Positions 1 through 64,000 of a stretch of DNA of 64,000 nucleotides are shown here, in pieces. The notes below the pieces were generated by a model. The model saw only the letters and a program-made list of their open reading frames with translations. It was not told where the DNA came from and did not search any database. Position 1 is the stretch's first letter. The number at the start of each line of letters is the position of its first letter. Source of the DNA: Isoetes taiwanensis (taxonomy: Eukaryota; Streptophyta; Lycopodiopsida; Isoetales; Isoetaceae); the NCBI GenBank assembly GCA_021234155.1, contig JAJEKV010000094.1:3330535-3394534 (forward strand), read 5' to 3'. Position numbers and translations under genes: made by a program.

Positions 1-9
1 CACGAAGAA

Positions 10-45
10 GAGGAGGAGGAGGAGGAGGAGGAGGAGGAGGGAGGA
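10..45. repeat. (GAG)n microsatellite
   Basis: An uninterrupted run of AGG/GAG triplets at the window edge, followed by a short T-rich stretch. It is a purine-rich simple repeat with no open frame that looks coding. Confidence 0.9.
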
Positions 46-213
46 AGAGGATGAGGAGGAAGGTCGAAATTGACCCGGTTTTTAGAATAGGTGAGAGATG
101 AGCCAGGTTTGCATGTCTGTTTTATTTTTTTTTTTCACCTTTCTTTCTTTTCTAACACCTTTCTTTCTTCTTTGTTCGGGCGTGGAAGATCAATGATCTA
201 GGATCCGGTGCAT

Positions 214-266
214 CTTGTAAAAGCCGGGCATTTTGTAAAGCCGGGCATTTTGTAAAAGCCATTCTT
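214..266. repeat. short tandem repeat, 18-19 bp unit
   Basis: Two and a half copies of a unit containing GCCGGGCATTTTGTAAA lie head to tail. Nothing else in 46-900 is recognisable. That stretch is AT-rich, with TTTTCTTCA-type low complexity and a T-run near 610. Confidence 0.7.
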
Positions 267-909
267 GGCATCTGTACATATCAATTTTGAATGAAATCAA
301 ATAGTTTTCTTCACAAACTTTTTCTTCAAAGCGGTTTTCTTCAAGCAGTTTTTTACGTACATAAAAATATTTTGAATGAAATCAAAGCTGTTTTCTCAAA
401 CATTTTGTCTCCAAAGTGTTTTCTCCAAAATTTTGTCTGCATTTTGTGTCAACAAAGTCTAGGGAACACTATAAATCAATCCGCAGCGATATAGGAAATT
501 TTCCTATCGACCTAAAACAATTCCCCAACTCAACAAGTCATTTTTTAGCCTTGATAATTTTGCCTTTAAAATTATTTTTAATTTAGCCTATATAAAATTT
601 CGAAATTCTTTTTTTTTTTTAGAATGCAATGAATGGAATAAAATGCGGTGAGAATTTATTGCATGAAATGCAATATTCTCCATATATACCATATACATGT
701 CATGTAATGCGGGGAAGACCAGATGCGGTGGCGTGTTAATTCAAGCAATCAATTATTCCACGCTAACTTATTTCTAATTGTGCCTATATAAATCCATTTT
801 ACGCTCTCAAAGTTCCTACATTTTCTTCCTTCCTTCATACGATTTGCGGTTGCGCCTGGCGTGTTTGGATCCATGATCCCGAAATCTTGGTGGCGATTTA
901 TATTCATCA

Positions 910-1218
910 ATGTTAGATGTTTGGTTTACGGCAATTCCTAACTTACTAAAAGACTCCGCCTTTTGTTACGTAGCATCATCACGTAGCGAGGACATCGGAG
1001 ACTTCGAATTAAAACCAAAAGCGAGAGGACTAATCTGCGAATCGAAAAGCCTCGGAATTAAAACCACAAGCATCTATCCTCCTTCCGACCTCGAACTCAA
1101 GGTTAGTTTTCATTTAGTTTTAAGTATCATCTCAATGGCGGGTTTAATCCAAGAAGACAAGCTTTTGCATTTGCTTTCGGCGGCGGATGATGTTTATTAT
1201 AAAGAAAACCCGGAATAG
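910..1218 (+). other. possible exon pair of an unidentified gene
   Basis: An open frame of 102 codons. A GTTAGT splice donor near 1102 follows a polar stretch ending DLELK. A second block, starting GLIQEDKLLHLLSAADD, ends at a stop. Composition is protein-like, but no family is recognised and no clear acceptor was located. It could equally be a chance ORF. Confidence 0.25.
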
Positions 1219-3720
1219 TTTTTATAAACTTCATACGCTTCTTTTGTCAGTAAATTCTTGAGTTTCTCTTCCTGAATTAATCATGCTATTGCATGCAAGT
1301 TTCTATTATGAATGTGTAGTAGAAAGCATTAGAAAAATCTGAAGATAATATTTGAAACACGCTAAAGCGTGTTTTAGGGATAATCTTAGCCTTCAACATG
1401 AATACACGCTCGTGTGCATTCGTGAGGAGGAGAAAAAAAAAAACATGCGGATAGATAAGTAAATAGATAAAGGCCGGGCAATTATTTACAGCTCTTTGAA
1501 TGCTACTTCTTCCCCGGCGTGTATAGTTTTCCTATATAGCGGTTTACGGCGTGCAAACAATTGTATCCCTACTTTCAACTTTTTACGCTAAACCGCGGGC
1601 GTGTCTCTTGAGTTTCTAAGTTTATAAATAAATAAATATAACCGCCCGGCGTGAATCTTACGATACTCAAAGCTCACTTCCTATTGATAGATGCGGGTTA
1701 CATTAATCACCGGTTGGTGGCGAAGATGGATTGGAATTACATTTGGGCCCGGCAATCACCGCGGCCGACTCGGTTTGGCTCCAATCTCGGTCGGGTTGAA
1801 CCTTGCGGCGAGCACCGGTTCGGTTTGGAGCACCCGATCTTGCAACCCACAGGAGTACTTGGATCAAGTAATGATGATGGCGGCGAGCGCGGGGCAATGA
1901 TAGATCACGGGCTCACGGGGCCCTTGCAATCGCCGCGGAGGCTGACCCTCTTATCTAATCACTTCGAGAATCACGGTACATGCATTGATCGAGAGTGAAT
2001 CTACATCCGTCATTTCGAGATTCAAAATGAGGAGCTGCGTTTCTTAGTGGTTAGCCTCTATGCGGATGCCCCAACCACGAACCACTACCACAGGCGGTAT
2101 CTGATGCAATGGAGATGGCTCAACCAATGGAACCACTACGCGGGCGCTATCTCGATGCATTGGAGGTTCAACCAATGGAGGCGGGGAGGTGGAGCGGGGA
2201 GGAGGCGGGGGAGGTGGAGGTGGAAGCGGTAGGGGGTGGTGGAGCTAGAGCACAGTGTTTTTCTTTGGGGTTTTACGAGGAAGAATTCACTATGCCTGCA
2301 ATGGAAATGGGAGTATCGATAGCCCGGCTACTCGATGGGCTGGGCTTGAAAGCGATGATGCAGGGATTTTGTGCGGTTTATCCGGTTTATCCGATTATAT
2401 ACAATTGTAATCTTTTTTCCAATGAATACAACAAATTTTGTCTACTTCTATATTTCTACAATGTAATACATGTTACATACCTTTTTTAAGCGGTTTCTTG
2501 GCCATGCAACAAATGTTCCAACACTTTCTCCAGCAGAAGTATCCCCACCGGTGTCTCTGCGAGGTAAAGCTTCATCCATAGCGCGGCCCGATTAATCAAC
2601 GTAACTTCGGACATACTTATCCCAGGCGGAATTCCATGACGGTTCTGATCCGGATCGATGGAGTCGATCTTGCATAATCCTACTTTCCTTTTTCGATTTG
2701 TAGTTAACATGAAACATTCATCTTGACAACTGCTTGAAAAATTGCTATTCGAACACCTACTATTGGAAATTAATGTTCAAGCTATTGGAATGAGATGAGT
2801 ACGAGTTACGTAGCCATTCTTGAGAAGCTGATTTGAGTCTCGAAGCTGATTTGAGAAAATTTGAAAGGCTATGGAAACTCTTCTGTGGTCGGGAAAATTC
2901 GAATTAGAAGAAAGATTAGGTTAACTTCGTTTAAAGCGGGGATAAATTTGGCGGGATTTTAAAAACTTAATGAAAGAAGTCGGCGGACGGGTCTTCGTCA
3001 TTATTATTTGTATGTGTCAAGAATATTTCGAAACTGCATTTTGTGTTTTCTTGAAATTCAAATTTCTCTATTTCGCGTTCAGGTAGAAAAAGCTATTTCT
3101 TGGCGGCTCGGCGTATCCGGCGACCTTCCGGCTCTGTTACTAGGCGACTCGGGAGATGTCTTCTAAAAGCGAATCGAGGTCGAGCCGGGCCCCAGGCGGA
3201 GAGGCGGTGGAAGAGGAATCTCTAAACCGGCTCTTCTCAAGTTTGAGAGGGCGTTGATCGAGAATACCACGAGAATACCGCAGAACCCTATTCAAGGTAT
3301 TTAATTTGCCACAGAATACACACTTTGTGTGGAGAGTATTATGCTTGCATGAATTTGAGATATTTCCTTTCACTTAATATGCTTTGCATGAGTTTGAGTT
3401 ATTATGCTTTGCATGAATTTTAAGTATTAACATCAGTTAATGCTCTGATTGTCCGTTCTGTAGAACATAATTTTGCTCTGTTTTATATATAGAATATAGC
3501 GGTGTTAGACAGTTGGAGATAGCAATGTTCAATGAGGTTAAATAGTGTGAAATATGGATTCATGAAGGGTATGTAGCTTAAAATGTGGATGCAAAATAAT
3601 TTAGTTTCAAATTAGCATAGCATGGTCAATAATGGAGATACCAACAACATGCCAAGCGTGATTTGTACTAATTTAGGTTTAAATGCATGGCGTGATCTCT
3701 TGTTACGAAAAGTACTCTAA
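1219..3720. other. no recognisable gene; GC-rich island at 1650-2300
   Basis: Most of this stretch is AT-rich and featureless. From about 1650 to 2300 the GC content rises visibly, with overlapping ORFs on both strands (for example 1651-1998 and 2109-2489 on +). None has a recognised domain. CAACCAATGGA-type words recur at 2120-2185. A hairpin with arms AACACGC and GCGTGTT lies near 1355-1375. Confidence 0.4.
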
Positions 3721-3724
3721 AAGT

Positions 3725-4890
3725 GCTCATCTTCATTTGCGGTGCTCAAGAGGAAGAAAACCCTACTAATTGGGTTCTAATCCTGCCAAAGAAAGCAAGG
3801 GCGACCGACCCAGATCACGGTACCATATGATCTCACCTTAGATGATGAAGGGCCGATTCTTATAGCAACCAACCGACCACTGCACATACGAAGGAAATGG
3901 GCGAGGGTGCGAGTGAATGCGTTGACCTTGCCAAGACAAATGGCAAGCTCGACTTAACTCTCTTCGAGGAAAAAGGAAGCGGAACAAGATGGCCAAACAA
4001 AGGGATCCTAATCTCTTGTGAGGAAGAGGATGACACCAACGCAAATTGCTCTTGGAGATTACCGAAGCGAAAGAAAGATCTGCTTTCGGACTTACTCCTT
4101 TGTAGAGCTCTTGCATACAAGGATACGTTCATGAAAGGCCGGATGTGAGCGGTGAGACATGTTTAAAAGTATGGTTGGCCAACCAATGTAGCGATTCACG
4201 CCAATATCTATTTGCCAAGGGGTTCACGGTATGCGTAGAGGCATGTTCACTAAGCCGACACCAAGTCACTATTTGCGGCAAGCTAGGGAATTAGCTGACT
4301 TGAAAGCTTCTAAAAGGGTCCTAGATCTAGGGAAGAATGTTCAACTGCGGTTATGTCGAAGGCATGGAGGCTTACATTTTGAGAATGAGCGGGGCAGTGG
4401 CGCACTAGAGGCCATGAACAAAATAGAATAAGCGGTGACCATTATCCATTGGGTCTTAAGGAAACTTTTGCGATCCATGTGAAGTCCCTCATCCGTTCAC
4501 CAAGCTCCATTTATGTTAGCGAGGAGATATGATCCGGCACATGCCATGGAGATTGTTGAGCATGATTAGTAATCGGGTCAAATGCCTATGCCCGGAGGAT
4601 GTGCTACCTTGGGATATGATCTCGAACAAGCTGCTTTGTGTGGGCCGAGCGTCCAGGAGCTATTATCAAGTGATGATATTAAATATGTCATCATCGGCGG
4701 GCAACATTCCGTTGAGGCACAAAAGGCCATCATCGGTGGCGGAAACAAAGCGGGCCAAAAAGTGTTCTACAATCACTATGCGTTATAGGAGGTGTATTAT
4801 CTTGGATGCCAATACTTCACTGCAGATTTGGCTGAGATTAGTGCAACTTTGAATGAAATGGGGAAGACATTTCTATACAAAAGGTAATCA
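3725..4890 (+). pseudogene. copy A, part 1: ParB/DGQHR-like segment of a three-part gene
   Basis: Broken frames on + read as one protein. A block near 4450-4510 resembles a ParB-type opening (FAIHVKSLIRSPSSIYVSE). Then comes a block ending IKYVIIGGQHSVEAQKAI (about 4670-4730), like the GGQHR/DGQHR motif of ParB-fold proteins. A further block, near 4840-4885, contains LNEMGKTFLYKR. Frames change several times and stops occur, so this is a remnant. The domain reading rests on motif resemblance only. The two later parts follow downstream on the same strand. Confidence 0.35.
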
Positions 4891-5165
4891 ACCTGGTTTC
4901 ATAAATTGTATTCCGCCCGGGCGTGCTTTCAAATCAAACCAATTCCGCGCCCGTGTTTTGAAATCAATCAATTCCGCCCGGTGTTTTCAAAGTCAACCAA
5001 TTGATTTGAAAACCGCTGGCGTATTCCATTGATTGAAAACGCTGGCGTGGTTGGTTTGACTAACTGCGGCGTGAATTGCATAATAACTTTATTCATTTCC
5101 GCGCCCGGTGATTTTTCTCTTCATCAATTCTATTCAAATCCGCCCGGCGTGTTTCTATTCTATGA
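4890..5165. repeat. degenerate tandem/inverted repeat cluster with CCCGGCGTG core
   Basis: Five or more imperfect units of about 30-40 bp carry AATTCCGCCCGG or its relatives followed by GCGTG and TTTGAAATCAA. An opposite-facing unit (GATTTGAAAACCGCTGGCGT) occurs near 5003. The cluster lies between coding blocks of copy A, probably within an intron. The same core recurs at 1515-1655 and 7228-7380. Confidence 0.5.
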
Positions 5166-5439
5166 TCTTTGATTCAATATGCGTACTATTGCGGTCCATC
5201 GTTGAACAAGCTGCATACGCCCGTCAGCGATTGGGTGGAATATGGCTGCCCATTGCCCACCGGGCAGGCGGGTCAAAGTCTGAGCATTCAAAGGCTCTTT
5301 GGAGGCGGACTACATGCATGAACAATTATCTGAGGAGAAGAAGAAGCGCAAGAAAATCAAAAGAAAAAGGTGGTGATGACATTGCGGATCCTTCCGAAAA
5401 GCTCATCCAGTGGTCGGGACCAACAGACTTCGTATAAGA

Positions 5440-6880
5440 TTGTGTTTTGTAAGGAGGCGGTATGGCTCAAAGTGGAATGAATGCAGGGCGCTTATGCACA
5501 AGGGAAGCTGCGGATACTATGGGTAGGGTGCCTCCCTGTTGATGTAAGCATCTTTGACTTGAATGTGAGAGATGAGAAAGACTTCGGGGGGGCTGGCAAC
5601 GTATTTGAGACCATTTGGGTTTTAGACCGGTTAGCAAGAAGGAAGTCTTATACAAGAAGGGTGCTTTCACCAAGGATAGGATGTCCTTAGTTGAGTCTTT
5701 GCGGACCATGTAAAGGATGTCACGTACAATGAAGTCATTTGTAGGAGCCGAGTTACAAAGGCTATCGGGGGGATGTGGCATTATCTGAAATTGGATTCTT
5801 TGGACAAATACAAGGTCGGTAATGATGACATCAAAGTTTATATTCTGGTCAAAGGACTTCCTAAAGGGTGGAAGGCTAAAAATACAAAACATAAGGAGAC
5901 TCTACCCCTAAAGGTACTGGCTGAGTTGAGAAAGAAAAGTGGCCCTTGTGAAGAAGATTCTTGGAGAAGGCGACCTTTGTCCAGTGTTGATCTCCATTGG
6001 GTACAAAGGTCTCTTGCCAGATTCAACTTCTGGCCTTAAAAATATATCACTCTTTGTGTTGGACAGCAGGGGTGGGAGAGGAGATATGGGCATGAACCCG
6101 GAAGGACTACGGTAGCTTCTTTACCAGGTTTGTATAGGATTGACAAGCTGAGAGGTCCTTCACTATTGTCATCGTTTGTCCTTGGTGAGTCACATCTGCA
6201 TGCACTATCTGCTGCTCATGATCTGGAGTGCCTCAAAGTTATTAGGGAGGGATGCCTAATATATGATGTTAAGGATAATGAGCTGCGAACAGAACGGAAG
6301 ATGGCACATGTGATCTTTATTATGATATCCATCTTTGTCGGGGCGAGGAATATGATATTACTAAGGCCAAGGGGTGACAATAGCGGTGCATGGGAATGTT
6401 TTCTTCTAGATGATCGGACTTAAGAACTATATTCTTTCATACGGATCGGGATCAGTCGGAAACAGGGATGAGTCGAGAAGAGGATGAGGATCGGGACCCC
6501 CTCTAAGTGGGGAAATCAAGTCTGAGCTACAAACTAAGGAGAAGGGCCCCTTAAATAAAAATGGATTTCCCGTCCTATGGCTGCTTACCTCGTCGAGGCA
6601 TTTGCTCCAATTGATACAACCTGCTTGGAGCTTCATGTTGGAGGTTATATTGCAGAGGCTCTTATGGGTGCAAGAAGATGTCAACTGCTTTGTGGTGATG
6701 AGCAGGCCAAAGACTTTCTTGAACCATTCCTCATGCATGTGCTTGCCAAGTCTCCTAAAGGCCCTTATGGCAACCTGAAATCATCAGCAATCAAAAGTCT
6801 ATTAGACTTGTCCAATTCGAAAGTGGGCGTTGCTCACGGAGAGGGAACTAGTAATCTGCAGCGATAAGGAAAGCATTAAT
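5440..6880 (+). pseudogene. copy A, part 2: DNA-methyltransferase-like segment
   Basis: The frames at 5481-5690, 5773-6039, 6130-6423 and 6577-6867 are fragments of one reading. The last block (about 6580-6760) aligns with copy B at 19590-19760. It carries TTCLELHVGGYIAEAL, then RRCQLL and GDEQAKDFLEPF. That order resembles the motif-I region of N4/N6 amino-methyltransferases: a T-x-L-E-L strand, a Gly-Gly turn, then A-L..RRC..D..Q. A DPPY-type motif IV was not found. A block near 6290-6340, in shifted frames, reads YDIHLCRGEEYD. Stops and frameshifts make it a pseudogene. Confidence 0.4.
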
Positions 6881-7224
6881 GAACAAATAGCTGCTAAACT
6901 GGTTGCTCAAAGGAAATCTTTGTGATGGCGGCCAACTTAGGGAATATCCTTGCCCACATTGCGGGTGATGCAAGCAACAATAGAGTAGATTCACGGTTTA
7001 ACAATGAAATAATTGGCGGGGGAACCCGAAAATGAAGGCAGCAAGGCGGCTCTAGTGATTCCACAGGTTTGCCAAATCAATAGTAAAATAATGTCGGTTA
7101 ATGTGAAGGGCCTTGGAACTAATAGAAAATAACAATTCTAACGATCGGAAGAAGGCGAAGATTAAGGGTGGCGGAGGGAGAATGGCCGCCGATGGCGCCT
7201 GTGGCCGAAGATGATAGGTATGGC

Positions 7225-7395
7225 CTTGCCGTGAAATGAAATAAGCGCCAGCGTGATTTAATTTGTATTACCTTTGAATTAAATCGCGCAAAGCGTGCTG
7301 ATTATTTTTAGTTGTCAAACTAAATCGCGCCGTAGCGATTTGGTTATGACTATTTTCAAATCACGCTTGGCGTTTGTATTGTTTGTGTTATCGTA
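7225..7395. repeat. AAATCGCG/CGCGATTT palindromic words
   Basis: Several short inverted motifs (TTAAATCGCG, AAATCGCGCCGTAGCGATTT, AAATCACGCTTGGCG) lie between the methyltransferase-like and phosphatase-like parts of copy A. They share the GGCGTG core of the 4.9 kb cluster. An intronic repeat is likely. Confidence 0.4.
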
Positions 7396-7439
7396 TCTTG
7401 CTGACCGGATACATGTTTGATGTTTTCACTTCCATTGCG

Positions 7440-8072
7440 TTTCTAAGAAGGTTGTGGTGTTCGACCTAAGCGAGGTCCTTTGCAAGACTTTTCCGAAAAA
7501 TAAAGTGGCTAGAAAACGGTTTCATCGGACACCGTAGAATCAAACACCAAGTGGATCTATCAGCGCGCACTTGAAGGAGATGCTAGGCGAGGCATTCGGG
7601 TTATTTCGAGTTGGTATTTGGTCATCCATGGAACTAAGGAACATCAAGGATACTTTGGAGGCAATTTGGGGAAATCGCGTAGAAATTGGTTGACCCTTTG
7701 GGATCGAGAACAAATGTGTGAAGTTCACTAATCCCAAGGATCCAACGAGCAAAGCCTATCTTCATCAAACACTTGAGTAACATGATGGAGCCGAACTTGG
7801 TATCGAGAATAAGGATGATATAATCATAGTGGATGATGATGCTCTCAAATGCTTCTACAATCAAACCACAGGCCACGAATCCACCATCTTACGATCCAAA
7901 AACTTTGGGACAGATGATTTTTTACGTGAAGTTTGTGTCTATTATGCATAATTTGGCTATGGGGATGTGATTGGGTGAAGTGTTAGATTAGTGCCCAGGC
8001 TGGATAGAACGGTGACATGGAACCACACCTTGTTAAATACGTGGAAAAACATGGATTGATCCCTTAATGTTT
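7440..8072 (+). pseudogene. copy A, part 3: FCP1/HAD-like phosphatase remnant
   Basis: DNA here aligns with 20285-20905, the phosphatase part of copy B. VVVFDL (about 7450) matches the catalytic strand. WSSMELRN (about 7620) matches WSSMEHRN. VDDDALKCF (about 7830) matches the acidic motif IV block. VEKHGLIP then stop (about 8045-8068) matches KKGLVPP then stop. Several 1-2 bp indels destroy the frame. It is an older or more damaged paralogue of copy B. Confidence 0.65.
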
Positions 8073-8272
8073 TATTGGAATATATGATATTTTTGTATGA
8101 TATTTGTGCCATGTATCGATAATTTAGTCACGGAATTGCCTGCCATAAATAATGCAATTTGTTATTATCAAACCTAATATTATCATCTATTGAGCAAGCA
8201 ATATTTGTCTCATCTATGTTAGCAACTTGCTCTTCATTTACGCATATTTCAATTCATATGAAAAGTCACCGT

Positions 8273-8405
8273 GAATCGCAACCTTATGTTATTTTTGAAG
8301 TCAAAAAAAGATTAAAAAAAAACAAAAACCCCTAGAAGACAATAGCGGGTTGGCGTGATTTTGGAGTTGACATAATCCCAATTTAATTGGATGATGGTTA
8401 TTGGG
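8273..8405 (+). repeat. 3' flank shared with copy B
   Basis: The segment around GGTTGGCGTGATTTTGGAG and CCAATTTAATTGGATGATGG resembles 21085-21150, downstream of copy B. The duplicated block therefore runs past the stop codon into the 3' flank. Confidence 0.5.
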
Positions 8406-8409
8406 CCGA

Positions 8410-9790
8410 GATGGTGGTTGGCCCCACCATCCCTTTAAATAAACTTAGGGGGTTGGTGGTTGAACTTTACTAGCACATTATGTTGATAAGGACCTATTAC
8501 TTGTGAGAATGGGAAAAAAATGCGAAAATGCGAAAGGGAAAAATGCGAAAATGGAAAGAATAGAAAAATGGGCCTTACGAAAAAAATGGAAAAATCCGGG
8601 GACTTCACCATTAAGAACCTGTATAGACCAACAATTATCGTGGTAGGTAGGGGGTTTTAATAGGCAAAGGGTCCGTAGGGCAGGCGGGTTGGTTGTCACG
8701 AAAAACCAAGTTCTAGCGATTACTCAAAGCGTTAGGGGGTGGTGGGCGGGAAATGGCTCCCGCATGGATCGGGGTAGGGGTATAGGGCATTAAGTCTGCT
8801 TGGCCGTTTACACCCCTACGCGGTCGTCAAGGCTCGAGAATGGCTCGAGAATGATAGAACCAAGAAGCAAAACTTTCGGCATTCCGACATAGGGTTTCAA
8901 TCAGCGGGGAGGAATCTCGATCTGGAGGAAGTCGTGAAGGAAAGAAAGCTTAAGGTAGAATCTTTTCCTTTGAGTACGATTTTTAACCTCAAAACTTGGA
9001 TCTCTAACACAACTTTGGATTTCTTTGTCTCATATGACTCTTGATATGCTTAAAAGGCAAAATTCCAAATGGGTTTAATCTAAATCTCGATATCTAGCAT
9101 TGGATTTAGGGTGTCACCCGATTCTTGAGATTATGGCTATGGTAGCAGTCTCTTTCAACTATGGAAGATCCAGCTCAAGTGGTTTGGTTGTCCTAAAATA
9201 TAGAAATTTATTCAATGGAAGGAGGATATGGTTATCATGATATCATAAGTTTGATGCTAATACATCTTGTTCTAGAGCATCATTATTGCTAATAATCATC
9301 CATGTGTGCTACATTTTTATATTACGGTGCATCATTTACCACCATAATCTATTATGGATGATCCATTTGTCAATCGTAGTCAATAACCATGTTCTTGTTC
9401 ATCCTAGATTGGCATTGCTGGTTGTTAATGGAATAAATCTGCTAGGCCTAGCTCATATGCATTATCTGCTTTGTCACAAATCCTGGCATGGGTTTGCTAA
9501 GAAATTTCTGATTACCACTTAGCGGCGAAGAAATTGTGAGGAACATCATGAACTTGTGATTCACATAAAGTGCGATTTGCTAAAATCAATAACATTGAAT
9601 TAGATATGATAATATTTGTATAGCCATTTTCAATTTATCACGGTTAGGCACGTGGTTATTGTGTAGATTGTGGGTTGCTTAGTGGAGGATGAACATAAAG
9701 TTACGCTTTGCAAGAGAAGCATTCAACCATCATATGGTCTCTGGCAAGTGTTCCTCTTGTGTTCTCGTAAAAAGGATGGCCTTCAATAGC
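8410..9790. other. intergenic; A-rich GAAAATGCG repeat at 8505-8590
   Basis: Short tandem words of the type AAAATGCGAAAATGGAAAGAATAGAAAAATGG at 8505-8590 resemble those at 18870-18950. No gene is recognised. The ORF at 9286-9522 has no identifiable homology. Confidence 0.4.
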
Positions 9791-9800
9791 TTGTAGCCAT

Positions 9801-10521
9801 TTGGGTACCTTTTATAGGACTCTACACTGCGGGCTATATGGAACTTGGAGAGTCAAATTTCTTGAAGGGGCTATGAGAGGAAACCGGGGGAGGAAGCAGG
9901 CGGATGTTGAGCTCTCTCTTTTGCCCACCTTGATATACCTCGTATTGGACCCGAGGTTAAAATTTTGCATCAATGTTGCATTTATGTATTGGATTGCCAA
10001 CTTGTTATATTGTCTTGACTATCTTGTCATTCATGCGGTCTTGAGCTATATAATATTTACGTGCCAGGTTCAAGAATCGGCACTTTGCTCCGAGTTGGAG
10101 TCCCTTGAATCTGAACTTTTGACTTGGATGAAATACCCTTTAATAAGATTGCTTTTTCCTCTGTTAATGTGGCATTACAAATGGTGCGTCTCGATTCTAA
10201 AGATATATAGCATTTATAAATTCTCTCTCTCTCTAATGCTTCATATTATTCCTTTGCTTTGTGCAAATTGTTTGATTGCACTAAGTGATACTAGGGAGCC
10301 AAGACAATGTTGATGTGCAATGGCTTTTATTGTTACAAAGTGATTTTATATGCATGTGCCTCGGTGCTTGTCTCGAGAATATTAATGAGTTGCATGTTTG
10401 CGATATCTTGATGACTATAGGTCGAGGTCGATTCAAAGGTGCACCATCTTTGTCATCGATAAAAGGTAACTATTGTCCTTTTTACGCCTTGGAACCTAGA
10501 AGATTGGAAGGATGTATTTAG
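9801..10521 (+). other. unidentified open frames
   Basis: A 170-codon frame is hydrophobic in its second half and contains an acidic block, ESALCSELESLESELL, near 10070-10120. A second frame overlaps its end. No family is recognised. This may be an intron-containing gene remnant or chance. The flank 10530-11660 is AT-rich with no feature seen. Confidence 0.2.
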
Positions 10522-11739
10522 TGTGTTATTTTCTAGGCTTGGTGCTTGGTCCATCCGATTGTGAAGGTTTTGTTCTTGGGACCATTTGTCGCGTTAACAC
10601 GATACTTTAGCACATTCACTATAAGGTATATTTCTTGTAAGAATGAAGAGAGAATGGGGAAAGCAGATTTTTTCACCTTACCGAGCAAATTTATGGATAA
10701 AGATAATTTATTCTTGTAGCTTAAGTAAGCGCTGATTATGCTTTCAGGATATAGAAGAAATGAAGTGTAAATTGCATTAGCTATTTTTTTTAATGGAATA
10801 TTATTGCTTAATCTTTTGTTCTTTGAACAATTTCCTATTTCTAATCATTGTATGCATTAATGCGACATATCTGAATCAACATAAGGGACCACACATAAAA
10901 GCGAAATCATAAACATGTTTAATTGTATCATGAATTCGATTACTATGCCCACAAGCGAGAAAATTGCTTCCTGGTTTTAATGGTTTGTCATCTAAAGGTA
11001 GACAAAACAAATTGCAAGTAATTAATCGCCTTCATTGTGCAATGAGCTTAGAATATACTTGGTTGAATATAAAAACATCTACTAATCACGTCAAAGCACC
11101 ATTCTTTTCTAATTTCTACTGTTTACCTATAAGTCCATTCTAGACTTTTAATAAGTTATACTAAGTCCATTAATCCTGGGTTTTATTAAGACAATCATAT
11201 TCTACTTCAAAATTCATTCTCATATAAACACATCCTTCACTTATCGCGGCCACACATTTATTAATGTTATAAAATTGACAAACGTTGCCTTGCTAATATC
11301 GGCATGTTCTTTGTCGAAATAGCATATATGCATGATAAAAAGGAAATACATGTCGGGGACACATTAGCCGGCAATGCGAACACACGTCTACTCCCTAATC
11401 AACTTAGATCCCCTTTTAACCTTGCATTATGATGTTAATCCCCTTTTAACATTGCATTTAATATGGGCTTCTATTTGAATAATCGGACTCAAACCCCTAC
11501 AACAAACTAGCTTAGCTAGCTCTTGTAATGACTAAAAAATATTCAAAAATGATGTGTTACCATGGGCTAGGACTTTTCTTATGGTGTCCGGTATATGTAT
11601 GGGAAAGGGTATATGGATTGCTAGTTGGGGTTTGGAGTACATGTATGCGGATAAGGGGCCAAAATTAAAATTCATATGTATGCATTATGGTTGGGGGTTT
11701 TGCCCATAAAAGCGTATCTGAGGGGTTTGATCGACCCCT

Positions 11740-12105
11740 TGCACTTTGTGCCATATGCTCTATATAAAAGGGGTGAAGCCCAGGAAAAAATGGACGAAAA
11801 TTTGGTAACACAAAAAGAGAATATGGAGAACGGAAATAAAAAAAAAGGAACAATAGAAAATGTATGGGAAAATAAGGAAGGTGCACCACTTTATTCAAGA
11901 AAATAATATAAAACAATGCTTCAAGACATCTTGCATGGGGGACGAGGTCTCTGACACCATCTTCCCAGGGCTGCCACTACCCTTGCTCCATGTGAGATTC
12001 TAGAGCCAAGAGGAGGAGAACAAGTCCCCTCAAGATATTCTATTCTATTCTATTCCTCAAGATATTTATAATTTTTTGAACAAATCCATGTGTCATCATC
12101 TTGGC
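11740..12105. repeat. dispersed repeat, copy 1, left part
   Basis: This segment matches 18930-19224, including CACAAAAAGAGA...GGAGAACGG, a poly-A stretch, CACCACTTTATTCAAG and CCAGGGCTGCCACTACCC. In copy 2 the sequence runs straight on. Here it stops at 12105 and resumes at 13884. A TATA-like CTATATAAAAG lies near 11760 in this copy only. Confidence 0.8.
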
Positions 12106-12483
12106 TGCTTTGCATTTTTTCGCTAATGTCATGCATGTGAAGGCTGGTGGAGTTGTCTCCGCTACTAGGGTGGGAGCGGCAAGACTTGATCGTCCTCGCC
12201 ATCTTTTGGTTCGGTTTCAAGACACTCTTAGCCTCTTACGTTCTTGACATGGAAACCATCTCGGAGGGACTAGTTTCTCGATGCAGGAGGGACCTCTCCC
12301 TCTTCAATTGTGTAACCGTAAGGAGGAGCTCTACGCAAGGTGAGGGCAGCCCTTTGCAAAAAAAAAAAATGGGCAATGTATGGGGGGGCGCGGCAATTAT
12401 TCTAGATCAATGGCCTTCCAATCCTTGGGTAGCTATGTCTAGATAATTTTAAACATAACTTTACCACTAGCATTAGCATTATC

Positions 12484-13729
12484 TTTTTTTTTTTTTTTTT
12501 TGAAGAATATAAGAATATATTAAACCACTAGAATGCGATCAAGTACAATGATAAGTGTGGTGCTAAGAAATGAAGTGCCCATAATGATCCACAATGGTAG
12601 GAATGTCGACCAAATTTCAGCTTAAGCGTGCCGGACAAGCGGGACTTGATGCAGCCTGCCACAACTTATGCCTCAAGATCGGAACCAACCGAAAGGGCTA
12701 AGCACTGCATTCTGAAAGACCTTCGCTCTTCGTCTTTTCCAAATCAGCCACAAAAGCCAAGCTCTGCATAAATGAAGCGCTGCTTGGCCACCCTTTGCCC
12801 ACTGCTGGAAGGACTCCCAGAGAATCTTATTTGCATAATGAAGTCCCAAAGGGGCTCTCACCCAGGATGGCTGCCCTACCTCGTGCATAGGACAAGCGTT
12901 GCTCAATGGTCTCCGTCGCCTCCCACAAAAGGGCATGTTTACGCTACACGAGGCTTGAACGTGGACTCGGACATTCACCACGAGGCTACGGTGCAAGATC
13001 CGCCACAAAAAGTGCGGATTTTAGGAGGAGGCAATGTATTCCAGCCCACTTCCACATGGCGGGCCACTTACTCCCAGGAAGCTTAAGTGACCACTTATCC
13101 GAAGGCGACAAAAGTGTCCCGAAGCGCTAGGAGCCCATAAGCGATGCTACAAAGCGAGATGCATCAAGTCCACTATGTGACTTCCAAATCACGATTGACT
13201 TGAGAGGACAAGCGCAATGGAATAGCATTGGCAATTCTGGCCCAAGTCCCAGATGTCCCGCCCCGGAACCAAATCTCTCCCTAAAAAACTCCCATGGCGT
13301 GGACCCTCCCAATACCGATCCACGGATGGATGTTTACCCTGCGGCAATCCATGGTGGCCGAGTACAGGTGTAAGGAAGAGGCCAAAGGGAGATCACGAGT
13401 CAAAGGGTACCCGAGAGAAAGGGCGATGAGGCTACCATACATCTGCTAGGGTCAATGAAAAGAACCTTGACCACCTTCCAAGCCTTGGGAGACCCTTAAG
13501 AAAAGGAAGCATGAGGGAATGGCCGCAAATCCTCAAAAGCAGAGCCCACGGCAAGCGAGCCGAATAATAGCCGGCTTCCTAAACACAATAGAGTGATGAG
13601 AGTGGCCCATGAGCCAAACACAGGAATTTGCTCCTCCTGCAACAACTGCCAGATGAATTTCGACACCAGAACCTTCGTGTGCAACGACACATCAAGCATA
13701 CCCAAACCCCCTGCCTGTCTGGGACGCAT
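12484..13729 (-). mobile_element. LINE (non-LTR retrotransposon) 3' fragment
   Basis: On the minus strand, 13729-13496 encodes a typical end of a LINE reverse transcriptase (RPRQAGGLGMLDVSLHTK, then KFIWQLLQEE). The stretch 13010-12690 encodes a zf-RVT-like region (WRILHRSLVV, then a Cys/His-poor relic and WLLWLIWKRRRAKVFQN). The 3' end is a poly(A) seen as 18 T at 12484-12501. The 5' part (endonuclease and RT core) is absent, as in 5'-truncated insertions. Several stops and frameshifts separate the blocks, so it is dead. It lies inside the 1.78 kb block that interrupts repeat copy 1. Confidence 0.8.
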
Positions 13730-13741
13730 ATCTTATCTTAT

Positions 13742-13884
13742 TCTTGGTAGCCTTTTAATATTTGGTTATTGTGTTTGGTGATGGGGCCTAGTCCCCAGGT
13801 TTTAGATGGGTTGTTGCCCTTGCATGTGTCGTCCCATAACCCGTCGGGTTCCCGTGGACGTAAAAATTCATCTTATCTTATCTT
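13742..13884 (+). mobile_element. SINE-like or LINE-tail element with (TCTTA)n tail
   Basis: A sequence with GATGGGGCCTAGTCCCCAG, GTCCCATAACCCGTCGGG and CCCGTGGACGT ends in TCTTATCTTATCTT. The same module, with variations, occurs at 40343-40460 and (5'-truncated) at 48773-48833. A simple-repeat tail and variable 5' truncation are hallmarks of target-primed retrotransposition. No convincing pol III A and B boxes were found. It could instead be the 3' end of an unrecognised LINE. Confidence 0.55.
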
Positions 13885-14105
13885 TTTACACCTCATCAAT
13901 CCTTTGTTTTTTTGTCTTCTTCTTCTCCATAACCAAATTTGTCTTTTTGTTTAACAACTAACACAACTCAATATGGGCCCTTGGATTCTAACAACAAGCA
14001 CAAATGAATCTATACCCATGATCTTCACCCCCCTCCCCCCCCCCTTTTAGACCTTGATAGTGTTCTTCTATGTTGACCCCGATTTTGCCAAAAATCGGGT
14101 CAACA
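13884..14105 (+). repeat. dispersed repeat, copy 1, right part with terminal hairpin
   Basis: Matches 19229-19450 (CACCTCATCAATCCTTTG, TTCTTCTTCTCCATAACC, ACAACTCAATATGGGCCC, a C-run). It ends in an inverted repeat at 14071-14105 with arms TGTTGACCC and GGGTCAACA around a short loop. The hairpin marks the end of similarity between the copies and is probably the element terminus. Confidence 0.8.
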
Positions 14106-15040
14106 TCACGCACAAACAAAAAGATGGAGCCGGTCCCCTCGGCCTCTGACTTCAACACTTTTCACATTTAAGTACAATAAGTTAGTCTTCTTTGGCACAA
14201 AGAAGAGCTAACTGGGGGTTTTACGGGTCCCACCAAACCTATTAAGAAAATGGGGGTTTTAACGGACCCTCAAACCTATTTAAAAAAAGATAATATTTTG
14301 GAGTTTTTAAGGTGTACTCCAACGCCAAAATGTAACTTGTTCCATAGTAAAGATTTTGAAAAAAAGATGGTAGTATTTGGTCTTGGGGTAGGGCTCAAAA
14401 ATGCAAAGGGGCTAGGTCATAAAGATATTGGGGGATGGTGAGATAGAGTTGCACAAACAAAAAGATGTCGCGTTGCTAGCCAAAGTGTCCAACAAGATAT
14501 GTAACAAAGCAAATGATAATTTTTTTTCACAATAAAGAAGTGGCAAGATAAGATATGAGAAGGTGCAATAAAGGCAATAACGTATGCAAGGTATGCCAAG
14601 GAATAAATAAAAGTGGTAAAAAGATGAGATAAGATAAAGATGAGTTTTTTGGGTTGCCCCTAAGAGGGCAAGCCCTTGTTGAGGTGGGTTTATGGCATAT
14701 GCTAGGTATATGCCAATATATACTCAGAATATGCTAATGACCCGCTAAAAAAAAACCATCATAGGCTTGTAAATGCTTTCGCGCCCTCTTCTTGCGGTGG
14801 GCTGCTTTGTGGCAAACCGGCTGACCGAATAGCATGGAGGCCATCGGGCAAGGTGTCGTTTTGGTGTAGGAATATCTCTTCAGCAAACTCGCGCCTTGTT
14901 ATATAGGAGCCGCTTTCCTTTCATTGGAAGCTTTATTTTCTTCTTTGATCTATTCCAGCTATGGTTTAAACCTAAACTCTGTTTCTTGCCATTTCGATGA
15001 AATCTTTGATTTTGCTTTCGAAATGTTTTTGCTTCTCTCA
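14106..15040. other. intergenic, no gene recognised
   Basis: AT-rich. A GATAAGATAAAGATGAG stretch near 14624-14640 looks like an opposite-facing (TCTTA)n tail. The 63-codon frame at 14250 and the opposing frame at 14417 have no recognisable homology. Confidence 0.4.
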
Positions 15041-15059
15041 TGCAAATGCGCGGCGGCTA

Positions 15060-15545
15060 TGATGCAAGGGGCGTATCGAGCCATTTAGGCACGTTGGTTG
15101 AAGGCGGTTGGCCACGACAATTTGGACCATGGTGAGCATCTGCGCCTTTTGTTTTAGCAATCCTTTCATTGGTTTTGTTGCCTCTTCAAACAACATGAAG
15201 CATTGATTCGACTCCAGTGTCATGCACCCGACATGCGATCATAGGGTTTTTGTTGCACATAGCGGGTTGTCTCTTACAATACTATGATACATGGTCTTTG
15301 TATGAACCAAAAGGTAGAGGATGCAGGCGTGTGTTTCACCGGATGATAGAAGTTTGGATGTGTACCAGGATGTAGTTACTTTTAACATACTCATTGATCG
15401 TCTCCTACGTAGAAATTGCACAAGGCTAAGGAAGTATTGAAGCAAATGGCATTCTTTGGGCGTTCGGATGCAATTACCTATAATAGTCTCCTAGATGGTT
15501 TTACGTAAGATGGGTAAGATGGAAGCGTTCCATTCTTTTACCTTG
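15060..15545 (+). pseudogene. pentatricopeptide-repeat (PPR) protein remnant
   Basis: Read across small frameshifts, + carries successive PPR-like units. VVSYNTMIHGLCMNQKVEDA lies near 15265-15325. Then FGCVPDVVTFNILIDRLL (about 15350-15405) is followed by KQMAFFG and DAITYNSLLDGF (about 15440-15505). The V-V-S/T-Y-N-x-x-I-x-G-L spacing of about 35 residues is typical of organellar RNA-binding PPR proteins. Only two to three repeats remain and at least three indels break the frame. Nothing clear continues downstream to 16090. Confidence 0.65.
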
Positions 15546-16099
15546 GGTCGAAGATGCTATGCTTTTACAACCTAGATGTACAAAATGTATACAACATTCT
15601 TATTCTTTGTATGTGCCTCGTATGCTTCAGTTTATGATTAGAGCATTGTTGATTTCAGATCGGCGGCTTGAAATAAAGAATACACAAATCTCGGGGACTA
15701 TGTCTTGCACATAGGAGCATTATTTGATTTAAATGAAGCGATTCATGTTGGAAATGAAGTTATTGCTAAGGTGATGAGTTATCTAGTTGATTCTTTTTGA
15801 ACATGAGGAGCAATAAGTTGAAAAGCAACTTATATGCTTGAGATTAACAATCTTGACATGATTTAGGTTGATTATAAAAGACAAAGCAAAGGTTGCGATT
15901 AATCATACATGCACACATCTTTTGAATTATATATTTCTTGGCCCTACATCTCTTGCTTTGCTGCAATAGGGGCAGGATTACCATAATTTTCTTTGTGTCC
16001 TGCAAACATATGTTGAGCCTAGTGCTTATTCTCTTCTAGACAGGGGGTGGATCTTTCGTATATAAGGGTTTGATATTTTTTAAGGTAGGACTTTTTGGC

Positions 16100-16961
16100 G
16101 GGATTGTTTGGAATTGCTTTGTCAAATGATGCAGCTTAATGCGAGAAAAAAGATGGATCAAAATTTTGTTCTTGAGAACAAGCCACCTCCAACTTTTCTT
16201 AATGCTATAACATGGCGGTTGCATATGGCATTCGTGACAATCTTAGATATCGAGGCACTAAATGGATTTGAATTCAGCCTTGCCAATAATCTTCCCTTGA
16301 CCTTTAAGGCCTCTATGCTATTCACTTTCGTGCTTTGAATAATCTTCTAGGTGGCTATACTTTTGTTCTATTGGCTCGCCTTCTTGACTCCAATCGAGAG
16401 TACTTCAATGATTATTGTAAAGAGGTCATAGAGAACCTGATTCAAACTTCGAAAATAAACTTTGGAGAGATTAAGGAGGCCGGATCCCCACCGAGGACCC
16501 GGTGAAGTTGGTTCTCAAAAATTGATGTTTGGAGTCTTTTTGCGGTTTGGTCATAAGAAAAGGCCATTTTATTTCCAGTGCAATGGAACTTTGGGAAGCC
16601 TTAACTTATTTGTATTGCACCAATCCTGCTCTGGAAATTTGGACAAATTGTTCGGCTCTTCAAAAGAACATCTTGGGGGTGATTCTATGCTTGACATGTC
16701 TTTGTAATAAAACCATTCATAAAGTATCAGATATGAATTTCATGTCCATTTTAATGCTGTCTCTTTCTCGCTTTGCTATATAGTTCTTGGTAAAACAGCG
16801 TTGGGACTAAAGAACGTAAGAAAATTGAGGATGGATGTATTTTTCTCTGCCATGTACATAAAGCCAACAAAGAATTATGCATGCTCATGAAGTCTTATTT
16901 TTTAGAGGCTCGGATTGCGGAAGATTTCGTGGAAAATTCCTTGGAATCTTCCACATTCAAG
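16100..16961 (+). pseudogene. unidentified decayed coding region
   Basis: Protein-like blocks follow each other in changing frames. ALNNLLGGYTFVLLARLLD is near 16340-16395 and DYCKEVIENLIQTSK near 16405-16455. MELWEALTYLYCTNPALEIW is near 16580-16640, and KKIEDGCIFLCHVHKANKE near 16820-16875. The last block runs to a donor-like AAG-GTTAGC at 16961. Amphipathic helical character suggests an alpha-helical repeat protein, but no family is recognised. Confidence 0.4.
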
Positions 16962-18830
16962 GTTAGCAATCTTTTGTTCGAAAACTCATGCCCAAATTAA
17001 TGGTGCAAAATACAACTAAAAATCTTATAAAGAAACTATTGAACTATTCAAATAATACAACAAACAATCTTATAAATCATTGTGCTTGAACCCTATTCGG
17101 GCAATAAGTAGGGAGAAATAGTGAATATTTCTCTTGTTCGGGCAATAAGCAGGGAGAAATGGTGAATATCTCTCTTCTAGGCTGAAGGATCCGCACCTCC
17201 AAGTCGACAAACATAGTCTTCTCATTACTGAAATTTCATCTTTCTTACTGCCTTTTGCTTTATTCTGCAGGCAAGTAGTGAACATTCAATTTGCTTTGCA
17301 GCTCCAGAAAAAGAGGTATAGGTAACGGCAAAGGCTCCAGAAAGGAAGCTCAAGAGGGCCTTAGAAGTTGCCCGTATTTTGAGGGTATTTGTACTTGGCT
17401 TGAGTAATCTTTATTACGGAATTGGTTTATTCACTTGTCCAGAAACTTTATGCAGATTGAGATGATTAAAAATTGTAACATCTTGGCAATAGTTGGACAG
17501 TGAAATGGCCAGCACACCTGGTGTAAGTGCAAACTTGTGATGCACTGGCAAAGGTAATCCGTGGTGCTTGATTCAGATGCATTTGCTAGATGTCTGTATA
17601 AGTAATCTAATCTTCTTTAGATGTGTCTTGTAGGCAAATGTTAATGTAAGAGCTATAGCTCAAGGTTGCTCTATGTACTCAAGAAATTGGAAAAACAGAA
17701 ACTATAAAATCACACTTTCGCGCCACCGGAGGGCAACCCCTCGTGCGCAGCACCTTGTTCAAAACGTGATAAGTGGTGAAAATAGCCAGTGGGCACTAAA
17801 AGGGTAAAGAGACGAAAAAAGTAGTTCAAAAAGTATCATGTGGCCAAGAAAGATAAACGTGGGAAAAATAAAGGGGTGGCAAAAATAAAATGAGGGAAAA
17901 AAAAAGAGGGCGTGTCAAAAAAAAGTAAAGGAGGGCCCAAAAAAATGTTGTTTCTTGCGGTGAACGGCTGCTATGGCGAACTTCCTTCTTCCTCTTCTCT
18001 CCTTCCCTTCCCATTTCTTACTTGCAGGTGACGATGGCAGAGACAGAGCTTCTAGCGACAGATGGATTCGGCAATAGGCAGGGCGGTTGTGGCTTCTTGA
18101 TCTTACCTCCTCTTCTCTCCTCATTCTCTTGCAGGTTCGGCAGCAAGCTTAAGGCAAACAGCGCCTTCGAATGTCTTTGTTAGCTCATTCTTTTGTCTCC
18201 CATAGAGCACGGAGAAGAGAGCAGAGGCAACGAGTAAGAGGAAATGGTTTTTCTGTTGGAGCTTGGAGAAAAGCAAGAGCAGAGGATCTTTTTCTTCTTT
18301 GGCCTTTGCATGCTTGGCTATGGCTTTCCTTGCAGGCAGAGAATCAACAGAGAAACAAGGCAAAGTATGCAGCACAGCACAGGGCAAGAGCAGGGCACAA
18401 GGCATGATTTTATAGCATTGGAGGGCTGGCGTTTTGCTGGCTCTCCCGAAATAATCATAAGCAGCATCAATCCTTCTTCATTTGTCATTTTTTCTCTCTC
18501 GAGATGCCCTGGTACTGGGACAAAACCAACACTTTTAGAATCCGCAACTTGTGTAGAAAAAGACCTTTAAGCTTGTCTCTTTTGGCATACTGTCATTTGT
18601 TACAGCAAGCACTAGGAATGGTGCAGCAAAGAACGAAGCTGGGTATGAAAAAGATGGCAGGGAAAGAGAGAAGAAAAATTTAAGATATGGCAAGAATGAA
18701 TGATGGAGAAAATTACAGCAGCACCAAAACTTGACCCCGGGGAAAATTAGGATCTCGGTAGAACCTCCATATTGATGCCGAATTCCCCAATCCGCATGCA
18801 TTTGGCCTTGAAAGTCAAAGATTGAGATCA
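16962..18830. other. intergenic, no gene recognised
   Basis: A tandem pair of about 53 bp lies at 17090-17170 (CGGGCAATAAG...GGGAGAAAT). An A/G-rich stretch occupies 17800-17945. The overlapping ORFs at 17826-18570 on both strands are low-complexity and have no recognisable domain. Confidence 0.4.
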
Positions 18831-18869
18831 ACTAGGTGCTGGTGCCTAGCATAAGAACAAAGGAAAAAA

Positions 18870-19450
18870 TGCACGAAAATGGAAAGAATGGAAAAATGGA
18901 CGCATGAAAATGGAAAGAATGGAAAAATGGACGAAAATATGGACGAAAATTTGGTAACACAAAAAGAGACAATATGGAGAACGGAAATAAAAAAAGGAAC
19001 AATAGAAAATGTATGGGAAAATAAGGAGGGTGCACCACTTTATTCAAGAAAATAATATAAAACATTGCTTCAAGAGGGAAGAGGTCTCTGACACCATCTT
19101 CCCAGGGCTGCCACTACCCTTGCTCCATGTGAGATTCTAGATCCAAGAGCAGGAGAACAAGTCCCCTCAAGATATTTATAATTTTTCAAACAAATCTTGG
19201 ACATCCATGTGTCATCGTCTTGGCACTCCTTTTTTACACCTCATCAATCCTTTGTTTTTTTGTCTTCTTCTTCTCCATAACCAAATTTGTCTTTTTGTTT
19301 AACAACCAACACAACTCAATATGGGCCCTTGGATTCTAACAACAAGCACAAATGAATATGGACCCTTGATCTTCACCCCCCCTCCCCCCTTTTAGACCTT
19401 GATAGTGTTCTTCTATGTTGACCCCCATTTTGCCAAAAATTGGGTCAACA
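18870..19450 (+). repeat. dispersed repeat, copy 2 (uninterrupted)
   Basis: This is the continuous counterpart of 11740-12105 plus 13884-14105. The joint corresponds to 19224-19229. It starts with tandem AAAATGGAAAGAATGG words at 18875-18945. It ends at 19450 in the hairpin 19416-19450 (arms TGTTGACCC and GGGTCAACA). Coding sequence of copy B starts at the next base. Confidence 0.8.
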
Positions 19451-20905
19451 GTCTTCTACAAAGCAGATGATGAGGAAGAAGCGAATGAAAGCCAGGAATT
19501 TGATGTTCCTGACCTCTACTGGAAAGACATCACTCTGGAATTGCTGACAAAGGAAAAGGGGCCCTTGAATAAACATGGGTTTGCAATCAATCTGGCAAGC
19601 TATCTTGTTGAGGCATTTGCACCACTTAATACCACTTGCAGTGAACTTCATGTTAGAGGGTATATTGGAAGAGAAGCCCTGAAGACATCAAGAAGATGTT
19701 TAAGCTTCATCAACGATGACCAGTCCAAGGATTTCCTTGAAGTGTTTTTCGAAAAGGTACTAGCCACGGCTGATTGGGGTCCTGTCAAAGATAAAAACCC
19801 GTTGGCTTTGGTACCTTACAAAGGACAGAAGCAGACTACTAGTTCACAAAAGCCTCCAATTGCAACTCCAGAATGTTCAAAAAGCAATGCAACCCCTGAG
19901 GAGAAGGCCGCAATGCTAGCGCGGGAACGTGAGATCATGGAGCAAAATATGGAGTCCATGCTTGGTAATATTGCAACTGGTAATGTTACACTTGGGGGTA
20001 CGACTACGGTAGTTCCTGATACAAGCCAGGATGATCATGCAAGCTTAGATTCAACCACTGAGGTTAGGAATCAAAACCCTGTGGTAGCTTTCATAGAAGA
20101 GAACGTGTCCGAACTAAACCGTGGAGTTGATGCTTCTGGCAGTAAGCATCCGGGGAGAGAAGTAGACGCTACGACTGCCGGGGATGACAACGATGATGAA
20201 AGGTAATTCACGGCTTGTAGTGCAGACAATTTTTGTATGGCTAACTCTTTGTTTTCCATGGTTTAGGCCTCCACCTGCTTGTGACAAAATCATTGTCTTC
20301 GATCTGAATGGTGTCTTGTGTAAAACATTTCCTAAGAAGCTTATTAGCAGGGATGACTTCGAACAAGTCCCTCTAGAATCGAATACTAAGTGGATCTATC
20401 CTCGCCCACACTTAGAAGATATGATGAATGAGGCATTCAGATTGTTTCGAGTTGCCATCTGGTCCTCAATGGAACACAGAAATGTTGATGAAGTACTGAG
20501 GGTGTTACCAGGCATGAATCGAGATTTGTGACGATTTGGGACCAAAGTAAGTATATAAAGTTTCCACATCCAAGAGATCCGGATGGCAAACCGGTCTTCA
20601 TGAAACATCTTGGTACTATGATGGATCAGCGTGGCATTCAAAATAAAGAGGACATCATAATAGTAGATGATGATGCTCTTAAGTGCTTTTATATCAAAGG
20701 TCAGGCTCTAAATCCACCAGCTTATACTCCACTAGATTACTCAACAGATGAGTTTCTAGTACTATTCATGTCCATCATGAGTGGCTTGGCTGCTAGTAAA
20801 ACGATATCAGATGTTGTCAAAACATATCCCGAACTAGATCGGACTAAGGAGATGGATCCCTATCTTGAGAGTTATTTGACAAAGAAAGGGCTAGTCCCTC
20901 CATGA
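19415..20905 (+). CDS. copy B: methyltransferase-like plus FCP1/HAD-like phosphatase protein, 5'-truncated
   Basis: Exon 1 is 19415-20202 and exon 2 is 20267-20905. The GT-AG intron joins codons as DER-PPP. Residues 1-12 come from the hairpin of the upstream repeat, so the original N-terminus is missing. About residues 60-110 carry YLVEAFAPLNTTCSELH, RGYIGREAL, RRCLSF and DDQSKDFLEVF, resembling the motif-I half of an amino-methyltransferase. The Gly-Gly turn of copy A (VGGY) is RGY here. A polar linker with a basic/acidic helix (EEKAAMLAREREIMEQNME) follows. Exon 2 opens with KIIVFDLNGVLCK, the FCP1/HAD nucleophile strand, with Asn at the second acidic position as in some plant FCP1-like proteins. 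IIIVDDDALKCF (motif IV) follows and the end is KKGLVPP. One frameshift near 20510-20530 splits exon 2. The fold assignment is firm for FCP1 and tentative for the methyltransferase. Confidence 0.6.
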
Positions 20906-21199
20906 TGTAATTAATCTTCATATCAAGTGAATACAATGTAAAAAGTGTTCTGTGTATATTGATGTGTTGTTATCTACAAATGCTAATCAAACACCACAAC
21001 AAGAAAATATTAAACCACCCAGTACTACAATGCAAAAATTTGCAACAATGCAAAACAGCATGTCACACACCACAATACTATATTGAAAAAAGGGTATGCA
21101 AACGTGGCGTGCTTTTGGAATAGACATAAATCCAATTTAAATGAATGATGATTTCAACATGTCTGAACAGCATACAACATGCTTTAGACATGGCAATAA

Positions 21200-22322
21200 C
21201 AAATTTCTTGGCTGATGCATAGCCCTAAATGCTACGAAAGCAAACTCCCCTCCTAGAGCAGCAAGAGACCTGCACGTATGACTGCAGCACTTGAAAGTCC
21301 AAATTCCCGACCTATCATCGCAATTAATAGTCCACATATCAGGAGGCCAAGAGCTCTTGCAATTATAGGAAGTTCAGCAGCAAACAACCTTGGATCTATC
21401 GACATACCAACCTACAAAAGTGGCAAAGAAACATCAATAACAGTAGATACCGAGCCCATACTATAGTACATTCAACATCAGCTTTCAACAGGATGTTTGT
21501 GCCTATTCATCACTAGAAAATGTTGTTGAAACAGAACAAATAGACCACAGTTTCTTGATGAAAGATCCAGATAAGAACCTTAACCAATGTTTACATGTTG
21601 TCTCCTTAAGCGCTCTATAAAATGAGCTGTAAAATTATGCCTATATGCATAATCTGCATTATAAATTAATAAAAGCCTCCAAACTCACCATCATAAAAAA
21701 TAATACAAGCAGCAAACCCCTATAAGGAGCAATATCAGATTCCATTTGCAATGCAAATTCCATTTCTGCCAATAGAAGTCCTGCTAAGAATGCAATATCA
21801 GATTCCATTTGCAATGCAAATTCCGTTTCTGCCAATAGAAGTCTTGCTAAGAATGCTCCAAGAGCTATGGATAATCCAGCCTGTATTAGCCACACCAATA
21901 ACAGGCTAGTGAACTAATACCAATCAATAATTATTTTAAACACTACTGTTTTTTATAATCTGTACATGAAAAGACATATCCTGGCAGTTCGAACACTTGT
22001 GCTACCAGCAAGCTATTTGCAGCAAAAATCTCTGCGTTATGGTTCTCTGCCATTTGCTTATATATGGGACGCAAAAGCTGCAGAAGGGAAATTAATTCAA
22101 AGGTAATATATGAGGTTCTCTTTGCATCTTCGCTCTTACTTTTAATAGCATAACCTCACAATCTTACCATCCGACCACTTATAATACAGTTGATTGCGAT
22201 TGCTGCCTTGATAGCTGTGATCCCAAGGGCCTCCACAAAGCCAAAGCTTTTAACACTGCGATCTAGATGGCTTCCATCAGCGGACAAGAGAATATGTTGT
22301 GACACTCCATCATTCCCAGATT
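21200..22322 (-). pseudogene. KEA-type K+ efflux antiporter (CPA2) fragment
   Basis: Four exons with correct splice sites follow plant KEA sequence. They are 22322-22168 (FGFVEALGITAIKAAIAI), 22077-22006 (LLRPIYKQMAENHNAEIF), 21880-21689 (AGLSIALGAFL, LLLAETEFALQMESDIA, PYRGLLL) and 21411 to about 21200 (VGMSIDPRLF, then GGEFAFVAF). Splices FFMM-VGMSID and ANSLL are in frame. KEA proteins are plastid or endomembrane K+/H+ exchangers. Defects include a 63 bp in-frame duplication in the third exon, loss of the short LLTAR-type segment before AGLS, and a frameshift with stop before GGEFAF. The N-terminal transmembrane region and the C-terminal regulatory region are not seen. Confidence 0.85.
21730..21855. 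repeat. 63 bp tandem duplication inside the KEA exon
   Basis: Units 21730-21792 and 21793-21855 differ at about two bases. The unit is 21 codons long, so the frame is kept and LLLAE(T/M)EFALQMESDIA occurs twice. The duplication would insert 21 residues at the end of a membrane helix pair that is invariant in the family. Confidence 0.9.
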
Positions 22323-22551
22323 CTGCATTTAGTAAGAAACTTGCTAACAAAATTATTATTTGTAAGTTGTGATACATTAGGTCCATGCTAGAAATTCCTC
22401 ATTTCATAATTCGAATTATAAGCAGTGAGCCTGATTTCCAGCACTATCTAAGAAAGGTGTATATAATAAGACCTATTTCCATTCCACAATAAAGACGAAC
22501 GTACAGAAATAGCAAAACCATCCTAAGCAGTAAGCAGAAATTCTTACTGAC

Positions 22552-23632
22552 CTTTAAAGTTGCCATTCGATGAAACACCTTTCATGCTGCAATTTGATGA
22601 ATCATGCACAAGGTTTTTCTTCAAAAATGATGGGATAATTAGCTGCTTCCAGCATTTTGAGTGGACAGAAAGGACTTCAAACATCGCCACTGCTCCAGCT
22701 TCACTTGGTGAAAGATCAACTGGCAGGGAACTAGGATCATCTCCCAGAAGTACCTGTTAACTCATATACCATGCAAAAGTAATAGATACGCATTGAAGTT
22801 CTAAAGAAGCAAAACGTACCTCTATCACCACTGTTACAGAAGACGAAATAGACCATAAATTATACCTGCAGGATAAAGTATAAAGCTTCTTATTACTAAA
22901 TAAATAGATTGAATATACATGGAAGTCAAACAGAGAACTGAAGCCATACCCTCTTTCAAGAATAAGCAGCAGTTTCTCTTATGAAACCATTGTTAACAAC
23001 TTTGTCATAAAAGAAAAACTAGATGGTGTAACCTGCAAATACTTACAACGAGCCAAGAAGGAAAACCATTGTTAACAACTTTGTCGTAAAGAAACCAGAT
23101 GGCATAACCTGCATAAAATATTAGCATAAGATAAAAAGTCCCTTAGCAGGTTGAAACATTGCTGAATTACTTTGCCTTTTCTTCCTTGGAAACTTGTCTC
23201 TTATTCCCAACTTTGAATCTCCCAATTGCTAGCACTCTAAACACAACTAGATATAGAAAACTTCAAGATCATATGGCCAATATCCCTTACTTTCCAAAGA
23301 ATAAACATATATCAGCATTGCCCTACTACAAAATTGTAATTCATGTCTTTTTCAACTGTAAAATGTCAATTTCCTTAAGGATTAATTGTCAAGTCCCTTA
23401 AGGATATACACAATATAACATTTTCAAAGGTGTGTTGAATTATTAAAAGAATACACAATATGTTCAAGCATGTTGGAAATTCCAAGCCACAAGAGCAACT
23501 TGAAGAGAATAGAAATCTGAACACGCTAGCCTGACCAATGAATGTCACCAACCTCTTCTTGTCCTCTTTTGTCAATGAACGGGTCTTTCCATGTCTCCCA
23601 ATCATGTCCTTTCTGTTCGCGATCTGTACTGG
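22552..23632 (-). pseudogene. spliced exons of an unidentified gene upstream of the KEA fragment
   Basis: Several exons have good GT-AG borders. One is near 23632-23540 (NRKDMIGRHGKTRSLTKED). Others are 23108-23047 (GYAIWFLYDKVVNNGFPSWL), 22865-22820 (YNLWSISSSVTVVIE) and 22753-22552 (VLLGDDPSSLPVDLSPSEAG, then FEVLSVHSKCWKQLIIPSFL). The 22865 and 22753 exons join in frame (VIE-VLL). The exon at 23047-23108 has a degraded tandem copy at about 22980-23030. No family is recognised. It may be the 5' part of the same transcript as the KEA exons or a separate gene. Confidence 0.5.
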
Positions 23633-23734
23633 GAAAGGCAATATCAAGTTAATGCAAGTGATGCTTTTCTGGACAATACAAATAAAACCAATGAAAAACA
23701 ACAAGTTGTAAGGGCCATTTTATGAAGAAAGTGG

Positions 23735-24165
23735 ATTTTACAAGGCCCTTTCTCGGTCCTTGGTCGAGAAAGGCCCTAAAACCTCCCTCAGGGGACACTT
23801 TTCTCGACTTCATGGTCGAGAAATAACAGACCAAAAAAAAAGAAGGGGGAACTTCCCAGTCGAGAAATGTAGCTTAGAGCCCAAAAAAAAGTACTTTTTC
23901 CCCCTTTTTTCTAAGTAGGAAAAAAAAAGGTTTTTTCGACGGCCTTTCTGAGTCGAGAAAGGCCCTCAAGGCCCCTCCGATGGCCTTTCTCGACTACATA
24001 AGTCGAGAAATAACAAACAAAAAAAGTAGCTTCAGTGAAAAACATAAAAAAGTCGAGGGCCTTTCTCTGGGCTCGCCCGAGTCGAGAAAGGTAGCTCTGA
24101 GTGAAAACTCAAGTCTGAGGGCCTTCTCGACTTGCGAGTCGAGAAAGGTCAACTCAGAGTGAAAA
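23735..24165. repeat. array of GTCGAGAAA inverted repeats (hairpins)
   Basis: At least five hairpins lie within 430 bp. Examples are 23743-23778, 23800-23824, 23941-23964, 23986-24010 (10 bp perfect arms TTTCTCGACT and AGTCGAGAAA, 5 nt loop) and 24122-24148. Between hairpins a word like GTAGCTCTGAGTGAAAA recurs, so the array is also a tandem repeat with a unit of about 60-90 bp. A lone relative lies at 33719-33741. Confidence 0.85.
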
Positions 24166-24169
24166 ATGC

Positions 24170-24412
24170 AAGTCTATGGGCGTGGCAAACCTACTTGCCT
24201 ATAAACATAGTTTCTATCTCCAATTTTATGGAGCACAAATCATGACTAATTGGAGCATATTCTATGCATTTTCTAATGCACACTATATCCTATGCATTTT
24301 CTATGTAAACATATACAAAATGAATGTAGGCTCGAAAAAAATAGGACTTTAATAATAGGATGAGCTAGACAATACAATATGAGCTAAAATAATATAGACA
24401 TTATAATATCCC
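24170..24412. other. AT-rich flank of the Ty3 element
   Basis: The segment 24330-24405 (CTCGAAAAAAATAGGA, ATGAGCTAGACAATAC) recurs as 31490-31560 on the far side of the retrotransposon. The target was therefore already a local repeat or was duplicated. No gene is seen. Confidence 0.5.
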
Positions 24413-24733
24413 TGTTGGGGTGATTACCAGTCACCACATTCACCACACTCACCACATTCACCACTATTGAGGTGATAGTATACCGTATATGGAGTGATAT
24501 ACGCGCATGCACGCGTGCAGGATTTTGCACGTATGCATTGTGGGCATGATGACCACGGGATTATCGGCGAGAGAGAAGAAACAGGGAGGGGCGGTGTATT
24601 GAGAGATTGTATTGTGCTTGATCTAGCTATGGAGATGATGATTCTTTGTCTTGTGCATTGCCTTGTTCGATAGATTGAGCTTGGATTGTTGGGTTTTCAT
24701 CCTTCTTGCAAGGTTAGAGTTCAGGCTCTAACA
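24413..24733 (+). repeat. 5' LTR of the Ty3 element
   Basis: 321 bp, TG...CA. The first 50 bp are a CACCA-rich stretch (TCACCACATTCACCACACTC). Differences from the 3' LTR cluster in a central CG-rich part (24490-24590) and are largely 1-3 bp indels. Confidence 0.95.
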
Positions 24734-25283
24734 ATTTGGCGACCACGATTGCTTTCGACGGACCATTGATCGGCAAAATTTCCATTGAAAAGGAGTTGTT
24801 ACCATTGGTATTGGTGATCGTCGGTGAAGAAACGGCACCATTGTGAAAGGAACAATTTCTTGTGTGAAGGGGATTTTGCCGTAATTGATTTGTGGAGAAA
24901 TTTGACAAGGGGAGCATAGTTTTATGCCCAAGAGAAGTAAGAAGGAGATCCCACTAAGCTCCATCGTAACAAGAAGAGGGGACGGTGAGTCAATCTTTGG
25001 GCTCAAAATTGCATCAAGATTCAATTTCGTTTTCAGATTTGGGAGCAGATCTGGGTCTAATTCTCGGATCCGGGAGGTTTTGATTCCATTTACCGATCTA
25101 CACGGTAATCAATTTCGTTTTCAAATTGAAGGGAGATTCAATTTCGTTTTCCAATTTCAAGAAACCGGGAAGAGAAGCGATGAGATGGTGTTTTACCACA
25201 CTATGGTATGGGGTTTGAGACAATGGGGATTCAAAGTTTGATGATCTGGGTGGATCGGGATCCTTTGAAGCATATTGTGAAGT

Positions 25284-26340
25284 TTGAGAGGTATTGCCGG
25301 CAATGTAAGTTACGGTGCTGATTACTTGCTTTGGTTTCATAGTTCTTTGCAAGATTCGGTGGAGGAATGGGCACAAACTCAGCCGGATACCATGACATAT
25401 CAGGAATTAAAGGAAGCTTTCATTGCTAATTATCAAGAAGTTCATGGTAAGGATAAGACTATGGAAAGGTGGACCAATTTCACACAAAAGGAAGATGAAT
25501 CAATTAGAGTATAATCGGAGGTATATTCGCGGTTCTCAAAGCCGTAGTTCATTGGAAGATTGCAAGGAATGATGAAATGGATATCCAATGGTATGTGAAG
25601 GGGCTGAAAGCGAGCTATTGCTCATAAGGTGAAGGCTAAACACCTACAACATTGTTAGAAGCACAAAAGTATGCTCTCAAGGCTGAAGATAAGCTTCGGA
25701 TACATTCATGAAGTTCTTTGCTCGAGCATAAAAGCAGAGGATATTGCAGCCAAGATTTCTAAACACAATTGGTGAGAAGCCAAGGGAGGTGCGGTTTATT
25801 ACTTGTGAGTATTGTGGGTCTATTGGGCATTACGATACTACATGTAGATTGCTGAAATTCTGCTCAAGATGCCAAATCAAAGGGCCATAATGATCAAGAA
25901 TGTAGGGGAGAAGAGATTCTTTGAGAGGGCCAATCCGGTATTTGCTGTTATGCAACAAGCACCATCTATTCCTATTCAACCAATGCAAGCAGGCACCTAT
26001 CATACCACAAGTTCCAATGATGCCACAAGCTCCAATTGCCCAACAAGTTCCAATGGGTTCCCACACCAATGGTGCAGCCAAAAGCAGGGGATGGTATCCA
26101 AGTAAGGCTCATTTATATTGCAAGTTATGTGATAAATTCAAGCATGATGAGACTACTTGTTGGAAAATCCATGGGAAACCAGAATGGGCAACCAACAAGT
26201 ATCCACCAAAGCGGCAAGTGTTTGAATCAGTACCTCTTCCTAATAATGATCTTACATTCAAGATGCAAAGTACATTGATAATCCTCAAGTTAAGGCTCTT
26301 ATTGAGGAGCTTAAGAAGCAAGAGAAGGCAAAATCAGTAG
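25284..26340 (+). pseudogene. gag: Ty3 gag with two CCHC zinc knuckles
   Basis: Capsid-like sequence (EEWAQTQPDTMTYQELKEAF, then FTQKEDESI) lies at 25350-25510. Zinc knuckle 1 is at 25804-25845 (CEYCGSIGHYDTTC) and knuckle 2 at 26119-26160 (CKLCDKFKHDETTC). Both fit C-x2-C-x4-H-x4-C exactly. Frameshifts separate the blocks. Knuckle 2 is followed by WKIHGKPEW, seen in plant retroelement gag proteins. The protein would package the element RNA. Confidence 0.8.
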
Positions 26341-26789
26341 TAAATTGTGGATTTGTTGAGGTGGAGCATGACCCATTTCAGCAAGAAGAGGAGATTGGAG
26401 AAGTAAATGCGGTTACAAGATCACAAAGGTGGTTCAAGAACCAAGAGTAGTGCCAATTCGCGGAGAAGACTAAGACCTCTTTTCCAAAGGCTTTGAAGGA
26501 ACAAGCTTTGAAGGTGTCAGCACCTAAGAAGGTGCAATTCAATGTCTTGCCCACAGAGCAGTTTTCAGTCTATAGAAGAAAATCAGCCCATAGTAATGCC
26601 TCCTATGGTGGATGAGCAAATTCAGAATGAAGATGATGTGATCAGCCAAGTTTTGGCCACTAAAGTTACACTTACTCTTGAGCAATTGATGCATTATTCT
26701 CCAAATTTGTTGCAAGAGTTAGGGGAAGAACAAAATCAGAAATTTCAGTCCAACAAATCATATCAAGCGATACTGACAAAGGGAGAATG

Positions 26790-27165
26790 GAGCCACCAGC
26801 CCGGCAATCCAAGGATCACAGGCCATTTCTTTGTGATGTGAGTATTAATGGATATCTAATCAAAGAGGCCAACATAGATACCGGCGGAGGAGAATGTAAT
26901 GCCTTACCATATCATGCTTCAAGTTGGATTGAAAATGATGGAACCGACAACTATGATGCTCAAAGCATTCAATCAAATGAAGGTGCAGCCTATGGGAGTC
27001 ATAAGAAATGTTTTATGCAAGGTTTATGAGGTGGAAGCAATCTTGGATTTCATGATTTTGAAATTTCGGAGAGTGTGCATCTTGAAACTTATACTTTGTT
27101 CTTTGAGTCGTACATGGTTAGATCTTAGTACAAGGCTGAGACTTCATGGAGGAAGCGTGAAATGA
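26790..27165 (+). pseudogene. pol: Ty3 aspartic protease region
   Basis: DVSINGYLIKEANIDTGGGE near 26835-26895 is the retropepsin opening, with D-T-G followed by G rather than the usual S/A. Further on, VGLKMM and similar blocks continue in another frame. It would cleave the gag-pol polyprotein. Frame breaks make it inactive here. Confidence 0.65.
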
Positions 27166-27669
27166 ACATCTTTCAAGGAGAACACAAAGGTTACTATTGA
27201 TCATCCTCTGAAATCAGCAAAAGGTACCTTTCTTTGCAATCCTTCTTTGAGCAGCCCATGATTAGAAATCAGCAAAGAGAATGCTATGGTGTCGGGGCAG
27301 CAAGGTCTTAGTTGTTTTCATGTCTTGGAAGTGGGTGACAGGGGAAGATAAGACTTTGTACAAGTGGTTAAAAGGTACCCAAATTTCAAAAATATGTCAT
27401 TTACAGCCGACAAGTTGCGAGATAAGTATATCCAAAGACTTGAAAGTATTGGTGAAGGTGAGCTACAAGAGACTCTTGTAAACATGAAGGAGGAGTCCAT
27501 TCAAAAGACCCATTGATGACACTTTATTTCAGCAAGATATTGATCTAGATCAAGTAGAGATGCTGATTTTGACATCAAGCATGGATGGGGTAAATGGCAA
27601 TCAGCCCACTATACAAGTACAAGAAGCTTGGTGGCATGCGCACATTCTGGAGGATGAGGTAAATCAGAT

Positions 27670-27855
27670 CAGTCCATATTCACCACAGTCATCACAGTCA
27701 TTACATGCACCAAATTCATCACAATCATCACATCCACCACATCCATTCTGATCATCACCACGGTCATCAACACCACATCACCACATTCACCACAATCACC
27801 ACATTCACCACATTCGTCACCACACTCACCACCTTCATTCACTGTCACCACATTC
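27670..27855 (+). repeat. CAC/TCA-rich low-complexity linker in pol
   Basis: About 185 bp of TCACCACA-type repeats lie between protease and reverse transcriptase. They would encode Ser/Pro/His/Gln-rich peptide (SPQSSQ, SPHSPQSPHSPH). The same CACCACATTCACCACA words open both LTRs, which links the two sites by sequence. Confidence 0.75.
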
Positions 27856-28029
27856 GATCCAAGAACATCAATGTTTCTCAAAGAGATCAAGAAGAGTTGG
27901 TTATTATTGGAGGAGATCTTACTCAAGAGGAGGAACGTGATTTGATATCTTTGTTAAGAGAATTCAGGGATGTTTTGACAAGAAGTTACAAAGAATTGAA
28001 AATGCATTCCACCAGAGGCTGTGGTTTAT

Positions 28030-28800
28030 ACCATTGATTTGAAACAAGGATCAAATTCAGTCCAACAAGCTCAAAGGAGAATGAGTCCAGCCATAGAGGA
28101 GCAAGTAAAGGCCAAAGTCATGAAGTGTTTGGAGGTGGGATTTATTGTACCAGTGCCAAATTCAGATTGGACAGTTCTATTATAATAATAATAGACCAGT
28201 GAGGGAGCCAATAATTCAATCCGAGTATGTATTGATTACAGGAATCTCAACAAAGCTACCAAAAGAGATCATTTTCCTACGTCATTCATAGACACTGTTG
28301 GGTATTGTTGTAAGAAATCAGACCTTTTCTTTCTTGGATAGTTTCTCCGGATATAATCAAATCCAAATTTATCCTCCACATCAAGCAATGACACAGCTTT
28401 TCAAACACCTTTTGGCATCTATGCTTATAAGATATTACCTTTTGGCCTCACAAATGCTCTAGCCACATTTCAGCGAGCTATGACCCATGCTTTTTATGAT
28501 ATTTTAGACTTCTTGAGAGTATTTATAGATGACTTAACAGTATTTTCTAATCCAAGACAGGATCACTTGGATCATCTCAAGAAAGTTCTTGAAAGGTGCA
28601 GATTATATGGCATAGGTCTGAATCCTACTAAGTGTATTTTCTTCACTAGCGGAGGGAAACTATTGGGCAATTATATTTCAGAAAGTGGTTTACAAGTGGA
28701 TTATGGTAAGATTTCCGCTTTGGAGAAGGTACAACTACCTACAAATGTATCACAAGTGAGAAGCTTATATGGTCAACTCAGCTTCAGTAGGAGATAACTA
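28030..28800 (+). pseudogene. pol: Ty3 reverse transcriptase
   Basis: Blocks include VCIDYRNLNKAT-like sequence (about 28225), FSGYNQIQIYPP (about 28345), LPFGLTNALATFQRAM (about 28437-28485) and the catalytic FIDDLTVFS (about 28519-28545, variant of Y-x-D-D). The thumb region LNPTKCIFF follows. The last 105 codons are open and the earlier part is broken by indels. Confidence 0.9.
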
Positions 28801-28854
28801 CACAATTTTGCTAAAGTAACCTAGCCACTTGTGGATTATATGACGCAAGGGCCG

Positions 28855-29180
28855 AATTTTAGATGGAAGGAGGTCGCTCAAAGAAGCATTTGAATGGTGC
28901 CTTGGACAATTGAAAGAGAGAACTTTGCTGATTCCTCCAAGAATGAGTGAGCTATTTTATTTATTCTTTACAGTTTGGAAGCAAGCTTTGGCTGTCACGC
29001 TATGTCAAGAAAATCAGTAAAAGCATTATGATGTGAATTACTATGCTAGCAGGTTGTTAACTCCACAAGAGCAGAAATGGACTCATGTGAAGCATCTTGG
29101 GTTGGCATTGAAGTGGGCCTTGAACAAATGTAGACATTATCTTCTTCCTTCACAATGGAATTCAGCAAATATATAGTATG
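28855..29180 (+). pseudogene. pol: Ty3 RNase H
   Basis: In shifted frames, + reads WKEV...AF, then YASRLLTPQEQKWTHVKHLG and LALKWALNKCRHYLLP, the core of plant Ty3 RNase H. It would degrade the RNA strand during reverse transcription. The frame is broken. Confidence 0.75.
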
Positions 29181-29589
29181 TTTATATTCATATGGATGTA
29201 AACCCATTCATGCATTTACAACAAGACTATCCAAGATCCTAAGTTTAGAAGATGGGCTCTTATCATACAAGAATTCGAGTTGAAATATGTTAAAATGGCT
29301 CAAGGAACTCATAATCTAAGTGCTCATTTGAGTAGTGGTGCTGAAATAGAAGAGAAAGCAGACCAGCCCGTGCTTGATTCGGATCTTGGCATATTACAAG
29401 GGTTCATTGAGGCGGTGGATCTTTGGTATGCCAACATATACAGTATTTGCAAGATCAGACTTATCCTTCATCATTTTCAAAGCAACAAAAGCATGCTCTT
29501 AGAGTACAAAGCGGCTGGTTATGTGGTGCATGAAGCTATTCTTTATAAAGAGGACTATGGAAGGTCTCTTATTAAGGTGTGTTGCTGGT

Positions 29590-30715
29590 CAACAAACTCA
29601 TGATTTGTTGCGGCAAGCACATGATTGTCGAGGGGCATTTTGCAGCGAGAACCCACGACTTCGGAAGATCCTTCATTGGGGATATTATTGGCCAACTCTT
29701 TACAAAGGATACTAGAGACTTTGTTAGCAAATGTGAGAAGTGTCAAAGGCATAAGCAATTAACATGGCCATAATAATATGCCATTCCATCCTATTTTGAG
29801 TGTTGGTCCATTTCATATGTGGGGATTGGATTACATTGGGCCTATCAATCCTCCATCTTCCAAAGGCCATAAGTATATCTTGGCAGCCACATGCATGTTC
29901 TGAAGTGGGTAGAAGCAATTCCAGCAAAGCATACTCTGAGAAAATACCACCCTGATAAGCTTCCTTTATCACAATTTGATTTCTCGATTTGGTGTTCCAA
30001 CCATTCTTTTGTCGGATAGGGGAACTCATTTCATGGGGAAAGTAGTAGCTCGGTTAACGAGAAAGATTGGTGTTCAACATGTGCAAGCAAACTTCGCTTA
30101 TTATCCACGGGGCAATGGGCAAGCTGAGTCTACTAACAAAATTAAAAGCTATCTTGGCCAAAACGATGAAGGATAATCAAAGAAATTGGCATGAAGCCTT
30201 GGCCGGGTGCCTTATGGAGTTTGGTGTACCCTGAAGTTAGCTACGAGTTTACACCATTTGAATTGGTTTATGGAGTGCAAGCTGTGATGCCTATTCATTT
30301 GGATATTCCTTTGTGTTCATTTGTGGAGCTCCTTATTATGAGAATTTAGGGAGAAGTTCCAACTCCAAATCAAGTGCATAATAGGATGGATGATTTGCTT
30401 GCAATTGCAAGAGATGAGACAAGAAGCGTGAGACTTCAATATGAGGCATAAACAGAAAGTAAAGCTTATCAAAGACAAATTCTACAGGTTGTCAATCCAT
30501 TTGAAGAAGGGCAATTGGTGTTGTGCAGGACCACTAAAGAAGCATCTATCAAATTTCAAAGCCCATGGGAAGGCCCATTTCTGATTGATAAAGAGGTACG
30601 GGTGGGGCTTTCTACTTGATGACTCGAGAAGGGGAATTGTTGCCTAATCCCAGAAATGGCAAGGATCTCAGGCCTTATTTTGAAAGAGAAGTGTTATTCT
30701 AAAGGATTTGGATTT
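29590..30715 (+). pseudogene. pol: Ty3 integrase
   Basis: The HHCC finger region has HDLLRQAHD and CEKCQRHKQ (29600-29765). The core has WGLDYIGPINPPSS (first catalytic Asp, about 29827), LLSDRGTHFMG (second Asp, about 30015) and GNGQAESTNK (Glu, about 30125). The C-terminal part, SPWEGPFLIDKE then GELLPNPRNGKDLRPYFE, ends near 30700. The catalytic triad is present but frameshifts lie between the blocks. Confidence 0.9.
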
Positions 30716-31115
30716 GGCATAGCTCAATTACAGAGAATTGTGGAGAATTTTTGGGTTACAGCAGGTCGTTTTCTGTAAAAACAGGTGGTGACAGTTCCAT
30801 AATACTTCATCTATCCTACATCAAAAGATGCATTTCAGCGTCTGAATCCAACGAGCTATGGTGCAGGTCAAGCGGAGGTCTGAAACTCAAGATATCAGCT
30901 TTCAAAGTTTGCCCACGATTCTGAGAGGCTCTGTTTCGTCATTGTCATTTTGGACCAGTTTGTTTGTATCAGTCATTTGGATTTGAGGAGGGTATTTTCT
31001 TTCTAAACATACATGTAAATGAGTCATTTGGGGACATGTCCCAAGGACCATATTAGTATTTTGTTGTTGTGGGTTCTCCGCCACGAGTGGCACATTTTCC
31101 TTGTAATTGCGCCCT

Positions 31116-31441
31116 TGTTGGGGTGATTACCGATCACCACATTCACCACACTCACCACATTCACCACTATTGAGGTGATAGTATACCGTATATGGAGTGA
31201 TATCTCTGCGCGCATGCAGCGTCGCGGGATTTTTGCATATGCATTGTGGGCATGATGACCACGGGATTATCTGAGCAGAGAGAGAAGAACAGAGGGACGG
31301 TGTATTGAGAGATTGTATTGTGCTTGATCTAGCTATGGAGATGATGATTCTTTGTCTTGTGCATTGCCTTGTTCTGATAGATTGAGCTTGGATTGTTGGG
31401 TTTTTCATCCTTCTTGCAAGGTTAGAGTTCAGGCTCTAACA
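31116..31441 (+). repeat. 3' LTR of the Ty3 element
   Basis: 326 bp, TG...CA, matching 24413-24733. The bases just upstream (TTGTAATTGCGCCCT) are not purine-rich, so the expected polypurine tract is missing or displaced. Confidence 0.95.
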
Positions 31442-31446
31442 ATCCC

Positions 31447-32096
31447 ATTGGGCTTGGATAAATATCCCATTGATGCCCCGCTTTTTTTATGCTTGAAAAA
31501 AATGGGATTTTAATAATAAGACGAGCTAAACAATATAATATGATCTAAAATAATATATAACATATGGCATTAGAATTTATTTTATTAGAATTTATATTTA
31601 ACATTTTAATCCATACCCATACGCTATACCCCGCCTTCTTTAGATTCGCATTACCTCTATATCCCGATTTTTCTCCCCCCATGCTTAAATTCAAAATTTG
31701 AAATTTACTGAAGTTGATACATACCTTTGAAAAGAAGAGATTTAGGATATGTGTCACTGCCGAGATTTGGTACACAACAACAAGAGTCGATTCAAATCCC
31801 CTTTTTCTCCCTTTTGCTCCGCTTTCGAACCGCTTCCGAAGTAAACTTTTGAGCTTTAGGGCATTTTAGTTTTGATTCTGATTCTACAAAATGAAAGGAC
31901 TTGAGTGGAAAGGACTTGAGCTTTAGGACTTGAACGGCCTACAAAATGGGGCGGCTCTGCTCTACTTTTCTGTATCTACCATTTCCGCATGAAGAAGGGG
32001 ATTTGAGGTGCATTTGATTCTGTTTGCACATAACCTAGTTGCTTGATTTTCAACTTATTACCTTGTTGGATGCTCTCAGCTATAGCTATGCCGACT
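31447..32096. other. intergenic, no gene recognised
   Basis: AT-rich. Includes the 31490-31560 relative of 24330-24405. The ORFs at 31545 (-) and 32043 (+) have no identifiable product. Confidence 0.4.
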
Positions 32097-32109
32097 TCAA
32101 CCCTCAACC

Positions 32110-33038
32110 CGAATGCGCCCCTCTTTGTGCCCTCTACATATCTGGCCACTGAAGATTTCTTGCCGGAATGGTGGAAGCTTGTGCACACATGCCCTTTCTT
32201 CTGCCCTCCATTTTTCCTCCCTCTCTTGCCATTCATCAACACATTCAACATGAAAAACATGGCTATATTTGGTAAGAATTCTAAGTTTTTCGTCAAAAAC
32301 AGAGTATTCAGACAAGCAAATAGGGCAATCACCTAAACTATCAGCTCCGCCTCTAAGCTTAACCAATTCTTTATATCCGATAACAGGGAGCCTCTTAAGG
32401 ACGTCGGAACTGAGGCCTTTACTTGCCTGCTTAGCGGCTATGGCGCGAGCCTGAGATCCGCCATCTCCAGGCATACATTTGCAGAGGTAAAATGCGACCA
32501 AGGCCAGAAGGAAGAAAGTGGAAAGCTGTAACGTTCCTAACCGACATGCCCTAAACCAACTGGGAAAAACCGTCTAGACGTTTATGAGTAGTCGCTTCTA
32601 CCCATTTATGCCGGTGTCTCGGGAACGCCCCACAGGCACATTCAAGGTTTGCATTCGAATACTCGCGCGGTCTACCATGAGCCCGTTACAGTCTCTCCCA
32701 CTAGAACTATGCTCGTCCTCGAGCATCCAAGACTATACCATGTCACAATGATTACCAAGTCTTTGCAAATTACCCATGCATATAGGCACCCATGGAGACT
32801 CGAACTCGAGACCTGCTCTAATACCAAATGTAACGTTCCTAACCGACATGCCCTAAACCAACTGGGCAAAACCGTCTAAACGTTTATGAATGGTCGCTTC
32901 TACCCATTTATGCCGGTGTCTCAGGAACGCCCCATAGGCACATTCAAGGTTCGAATACTCGAGCGGTCTACCATGGGCGCGTTACAAAAGCAAAATACCG
33001 GTCACCACGGCCATAGCCGTTGAATCTACTCCTGCCAT
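32110..33038 (-). pseudogene. ATL-type RING-H2 E3 ubiquitin ligase gene split by a TRIM
   Basis: If the TRIM and one AAAGC copy are disregarded, the minus strand starts MAGVDSTAMAVVTGILL (ATG at 33038). It continues STFFLLALVAFYLCKC as an N-terminal membrane helix. Then comes a GLD-like region (GLSSDVLKRLPVIGYKEL) and RING-H2 [21 protein letters not shown] proteins are membrane-bound ubiquitin ligases. The third zinc ligand is lost ([11 protein letters not shown], Tyr for Cys). After VDEW the final C-x2-C is replaced by a charged sequence. The gene is therefore dead by insertion, ligand loss and 3' replacement. Confidence 0.85.
32527..32986 (-). mobile_element. TRIM (terminal-repeat retrotransposon in miniature)
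   Basis: Direct terminal repeats 32527-32690 and 32829-32986 start TGTAACG and end CGTTACA. The target duplication AAAGC (32522-32526 and 32987-32991) is perfect. Next to the right repeat, the minus strand reads TTTGGTATTAGAGCAGG, an initiator-Met tRNA primer site. Next to the left repeat it reads AGTGGGAGAGAC, a purine tract. Together these give a minus orientation. The 138 bp interior encodes nothing. It sits inside the codons for the ATL membrane helix. Confidence 0.95.
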
Positions 33039-33400
33039 GTTGGAGTAGTTGTAAAGGGACGAGTGCTGCATCCATCTCCTTGCTTGAATAATACTTCAGA
33101 AATGTTCCTTCACCAGTGTCTGCTACAGTTGATGCCCTATTAAGCGATTTTCCAGACAACAAAGGATGTAGTTCGTCATAAAAAGGGTTGTCTTCCCTAT
33201 CCTTCAACCCATCTCGAACTTCCTTATAACCTGCCATTAATTTTTCCCATTTGTCCCGGCACTGTTGAGCATCCCTGCTTATCATTTCCTTCTGCAAAGC
33301 CTGGGCAATCTCATCCCAAAGCTCCATTTTCCTTCCGCTTCTGGCAAACCTAGGCTCGATTACTGGATTAGCGAGCAATCCCATCTTCTGGATGAACAGA
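33039..33400 (-). pseudogene. trihelix (GT-factor) DNA-binding domain fragment
   Basis: Minus-strand frame: IEPRFARSGRKMELWDEIAQ, then SRDAQQCRDKWEKLMAGYKE and DNPFYDELHPLLSG. The R-x-LW-x-x-IA and QC-x-x-KW spacing is that of plant trihelix/MYB-SANT-like transcription factors. The first helix (W-x-x-E-E-T) is not seen and the open frame runs on through the ATL start in another frame. The two coding remnants therefore abut at about 33039-33100. Either the trihelix frame is a truncated fragment or the junction is a rearrangement. Confidence 0.75.
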
Positions 33401-33718
33401 GCCAAGATGTAGACGATTTTGATGTCGCCAACAACTTTGTTGATCAAGATTTGGAGCTTCTGAATGATGAGGAAGCTTGTATAGAACCAAATAATGGTAT
33501 GTTGCAGATTTCTTGCTATGATCTGGCTTTTTTTCGCAGATTCTGTTGTTTTGATGCATTTTTGGAAAATAGGAGGCGATGTGAAGCCAGCGATGCCGGC
33601 AAAAGAAGCGATCAAGGAAACCAAGCTTCTGATTCATTATCGCTACTAACAGAAAGTTCTTCCTTCACAACATATTTTTCCTTCTCAAAGCTGATGCATT
33701 CTTCTGCAAAGGCCTTAT

Positions 33719-33741
33719 GCCTTCTCGACTAATGAGTCGAA
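33719..33741. repeat. single GTCGA hairpin
   Basis: CCTTCTCGACTAATGAGTCG followed by AAAAGG is a lone relative of the hairpins at 23.7-24.2 kb. Confidence 0.6.
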
Positions 33742-36700
33742 AAGGTTCAGAATTCTAATTTAGTAATAATTTATTTCATTTTTTCTAATATAATATTTAA
33801 TTTTTTATTTTTAATATGAAATTTAATTTCTTTCTTTAATTTATAATATTTATTTTTTTAGCACGCCAGCCTAACCAAGCGTGCAACCCTTCTTAATTCT
33901 AGGCTATCCACGTAGCCTATACATGTCGTGAGAATATGATGTGGTATAGTCTCACCATTAAGATCTTCAGATTCTGGATTTCGGCTATTAAAATTAGAAA
34001 AAGCGGAAAAATACAGACGGAGATGGAGCGGATTCGCAAATCTCTCCGCTCCCTAAGTTACCTCTTCTCTAAACTTTCCATCGATTTTCTTCTACCCTAG
34101 GTTTGCATAGAAGAGATTAGATTAGTGGCCGCTTCTTTGTGAGATATAGCTTGAATCCGGCTTAATGTTAGTTTTTTTTTTTTTTTGTCTTGCGGTGACT
34201 ATTACACCTCCATATTTCCTTGAGGTAGCATTCTCTGATCTATTATAAGCCATATTTCCGCATTTGCTTTTTTTGGCCATATTTTGGCATTGCTCTTTTA
34301 CATTTCTCTTATAAAGGGTAAACTTATGTCCGTATGCTCCACTGCCTTCCCTCCTGCCCCTTTTTGGACTCGAGCCGTAAATTGGGCTCTGCGGCGAAAA
34401 AGGGGTAAATATTAGCTTCGGTTTGGTTGCTCCGGGCCTTGATCTGATTTACAAGCTTCGACACATAGTTATAGTTGGACAAAGGATCTAGTTGTTCATG
34501 GAGAATAAATCCTTATTAAGGCGGCTCCTTGTGGGGCTTTTGTTCCCTGATCTGGCGGTAGGTTTCCTTCTATGTTCTTCTTATGTCTGCCCGTAGTTTG
34601 AGAAGTTTTTTATGTGTATAATCAAAATCAAGCTTTCTTGCTTTGTGCTCTTGATGGCCATCTCAAAATGGGTTAGGGTTATCTTTGCACCGATTAATAT
34701 TGCACCTTCGTTTTCCTCGGTGTTAGTACCAAAAAAAACTTTCCTTGGCCATGTCTTTGGGCATTTTTTCGAATTCTCTATTTTAATCTCAACAAAAAGA
34801 AGCCTCTTTATCGAAGTTACCAAAGCGAGGAGCATTTATGCAAGGTCCAATCCTCCGGGTAAGATTTTGGTTTTAGTGAGTATTCATTGTCTTGTTGTTT
34901 CACTTGTTCGTCACAACCTTGAGTTTTTAGAGATGGGATCACCCACATTCGTTATGTTCCTAAATGAGGAAGTTGGTCATTCTCAAGCTTTTTTTTTGTG
35001 CTACTAAAAATGTTTCATGTGGGTTGACCTGCCTCCAAACATGCATCTTGAATGATTTATGGTCTTAGTGGTGAAAGAGATTTAGCTACATTTTTTGCTT
35101 GTCTCCGCCTTTAAAAGATCTTGAATAACATATCATGACATGGCATATAGCGTTCGTTCCATGTCTGCTTTTCCACATAGATTGTCCCAACCTTGAGCAA
35201 ACTAATTATTTCATATTATTCCACTCGAGGCCATTTGTTAACATCAATTTCCAAATTTGAGCCCCTTATTAAAGGGCAAGTATTTATGAAGGCCGTGCCA
35301 ATAATAAATCACGAAGATAATCATTTCAAAGGAATTGCGGATGGCACCGTTATGAACCCTCCGACAAGTTGAATATTTCATGTGATCGGTTTAATGCTTC
35401 TCAAATTATAAGAGATTATTGAATTCCTTTGTTTTGGTCAATGTCTTTTACCATGGTGGATACCTTTAGCCTATGTAAAACCGGTTTAATCATTCAAAAT
35501 TAATAGAGTTTCTGCAAGCAACTCATTGGTATACAATTACAACAACCTCAAAGGTTAGCATTTGTTATCTCTTTGAAGTATTGCAATCTTGCAAATATCT
35601 AGAAGGGTACTTTATTAGACATGAGATATGCCTTTACTAGAAGGCATATCTCTTTATGCCAATGCTTAGAAGAAGACAACTTGCTCATTTCAACTCAAAA
35701 GAGGGCGAGAACCAGTTTGGTTCTTCATACATCTCTCTCAATTTCCTCAACCGTATTTTCCCGGAGGACATCCGAGTTTTCATACTTGTTGGCAACTACT
35801 ATAATACTTAAGTTTGCCACCTAACTTTCCGATCGACTCGACTTGTTTAAAAAGTGACATCTTTACGTGCTTCCGATTGTGCACAATGTTCTTCTAAAGG
35901 CATTGCCAAGTCCATTATTATGCGGATAACCGAAATCATGGCATTTCAAGAACTATTCTTAACTTAGTAAATTTTTCTAGTCTGCTTTTGTACAAACATA
36001 AAGCAAGGTATGTTGTTTCAATATCTGCTTGTTTGAAGCCAACGACACTTGCCATAGGTCACATTGTCAATCTAGACATTTTTTTTACGGCAATGTTTAA
36101 AAATGCTTTAGCCCGTATAATGTCCTTTATTTGAACATTTTCATCTATCTTCGGGTGCTCTATCAAAAGCAGACCGCTCTTTTCATTAGTAATTTTTCTT
36201 AAACACTTTCGTCCCAATGTTGTAATACGATCGAATCCGAATCCTGGGATGAATTAAGCCGAGGAGGAAAGGCATCAAATGGCCTGCATGGTCATGGATA
36301 TGGTTCAAACTTTTGTGAAACCTTATGAACAGTGGGCCAAGAGCCAAACAAAGAACACTTGTGGCGGATGTCTACGATTCCCGATTCCATTTTGGGTTCT
36401 TGCTTCTAGAAGGCATGCCTTATCCTCCAATTATGTTTTGTATCACCGCAATGAGCGGCTATTAGTGTGGCATGTCATCCGGATGTGGTAAATCTTGCTT
36501 TTTCAAGCATGTCATGATGTTAGGTTGCAAGAAGAGAAGGGCCACCCATTTGGAAGGACATGATGCAAACACTGTTCAACTCGGTAGCAACACTTCGCTC
36601 TTCCGCGGGTTATGTTTTCTTTTAAGTGTCATAAATTGTATGTAAGCAAGTTGTTTGTAATCGGTAAAGAATCTCTTCTTTTAGTTATTTTAATTTCTCT
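33742..36700. other. long stretch with no recognisable gene
   Basis: AT-rich, with a T-run at 34172-34186. The open frames at 34612-35007 (+) and 34581-34835 (-) overlap on opposite strands and match nothing recognised. The frames at 35621 and 36279 are likewise unidentified. Confidence 0.4.
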
Positions 36701-36714
36701 TGCATGTGATTCAA

Positions 36715-37045
36715 TAGGCTGAAATAGTTGCCATGGTTCTTCATTGGCTTCACGAAGATGTGATTGTTCATAATGAGGATCTAGAATGTGAAAGAATTAT
36801 TTTGTTTTTAGACAAACAATTATGGTCAAGTACATAAGTAGATGTTTAATGTTATTCTTAGTTTTGGTGTGAAAGGCTTAAGGCAATTATTGCATGGGTT
36901 GGCCGAGCACATTGAAACATTACCATTCTTGTACAAGGTAGTCAAATTGTTGCTTTTCAGTAGGCGTCGCCGTTTAGTTTGCTATATTGAGCATCTATTT
37001 TTAAACTGCGACTTTTGGGTCTACACTTTACTTGAAGAAGGATAG
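36715..37045 (+). other. exon-like block of an unidentified gene
   Basis: After an acceptor-like TTCAATAG, + reads AEIVAMVLHWLHEDVIVHNE then DLECERIILFLDKQLW. A second frame, 36842-37045, has GLRQLLHGLAEHIETLPFLY. The composition is that of a helical protein. No family assigned. Confidence 0.3.
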
Positions 37046-37049
37046 CAGC

Positions 37050-38455
37050 CCAACAAAACCAATTAGATCTAGCTTAAACCAATCAGATCTAGCGAAGTCT
37101 TAGTAAAATATAAAGCACTATATTCAAATGAAGAATGAATGTAAAAAGATCACGATGTGTGCTACCGACTATGGCGTTCTTTTTTGGGCTCATATTGGAA
37201 TTTCGGTTGGTCACGCTTGTAAGTTTTGAAGCACATTGCATCTAGGTATGTTTGCCATGTAATACGTTAATTTATTTAAACGCATCATATGATTTCTGAC
37301 AAATTTTCTCCTTTGCAAAGAACCAACTTAAGAGACTCAACAAGATGAATATATATACACATCTATTTTTTGATGACATGTGACATAAAATCAAAGAATG
37401 AACAAGAACAAAAGTACTTTTGTTGTTGTGGATTGGCTATATTGCTAAGTATAATATTGTCAGGATTTGGTGCAAATATGCCAAATCAGGGATTGTGTTT
37501 CAACCAGTGCTAAGGGTGATGCATATCATTATTTATCTTGGCTGGTGCAAGGTATAATGTTATCAAGTTTTGGTGCATATATGCCAAACCAGACACGTGT
37601 TTCGACCAGGTGTACAACATTGTTTATCTTGGCTGCTCCTCGTTTCTTCTTGAAAGGGCTAAAATAAATCAGATGTAGTAAGTATTACCTCATAGAGCGA
37701 GGGAGAAAGAAATAAAGGAAGGGAAAAGAAGAGTTTATTTATGTCTACGAAGAGACATAGGGTCTAAGACCAACCAACTAAATACAACAAGTCTTCAACT
37801 TCTAGGGGCATTCTCCTAGTTGAAAACGCTAGTTAAACCTAGCAAAACAAAAATCGAAAACTTAGTGATAAAGCTCCATCAATGGTTCTGTACCTACCTA
37901 TGAGCACCCATTAGGGTCTGAAGATTTCTTGTGATTCTTTGTGTACATGCCGACGGTGCCTTCTCTAACCTATATAGAATAGTTGACACCTCATAGTCTA
38001 CAAGGACGATAAAAGTTAATTTAATATAATTCTATCATTCTCTCATATCCTTTTCGTTTTTCATTCCTTCATTTAGCCTTCAACCCTCCCCGCCGCACTA
38101 CTAATTCTTTGAATTAACTTTACCTAGGCTAAATTGAATGGAAATTACATTATTCTAAAAAAAAAGGAAGAAATCCACAACTAGACTCAATGCCAAAAAA
38201 CATTACCAAAACTAGGTACCTTAAATGCAGGGGGTACATAATGGTTCACAACATGGTATACTAGACATTAAAATTTAATTCAATTTATATAACTTTACCA
38301 TGCTTTAAAATGGTTTGAAAAAGACGTAAATGACATCTCAACTACCTTTTGATGTCCATTTCAATTCAATTTATATCACTTTTCCCTAATTTCCTTGCGC
38401 CTTTTCTTTCTTATAGCCTCTGGCGTGCCTTTTGCTAGTTATATATTTTTTTAAG
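37050..38455. other. intergenic with one imperfect tandem duplication
   Basis: The segments 37458-37545 and 37550-37640 are imperfect copies (TTTGGTGCAAATATGCCAAA and TTTGGTGCATATATGCCAAA, then TTTATCTTGGCTG). The rest is AT-rich with no gene seen. Confidence 0.4.
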
Positions 38456-38457
38456 GG

Positions 38458-38762
38458 GAGATCCTTTCTCCCTCCAAACTCTCCTTGCCCCCTAACCCCC
38501 CCCCTTTGCCCACCTTCCCCATCTTCTCCTTCCCTCCCTCCTCTCTAAACCCCTTTGCCCCATCTTTTGCCCCTTTGCCTAAACCCCTTTCCCTAAACCC
38601 CTCCCTCTCCTCTCTCATGCCTCTCTCCCTCCCTCCTCCCGGCCCCAACCTCTCCTACCTCTCCCCCCTCGCTCCTTTGCCTCCTTCCCTTTGTCCCTCC
38701 CTCCCTTCAATCTCCCCTTTCTTCCTACTATTCTTTCTTCACCGTCTCCCCTTCTTTTCTCG
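38458..38762. repeat. 300 bp polypyrimidine tract with CCCTAAACCCC-like words
   Basis: Almost pure C/T on +, with runs of C and several degenerate telomere-like words (CCCTAAACCCCTCC, GCCTAAACCCC, CTCTAAACCCC). The 138-codon frame across it (Pro/Leu/Ser-rich) and the opposing Gly/Glu-rich frame are probably artefacts of composition. Confidence 0.8.
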
Positions 38763-39059
38763 GATTGTTCTTCGTAAATGTTGTTGTTGTTTTATTACGA
38801 AAAATTCTATTCAAGCATTCAATTCAAAAAAAAAAAAATTTAGTATGAGTCCCATTTTCAGCCTGAGACCCAAACGTCGAGATCTAACCCACTTTAATTA
38901 AATGTGACTTGTTTGCTAAAGCTCGGGAAATAAGAGCTTATAACCCCTGTCATAACTGCTTTGAGATATATTAACAGACCCGGCTTGGTCTTCATGCAAG
39001 TAAAATGAATGTCTTTAAGCGAAATTTCTCATTTCTGTTTTCTTTATTGTCTTGTCAGC

Positions 39060-39360
39060 TTGATATGGTGTCCTTTTTCTTTTTATTCCTCTTTTTCGAT
39101 CAAGAGAATGAAATAAAAAATGACTTTGAGGCAAAGACAACATCAAAGCAGATTTTCATAAATGTAGCAGAAACAAGAAAAAGGTAATTAAGTTCATGGT
39201 CTTTGCATGCTCATTTCAAGCTCCTTCTATTTTACACAGTTTTTCTTTTCAGGTACATTACAGTAGAGGATTTCAAGAGATCCATTCCAGAGGAAGATGT
39301 AGAAAAAGCTTTTAGCGGTGCAATAGAGACTGGGAATATCACGAAAGGAGCAAGCCAGAG
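39060..39360 (+). pseudogene. MscS-like (MSL) mechanosensitive channel fragment, two exons
   Basis: Exon 1 ends at 39183 (ENEIKNDFEAKTTSKQIF, then NVAETRKR). Exon 2 starts at 39253 (YITVEDFKRSIPEEDVEKAF, then SGAIETGNITKGA). The GT-AG intron is in frame. This is the conserved soluble loop of plant MSL4-10 proteins (EAK-A-A, IF-NVA, YI-EDL, GA-ETG-I). These are plasma-membrane or organelle tension-gated channels. After KGA the sequence leaves the family, so only about 65 residues remain. Confidence 0.8.
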
Positions 39361-39391
39361 ATTTCTTGGCATCCCAAGTCCAGTTTATCGA

Positions 39392-39612
39392 CATACCATA
39401 AATTATGCTCCCAACAAGTTCCCCTCGGATGCATATTGAAGACAACATAACATATGCTCTCAAAATTGAAGACAACATAAAATATACTCTCAACAAGTTC
39501 TGCTGGATTATACAAGTTTTCATCATTACAGGTTATCAAATTGTGCCTAGCAATGCTGGGCACCATAATTAGTATGTAATAGAAATTTATAGTTTGAAAA
39601 CCTACTATCTCT
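39392..39612 (+). repeat. dispersed repeat R1, copy 1
   Basis: Matches 48558-48772 closely (ATGCTCCCAACAAGTTCCC, repeated ATTGAAGACAACATAA units, TGCCTAGCAATGCTGGGCA, GTTTGAAAACCTACT). It directly follows the MSL fragment. Confidence 0.85.
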
Positions 39613-39733
39613 AATGATAGTAGTTGGGCATGTGAATTTTTTTTAATAAGAATTCATTGTTTTTTTGCTATTAATGATTTAATATATTAATATTGTAATA
39701 TAAAGAAAGGCTAATACCTCTTTCTTTAAGAAA

Positions 39734-40325
39734 AACGGGCTTTTATGCATGGGCTTTCATGCCCCTTTATGCGGCCATTTACTGTTGCAATGTGGCTTAC
39801 AACTGGATGCTTTTTTATTTTCACTACAATTGTCATTTGGTTGCTGGAGCATAAAAAGAACCGTGATTTTCGTGGGCGACCGAAGAAACAAAATGTTACA
39901 ACTTTATGGTAACATTTTGTCCTGCACAATTTTGTGCAGAAACTATAATTGGCTTTATATGCAAGAGAAATATGTTTCTGATCACTATTGCATCTCCTAT
40001 TCATGCAGGTTTAGCTTCTCAACCCTTTTTTTCGCTCACTGTAAGCCCATTATCATGTTGTATCATATTGAAAAGCTCTGTCGTTCTTATTATTTGCAGT
40101 GCTGAAGTCATATATTGTGTTTGATAGGGGAGGATGTAAAAAGCACACTCGGGAGAGTAGTCCTAGTCATTTGGTTGTTTGTTGTGTTAATCATTTCTTC
40201 TAGCTACACAACTAGTTTCACAACAATATTGACAGTTTACCAACGGACAGCCTCGATTCAAAACATAGCAGGATTGATAGCTAGTAATATATCTATGGGC
40301 TACCAGACGGGATCATTTGATAGTT
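39734..40325 (+). pseudogene. plant glutamate receptor-like (GLR) channel fragment, three exons
   Basis: Exon 1, to 39908, encodes M1 (RPFTVAMWLTTGCFFIF, then WLLEHKKNRDFRGRPKKQ). Exon 2 is 40009-40040 (WFSFSTLFFAH, pore helix). Exon 3, from 40128, is M3 (STLGRVVLVIWLFVVLI, SSYTTSFTTIL, then IASNISMGYQTGSF). All splice borders are GT-AG and in phase. Ligand-binding and amino-terminal domains and M4 are absent. One small indel lies before RPFT. GLRs are Ca2+-permeable ligand-gated channels. Confidence 0.9.
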
Positions 40326-40342
40326 TTCTGTTCTTTTGTCCT

Positions 40343-40460
40343 TATGATGGGGTTTAATCCCCAAGTTTCAGTTTGGGCTCTCTTCCTTTGCATATACTCC
40401 GTCCCATGAGCCGTAGATCTTCCCGTGGACATTAAAAAATTATCTTATCTTATCTTATCC
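40343..40460 (+). mobile_element. (TCTTA)n-tailed element, copy 2
   Basis: Same module as 13780-13884: GATGGGGTTTAATCCCCAAG, GTCCCATGAGCCGTAG, CCCGTGGACATTAAAAAA, then four TCTTA units. It abuts the end of GLR homology. Confidence 0.6.
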
Positions 40461-40462
40461 TT

Positions 40463-40873
40463 ATTTTGAATGGTAAGCTCGAGGAAAAATATAACTTCAA
40501 AAGGCTTTCTCATCTTGTATATCAACACAGAAATTTAGATAGAGACTTGCGTACATCTATAATATTTAGAATGAAGTACTAGAAATGGAATATGTTTTTC
40601 TAGAAAATTGTAGGTTAGTTAGTATTTTTCATTATCGCATTGACAACATCCTTCTAGCCACACAATAAGGATTTCATATCACATTGACAACATCCTTCTA
40701 GGACACAATAAGGATTCATGAGCAAACCATCTGGTGGTAGTCGACACACACCACATATGATAAGACTTGCACTTTACTTCTTCTGGGGCTTCTCATCCGA
40801 TGGGAGCCAGGGGTTATTGATTAGGACATATAAGGCTTCATGCACAAACCATTTATGGGTGTTTTTTTATTGG
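40463..40873 (+). repeat. dispersed repeat R2, copy 1
   Basis: Matches 48833-49204 nearly base for base (GGTAAGCTCGAGG, TGACAACATCCTTCTAGG, CACACCACATATGATAAG, TGCACAAACCATTTA). It contains its own internal tandem pair of about 55 bp at 40630-40740. R1 and R2 also occur together at 48.6-49.2 kb, without the GLR fragment between them. Confidence 0.85.
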
Positions 40874-41395
40874 TGGTGTACAATTCAGCATGTCGCGACA
40901 TAGGGTGATTAACGGGTGCTGACCGTCCTTCATCGTGATGTTTTCGCGCCCGTCACTGTTTTTCCCAGGCCCGCCAAAATTTCCCAACCTCCGGAACGCT
41001 CGATCCGTAACCAATTCAGGAAGATCGGCCGATTTGTTGTCCATGTCAGCGATCCCTGGTATGTAGCTGCTTGGATGGTGTTTGGAATTTGGAATTGGCG
41101 GGCAAATTTCCCAAAGAATGTTTTTGTTTGGGAAAATGCAGCTGTTGTTTTCTTTTCCAGAATTCTTCCAATGCAGGCGAATTGGCGGATCTCTTTCATT
41201 TGGCCATTGCAAGGAATGGAGTACCGTTTGATCCAAACAATCTATTCTCCGGTTGCATAATCTTCAAGAGCAGTCCCACCAATTCAAGGAGCTATGTGGT
41301 CGTCCTTCCTTCCAAGATTTCTCGGCCTATACAACAATCTTTTGTCTATGGTCGACTCCATATACTTCGACCTATACAACAATCTTTTGTCTATG
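40874..41395. other. unidentified overlapping frames
   Basis: Long frames occur on both strands (40916-41260 and 41071-41454 on +; 40853-41236 on -). One + frame reads GELADLFHLAIARNGVPFDP, then NLFSGCIIF. A 33 bp duplication (CGACCTATACAACAATC type) lies at 41322-41395. No product is assigned. Confidence 0.3.
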
Positions 41396-41567
41396 AATGC
41401 CTGGCGGTAATCAACTCTTCAAAGATGCCATGGGAATTTTATTTTGGTTCTTGAATTTACGTTTCCTAATTTGCGAAGAAGTGGAGGATACAAACATTCC
41501 TACATATGATGATACTTGTGTTGATTATGTACATGACATCCAAAATCAGCACATGCGGGACTCGATT

Positions 41568-41808
41568 GAAGCAGTACATTCTTTCATGTGCGAGTTTTTT
41601 TTTAAGCGATCTGTTTTATGTAGTGCTTAATTTATTTCATATGTAGTGCTTTATTAAAGTATTGTTTACTATTTGCGAGAATATGAAACACGGATAGAAG
41701 CGGTACATTCTTTCATGTGCGCTTTTTTTAAGCAATGTTTTTATGTAGTAGTGTTTCATTCTCGGTATTGTTTACTATTTGCGAATATGAAACACGAGAT
41801 AGAAGATA
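41568..41808. repeat. tandem duplication of about 120 bp
   Basis: GTACATTCTTTCATGTGCG, then TATTGTTTACTATTTGCGA and GAATATGAAACACG, occurs twice (41572-41697 and 41703-41806) with internal length differences. It lies just upstream of the transposase-like gene. Confidence 0.75.
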
Positions 41809-41829
41809 GTTTGTTACTCTACAGAAAAT

Positions 41830-44600
41830 CGGTCTGAAAAAGAGAAGGCGTGAGAGAGCAAGAAAGAGAGTAAGGGAAGCCGAATTGAAGGAAGAGGACA
41901 AAGAATTTGAAGAGAATGTTTTCAGAAAGAGAAGAAACAACAAATCCGAGGTTGATTGCGACCAAGCTAATGAGGTATGTCATAAAGTTTCAAAGAATGA
42001 GAGGAAAGAAGTTCTTCAAGGTCTTTGCTAAGTTCTTTGCCAAATTTGAAATGTTAAAATTGAAAGACGTAGACACAATGAGAAAGATAGTTAACAACCT
42101 CAAGAATTCTCTTGCAAACCATAAGCATGTCAGATCTACTGATGTACTTACAGCAAGGACCTCGGCCATGGTATATGCTGTTGTCCCAGGCACTAATTGT
42201 TTGGGAACTTCCAAGTGCCTAAACTTGAATAGAAGATATGTGACAACAGCAGTTCAGAGGAGAAAAACAGCAGAAATTGGTGATGGCCCATGGTCAATGT
42301 TCAAAAAGAAAACCAGATCTGATAAACTAAGCAGAAAACAACAGAAATTAGTAATTGATTTTTGGACTCATCAGACCCGAGTGTCACCATGCAAGAAACA
42401 TGTTATTAAGATTAGGCTTGGCAAAGGAAAGAAGATAATGCATGCTCTACACTTCTTGGAAGAAACTGAGGTTGGTTTTTTTCTTTTAAGTTTATAATTC
42501 ATTTGTTTACAATACTAATGTGCTTGTTACTTTTAATGCAGTGTTCTTTTTATGCTAGTTTTCGAAAAGAATATCCAAAATTCGAAGTTTCATTCTCAGC
42601 TTTTCGTGCACTGAAACCTCCATTTGTTCGAAAAGTAAAGGACAGGGAGACTTGTTGTTGTGTGTATCATATGAGACTAGATTATGTTAGACAAGCACTA
42701 AACAAGATTAGGTTGGATACAAAGATTCATGGTGCTGATTGTAGTTGTACTTGTTCTGTTTGTGGTGCTGGAGCAAAGTGTGAAGCTAATACTAAGACCT
42801 ACAAATCTTCAAGTGATTTGTGGAGGTCAATTGTATGTTCAAGGACATTGCTTGATGAGTGGTATACTCATAATTGCATGTTCTTTGAAATGCACTGCTT
42901 GTGGCCCATCTAAGTTACCTATGTGTCCAAAAAGAATTAAGCAAAGTACCTTGGGGCATTTAGTAGATTGAAAAACTTTTGATAGGGTGGGTGATGTACA
43001 TTTCCTTTCTGATTTTGTGATTTATTAAACTAATCATTGCTTTGCTTTTAGGTTTATGAATCAGCAAAAGAACCTGATGGCAAAGGTGGGACAAAGGTGG
43101 TTCCAAAGCCCGTTTGTGAAGCTTTGGTATACAAGGCGAATTCAACAAACAGATTTGATGTCATATGCTAAAAATATTTTAAATGAATTCATTCCCCATA
43201 ATTATGAGGCTAGATGGCGAGCAAAACAATTGTAGATTGTTTAGGCACTTTCCCGAGAAAAAACAAAGGTGGTATCTGTCATTGATTTCGCTGAAAACTA
43301 TACCTTCAAGATACAACAAGAAATCCAAAGCTTACATTGGAGAAATGACCAATGCACAATACTTGTGCACATCACTTATAGGCATGCAACTGCAAAAGAG
43401 GTGGAGGATAATTCATTATGCAAAGGTGATAGGAATATCATCAAGGAGACACACTTTTACATTTCGGATGATAGGGAGCATGACACCTTGTTTGTCCAGC
43501 ACTGTCTTAACAAGCATGCTGATTACTTGGCCAACAAGGAAGTCAAATACAACAACCATATAATATGGTCAGATGGCTGCTCATCTCAGTTCAAGAGTGC
43601 AAGAAATTTCTATTTTCTTGGTAGATTTTATAAGGTATCGGGCATTCCAATTCACCTGGAACTACTTTGCATCATATCATGGAAAAGGTAAATTCCAATG
43701 TCTCATTAAAATTGGAATCAAAAACATTAAAGATAGTTGTTTGTTACCTTGCGGGGGGAGCATGATGGGGCGAGGGCTGTTCTCGAAGAGAGCACTCACG
43801 CATGAAATGTTGAAAAGAAATTCCAAACCTTTAAGAAATGCCCGAGGCGTTGTTCAATTCGCACGAGCACTTCAAAGATTCGACAAACATAGATGCATAT
43901 GTTAATGAAGAGGCTAGCATACCGTCTTTCTTTGTACCAACTGCATACCCGATCTTCTTTGTGGTAAACATTACTAAGCGTAACAAACTATTAATTGTTT
44001 TAGGTACTTTTGGGAGATAAAGATTGATGAAGTAAGCGAGTTGGCGGTTTGACTGCTACTTTATCGAGTCTAGTAAATTCCATAGCATCGGGCCGATAAA
44101 CTCCAAGGATGCTACTCAAGTTGCACATATGAATTACTCGTGCTTTTGTCATGATTGTTGGTTGGGTAAAATGCGGTAAGTGCATAAACAAAGATAGAAT
44201 AGGTACACGGACTTTTTTAAATTAAGACCGGGGGATTCAAGATGATCTTGCACTTGTGGATGGGCGGTCTATGAGGGGGGATCTTTGAGTGGAAATCGAG
44301 ATATTATTGATGTAGGGGAGAACTTTGCGTGGTTGCTCCAGTGAGATAACAAAGAGAAGGTTGACTTCTACATCTTAAAGTGCACTATACCTAAGCATGT
44401 TGTAGAGAAGGCCTACAAAGACCCATGGGGCCAAAATTTGGGAGGAGGGAAGTCGTTGTGACAGGGCAAGTTTTATAAAGCGGTAGGGACAACAAATATG
44501 AGCTGCTTGAATATGAGCCAGACTGCGGTGTTTATAGCCACACGTTGTGTCATGCAATTTTGAAATGAAAGATGTGGGATGTAATATGTTTGAATTGGAA
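41830..44600 (+). pseudogene. decayed gene of a conserved transposase-like family (WSDGC signature)
   Basis: Order on +: a basic Arg/Glu-rich start (41830-41990). NHKHVRST...GTSKCLNLNRRYVTT and FFxDHQT-like WTHQTRVSPCKKHV run to a donor at 42470. The next exon, from 42542, has FYASFRKEYPKFEVSF, ALKPPFVRKVKDRETCCC, YHMRLDYV and CSCTCSVC. An exon from 43052 leads to VSVIDFAENYTFKIQQEIQS, YISDDREHDTLF, WSDGCSSQFKSARNFYF and WNYFASYHGKG (donor 43687). Then come a GEHDGAR-like block, RNSKPLRNAR and FCHDCWLGKM. The repeated Asp motifs (VIDFAEN, WSDGC) look like a DDE-type catalytic core, and the CCC-x2-H cluster like zinc ligands. At least six frameshifts and stops are seen. The family is recalled as widespread and multicopy, and its function is inferred. 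Confidence 0.6.
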
Positions 44601-44696
44601 GGCGATGTCCATGAAAACATACTTGAAAGTTCTTGAGACTTGCTCACATATATTAGCACAATGTGATGTTGCTAGCGGCGGCAATCCGGCCCGGCA

Positions 44697-45012
44697 AAAC
44701 AACGAAGGTAAGTCAACGGACAAGTCGGCAAGAAAGTCAACGACAAGTCGGCCGAGAAGGCGGCACGCCAAATCGATAGCCAAGTCGTCGAGGCAAGGTG
44801 GCGCCAAGTCAACGACCAAGTCGGCGGGTAAGTCAGCGAACAAGTCAGCAGACAAAGTGGCGAACAAATCAAGAGCCAAGTCGGCGAGCAAGGTGGCGTA
44901 AAGTCAACGACCAAGTCAGCAGACAAGTCAACAGACAAGGTGGCAGGCAAATTAGTAGCCAAGTCAACAGCCAAGTCATCAGGCAATATGGCAGCCAAGA
45001 CATCCAAGTCTA
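44697..45012 (+). repeat. AAGTCAGCG minisatellite encoding Lys/Ser/Ala repeats
   Basis: About 315 bp of a 12 bp-based unit (AAGTCAACGGAC and AAGTCGGCGAGC variants). One frame (44572-44901) reads KSTDKSARKST, KSAGKSANKSADK and so on, and stops at 44901. It may be the basic C-terminal tail of the preceding gene or a non-coding minisatellite. Confidence 0.85.
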
Positions 45013-45129
45013 AAATTACCAAAAGATTAGACAAGTGACCAACTCAATTAACAATAAAACCATACAATTGACAATTTCATTCCAACAATTTCATTGACAA
45101 TTTAAACTTGTAAATGCCAAGAACAAAAT

Positions 45130-45368
45130 AAAACCATTGGTTAATGCAAATGGGTTCAAACCATTGGTTAATGCAAATGGGTTCAAACCATTGGTTAATA
45201 AAACCATTGGTTAATGCAAATGGTTAATGCAAATGAGTTAATATCATTGGTTAATATCATTGGTTAATCAAAATAAAACCATTGGTTAATATCATTGGTT
45301 AATCAAAATAAAACCATTGGTTAATGCAAATGGGTTTGGTTAATGCAAATGGGTATGGTTAATTCTAT
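45130..45368. repeat. CCATTGGTTAATGCAAATGG minisatellite
   Basis: Eight or more imperfect copies of AACCATTGGTTAAT followed by GCAAATGGGTT or ATCATTGGTT variants. The core CCATTGG is self-complementary, so single strands could fold. Confidence 0.85.
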
Positions 45369-45703
45369 GCTTATCTAAATCTAATGGTCATCTAAGTCTA
45401 TGATTATCCACTTCAAGCAACCATTAATTAATTTTAATGGTTAAACTTAATGGTTAAAATTCAATGGTATCAGAATCGATCCAATGGTCTTAAATTTAAT
45501 TTTCAGCCTAATCATCTCACATAACATCAACAAGGTGGATATATAAATATATTGATTTCAGTAACCCGTATATACAAAATTGAACCAAGTACAAAATTGG
45601 AGGATGCTTAGCAGACAAAATTGCATCCCATCTTCAATAACTTAAATCATAGGTATGATAGCATATTAGAAGATTAGAAGTTCCCACAGTCAGAAGATAC
45701 AAC

Positions 45704-46678
45704 TTAATTTTTTTCCTTTTTAAACCTTTGCAGCATATATGACTCTGCAAGAGTCAGTCCATTTTCCTCCTCGTTGTCTGGAGAAGAAATAACATCTTCC
45801 TTTTGGACAATGTCGTTGCTTTTAACTGATATAAAAAAGGAAACACATCAGAAAACATAATCAAACAATAATAGGACGATATTGGAATCAGCAACTACAC
45901 ATTCTCTCACTTACCAATGTTCAACATTTCAGCACCAACATCATGAACATTAGCTCCATCATGAACATCAGCAACATGAACATCAGCACCAGGCAAATCC
46001 TTCATCAGGTTTCTTGGCATAATTGTTGGCTCCCCCAACTCCTTAAGGTCTGCTGCTACTGAAACAACTTTAAAGAGAAAGATTTAAAGTCAGCAGCCTA
46101 ACTATCTAAGTAATGAAGGTCAAACATACAATACCTTTGGATTTGCTACTGAGTGGACTGCCAAAAGCTTCTTCACCTTTATTAGCACATAGTCCATCCA
46201 TTAAGAATTGCATGTTGATGTCGTTCACAGCTGAAGAAGAACAAACAAGATCAACATAATATGAGACAAGAATACCATCACAATATGAAAACACTCACCT
46301 TTATTTACTAGATGTTTGGGAGACTTTGGGCTCTGCTTAGCTTCATCTGCATCTGTCATAGTCAGTTAGAATCCAGCACTCAATAAGCACAAAGTCAATA
46401 AGCACAAACTTACTCTCAAGTATTTTCTTTCTTGCACTCCTCGTCATGCGTTTCTTCATTGTCCTCTCAGGCACACTGTCATGTCCAGAGCTGCTACCTT
46501 CTTCATCAATTACAAATTTTCTTTTTTGGATCTTACCACTCTTGGGTTCATCAGTTTATGTTTCTTCCCCAGACTCTTGCTCATCATGGCTACCATCATC
46601 CTCATGAGCACTTGTCTGATCACTCATAAGCCCAAGCTCAACCAAAAGTGCAGAAGGCACTGATTCATCACAACACAC
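45704..46678 (-). CDS. 3' five exons of an unidentified acidic/basic nuclear-type protein
   Basis: Exons run 46678-46414, 46352-46299, 46230-46135, 46058-45915 and 45825-45704 (stop). Each has GT-AG borders, and all four introns are phase 1 with open frames joining cleanly (for example LE-N-ADEAKQ, NK-AVND, SK-VAAD, NI-VKSN). The product has an acidic stretch (SAHEDDGSHDEQESGEE) and basic clusters (MKKRMTRSARKK). Repeats follow (DVHVADVHDGANVHDVG), then an end QRFKKEKN. One in-frame TAA (46556-46558) interrupts exon 1. No family recognised. Composition suggests a nuclear protein. It converges on the transposase-like gene at 41.8-45 kb. Confidence 0.6.
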
Positions 46679-47760
46679 CTAAACACTTGCATGCTATCCG
46701 GCCGCAGACGAAAAAGCAAGCTAAGTGCCACTTATGACTGCACTTCACCAACATGCATGGTGTATTCATCACTAAAATCAAGGCCACACAAGACACAAGC
46801 TTGAGTAGAAGATAGAGGGAAAGTTATAAATACCCATGTTGATGTTGATGGCTTGAAATTTCTTATTATTACGTGGCCTGAAAATTTGAGTTGCTTTTGA
46901 ATGCCACTTTTCAATACTTACATCAAATCTTTGCTATATCTCGTTTGATATTGAAACCTCATCAACCAAAGAGTTGTACTTGCCCTTATCCATGCTCAGC
47001 AGTGGCTGGAAGACCCTTTAACAAGTCCTCCTATGTCTTCAAATGTGCAATTGTCTTCGATATTCGGCATCATCTCGCAAAATCTCGTTTCAAGTCACAT
47101 CCGAATTTGTATTTCTGCGCAGCGAGAATCGCTAATGCACATTTGCACACAACTTCGAAGCGGCCGGTACCTTCCATCCTTAGCACCTCTTCTTCAACTT
47201 TGATTAGCACGTTTCACGGCCTCACCCTTCATTTCCTCGAGCTTTCTTGCAGGCCCATCACAATCGAATGTTCTTCTCAAAACTATTGGCCGGGGGTTTT
47301 CCTTGACCTTTTCTTCACGGAATCCTTGTGCGAGTCTGCAGCAAAAGAAGCCCAGTTCACTAAAAACTCCTTTGGGTTTGCAAGAGCTTCCATGCGAAAG
47401 CTCTTGCAAATTGAGTTCGAACCCATTGATTGCGGCTTCTTCGGTATACCTTGTTAATCAAATCTGTCAATTCAGCCACGAAACACAGCCGACGGGCGTC
47501 CTTGATCTTCATTTTCCCACATTCAAGGGGACACGTCCAAACCTGTAACCATTCATTTTCCGAAACATCTTACGGCTTCAACTGCTTGGGCTTCTTTCCC
47601 ACCGAAGGCAGACCACGGCAAGTAGCGAATTCACGCTCTGTCCTAGCAACCCAAGCAGCGCAAATAAAATGGAAAAGCTTTAAATTCAATCTCTTGTAAT
47701 AAATCGGGGCGAAAAACCTCAACATTGTTACTGTTTGAAGCTGCTCCATCGCTTGAATTA
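46679..47760 (-). pseudogene. 5' part of the same or adjacent minus-strand gene, frame-broken
   Basis: Reading leftward, minus carries MEQLQTVTMLRFFAPIYYKR, ICAAWVARTEREFATCRGLP and RFEVVCKCALAILAAQKYKF. Then come CTFEDIGGLVK, LLSMDKGKYNSLVDEVS and a Cys/His-rich part. The last has ACVLCGLDFSDEYTMHVG, then CSHKWHLACFFVC in a shifted frame, resembling a PHD/RING-like zinc site. It leads into the exon at 46678. Several indels and stops. The + frame 46891-47457 is the shadow of this. Confidence 0.45.
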
Positions 47761-48050
47761 GACGGAGACGAAAAAGAGCTTGAAGAAAAAAAGAGCTTCA
47801 AAGGGCGCCTTTGTTCGTGCGAGCTAAAGAGCTTGAAGTTTCAAAAATTTGGGAAGCTTGGGAGGAATCGGACCCCAAATCATTTACGGCGCATTCCGAC
47901 TCGTAAAGCCCCTTCATCATCATGACCGCCCGGACTTCATTACGCCCGTCGCCGGACTTCATTACACCCGTCTGACTGTCTCAAAAAAAAAAGCGGCTTC
48001 GGATAAGGTTAACTTCTGACGTCTTTGAGATTTCACTTTTTTGTACACCA
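47761..48050. other. possible 5' flank of the minus-strand gene
   Basis: Contains an A-run and repeated CCGGACTTCATTAC words at 47928-47970. No separate gene. Confidence 0.3.
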
Positions 48051-48051
48051 C

Positions 48052-48503
48052 CAATAAAAAATGACCCTTATCAATATACACCGCATATCGTGAAACTTAG
48101 CACTCATCCATCTTCCTCGCCCAAAGACACCCCAACCCTTATTTTATGGAAAAAAAAAACAAATAGAATATGGAACTCTGGATCTCAAAGAACAAAAAAA
48201 TAACCAGTAGAATAGTACAAGATGAGTTAGGTTAAAGCTCGTATGTTCTAGTTTCCCTCTCACTACTCTTCTTTGCGTCTAGGTTGCTAGGAGTAGCCAT
48301 TGAGATAGAAAAATAATAGAAGATGTTTCATGTTGAAAATTATAAAATGAAGCAACAAAGGAGGAAGATGGGTAAAGCTAAAAGGAGCATTGGGAAGGGG
48401 CAGACATGGTGAGGTTGCATTTGGCAGGCATGGCCTGAGGTGCGATGAAGTTGAAACGAGGGATAGAGCTGGTGGCGTTGGACAAGAGCTTGCATTCGCA
48501 AAG
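48052..48503 (-). pseudogene. partial nsLTP copy: 3' coding end plus 3' flank
   Basis: Matches 49205-49612 through the 3' flank and the last codons of the LTP gene, then breaks at 48503 within the CxC (ECK) region. The signal peptide and first cysteines are absent, so no functional protein is possible. Confidence 0.85.
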
Positions 48504-48540
48504 CTCAGCTTTTAGTTGTTATGACTTCGCAAAAGCTTAG

Positions 48541-49204
48541 GAAAGGACACAAATTGAAGAAACCATAAAATATGCTCCCAACAAGTTCCCTCGGACGCAT
48601 ATTGAAGACAACATAACATATGCTCTCAAAATTGAAGACAACATAAAATATACTCTCAACAAGTTCTGCTGGATTGTAAAAGTTTTCATCATTACATGTT
48701 ATCAAATTGTGCCTAGCAATGCTGGGCACCATAATTAGTATGTAATAGAAATTTATAGTTTGAAAACCTACTGCATGTACTCCGTCCCATAAGTCGTAGA
48801 TCTTCCCGTGGACATTAAAAAACTATCCTATCTTTATTTTGTATGGTAAGCTCGAGGAAAAATATAACTTCAAAAGGCTTTCTTATCTTGTATATCAACA
48901 CAGAAATTTAGAGACTTGCGTACATCTATAATATTTAGAATGAAGTACTAGAAATGGAATATGCTTTTCTAGAAAATTGTAGGTTAGTTAGTATTTTTCA
49001 TTATCACATTGACAACATCCTTCTAGGACACAATATCACATTGACAACATCCATCTAGGACAAAATAAGGATTCATGAGCAAACCATCTGGTAGTCAACA
49101 CACACCACATATGATAAGACTTGCACTTTACTTCTTCTGGGGCTTCTCACCCGATGGGAGCCAGTGGGTTATTGATTAGGACATATAAGGCTTCATGCAC
49201 AAAC
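48541..49204 (+). repeat. R1 - truncated (TCTTA) element - R2, copy 2, without GLR fragment
   Basis: 48558-48772 is R1, 48773-48833 the tail end of the TCTTA element, and 48833-49204 is R2. Compared with 39392-40873, the GLR fragment and most of the TCTTA element are missing. R1 here joins directly to GCATGTACTCCGTCCC. The block is flanked by direct repeats of LTP sequence (48052-48503 and 49205-49620). Confidence 0.85.
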
Positions 49205-49490
49205 CATTTATCAATATACACCGCATAGCGTGAAACTTGCACTCATCCATCTTCCTCGCCCAAAGAGAAGACACCCCAACCCTTATTTTATGGAAAAAAA
49301 GACAAATAGAATATGGAACTCTGGATCTCAAAGAACAAAAAAGGTTAAAGCCCGAATGTTCTAGTTTCCATCTCACTACTCTTGTTTGCATCCCGGTTGT
49401 TAGGAGTAACCATTGAGATAGAAAAAAGATAGAAGATGTTACATGTTGAAAATTATAAAAGCAAGCAACAAAAGAGGAAGATAGGTAAAG

Positions 49491-49832
49491 CTAAGGGGAG
49501 CATTGGGAAGGGGCAGACATGGTGAGGTTGCATTTGGCAGGCATGGCCTGAGCTGCAGTGAAGTTGAAACGAGGGATAGAGGTGGTGGCGTTGGACAAGA
49601 GCTTGCATTCGCATATTTCGTCGGGTGTGGTGGATCTGAGTACGTCGCAGCAGGCCCTTGTTGGGTTTGGCGGATTCGCCCCCATTACTGAAGCTGCGCA
49701 CGCCCCCAGCCTGAACTTAGCCAGCCCGCAGTTTACCTTTGGCGTCTCAGGCCCTGCGCTTTCCACCATAGCTATGCTTACTACTATGTTTATCATAAGC
49801 ACCCATCCCAACACCACCAGTTTCTTCTCCAT
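49491..49832 (-). CDS. non-specific lipid-transfer protein (nsLTP / 2S-albumin superfamily)
   Basis: 113 codons, intact. Residues 1-26 form a signal peptide (MEKKLVVLGWVLMINIVV, cleavage near VESA). The eight-cysteine motif is complete: NCG, x9, GAC, x15, ACC, x11, ICEC, x24, AKC, x9, SQC. These secreted, disulphide-bonded helical proteins carry lipids in the apoplast or cell wall. Length and spacing are normal for the family. The first ATG gives the signal peptide, so it is taken as the start. There is no intron. A 3' partial copy lies 1.1 kb downstream in the gene's own orientation. Confidence 0.92.
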   Translation of the reverse strand: MEKKLVVLGWVLMINIVVSIAMVESAGPETPKVNCGLAKFRLGACAASVMGANPPNPTRACCDVLRSTTPDEICECKLLSNATTSIPRFNFTAAQAMPAKCNLTMSAPSQCSP

Positions 49833-49837
49833 TCTTT

Positions 49838-50236
49838 CGCCTTATAACGCTGCAGTATACAACCAAAAGTTTAGTAAGACTTTGCTAGCTTATTAGACTA
49901 TCTTCATAGAGGTGTCAGTTTTACTATTTTCTTCATTGTTTTCATAGCAGGCTGCCCAAATGCTGCCCTGCTTTAACCACTCTAACTTAGTCTGTAACCA
50001 TGCACACTCTGTAACTACTTACTCTACCACTTATTATAACACTACATTATTCTTTCGCCTTATAACGCTGCATTATACAACCAAACTTTTAGTACTTTGC
50101 TATAGAGATGTCAGTTCTATTTTCTTCTTTGTTTTCATCACAGGCTGCCCTGCTAAGTGCTATACTTAACCACTCTAACTTAATCTGTAACCATGCATAC
50201 TCTGTAACTACTCTACCACTTATTATAACACTACAT
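49838..50236. repeat. tandem duplication of about 200 bp upstream of nsLTP
   Basis: TTCGCCTTATAACGCTGCA...ACAACCAAA and the later ACTCTAACTTA(G/A)TCTGTAACC...CTACCACTTATTATAACAC occur twice, at 49838-50047 and 50053-50236. It covers the 5' leader/promoter region of the LTP gene. Confidence 0.85.
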
Positions 50237-51360
50237 AGGCATGCATACCCCAACCATTCCTCCCTGCATTCATACAGAATAACTTAACACCTGTACACAT
50301 CCCAGAAAACAGATTCTGCCCTGAAGCATCCAAACAAGACCGAGAATGCAATGCAAAACCACTACTTGTTTCCATAAAAAAGACATGCTTACAAAGCACA
50401 CAGCCACAATACCAAAAACCGTTTGCTCAGAAAATGATACCTGACTATCCGCCGAGAAGACCCTGAAGAAATAAGACGCAGCGACAATGCATGGTTCATA
50501 TAGGGGCGTAACCTAACCACGGTAGGGTTAGTTTATGGGTTACTTATCACGGGTATTTGTTTACTGGACTCTGGTCGGTGCGTTCGATTTTTGGGCCTCA
50601 CAAATCACAATATATTCTGCACCAGGTATTTAGAAAACAAAAACAATTGCCCATGCTCATCCTACACCCCAAGCCAACTGAAGTTGTCAGAGTTTTACTT
50701 GGTTGCTTTCCATTCTATCTGAACACACGTCGATCTCAGATGTTGATGTCTCGTTTGTGGCGAGTTGTTTCTCTTGCTATGTTATTTCTTGGAAGATCAC
50801 ATTCTCTTTTCTCTAATTTGTTGGTACACGAGCTGTTTCACATCATTGAAGTAATACATTAATATGGGTACTAAACTCTTTGCTTTTGGATGTTTTTCGG
50901 TGGTCTAAAACGCAAACCCTTTGAACAGTGATTTAATACTGATGTAATCAACCCGATTTGCATTTGGATACACTGCCAAGGGGGTGTCACCTATAAGCCC
51001 CCTCAAAACCACGTGCGTGAATGGCAAGAAAATACCACCTTTCTTAAAAATCTTAAAGAGGTTACCATATCATACGATTAGAGACCGTTGGTACATAAGC
51101 ACACACATAGGCTTAATAGCATTATGGTTTTACCATCAGACATTCCAAAAATTAGAGAGAATGGCAAATGGCAACAAATACTTTAAAGATGTTTCATGGC
51201 GCAGGTAGCGGCTAGGACGGCGGGAGAAAAGGGAGGCCGCCCTCCTCTTCTCTCAATCCGGCACTGTTTCTGGCTTCTTGAGGGATTTCGAAATCCATAG
51301 GGCTAGTAGGAGACTCTTTCTGCAAATTTAGAGGATCTGCACAAATCAAGGCTGCTGGTT
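50237..51360. other. intergenic, no gene recognised
   Basis: AT-rich. The frames at 50557-50862 and 50984-51208 have no recognised product. Confidence 0.4.
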
Positions 51361-51364
51361 CCTC

Positions 51365-52303
51365 TTCTCCTTGAAGTCTTTTTCAGGGCGGTTCTCTCAA
51401 AGGCTTACAAGTAATCCACTAACGTGGATCTTTTTGCTCTAATGCATCAGATGCATTATGTTTCCTTGCAAGCATGGAGGATCTTGGCAGATTTTTGTGA
51501 TTTTTCTGCAATCCAAAGACTTCCAAATGATGGAATAGTAGTATCTTTCTCATATCCGATCTTTTGCGATTGAGCGGCTGAAAAAATTGCGAGACTTTAT
51601 TTTCAACCCGATAGGAACACACCGAAAGGATATATGTGTCCATAAGGTGGAGCGAAATCATGTTTAGCTCTTGAGGAAAGAATACTTCTAGTTATTTAGG
51701 TTACTTGCAGTCTCATCTTATTCCAGATTCTTTAAACAGCATTTTGATTTCTTTCTCTTCCTTTTGCTCTTTCTTGCTAGCAGAAAGGTTTAGAGTTGTT
51801 TTTCAAAGAACAGAGTAGTTGGATCCATTCTACAGATCCGTTAAAAGAAATGGACTCAATTGTGATTCCTGGGCTAGGGATATGTTGTGCACAGGACGAC
51901 GCCTTCATATCATAAGCCAGACTTTTGAGGGGAAGTCTGGTGACTGGGCTTATGTGTCTAGCTAGCCTCGAGTTGATTGTTTCACTTCCCGACAATGTAG
52001 CATCTCATTTGGGTTCATATTCTGGGTAAGTAATTTGCAGTTCTGATCAAAATCTAGAGGCATTGGCAGCTTCTTTGAGAAATGTGGCAGATTTCTCATG
52101 TTACTCCTGTTTCTTTTCTCATCTTCTCTATTCTTGCAAGAGGATTTTGAGCATTCAAGATATATCTGCAGCTTTTGGAAAATATGTACTTGACTCCTGT
52201 AGTATTCTCCCTAGTTTGGAAGATGTTGATTTGGATCCTGTAGTACAAACTAAAAAGAAGAAGAGGTTGAGAGAGACCTATAAAAGCACAATTTCATTAT
52301 AAT
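51365..52303 (+). pseudogene. unidentified multi-exon gene remnant
   Basis: A first block near 51375-51500 reads VDLFALMHQMHYVSLQAWRI, then LADFCDFSAIQRLPNDG. A second exon, about 51780-52026, reads GLELFFKEQSSWIHSTDPLK, MDSIVIPGLGICCAQDDAF, LLRGSLVTGLMCLASLELI, to a GTAAGT donor near 52027. A third, from about 52057, reads EALAASLRNVADF, then FGKYVLDSCSILPSLED, and ends KKKKRLRETYKSTISL. Two in-frame stops occur. A helical-repeat protein is likely; identity unknown. Confidence 0.45.
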
Positions 52304-52337
52304 GGAAAAAATTTTAGTAAACTGGAATTTTTTTATT

Positions 52338-52500
52338 ATGGGGGTTGTATAGACCTTATGCAGGGGTTGTATACACGCGTATGTACTGATTACCACGTAT
52401 CATAGACCTTATCTTGGGGGTTGTATACACGTTAACGATTACCACTCGTATCATAGACCTTATCTCGGGGGTTGTATACACGTCTGCGAAGACAGTGTAT
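52338..52500. repeat. three tandem copies of a unit of about 62 bp
   Basis: The unit is ATAGACCTTATCTTGGGGGT followed by TGTATACACG and ATTACCAC-GTATC. The copies differ by a few bases. Confidence 0.85.
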
Positions 52501-52616
52501 CATACATACATGAATATTTAGAGAACATAATAACACGGTATCATATACCAACTTCCAAACACAATAGAGACCGAAGTATGAACTATGTATGTCCCTAGTA
52601 ACTTTCTCCCAAGTTC

Positions 52617-53230
52617 CTAACTCCTTCCCCTTCCCCTTCCCCTTTCCCTTCCCCTGCGAGGTCTAACCCATGCATCTGGGTTAGGAAACCAGAGCTCACG
52701 CATATCCCAGCCTGATTCTTCCCACCATATGGGGTATCTAGTCATTGCAAAAAGTAATTCCACAGGATGATACTCACGTAAAAAGAGCAAACCCAACTCC
52801 ACAAAACCGTTGTACTCATTGTAGTACGTCCTAATAAGGCCATACATCTGTCCCTTACAAATTTCATGAATGAACTCTGATATGTATTGATCCGAGAGAG
52901 TGTGCTAAATATCGAGCACAAAGAAGAGGCCTCAATTGCTGTAGCATCTCGTCCCGAAAAAGGAGGGGTTCAAGAATTCCCCTCATTGCAAGTCTCCTAT
53001 AACATTGGATGGATTAATTTCCATCGGTGGCTCATGACCACAATCAAATCGCTCGCATGAAGTTGATCAACTCCATTGTAAGCTCCTTGGTGGGGCGTGG
53101 GCAACCTCCACTCCAAGAAATGGTCAAATAGCTCATCGGTTCCGGGCCGCGCCTGAGAATGGCTGGGGCATGCTTTGCAAGCCTTCTCGGAGTAGCCAGG
53201 GGATTGGGTCTAATCATTTGCAAAAGCAAG
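52617..53230 (-). pseudogene. unidentified protein, two frames
   Basis: Minus strand: LATPRRLAKHAPAILRRG, MLQQLRPLLCARYLAH, then (after one frameshift) TLSDQYISEFIHEICKGQM, YGLIRTYYNEYNGFVELGLL, FLREYHPVELLFAM and WWEESGWDMRELWFPNPDAW. The C-terminus is Arg/Gly-rich and ends at 52617 in a CCTTCC stretch. No family recognised. One or two indels separate the frames. Confidence 0.4.
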
Positions 53231-53259
53231 CAAGGATCACCGACGAAAAAGGAACACGG

Positions 53260-53735
53260 AGCTGAAGCAGAAAAGTAGCAAGATCAAGAGCAAGGAACAA
53301 GATCAAGTAGCAAGGAGCGGGAATGAAGTAGCAAGGAACAAGGATCAAGATCAAGTAGCAAGGAGCAATGAACAAGGAAGATCAAGTGCCAAGAAGATCA
53401 AGGAACAAGGAACATCAATGAGCAATAAGCAAGGATCAAGATCAAGTAGCAAAGAACAAGATCTAGTAGCAAGATCAAGAGCAAGGAACAAGATTAAGTA
53501 GCAAGGAGCACGGGATGAAGTAGCAAGGAACAAGGATCAAGATCAAGTAGCAAGAAGCAATGAACAAGGAAGATCGTAGCAAGAAGATCAAGGAACAAAG
53601 GAAGATCAAGTAGCAAGAAGATCACGGAACAAGGAAGATTAAGTAACAAGAAGATCAAGGAACAAGGAAGATGAAGGAGCAAGAAGCAAGGATCAAGATC
53701 AAGTAGCAAGGTGAAAAGTGAGAAGTGAAAGCAAG
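53260..53735. repeat. minisatellite, CAAGATCAAGTAGCAAGGA unit
   Basis: About 475 bp of permuted words AAGGAACAAG, GATCAAGTAGC and AAGAAGATCAAGG, unit about 18-38 bp. The antisense frames at 53351 and 53494 are Leu/Asp-rich artefacts. Confidence 0.9.
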
Positions 53736-53864
53736 GTGAAAGAATTTAAAGCTACGAATCCAATAATGTTGAAGTATAATACCAATAATGTTGAAGTATA
53801 ATACCAATAATCTTGCCGATAATACCAATAATCTTTGAGTATTATACCAATAATTCTACAACCA

Positions 53865-53873
53865 CTATAAAAG
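53865..53873 (+). promoter_or_regulatory. candidate TATA box of the 79-aa ORF
   Basis: CTATAAAAG lies 36 bp before the ATG at 53909. If used, the leader would be only about 10 nt. Sequence match only. Confidence 0.35.
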
Positions 53874-53908
53874 CGACTCCATTGGGTGGTAGAAGTCATT
53901 CATCTCCC

Positions 53909-54148
53909 ATGGCTTATAATATTTATGAAGATCGGTTTGAGACCATTATTTGCTCCATGAGCTACAATGATATTGTTCGGTGCATACATAAAGGTGTTAA
54001 GCTGGATCCCTACTTACAATCCAAAGCTTATGGTCCTGAGTGTCATTGCCCTGGCCTTACTCATGTTGTGATCTATCTTCTTTGGCTTCCTGAGCACCAT
54101 GCCTACGAGCTGAATGGGATCACGTTAGCAGGGATTGAAGATGAGTGA
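53909..54148 (+). CDS. small protein, 79 aa, unknown family
   Basis: Starts MAYNIYEDRFETIICSMSYN and continues DIVRCIHKGVKLDPYLQSKA, YGPECHCPGL, then WLPEHHAYELNG and a final GIEDE. The frame is open further upstream, but the ATG after CATCTCCC gives the natural start. A relative on the minus strand at 60.8 kb shares CSM-YND, RCI and LD-YLQ at identical spacing. That conservation argues that the frame is translated or was recently. Function unknown. Confidence 0.5.
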   Translation: MAYNIYEDRFETIICSMSYNDIVRCIHKGVKLDPYLQSKAYGPECHCPGLTHVVIYLLWLPEHHAYELNGITLAGIEDE

Positions 54149-55380
54149 ATCATCGACTCTATAATGCCATCAATAATATGTGCATCTAAATTATATGTAT
54201 GCCATCAATAATGTGTGCATCAGATGTAATGATGTGTATTAAACACCTATTATAAAAGATGTAAGGATGTAGTATAAGCATAATGAAAGATAATTGATGT
54301 ATCGACTGGGTATTAATTGTATAAAATGCAGCTGTATTATAGCAAAAGAAATTACATACATGATTATCGAGAACATGACTGAGATTGAGAGCTTTTAGCT
54401 AATGCTATGTCCCCCCACATGTTAACAATGTATTTTGGAATCTGAACAGTCTTCGGTCTTTTGCCATTTGCATCCCATGCATAATGTATGGCATCTAACT
54501 TCTCATACCTTGATGGATCTGATGGATTGGGTCGCCAACGTTTAGTTAAGCAAACTGTATAGTCATGTGAGGCTCTGCTTCTAGCCTAGGTCCTTCTTTA
54601 GGGCTCATGTGAGGCTCTGCTGCTTCTAGACTAAGTCCATCTAACTCTTGTGGATTCATAGCAGCTTTAAAAGAAACTGTGTAGCTAGCGATATGCCAAC
54701 AGTAGCAAAGCAGCAACAATACCTAAAACTCTGGGGGGAAAAAAAAAACCCACTTTAATGAGTGTCAATAAGCCGTGAAATAATTCATTAAGATTCTAGT
54801 AAACTACTGAGTTTCAAGTTTGACGGTTATAGGCACCCTATTGAGTTTCAAGTTGATGATTATAGGCACCTATGGTTAATCTACTGAGTTTGACGGTTCA
54901 CGGTTATATGAAATGCATTCTCATTCTCGTCAACAAGTTTAACATATGATCTGACCCAGCTACTGACTCCATGAGGAAACTCCATCATCGAGGTTGGCAC
55001 TCAACTGAACATATTGCATTAGACCACCTGACAAACTCACGAATATTTAATGAAATATACGCCAATCCCTATATTAGTGTTGGACTTTCGTTAACAACAC
55101 TGTCAGAAAATAGGGTATATCTCATTAAAATATCCTCCTGACCTTCCATAAGAGTACAACACCCACCTTTCGAAACCGCGTGATCGAAGCCAACAAGCGG
55201 TACCAGGAGAGGGCTATACACCTCGATGAAAGGTTGACCCTAGCAATCCTCGACATCAGCAATGACACCGACCCTCGGCATGGCACAATTCAATGTGGCA
55301 CACCAGGAGGATCAATTGCCTCGACCAAGGATCAATTTCAAAACTCTAAAACCTAATCTCTCTTAATCAACTCCCTAACT
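54149..55380. other. intergenic with two short tandem duplications
   Basis: A unit containing TGTGAGGCTCTGCT recurs at 54568-54660, and CTACTGAGTTTCAAGTTTGACGG-like units recur at 54805-54905. No gene is recognised. Confidence 0.4.
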
Positions 55381-56090
55381 GCTACTGTTGTCGGTAAAAA
55401 GGGTAGGCAACCAAATTTCTAATTCTTATTTTTTTCTTTTGTTTTTGTTTAATTGTTTTTTTTCTCATTATTTTATGGTCTCTTTTTCTCTTTTCTCTTT
55501 ATTATTTTTTTTCTCTCTTTTTTTCTCTTTTTTTTCTCATTATTTTCTCTACGAAAATCAGTCTGGATTCGTCCATAGAACAAGATGCTCACCATCGTCA
55601 CGCCCCTCGATGGAGGGGGGCAACAGGCGAGGGCCTCACTATGGAGGAACCCTAGAACTACAATAAAAGAAACAACAACAAAAAACTAACTAAGTTTGCC
55701 TAGAAACTAAGAAAAAAGTAAAAAAAAAAGGCAAAGGGGGCACAAAGTTGTAGAAGCGAGCATAAAGGTTTACCTTGTCCTACAAGAAAAAAACTCTCTT
55801 AGCCCGTTATGTATAAAAAAAAAAAAAAATTTTACCTTGAAAAAAACCTGGAAAGAGTTTGCGTAAGCAAAAATTAAGCTTTAAAACTACGCTGAAAATT
55901 TTTTGCGTGGCGAACACGAAGGTTCGCTTTTGTAATTTTTTTTTCCTCGGCGAGGTTAAAATCTGAAAAATATGTATTTAACTTAAAATACGTATTTTTG
56001 GACTTTATATGTCTGGAAAAATAATTTCGTACGTACAGAACCTATCCCTGTCATGTACAGACTTGGTCTCGGCCTCATCGGTTTCAAGTT
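55380..56090. other. low-complexity T-rich and A-rich stretch
   Basis: Long TTTTTCTCTTT runs at 55425-55545 and A-runs at 55720-55835. The copia reading frame does not continue into it, so it marks the truncated end of that element. Confidence 0.5.
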
Positions 56091-57590
56091 CTATTTCAGA
56101 CCTATTGCCAAATTCACTGTTTCCTCTGGGGTACTTGCAGTTGCCTCCTTTATCCTTGAGTTTTCTTCCAAATACTCCTCTGGCACCCATTCTATTGTCT
56201 CTTGTTTGCTCAGACTTTTCCTGTCCTTGTACAAAACATTTTCATTGAATATCACATCTCTACTGACATATACTTTGCGAGTATTAGGATCGTACAATTT
56301 GTAGCCATTCGTCCCCTCATCATAGCCAATCAAGAAAGTGCATATGCTTCGATTATCTAATTTCCTTCTCAGTTCCTCGGGCACCAACATATAGGCTAAG
56401 CATCCATAAACGTTAAAGCATTTTACTGATTGCCTTTTCCCCGTCCACAATTGTTCTGGCACTCCTCCCTTAACTGCAATGCTAGGCAGCCTATTTTGAA
56501 TGTGACAAGCAGCCGCTACTGCTTCTGCCCATAAGTTATTGGGTAGACCTGCGTGCTTGAGCATGGACCTTGCAGCATTCATGACAGTACGCTTCTTTCG
56601 CTCCGCTACACCATTTTGTTGAGGTGTGTATCTGCACGTATATTGCCTTTTTATCCCACATATTTGACAGAATCTGCAAAATTCTGACGACCTATATTCA
56701 CCTCCAAGATTGTATCTTAAACACTTAACCTTGGATGATATTTCTCTTTCAACCTCAGCAACATATAGTTTAAAGGCATTAAACACTTGATTCTTGGATC
56801 GTAAGAAATAACATTTGGTTCGCCTACTAAAATCATCTATGAATGTTGCAAAGTAGCACTTTGAACCAAGACTTTCGACTTGCATAGGACCACAGACATC
56901 AGAGCGCACTAGATCAAGCAATTTATTTGCTCTTTTACCCTTATTCCTGAAAGGCAACCTGCTTTGTTTACCCATCATGCATGCTTCGCAAACATCATCA
57001 TAAGTCTCTTCTCTACACATCAAATCATCCAAAAGATTGTGCCTATTTGCAATTTTAATGCTATCATGATTTGCATGTGCTAGCCTTAAATGCCAAATGT
57101 GCAAATCATCCACTGGAGATATTTTATTGATACTCTTGACATCTAATTCAAGTAAATTCCCCCTTCTTTCAGCTTCAAATAATTTCACACCATCTCTAAT
57201 AAACTTGCAACCATACTTATGAAAAAACAAAGCATAACCTTTGTCTACAAGATTGGCAACTGAGACCAAGTTAAACAACATGCCAGGTGCAAACAAAGTA
57301 TTTGGCAACCTCAACAGATCCTTGCCTTCTTTTGATACCTGCAACTCCCCCTTTCCATGGACCTTTTGTGTTGCGCCATTTCCCATTTGCACCATTCTTG
57401 GACTCCTGCTTGGCTCAATATTTTTCAACAGATTAGGTGAGCTTATTACGGAGACTTCAGCTCCCGAATCTACAGTCAAGGTGTCAGTTTTATCTATTCC
57501 TTTCTTAATACCAACATTTGATACTATATATTTTCTAGATGCCAAATGTGATTTAGTATTATGTACCTCATCTTCCGTCAATACTCCCAC
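56091..57590 (-). pseudogene. pol: copia protease plus integrase ORF, 499 aa
   Basis: Protease DSGAEVSVIS lies near residue 42. The GAG-pre-integrase/HHCC region has WHLRLAHANHDS and CEACMMGKQSRLPF. The integrase core has LDLVRSDVCGPM (first Asp), then CLRYNLGGEYRSSEF where the family has a D-N-G-G-E motif. It continues YTPQQNGVAERKKRT with the catalytic Glu. The second catalytic Asp is therefore Asn and the adjacent Asn is Leu, so integrase is predicted inactive. The frame stays open for 499 codons. Residues 395-470 are the conserved integrase tail (CLAYMLVPEELRRKLDNRS). Confidence 0.93.
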
Positions 57591-58463
57591 CGTTGCCAGG
57601 TCTTCCTTGCCTTCTTATCCTTACATTTGCAATGAAAGAACCTCCTCGACCCCTTCCTCGTGCATACGAACTCTGTCCATGGCTCCAACTTTCTCGATTT
57701 GGGCAATCTGCCTTTATGTGACCAAACTCCTCACAGCCATAGCATTGAATCTGTGCTCGTCCTCTTGCTCGACCTCGACCTCGACGCCTTCCTCTTTCTC
57801 CTGCATACAATATGGTGGGATGCTCCTCTTCTCGGACCACTCTCTCTCTCGAAATTGTTTTTGCAATCTTCTCCTGTTCAATCTCTGTTCTAATTGCCTC
57901 TATAACTGCATCAAGCGTTGGAGCGGTACGCTTAACTAACACAGCTTATCATGAAAAGCTCTTGTAAATGCCAATACCTTTTGCTACTCCGAATACTTCA
58001 CTCCAGCTCCCTCAAGATCGTGAAACAATAAACGAAATCGCCGAATTATATCTCTTACCTCATCTCCTTCTTTGAACTGCATATTCCGCACCTACATCTC
58101 CAGCACTTCTATTTGCGATGAAGTTTTCTCTTCATACCTTTTAAGTAGGTATTGCCACATCTCAAAGGAGGTCTTGTGCTGAATTTCAAGCACTATATCA
58201 TCTCCCAGCTTAGCCATAATGATTGCCTTTGCAATCTCTTCCTTCTCATCTTCACCTATTTCTCCTTTTTTTTCTTCTTCAGAGCTGGATGCCTCTTGCT
58301 TCACCTTGGTTTGGGCAGCAGATTTTCCCTTTGACACAAGCTCCCATAATTTGTCCACCTTAAGAGCTTGTGTTATTTTGGCCTTCCACAATTGGAAGCC
58401 AGCTTCATCTCCTTCAAAAAATTGGGTGTTGTTGAGATAAGTCAGAGCAAGTCTGCTGGCCAT
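57568..58463 (-). pseudogene. gag: copia gag
   Basis: Starts at ATG 58463 (MASRLALTYLNNTQFFEGDE) with a UBN2-type capsid (WKAKITQALKVDKLWELV, SFEMWQYLLKRYEEKT). After a broken stretch at 57943-58091 it resumes to the zinc knuckle CYGCEEFGHIKADC at 57744-57703. The knuckle is flanked by Arg/Gly-rich RNA-binding sequence. At least one frameshift. Confidence 0.88.
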
Positions 58464-58471
58464 GGTGGGTT

Positions 58472-58484
58472 GGCTCTGATACCA
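58472..58484 (-). promoter_or_regulatory. primer-binding site, initiator-Met tRNA
   Basis: The minus strand reads TGGTATCAGAGCC, the standard copia primer site. It sits 9 bases upstream of the gag ATG and just inside the expected 5' LTR end (TTACAC). Confidence 0.9.
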
Positions 58485-58485
58485 G

Positions 58486-59975
58486 TGTAAATAATTGGCA
58501 ACTGGCTGTGATTCAAATGGGCAGATCCAATCTGCCGGACTCTACTTGCCACAGATGCAATAGATCTCAAGAACAACTCCCCCTGCTTAGGAATCTGTTC
58601 ATCCGCCTCCTATCTGTAATCGGCTTCAACCAGTTCGAGTTGGCAGTCTTCTCCCGAATCTCTTATCTGCTCTCAACTCTGCGTCCAGATCTAAAAATGG
58701 TCTGCCTTTGCCGATAGCACCTGATGAGCATGCGATCACATCTGTCCAGAAGATCTTCGCCACGTGGGCTGATGTCACAGGCTGATATTTTATCACTGAA
58801 GCCAAACTTTCCAATCGTGGCCCACCGTGATAAGGCATAGAAGGGATCCTGTTCTCTAAATCAGGAATTGATTCGTGATTATTACTGGTGTTTTCTTTGT
58901 AATGGACAGACTCGGGAATGTGCCTCCATTTTCAGCCTTATAAGTATGCAAAAGTGTGTGTTATGTCATCAAACAGCTTATAGCTTTCATTCGTAGGTAT
59001 GTCATTCCTTTTTTGAAGCCCCATTTGTTTCAGCAGAGACTTCTTGGCCTTCAGGTTTTGCTTTCCAAAGGAATTTTCAGATTCAAGATCTACCTTGGTC
59101 AATCATGCTCTGTCATTGCCTTTTTTTCAAACAGTTTGCAAGCTATTTATTGCTTATTTTTCTTAATATTAGGTTTGTTAGGGGCAGAATTTTAGCTTGA
59201 AAACAATCTCCCTGTTCTTTGAGGGATGACGAACTGCCCAACACTTTGAGCTAAGACGTCAGTATGCTAGGCTATGGCAGATTCCTGAGATGAGTTCAAG
59301 GTAAGGGTTTTAAGCTTTCGGTTGTGAATGGACTGCTGATTTATAATTCCATATTTCACTTTTTTGCTTCCCTGAATAACCATTTCATTTACAGGTTTAT
59401 CTCTGTGTTTACGGCCTTGTACTAGCAAGAGCGATCATGGGGTTTTACCGTCTTTTATGCACTGGGATTTAACCAGATAATGGTCACGAGCTTTTCAAAT
59501 TCTGGTGAAAAATGCCCAAGAGTGCTTGCAATGGCAACTTTGCTTTCTGCCAAGCTCACATCTCGGCCTGCTTTTTTTTAAGTTAGGTACAGATGTTGTA
59601 AGTCTTGGTTGTTTTCCTATTTAATTAAAACGATTGTAAGACTTCTTTGATCAAACTTTGAACAAAAGATTGTAGCAAAAAAAAATCAAATATCATTGTT
59701 TCTTTTCATTATTGAAAGATACAAACAATTTTGTTCTTAAAACTTTAATAGCCATAGAAGTCATACAGGCTATAAAACAAGAATGTAAAATGAGTTATAT
59801 GGTATTCTAAACAAGAATGGTATGCAATAAGCTGCATTTTACGAAAAAAAAATGGTAAAAGTAACAATCCTTGAAAATGATAGTTAATTTCAAAATTTAC
59901 AACAAAAAGCAATAGTTGTTTGCATTTTTTCAACGTATATCTTTTTTTAAAACTATGTCTTTTATTGAAAAACAA
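58486..59975. other. probable copia LTR remnant, then AT-rich sequence
   Basis: The first few hundred bases should be the 5' LTR of the copia element, but its outer border is undetermined. The remaining open frames (58508, 58626 minus, 58956) have no recognised product. Confidence 0.4.
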
Positions 59976-59977
59976 CA

Positions 59978-60560
59978 CTTGAAAACATTTAAAACCACAT
60001 GTTCATTTTATGTAAAACAACGCTGGATTTTATGTAAAACAACACTAAAAAACAACATCTAGTTTTGAAAAAACCATATTATTTTCTTAAAACCACATAT
60101 TATTTTTTCTAGAAACTAAAACTTAACAACACTAAAAAACAACAGCTCTTTTTGAAAACCCATATTATTTTCTTAAAAACTCATATCACTTTTTCAGGAA
60201 ACCAACACTTAGAAACAACGTAGTTAGAAAAAATAACCCAGAAAACTACACGTAGTTTCTAGCAAATTCGGACATAATTCACTACGTGGTTTCTTAGTGT
60301 TGTCTTTTTTTTTGGAAAACAACAGTTGAAAACAACATGTGGACCGTTGAATTTTTATTAAGAACCACATATCTATTTTTTTAGAAAAATTACGTGTAGA
60401 TAATTTTCACAATTCTACGTGTAGGCTTTCACAAAAAAAGCTACACGTATAAAAATTTGGCCAAAAACTAGACACAGTTTCTAGCAAAATCGGACAAAAA
60501 ATACCACGTAGTTTTTTGATGTTTTTTGGCAAAAACCACACTGAAAAACAACATGTGGAT
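59978..60560. repeat. degenerate AAAACAACA / CCACATATT repeats with CACGTAG hairpins
   Basis: Repeated AACAACACTAAAAAACAACA and TTTTCTTAAAACCACATATT words make up most of the segment. GTTTCTAGCAAATTCGGACA near 60254 and GTTTCTAGCAAAATCGGACA near 60476 are a duplicated pair. Short inverted CTACACGTAG occurs at 60246 and 60415. Confidence 0.6.
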
Positions 60561-60724
60561 CCAGTATTGGGGTTGTTGTCTGTAGCAGGACAGCTACAGG
60601 AATTACTAGCCAAAGAGGCCACAGAGGACGGAGAAGATACTTGAGCATCACGAACAAATTCAAGGTACAATAAACTAGTTGTTATTCATTAGGCTCTGCA
60701 TTTTTCAAATTAATATATGAGCTC

Positions 60725-60910
60725 TTATACATTGGCCATACCCTGCAGGTAGAGATCAAGATTGATCCCTCTCATTATGCATCTACACAGATCATTGTAG
60801 GTCATGGAGCAAGTAATGGAGTCGAATATGTAGCATAATAACAGGGGGTTTTCTTTGTGTTTTTGTACGCTTTTCACTAAGGTTTTCCTATGATTTCGTG
60901 ATGTATTCAA
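60725..60910 (-). pseudogene. relative of the 79-aa small protein
   Basis: The minus frame includes FDSITCSMTYNDLCRCIMRG then INLDLYLQGMANV. It matches the 53.9 kb ORF over about 30 residues but lacks its C-terminal half. The N-terminal part of the frame is unrelated and basic. Probably a fragment. Confidence 0.45.
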
Positions 60911-60979
60911 ATGGATGTACTAATGCGTACATCTAGAGTGCACCATTTCTGAGCCATTGATTTTAGCCCTTTTTTTTCC

Positions 60980-61155
60980 AATGGTCAACAACCAATGGCT
61001 CACAACAAAAGCCCTTTTTTTTGTGCGTGTGGTGCATAATGGTCAACAACCAATGGCTCACAACAAAAGCTCTTTTTGTGTGTGTGGTGCATAATGGTCA
61101 ACAACCAATGGCTCACAACAAAAGTCCTCTTTTTGTGTGTGTGGTGCATAATGGG
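60980..61155. repeat. three tandem copies of a unit of about 57 bp
   Basis: Unit: GGTCAACAACCAATGGCTCA, CAACAAAAG, CTCTTTTTGTGTGTG, TGGTGCATAAT. Copies start near 60983, 61039 and 61096. Confidence 0.9.
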
Positions 61156-61159
61156 CACA

Positions 61160-61845
61160 TGAAGGGCGCATGTAGTGCGGTTTCCCGCCCGACAACACAT
61201 TTCTTATTATAACTTTTTTGATCGAGCTCTGTTTGAGATGATTTTTATTATATTGGAAAGCTCTCTCCGAGATCTTTTGATAGTGTATGATATGGATATG
61301 TTTGGTTAAGTTATCTATGCTAAAACAGCAATTTTCCGGCCGGGTTTGGTAGGCTTTTACATCCTACCAAATGATTAATCTGAGGATTGCGCTATTGGAT
61401 ATTGTTTTATGGCTCATTCCGATGAAGCCTTGCAAAAATTACCATGCATTTTTAGATTTTGAGGCTTCTAGATCCTTGTGCTAACAAGCGAGAAAAGTTT
61501 CCACTTTGGTTTCTCACCACAAGAATCCATGGAGTCCAAGGTTCTTAACTTCCGGTTGCAAAATGTTTGTGTATGGGTGTTGCAAACTTTATGACTTTTC
61601 GAATAATGGGATCAATCTGCTCTATCTTTATGGTAACTTTTACTTATGTTCTGTTTGTTTTATTGTGATGAAATTCAAAAAGCTTCACAATTGATGAAAG
61701 CCTCAAATGAATTCTAGTTTTTTTTTCGGTTTTGAATTCTAAAATTTTTGTCTCACCGGGGAGGGGGTGGCGTCCTTAAGGCCCCGAAGGGGCCAAAAAA
61801 ATTTTTTTGCAACACAAACCATTAACATCCAACATATAAAAATTA
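61160..61845. other. intergenic, no gene recognised
   Basis: AT-rich. The 62-codon frame at 61506 is unidentified. Confidence 0.4.
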
Positions 61846-61849
61846 AACC

Positions 61850-62412
61850 CCCCACATAACAACCAACACATAACAACCATTGACATTAACAACCAACACA
61901 TAACTACCATTGACATTAATTAACACAACCATTGGGTCCAACACATTTAAATTAAAATCCCCTTAAACCCCCTTTGGTTTGGGTGCATATTCACCGCGGG
62001 GGGTGGCGTGGGGGGCAGCGAGAGCCCTCATAATTGTATTTTTGTTGCATTATGAAATCAACACCATATAGTATTCTGCTTGAAATCTTATAGTATTTTG
62101 CGAATCTTGTTATATAGTATAGCAAATTTTGTACTTGCATACCCCACAAACGAGGAACTTTACGTACGATGTAGATTAAGGAATAAGGGGTGAATATGCC
62201 TATCCAACATCTCTCAAGTTGCTGAGTCACCCCGTGTGAATATGCACCCAAACCAAAGGGGTTTAAGGGGATTTTAATTTAAATGTGTTGGACCCAATGG
62301 TTGTGTTAATTAATGTCAATGGTAGTTCCAAACCAAAGGGGGTTTAAGGGGGATTTTAATTTAAATGTGTTGGACCCAATGGTTGTGTTAATTAATGTCA
62401 ATGGTAGTTATG
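61850..62412. mobile_element. foldback (inverted-repeat) element
   Basis: The left arm, 61870-61994, is the reverse complement of 62236 onward (GTGAATATGCACCC, AAACCAAAGGGGTTTAAGGG, GTGTTGGACCCAATGG, TTAATTAATGTCAATGG). The spacer is about 240 bp. The right arm carries an extra tandem copy of about 80 bp (62250-62327 and 62328-62412). No transposase is present, so it would be non-autonomous. No target duplication could be fixed. Confidence 0.75.
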
Positions 62413-63006
62413 TGTTGGTTATGAGGAGAAGCAGGCTGCAATGAAACATCGCTGGGACGACGTCGAGACATAGCTAGCGAATGGCTTCTGCCATCAAATG
62501 CAGATGTCTCTATATGCATAATTTGGTGTACTCAATAATTTTGTATGTATATTCCATCAATAATTTTGGTGGCGAATGGTCCACGAATTAATATTGTATG
62601 TGAATACTTAATGTGGTGAAAAGTAAGCTTAGCTTAAAATTCTCAAAACCTGTTATTCTCTCCAATTAATGAAAGGTTGCTTACTTCGCACATTCGATTT
62701 TTCATAACAAGAGATGCTTAATAAGGTGCAAAGCAAAGGAAGTAATTTTTGCATCTTATTGACTATGTTCTTGGAGCATATGGTTCTGAATTTTAATGGA
62801 AGATTCATTTGTAATCGTAATTTGTTTTGACACATTTGCTTGAGCTGTAACAGCAGTTTATACTCTGTTTTGCAAAAAATAGGAACAATAATCAAAGATC
62901 AACTGACATATGGGCCTATTCTCCATGAGTCATTGAGGTCGGAACAAAGAAAATATAACAAATCTATTCAACCAATCGCAGGTCCCATTGGAACAAAGGA
63001 AACCTA

Positions 63007-63009
<3 letters not shown>
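62413..63009. other. intergenic, no gene recognised
   Basis: AT-rich, without convincing coding sequence on either strand. Confidence 0.4.
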
Positions 63010-63050
<41 letters not shown>

Positions 63051-63165
63051 GACGTCAAGCTTTATTCACCAACTAAAAACTAGAGCAACATAAAATGCAA
63101 AGACAGGATTATAACCCCAGTGGACAAACCGATCCAACAGAACCACCTGCCTATGCAAAAGAATG
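63010..63165 (-). mobile_element. LINE-type 3' end with poly(A)
   Basis: 38 T at 63010-63047 are a poly(A) on the minus strand. Just upstream on that strand are TTTTAGTTGGTGAATAAAGC and TTGACGTCC, typical of plant LINE 3' termini. The extent to the right is uncertain and no LINE coding sequence was recognised. Confidence 0.6.
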
Positions 63166-64000
63166 AATCGAAATCTACCAAATTTTGTTGCCCCAATCCT
63201 CGGTTCCTTACAACAAGAAAAATCTGCCAAACTTATTAATTCGATCCTAGGCAGGCAAAACACTTGCAACATCAATTATTTAACTCAAATGTGTGCAATT
63301 TACGTTAGTTTGATTTTACGTTTGTCTGATCACTGAAAGTTACCAAGCATTCATGATGCTATGGAACAGCTTCTCACATGGGCTGATGCGGACGCCCCTA
63401 ATAAGGCTTCATGTTTAACCAGTCATTAGCATACTACTTATATGGCATGACAAAGCCATGAAACATGGGCACCTCATAATTGCACTAAGGGAGGATAAGA
63501 ACTTGATCATTCATTCTTAAATTGGAGTGCAAATCTAGACAGGCTTATCCACCTATATTATCAGGAAAGCAGCAGGCTAGAGAAAGCAACTAGGAGACAA
63601 TTGCACATCATTCATATAAACTAGGCGGTGCCCAGCATTGCTGGGCATAAGCTAAGAACCTGTAAATGATACATTGTTGAATAACCCAAGAGTACTCCAA
63701 TCTTAAAGTATTCAACATCATTTCTCTTTCCCTTTGCCAATTACTCTATCCCCATTTTACCCTTTTTCTTTCCCTTTTCCTCGTTTTCCCTCCACACTTC
63801 CCGTTTGCCTTTCTTTTTTTTCTCGTTTCTTCTTTTCCTCTTTTCACATCCACTCTCACTTTCCTTTTTCATGTTGGACTTTTTTCTTTCCCTTTCCCAC
63901 GAGAGATGCACTTATATATAAAAGGGATATATACGTTCATGGGGTAGCGACCACCCCGGCAATATATGAATTTTTAAAGTCAAAATTGAGCCCTTCCCTA
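63166..64000. other. intergenic with a 19 bp palindrome and a pyrimidine-rich stretch
   Basis: 63629-63647 is a palindrome (TGCCCAGCA and TGCTGGGCA around one base) that also occurs, with one mismatch, inside both R1 copies. 63700-63900 is C/T-rich. No gene is seen. Confidence 0.5.

Follow-up and report, generated by a model that had tools for sequence, protein, structure and literature searches.

The 64,000-nucleotide stretch of Isoetes taiwanensis DNA analysed here (the window) contains a gene, copy A, that appears to join ParB-like, DNA-methyltransferase-like and FCP1 phosphatase-like parts, raising the question of whether this locus holds a plant gene or the cargo of a mobile element, and of what the gene product might do. 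A sequence-only reading of the window had placed the three parts in a single gene, on one strand and in constant order. Both claims were borne out when the exon limits of copy A were mapped by tblastn, using exons from sister copies as queries: all three parts lie on the plus strand in the expected order, and the order ParB-like, methyltransferase-like (degenerate), NIF/FCP1-like is maintained in the sister copies. The decayed ParB/DGQHR-like exon (3672..4884; query, the L008 exon) contains the motif GGQHS at 4696..4710, and is followed by a middle exon carrying the first half of the methyltransferase-like part (5535..6073; tblastn and alignment A1), in which sister copies have LFVLDxR, a methyltransferase-like exon with a degenerate motif I (6247..7114) and a NIF/FCP1-like exon (7421..8064), the L010 version of which matches Pfam NIF at 1.4e-15. 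With its numerous frameshifts and stops, the copy A gene is a pseudogene. Among six sister A copies chosen for their long open frames, the GGQHS position reads DGQHS in three, and DRQHS, DVQHS and EGQHS in one each.

Copy B of the window belongs to a second subfamily. Its methyltransferase-like exon is a single open frame (19448..20202, plus strand; tblastn and alignment), and a phase 2 GT..AG intron (20203..20266, plus strand) separates it from a frameshifted NIF exon (20267..20904, plus strand; tblastn). The intron is common to L025 and L028, and in the three A copies where both of its sites were found, GT..AG is intact in two (L008, L010) and the AG is lost in the third (L012). Splicing in copy B had been read as proof that the last two parts share a transcript; the conserved intron does predict this exon join, but as an argument from conservation rather than as transcript proof. 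Between subfamilies A and B, pS is 0.73–0.88 and pN 0.23–0.39 across the three parts, and each part evolved under constraint (purifying selection).

The copy A gene is the accessory (passenger) gene of a decayed 12.3 kb DNA transposon copy, and not an ordinary plant gene. The element totals 12,269 bp, of which positions 1..8399 are in the window, the 5′ end lying 3.9 kb before the window start (in L020); it is collinear with the L010/L021 copy. Terminal inverted repeats (TIRs) and a 4 bp target-site duplication (TSD) are present at both ends. The 3′ TIR, CCCAATTTAATTGGATGATGGTT (8377..8399, minus strand), has one mismatch to the 5′ TIR, AACCATCATTCAATTAAATTGGG, and when the 31 bp inverted ends are aligned, 29 of 31 columns are identical. 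The duplication ATTG is found at 8400..8403; its second copy, beyond the window, directly precedes the 5′ TIR. Both copies for which the two ends were found have TIRs and a 4 bp TSD (ATTG and AATA), while for two additional copies no 5′ TIR was present in the 7 kb examined. Copies of the family are many and dispersed, and some are broken. A genome search with the GGQHS region as query scored at least 150 related places among 1855 rough candidates, so that its recurrence is far above chance. A Helitron or retroelement was considered as the mover for helicase-like (L007) and integrase-like (L008) reading frames recognised by eye, and is disfavoured because the 3′ end is sharp and TIRs are present. 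The Sola1 superfamily has a 4 bp TSD, and the copy A element type resembles it in TSD length.

The copy A element has two genes, which diverge head-to-head: the accessory gene on the plus strand and a DUF7869-type gene on the minus. In the L021 copy, part of the opposite-strand gene gives a DUF7869 match (9.4e-30), and reading frames related to it occur in L020, upstream of the window. Judging from its position, the DUF7869-type gene is likely the transposase. Methyltransferase and DUF7869 matches less than 15 kb apart form 24 pairs, compared with 0.4 expected by uniform placement, and 22 of the 24 are head-to-head.

The NIF domain (PF03031) is the only part of the A/B family to exceed its Pfam cut-off of 21.8 bits, at 57.8 bits for the L010 exon and 56.3 bits for subfamily B. 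The catalytic motif of NIF/FCP1 phosphatases is DxDx(T/V). In subfamilies A (L010) and B (L025, L028) this motif is DLNGVL, and the domain may be inactive because DxN replaces the phosphatase DxD. The NIF exon of subfamily B had no PDB match at 0.01, and alignment profiles A3 and A4 matched no PDB chain even at E 10.

The methyltransferase-like part of the A/B family gave no match to PF01555 (N6_N4_Mtase) and has neither a DPPY-like motif IV nor an FxGxG motif I; the presumed places of these motifs read LFVLDxR and ELHVGGY (ELHVRGY in copy B of the window). A motif I block had been proposed for copy A, and ELHVGGY (6628..6648, plus strand) does align, by alignment and profile comparison, with motif I of family II (DAFSGSG), but the catalytic residues are missing. 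Two further transposon groups, II and IV, have a ParB-like gene with a methyltransferase that retains its motifs. L016 of these sister groups matches N6_N4_Mtase at 2.1e-17; L016 to L019 have ADLPYG or ADIPYG as motif IV and DAFSGSGTT as motif I, L032 has both motifs, and in L033 and L034 only motif IV was seen. Against PDB, the family II methyltransferase profile aligns with CcrM (6pbd) at 3.6e-10 over profile positions 53–297; the family II enzyme differs from CcrM in being joined to a ParB-like part and borne by a transposon. Profile comparison of the degenerate part with family II gave E 0.021 after trimming to cores and 0.08 untrimmed, the trimming having been picked once the first, looser result was known. 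The corresponding values for the ParB-like core were 0.024 and 0.15, and crossed controls gave 0.37 and 0.7. These comparisons, at E of about 0.02, point weakly to a link between the A/B family and its sister families.

The ParB-like part is similarly faint. PF02195 (ParB) had no match in exon 1, nor in a genome profile search in which two candidates were scored and weak matches can be missed. Sister ParB-like exons of A or B matched DndB (0.0027 and 0.0018), that of subfamily B matched DGQHR (0.087), both below the curated cut-offs, and an A/B-family exon weakly matched PHROG ParB (0.12). The family II part gave similarly weak matches (TIGR03764 ParB, 0.0082; PHROG ParB, 0.018; DUF6551, 0.019). 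Pfam gave nothing for the B core, NCBIfam nothing for the A core and PHROG nothing for L017. The DndB, DGQHR and PHROG ParB matches are co-located at the GQH motif, which weakly suggests a ParB relationship for the A/B family. The sequence-only reading was staked on profile hits to ParB and methyltransferase folds; of the profiles it named, PF03031 passed its cut-off and PF02195 and PF01555 found nothing in this family, a mixed outcome in which several weak ParB matches stand beside the lack of any ParB or methyltransferase profile above cut-off. Scans with two short patterns each found no relative of alignment profile A3 in viral contigs, or of A5 in viral contigs or bacterial and archaeal genomes.

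Arrays of palindromes accompany these genes, with a different palindrome in each element group (A/B, II and IV). Across the genome the three patterns occur 2585, 2137 and 4476 times, against 0, 1 and 0 for the reversed patterns; sites were gathered by similarity to the consensus, which inflates their apparent conservation. Four decayed sites in copy A, each with three mismatches to the consensus TCACGCCnGGCGTGA, are located at 850..864, 1640..1654, 3647..3661 and, before the NIF exon, 7361..7375. The arrays lie between the two transposon genes and in introns of the accessory gene; in groups II and IV, one of them separates transposase and accessory gene. Coding blocks were listed for 10 loci; of the 116 sites there, 112 fall at least partly outside them. 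Palindromes do occur within the ParB-exon reading frame, near its upstream end, in L008, L010 and L012, and one is within a reading frame of L018, stretches that may be outside the true exons. In a cross-group test, 16 loci had 176 sites of their own group's palindrome and nine foreign ones, all in the A locus L011, which surfaced when the test was widened from 10 loci. These nine are group IV sites, all upstream of the A-similar part and beside a group IV N-terminal exon match (5e-14), where a group IV element fragment adjoins. Loci chosen by DUF7869 match had a ParB-methyltransferase gene and an array in three of three cases, and regions chosen by palindrome had element parts adjoining the array in two of two.

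The group-specific arrays suggest candidate self-recognition by the ParB-like protein. In ParB-parS partition, a ParB protein acts with a cluster of palindromic sites; by analogy, a group-specific cluster near a ParB-like gene, inside the element that encodes it, would be its predicted binding target, although a role in segregation is unlikely. The best explanation, with a probability of roughly 0.55, is that the accessory protein of the transposon binds the palindromes of its own group through its ParB-like part, while an effector part methylates DNA or acts on transcription. Binding would allow the element's own kind of DNA to be recognised. In the sister groups, the CcrM-type domain would then methylate bases at the arrays. 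In the A/B family, which has lost the methyltransferase catalytic motifs and gained an FCP1-like domain, the bound complex would instead affect transcription, for example through RNA polymerase II or its partners; this is the weakest step. The element could profit by regulating its own expression or by evading host silencing. More tentatively, and somewhat short of even odds, the system may represent a general mode of eukaryotic transposon self-recognition, in which a partition-like, possibly nucleotide-gated ParB protein and a parS-like array change together by group and the effector is either a methyltransferase or FCP1-like; the A/B family suggests that the effector is exchangeable.

That the arrays are instead binding sites of the transposase, the ParB-like gene having some other accessory role, is a less probable alternative that deserves consideration. 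Subterminal repeats of CACTA elements offer an analogue, and one array in groups II and IV lies between both genes. Moreover, transposases are equally group-specific (identity 51–54% when II is compared with IV, 65% for a pair of IV copies), so that divergence of the ParB-like cores (54–59% and 69%) cannot show which protein tracks the palindrome. In L037 an array separates the transposase from the first accessory exon, with no ParB or methyltransferase exon in the stretch examined. However, the arrays are internal, extending into accessory-gene introns, with none noted beside the TIRs, and in loci of a third element type with a different transposase-like gene (L013, L014) all three palindromes are absent and any ParB-like match is at E 0.2 or worse.

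A misassignment of the ParB-like and methyltransferase-like parts, with the A/B protein being an unrelated, NIF-tailed transposon protein that resembles the sister groups by chance, is improbable. The trimmed and untrimmed E values given above, and the failure of any curated profile to pass, leave room for it, but the two matches lie over the motifs predicted for them and keep the predicted order, crossed controls score more poorly, the three ParB-type matches coincide in place, and the head-to-head gene plan is shared along with a related opposite-strand gene. Least credible by far is a host gene, domesticated for a role in chromatin or DNA modification and merely duplicated, one of two origins raised by the sequence-only reading. 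The purifying selection seen between subfamilies in each of the three parts might favour it, but is explained by constraint within transposon lineages, and the TIRs, TSDs, linked transposase-like gene and many dispersed, sometimes broken copies speak against it. The other origin, mobile-element cargo, is the best supported, by the TIRs, the 4 bp TSD and the head-to-head DUF7869-type gene.

If self-recognition by the accessory protein is correct, it would let the transposon tell element DNA apart from host DNA, and plant N6 or N4 base methylation, itself a contested topic, may have a source in the sister groups. The arrays provide candidate targets for the ParB-methyltransferase proteins, one per group, that can be tested by gel shift, and with their elements they carry the ParB-methyltransferase transposon system into a vascular plant.

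ParB-methyltransferase genes in algal transposons are already known. Sola1-1_Ec32 of Ectocarpus is likewise a large DNA transposon, whose accessory gene combines ParB-like and N4/N6 methyltransferase parts and runs on the other strand from the transposase; it differs in its brown-algal host, and the accessible text mentions no NIF part (PMC12477816). It was proposed that the algal proteins bind the element encoding them and mark it; the target is not named there, and the word palindrome is absent from the main text (PMC12477816). In a literature search, palindrome arrays, the NIF fusion and a land-plant ParB-methyltransferase transposon gene were unreported. Phage fusions described in PMC12704722 combine a ParB-CTPase fold with an N6_N4 methyltransferase, whereas the Isoetes genes are eukaryotic, carried by DNA transposons and interrupted by introns, the A/B family having a degenerate methyltransferase and a NIF part. 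Transposons with TET/JBP or DNMT genes also carry their own DNA-modifying enzyme, although, as far as the sources available describe them, the enzyme classes and element types differ (PMC12730594, PMC5890265).

Copy A, the decayed copy on the plus strand of the window (G000:C1105:3330535-3394534), has a ParB-like exon at 3672-4884, a middle exon at 5535-6073, a methyltransferase-like exon at 6247-7114 and a NIF exon at 7421-8064, located by tblastn with sister exons. The three parts proposed by the sequence-only reading are present at that place, in a broken copy with interrupted reading frames. A genome search with the GGQHS region scored at least 150 places among 1855 rough candidates, and nine 10-kb regions were cut: six for long open ParB-like frames, two for NIF matches of another family and one for a host-like NIF gene. 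The ParB-like frames of the six sister A copies (L007-L012) span 406 or 407 codons, and their motif reads DGQHS (L008, L010, L012), DRQHS (L007), DVQHS (L009) or EGQHS (L011). Subfamily B, to which window copy B belongs, scored at least 150 places among 2389 rough candidates, with methyltransferase-like frames open up to 644 codons. A phase-2 GT..AG intron precedes the NIF exon in B, with splice sites common to L025, L028 and window copy B; at the matching place in A, GT..AG is kept in L008 and L010, and the AG is lost in L012. The claim that splicing proves the last two parts to be one transcript is best put more softly: judging from this conserved intron, they probably form one spliced gene. 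Near copy B, 13883-14105 and 19231-19450 are near-identical repeats (95%), and since the second ends where the copy B frame starts, another insertion may have cut into copy B. Further repeat pairs in the window (91-97% identical) lie at 39395-39606/48562-48772 and 40389-40856/48772-49211.

Extension of copy A upstream of the window revealed a second gene on the strand opposite the accessory gene. In the L021 copy, which also contains a Gypsy-like element identified by eye, a fragment of this second gene matched DUF7869 at 9.4e-30. The window copy is 12,269 bp long with inverted ends (29 of 31 columns identical), and the two copies with both ends found have 4-bp target-site duplications, ATTG and AATA. 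The 5′ ends of L008 and L012 were not found within the 7 kb fetched. The element is a transposon with an accessory gene, bearing out the suggestion of mobile-element cargo. DUF7869, a domain of unknown function in Pfam with 9906 rough candidates in the genome, here seems to serve a very large group of elements as transposase.

A genome search with N6_N4_Mtase scored at least 150 places among 1444 rough candidates (best 3.0e-17), and four loci of a sister group, family II, were cut (L016-L019). Their plus-strand gene joins a ParB-like part (GGNHSFKARRQL) to a methyltransferase with the motifs ADLPYG (ADIPYG in L017) and DAFSGSGTT; L016 matched Pfam N6_N4_Mtase at 2.1e-17, and the methyltransferase profile matched CcrM in PDB at 3.6e-10. 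The opposite-strand gene matched DUF7869 at 1.3e-51 (L016) and 1.1e-52 (L018), L019 is also among the matches listed, and just a piece of the gene is left in L017. Among the matches listed (150 scored methyltransferase places, and 150 scored DUF7869 places out of the 9906), 24 pairs are no more than 15 kb apart, where uniform placement would give 0.4; 22 of the 24 are head-to-head. Three loci picked from the DUF7869 list by score and open frame, outside the pairs already counted, make up group IV (L032-L034); all three have an opposite-strand ParB-like gene with methyltransferase motif IV, and motif I was seen in L032 only. An N-terminal block upstream of the ParB part is common to L016, L018, L019, L032, L034 and L037, and a similar-looking block occurs in subfamily A. 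By eye it is possibly a chromatin-reader-like domain; a Pfam scan of one frame (L016) gave no match.

A palindrome scan of family II found GTGTATTCCGGAATACAC repeated, mostly at a spacing of 41-42 bp, with many of the copies perfect. A and B have instead (AAT)CACGCCnGGCGTG(ATT), often 32 or 42 bp apart. Other spacings occur too, so these values no more than suggest helical phasing. Group IV has its own palindrome, CGGTATRAATTYATACCG, located both between the two genes and after the ParB exon. Family II arrays lie between the two genes in L016, L018 and L019, and also in an intron behind the ParB exon in L018 and L019. Those of A follow the ParB exon; L007, L010 and L012 also have them before NIF, and scattered sites occur upstream. 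Exact palindromes genome-wide number 2585 for family II, 2137 for A/B and 4476 for group IV, against 0, 1 and 0 for the backward-read patterns. Agreement within the palindrome columns, a figure inflated by the choice of sites for resemblance, is 71-100% over 42 family II sites and 73-98% for CACGCC and GGCGTG over 104 A/B sites. Around the family II palindrome it is 62-79% in the three flanking bases on each side and 29-55% further out. Five decayed sites remain in the window element, four inside the window and one ahead of it, against 0.03 expected, and the other 59.7 kb has none.

The arrays are group-specific. The 16 element loci of 10 kb that preceded the palindrome-based picks (nine A/B, four II, three IV) contain, at up to 3 mismatches, 104 A/B, 35 II and 37 IV sites in loci of their own group. 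Nine sites are foreign, all of group IV and all in the A locus L011, at 430-1632; they adjoin sequence matching the N-terminal exon of group IV, and the A-similar part begins later, at 2222. For ten loci coding blocks were listed, and of their 116 sites 112 lie at least partly outside these blocks. Two regions were chosen solely by palindrome. L038 is an A-type element with its array directly behind the ParB exon; in L037 the array lies between a group-IV-like transposase and an opposite-strand N-terminal accessory exon (4e-42), and the stretch cut showed neither a ParB nor a methyltransferase exon. None of the three palindromes was found in L013 and L014, which belong to a third element type with NIF, or in L015, the host-like NIF gene; in L013 and L014 no ParB-like match falls below E 0.2.

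Direct profile evidence relating the A/B family to family II is weak: trimmed comparisons reach E 0.024 (ParB) and 0.021 (methyltransferase-like part), untrimmed ones 0.15 and 0.08, against 0.37 and 0.7 in crossed controls. The relation to the sister groups is better supported indirectly, by the same part order and gene plan, a related opposite-strand gene and weak co-located profile matches, those to DndB, DGQHR and ParB coinciding at one spot. Of the domains first proposed, NIF passes the Pfam cut-off in both A and B and ParB gives weak profile matches; the methyltransferase-like block has the trimmed family II match and a degenerate motif I. With LFVLDxR and ELHVGGY in the presumed motif IV and motif I places, the family should therefore not methylate. 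Phosphatases of the NIF class are expected to carry DxD, and because DLNGVL stands at that place in the copies read (L010; L025, L028), NIF activity is doubtful. All three accessory-protein parts are constrained between A and B (pN 0.23-0.39; pS 0.73-0.88, mostly saturated). Inside each of the two subfamilies dN/dS ranges over 0.31-0.93, which fits copies that decay once inserted; for the family II methyltransferase and transposase exons it is 0.05-0.08 in distant pairs and 0.23 in one close pair.

We infer that the ParB-like part of the accessory protein would read the palindrome arrays, that groups II and IV would mark the DNA and that the NIF domain would be a replacement effector. The main competing explanation makes the transposase the reader of the arrays. 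L011 and L037, re-examined, fit recognition of its own arrays by each element's accessory protein. The basic kind is already known from algae: self-binding and self-marking are proposed for a ParB-methyltransferase protein of an algal transposon (PMC12477816). A survey of the ParB-CTPase fold includes phage ParB-N6_N4 fusions (PMC12704722). The matches listed from the open-licence literature hold no report of palindrome arrays, a NIF fusion or a land-plant case. As far as searched, the group-specific arrays are the foremost novelty, along with the occurrence in a vascular plant and the joining of NIF to a degenerate methyltransferase.

Two kinds of element may each have acquired NIF by capture. 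L013 (G000:C1033:3010000-3019999) and L014 (C1044:3859500-3869499) represent a third family, multi-copy and transposon-like, that has a NIF domain of its own (DVNGVLAQT or DINGVLAQT) and, downstream on the opposite strand, a different transposase-like gene (SDGYSSQFK..HGKGEHDG), of which the L014 piece had no match in a Pfam search. A fragment of this gene, at 49% identity, lies in the window at 43269-43793.
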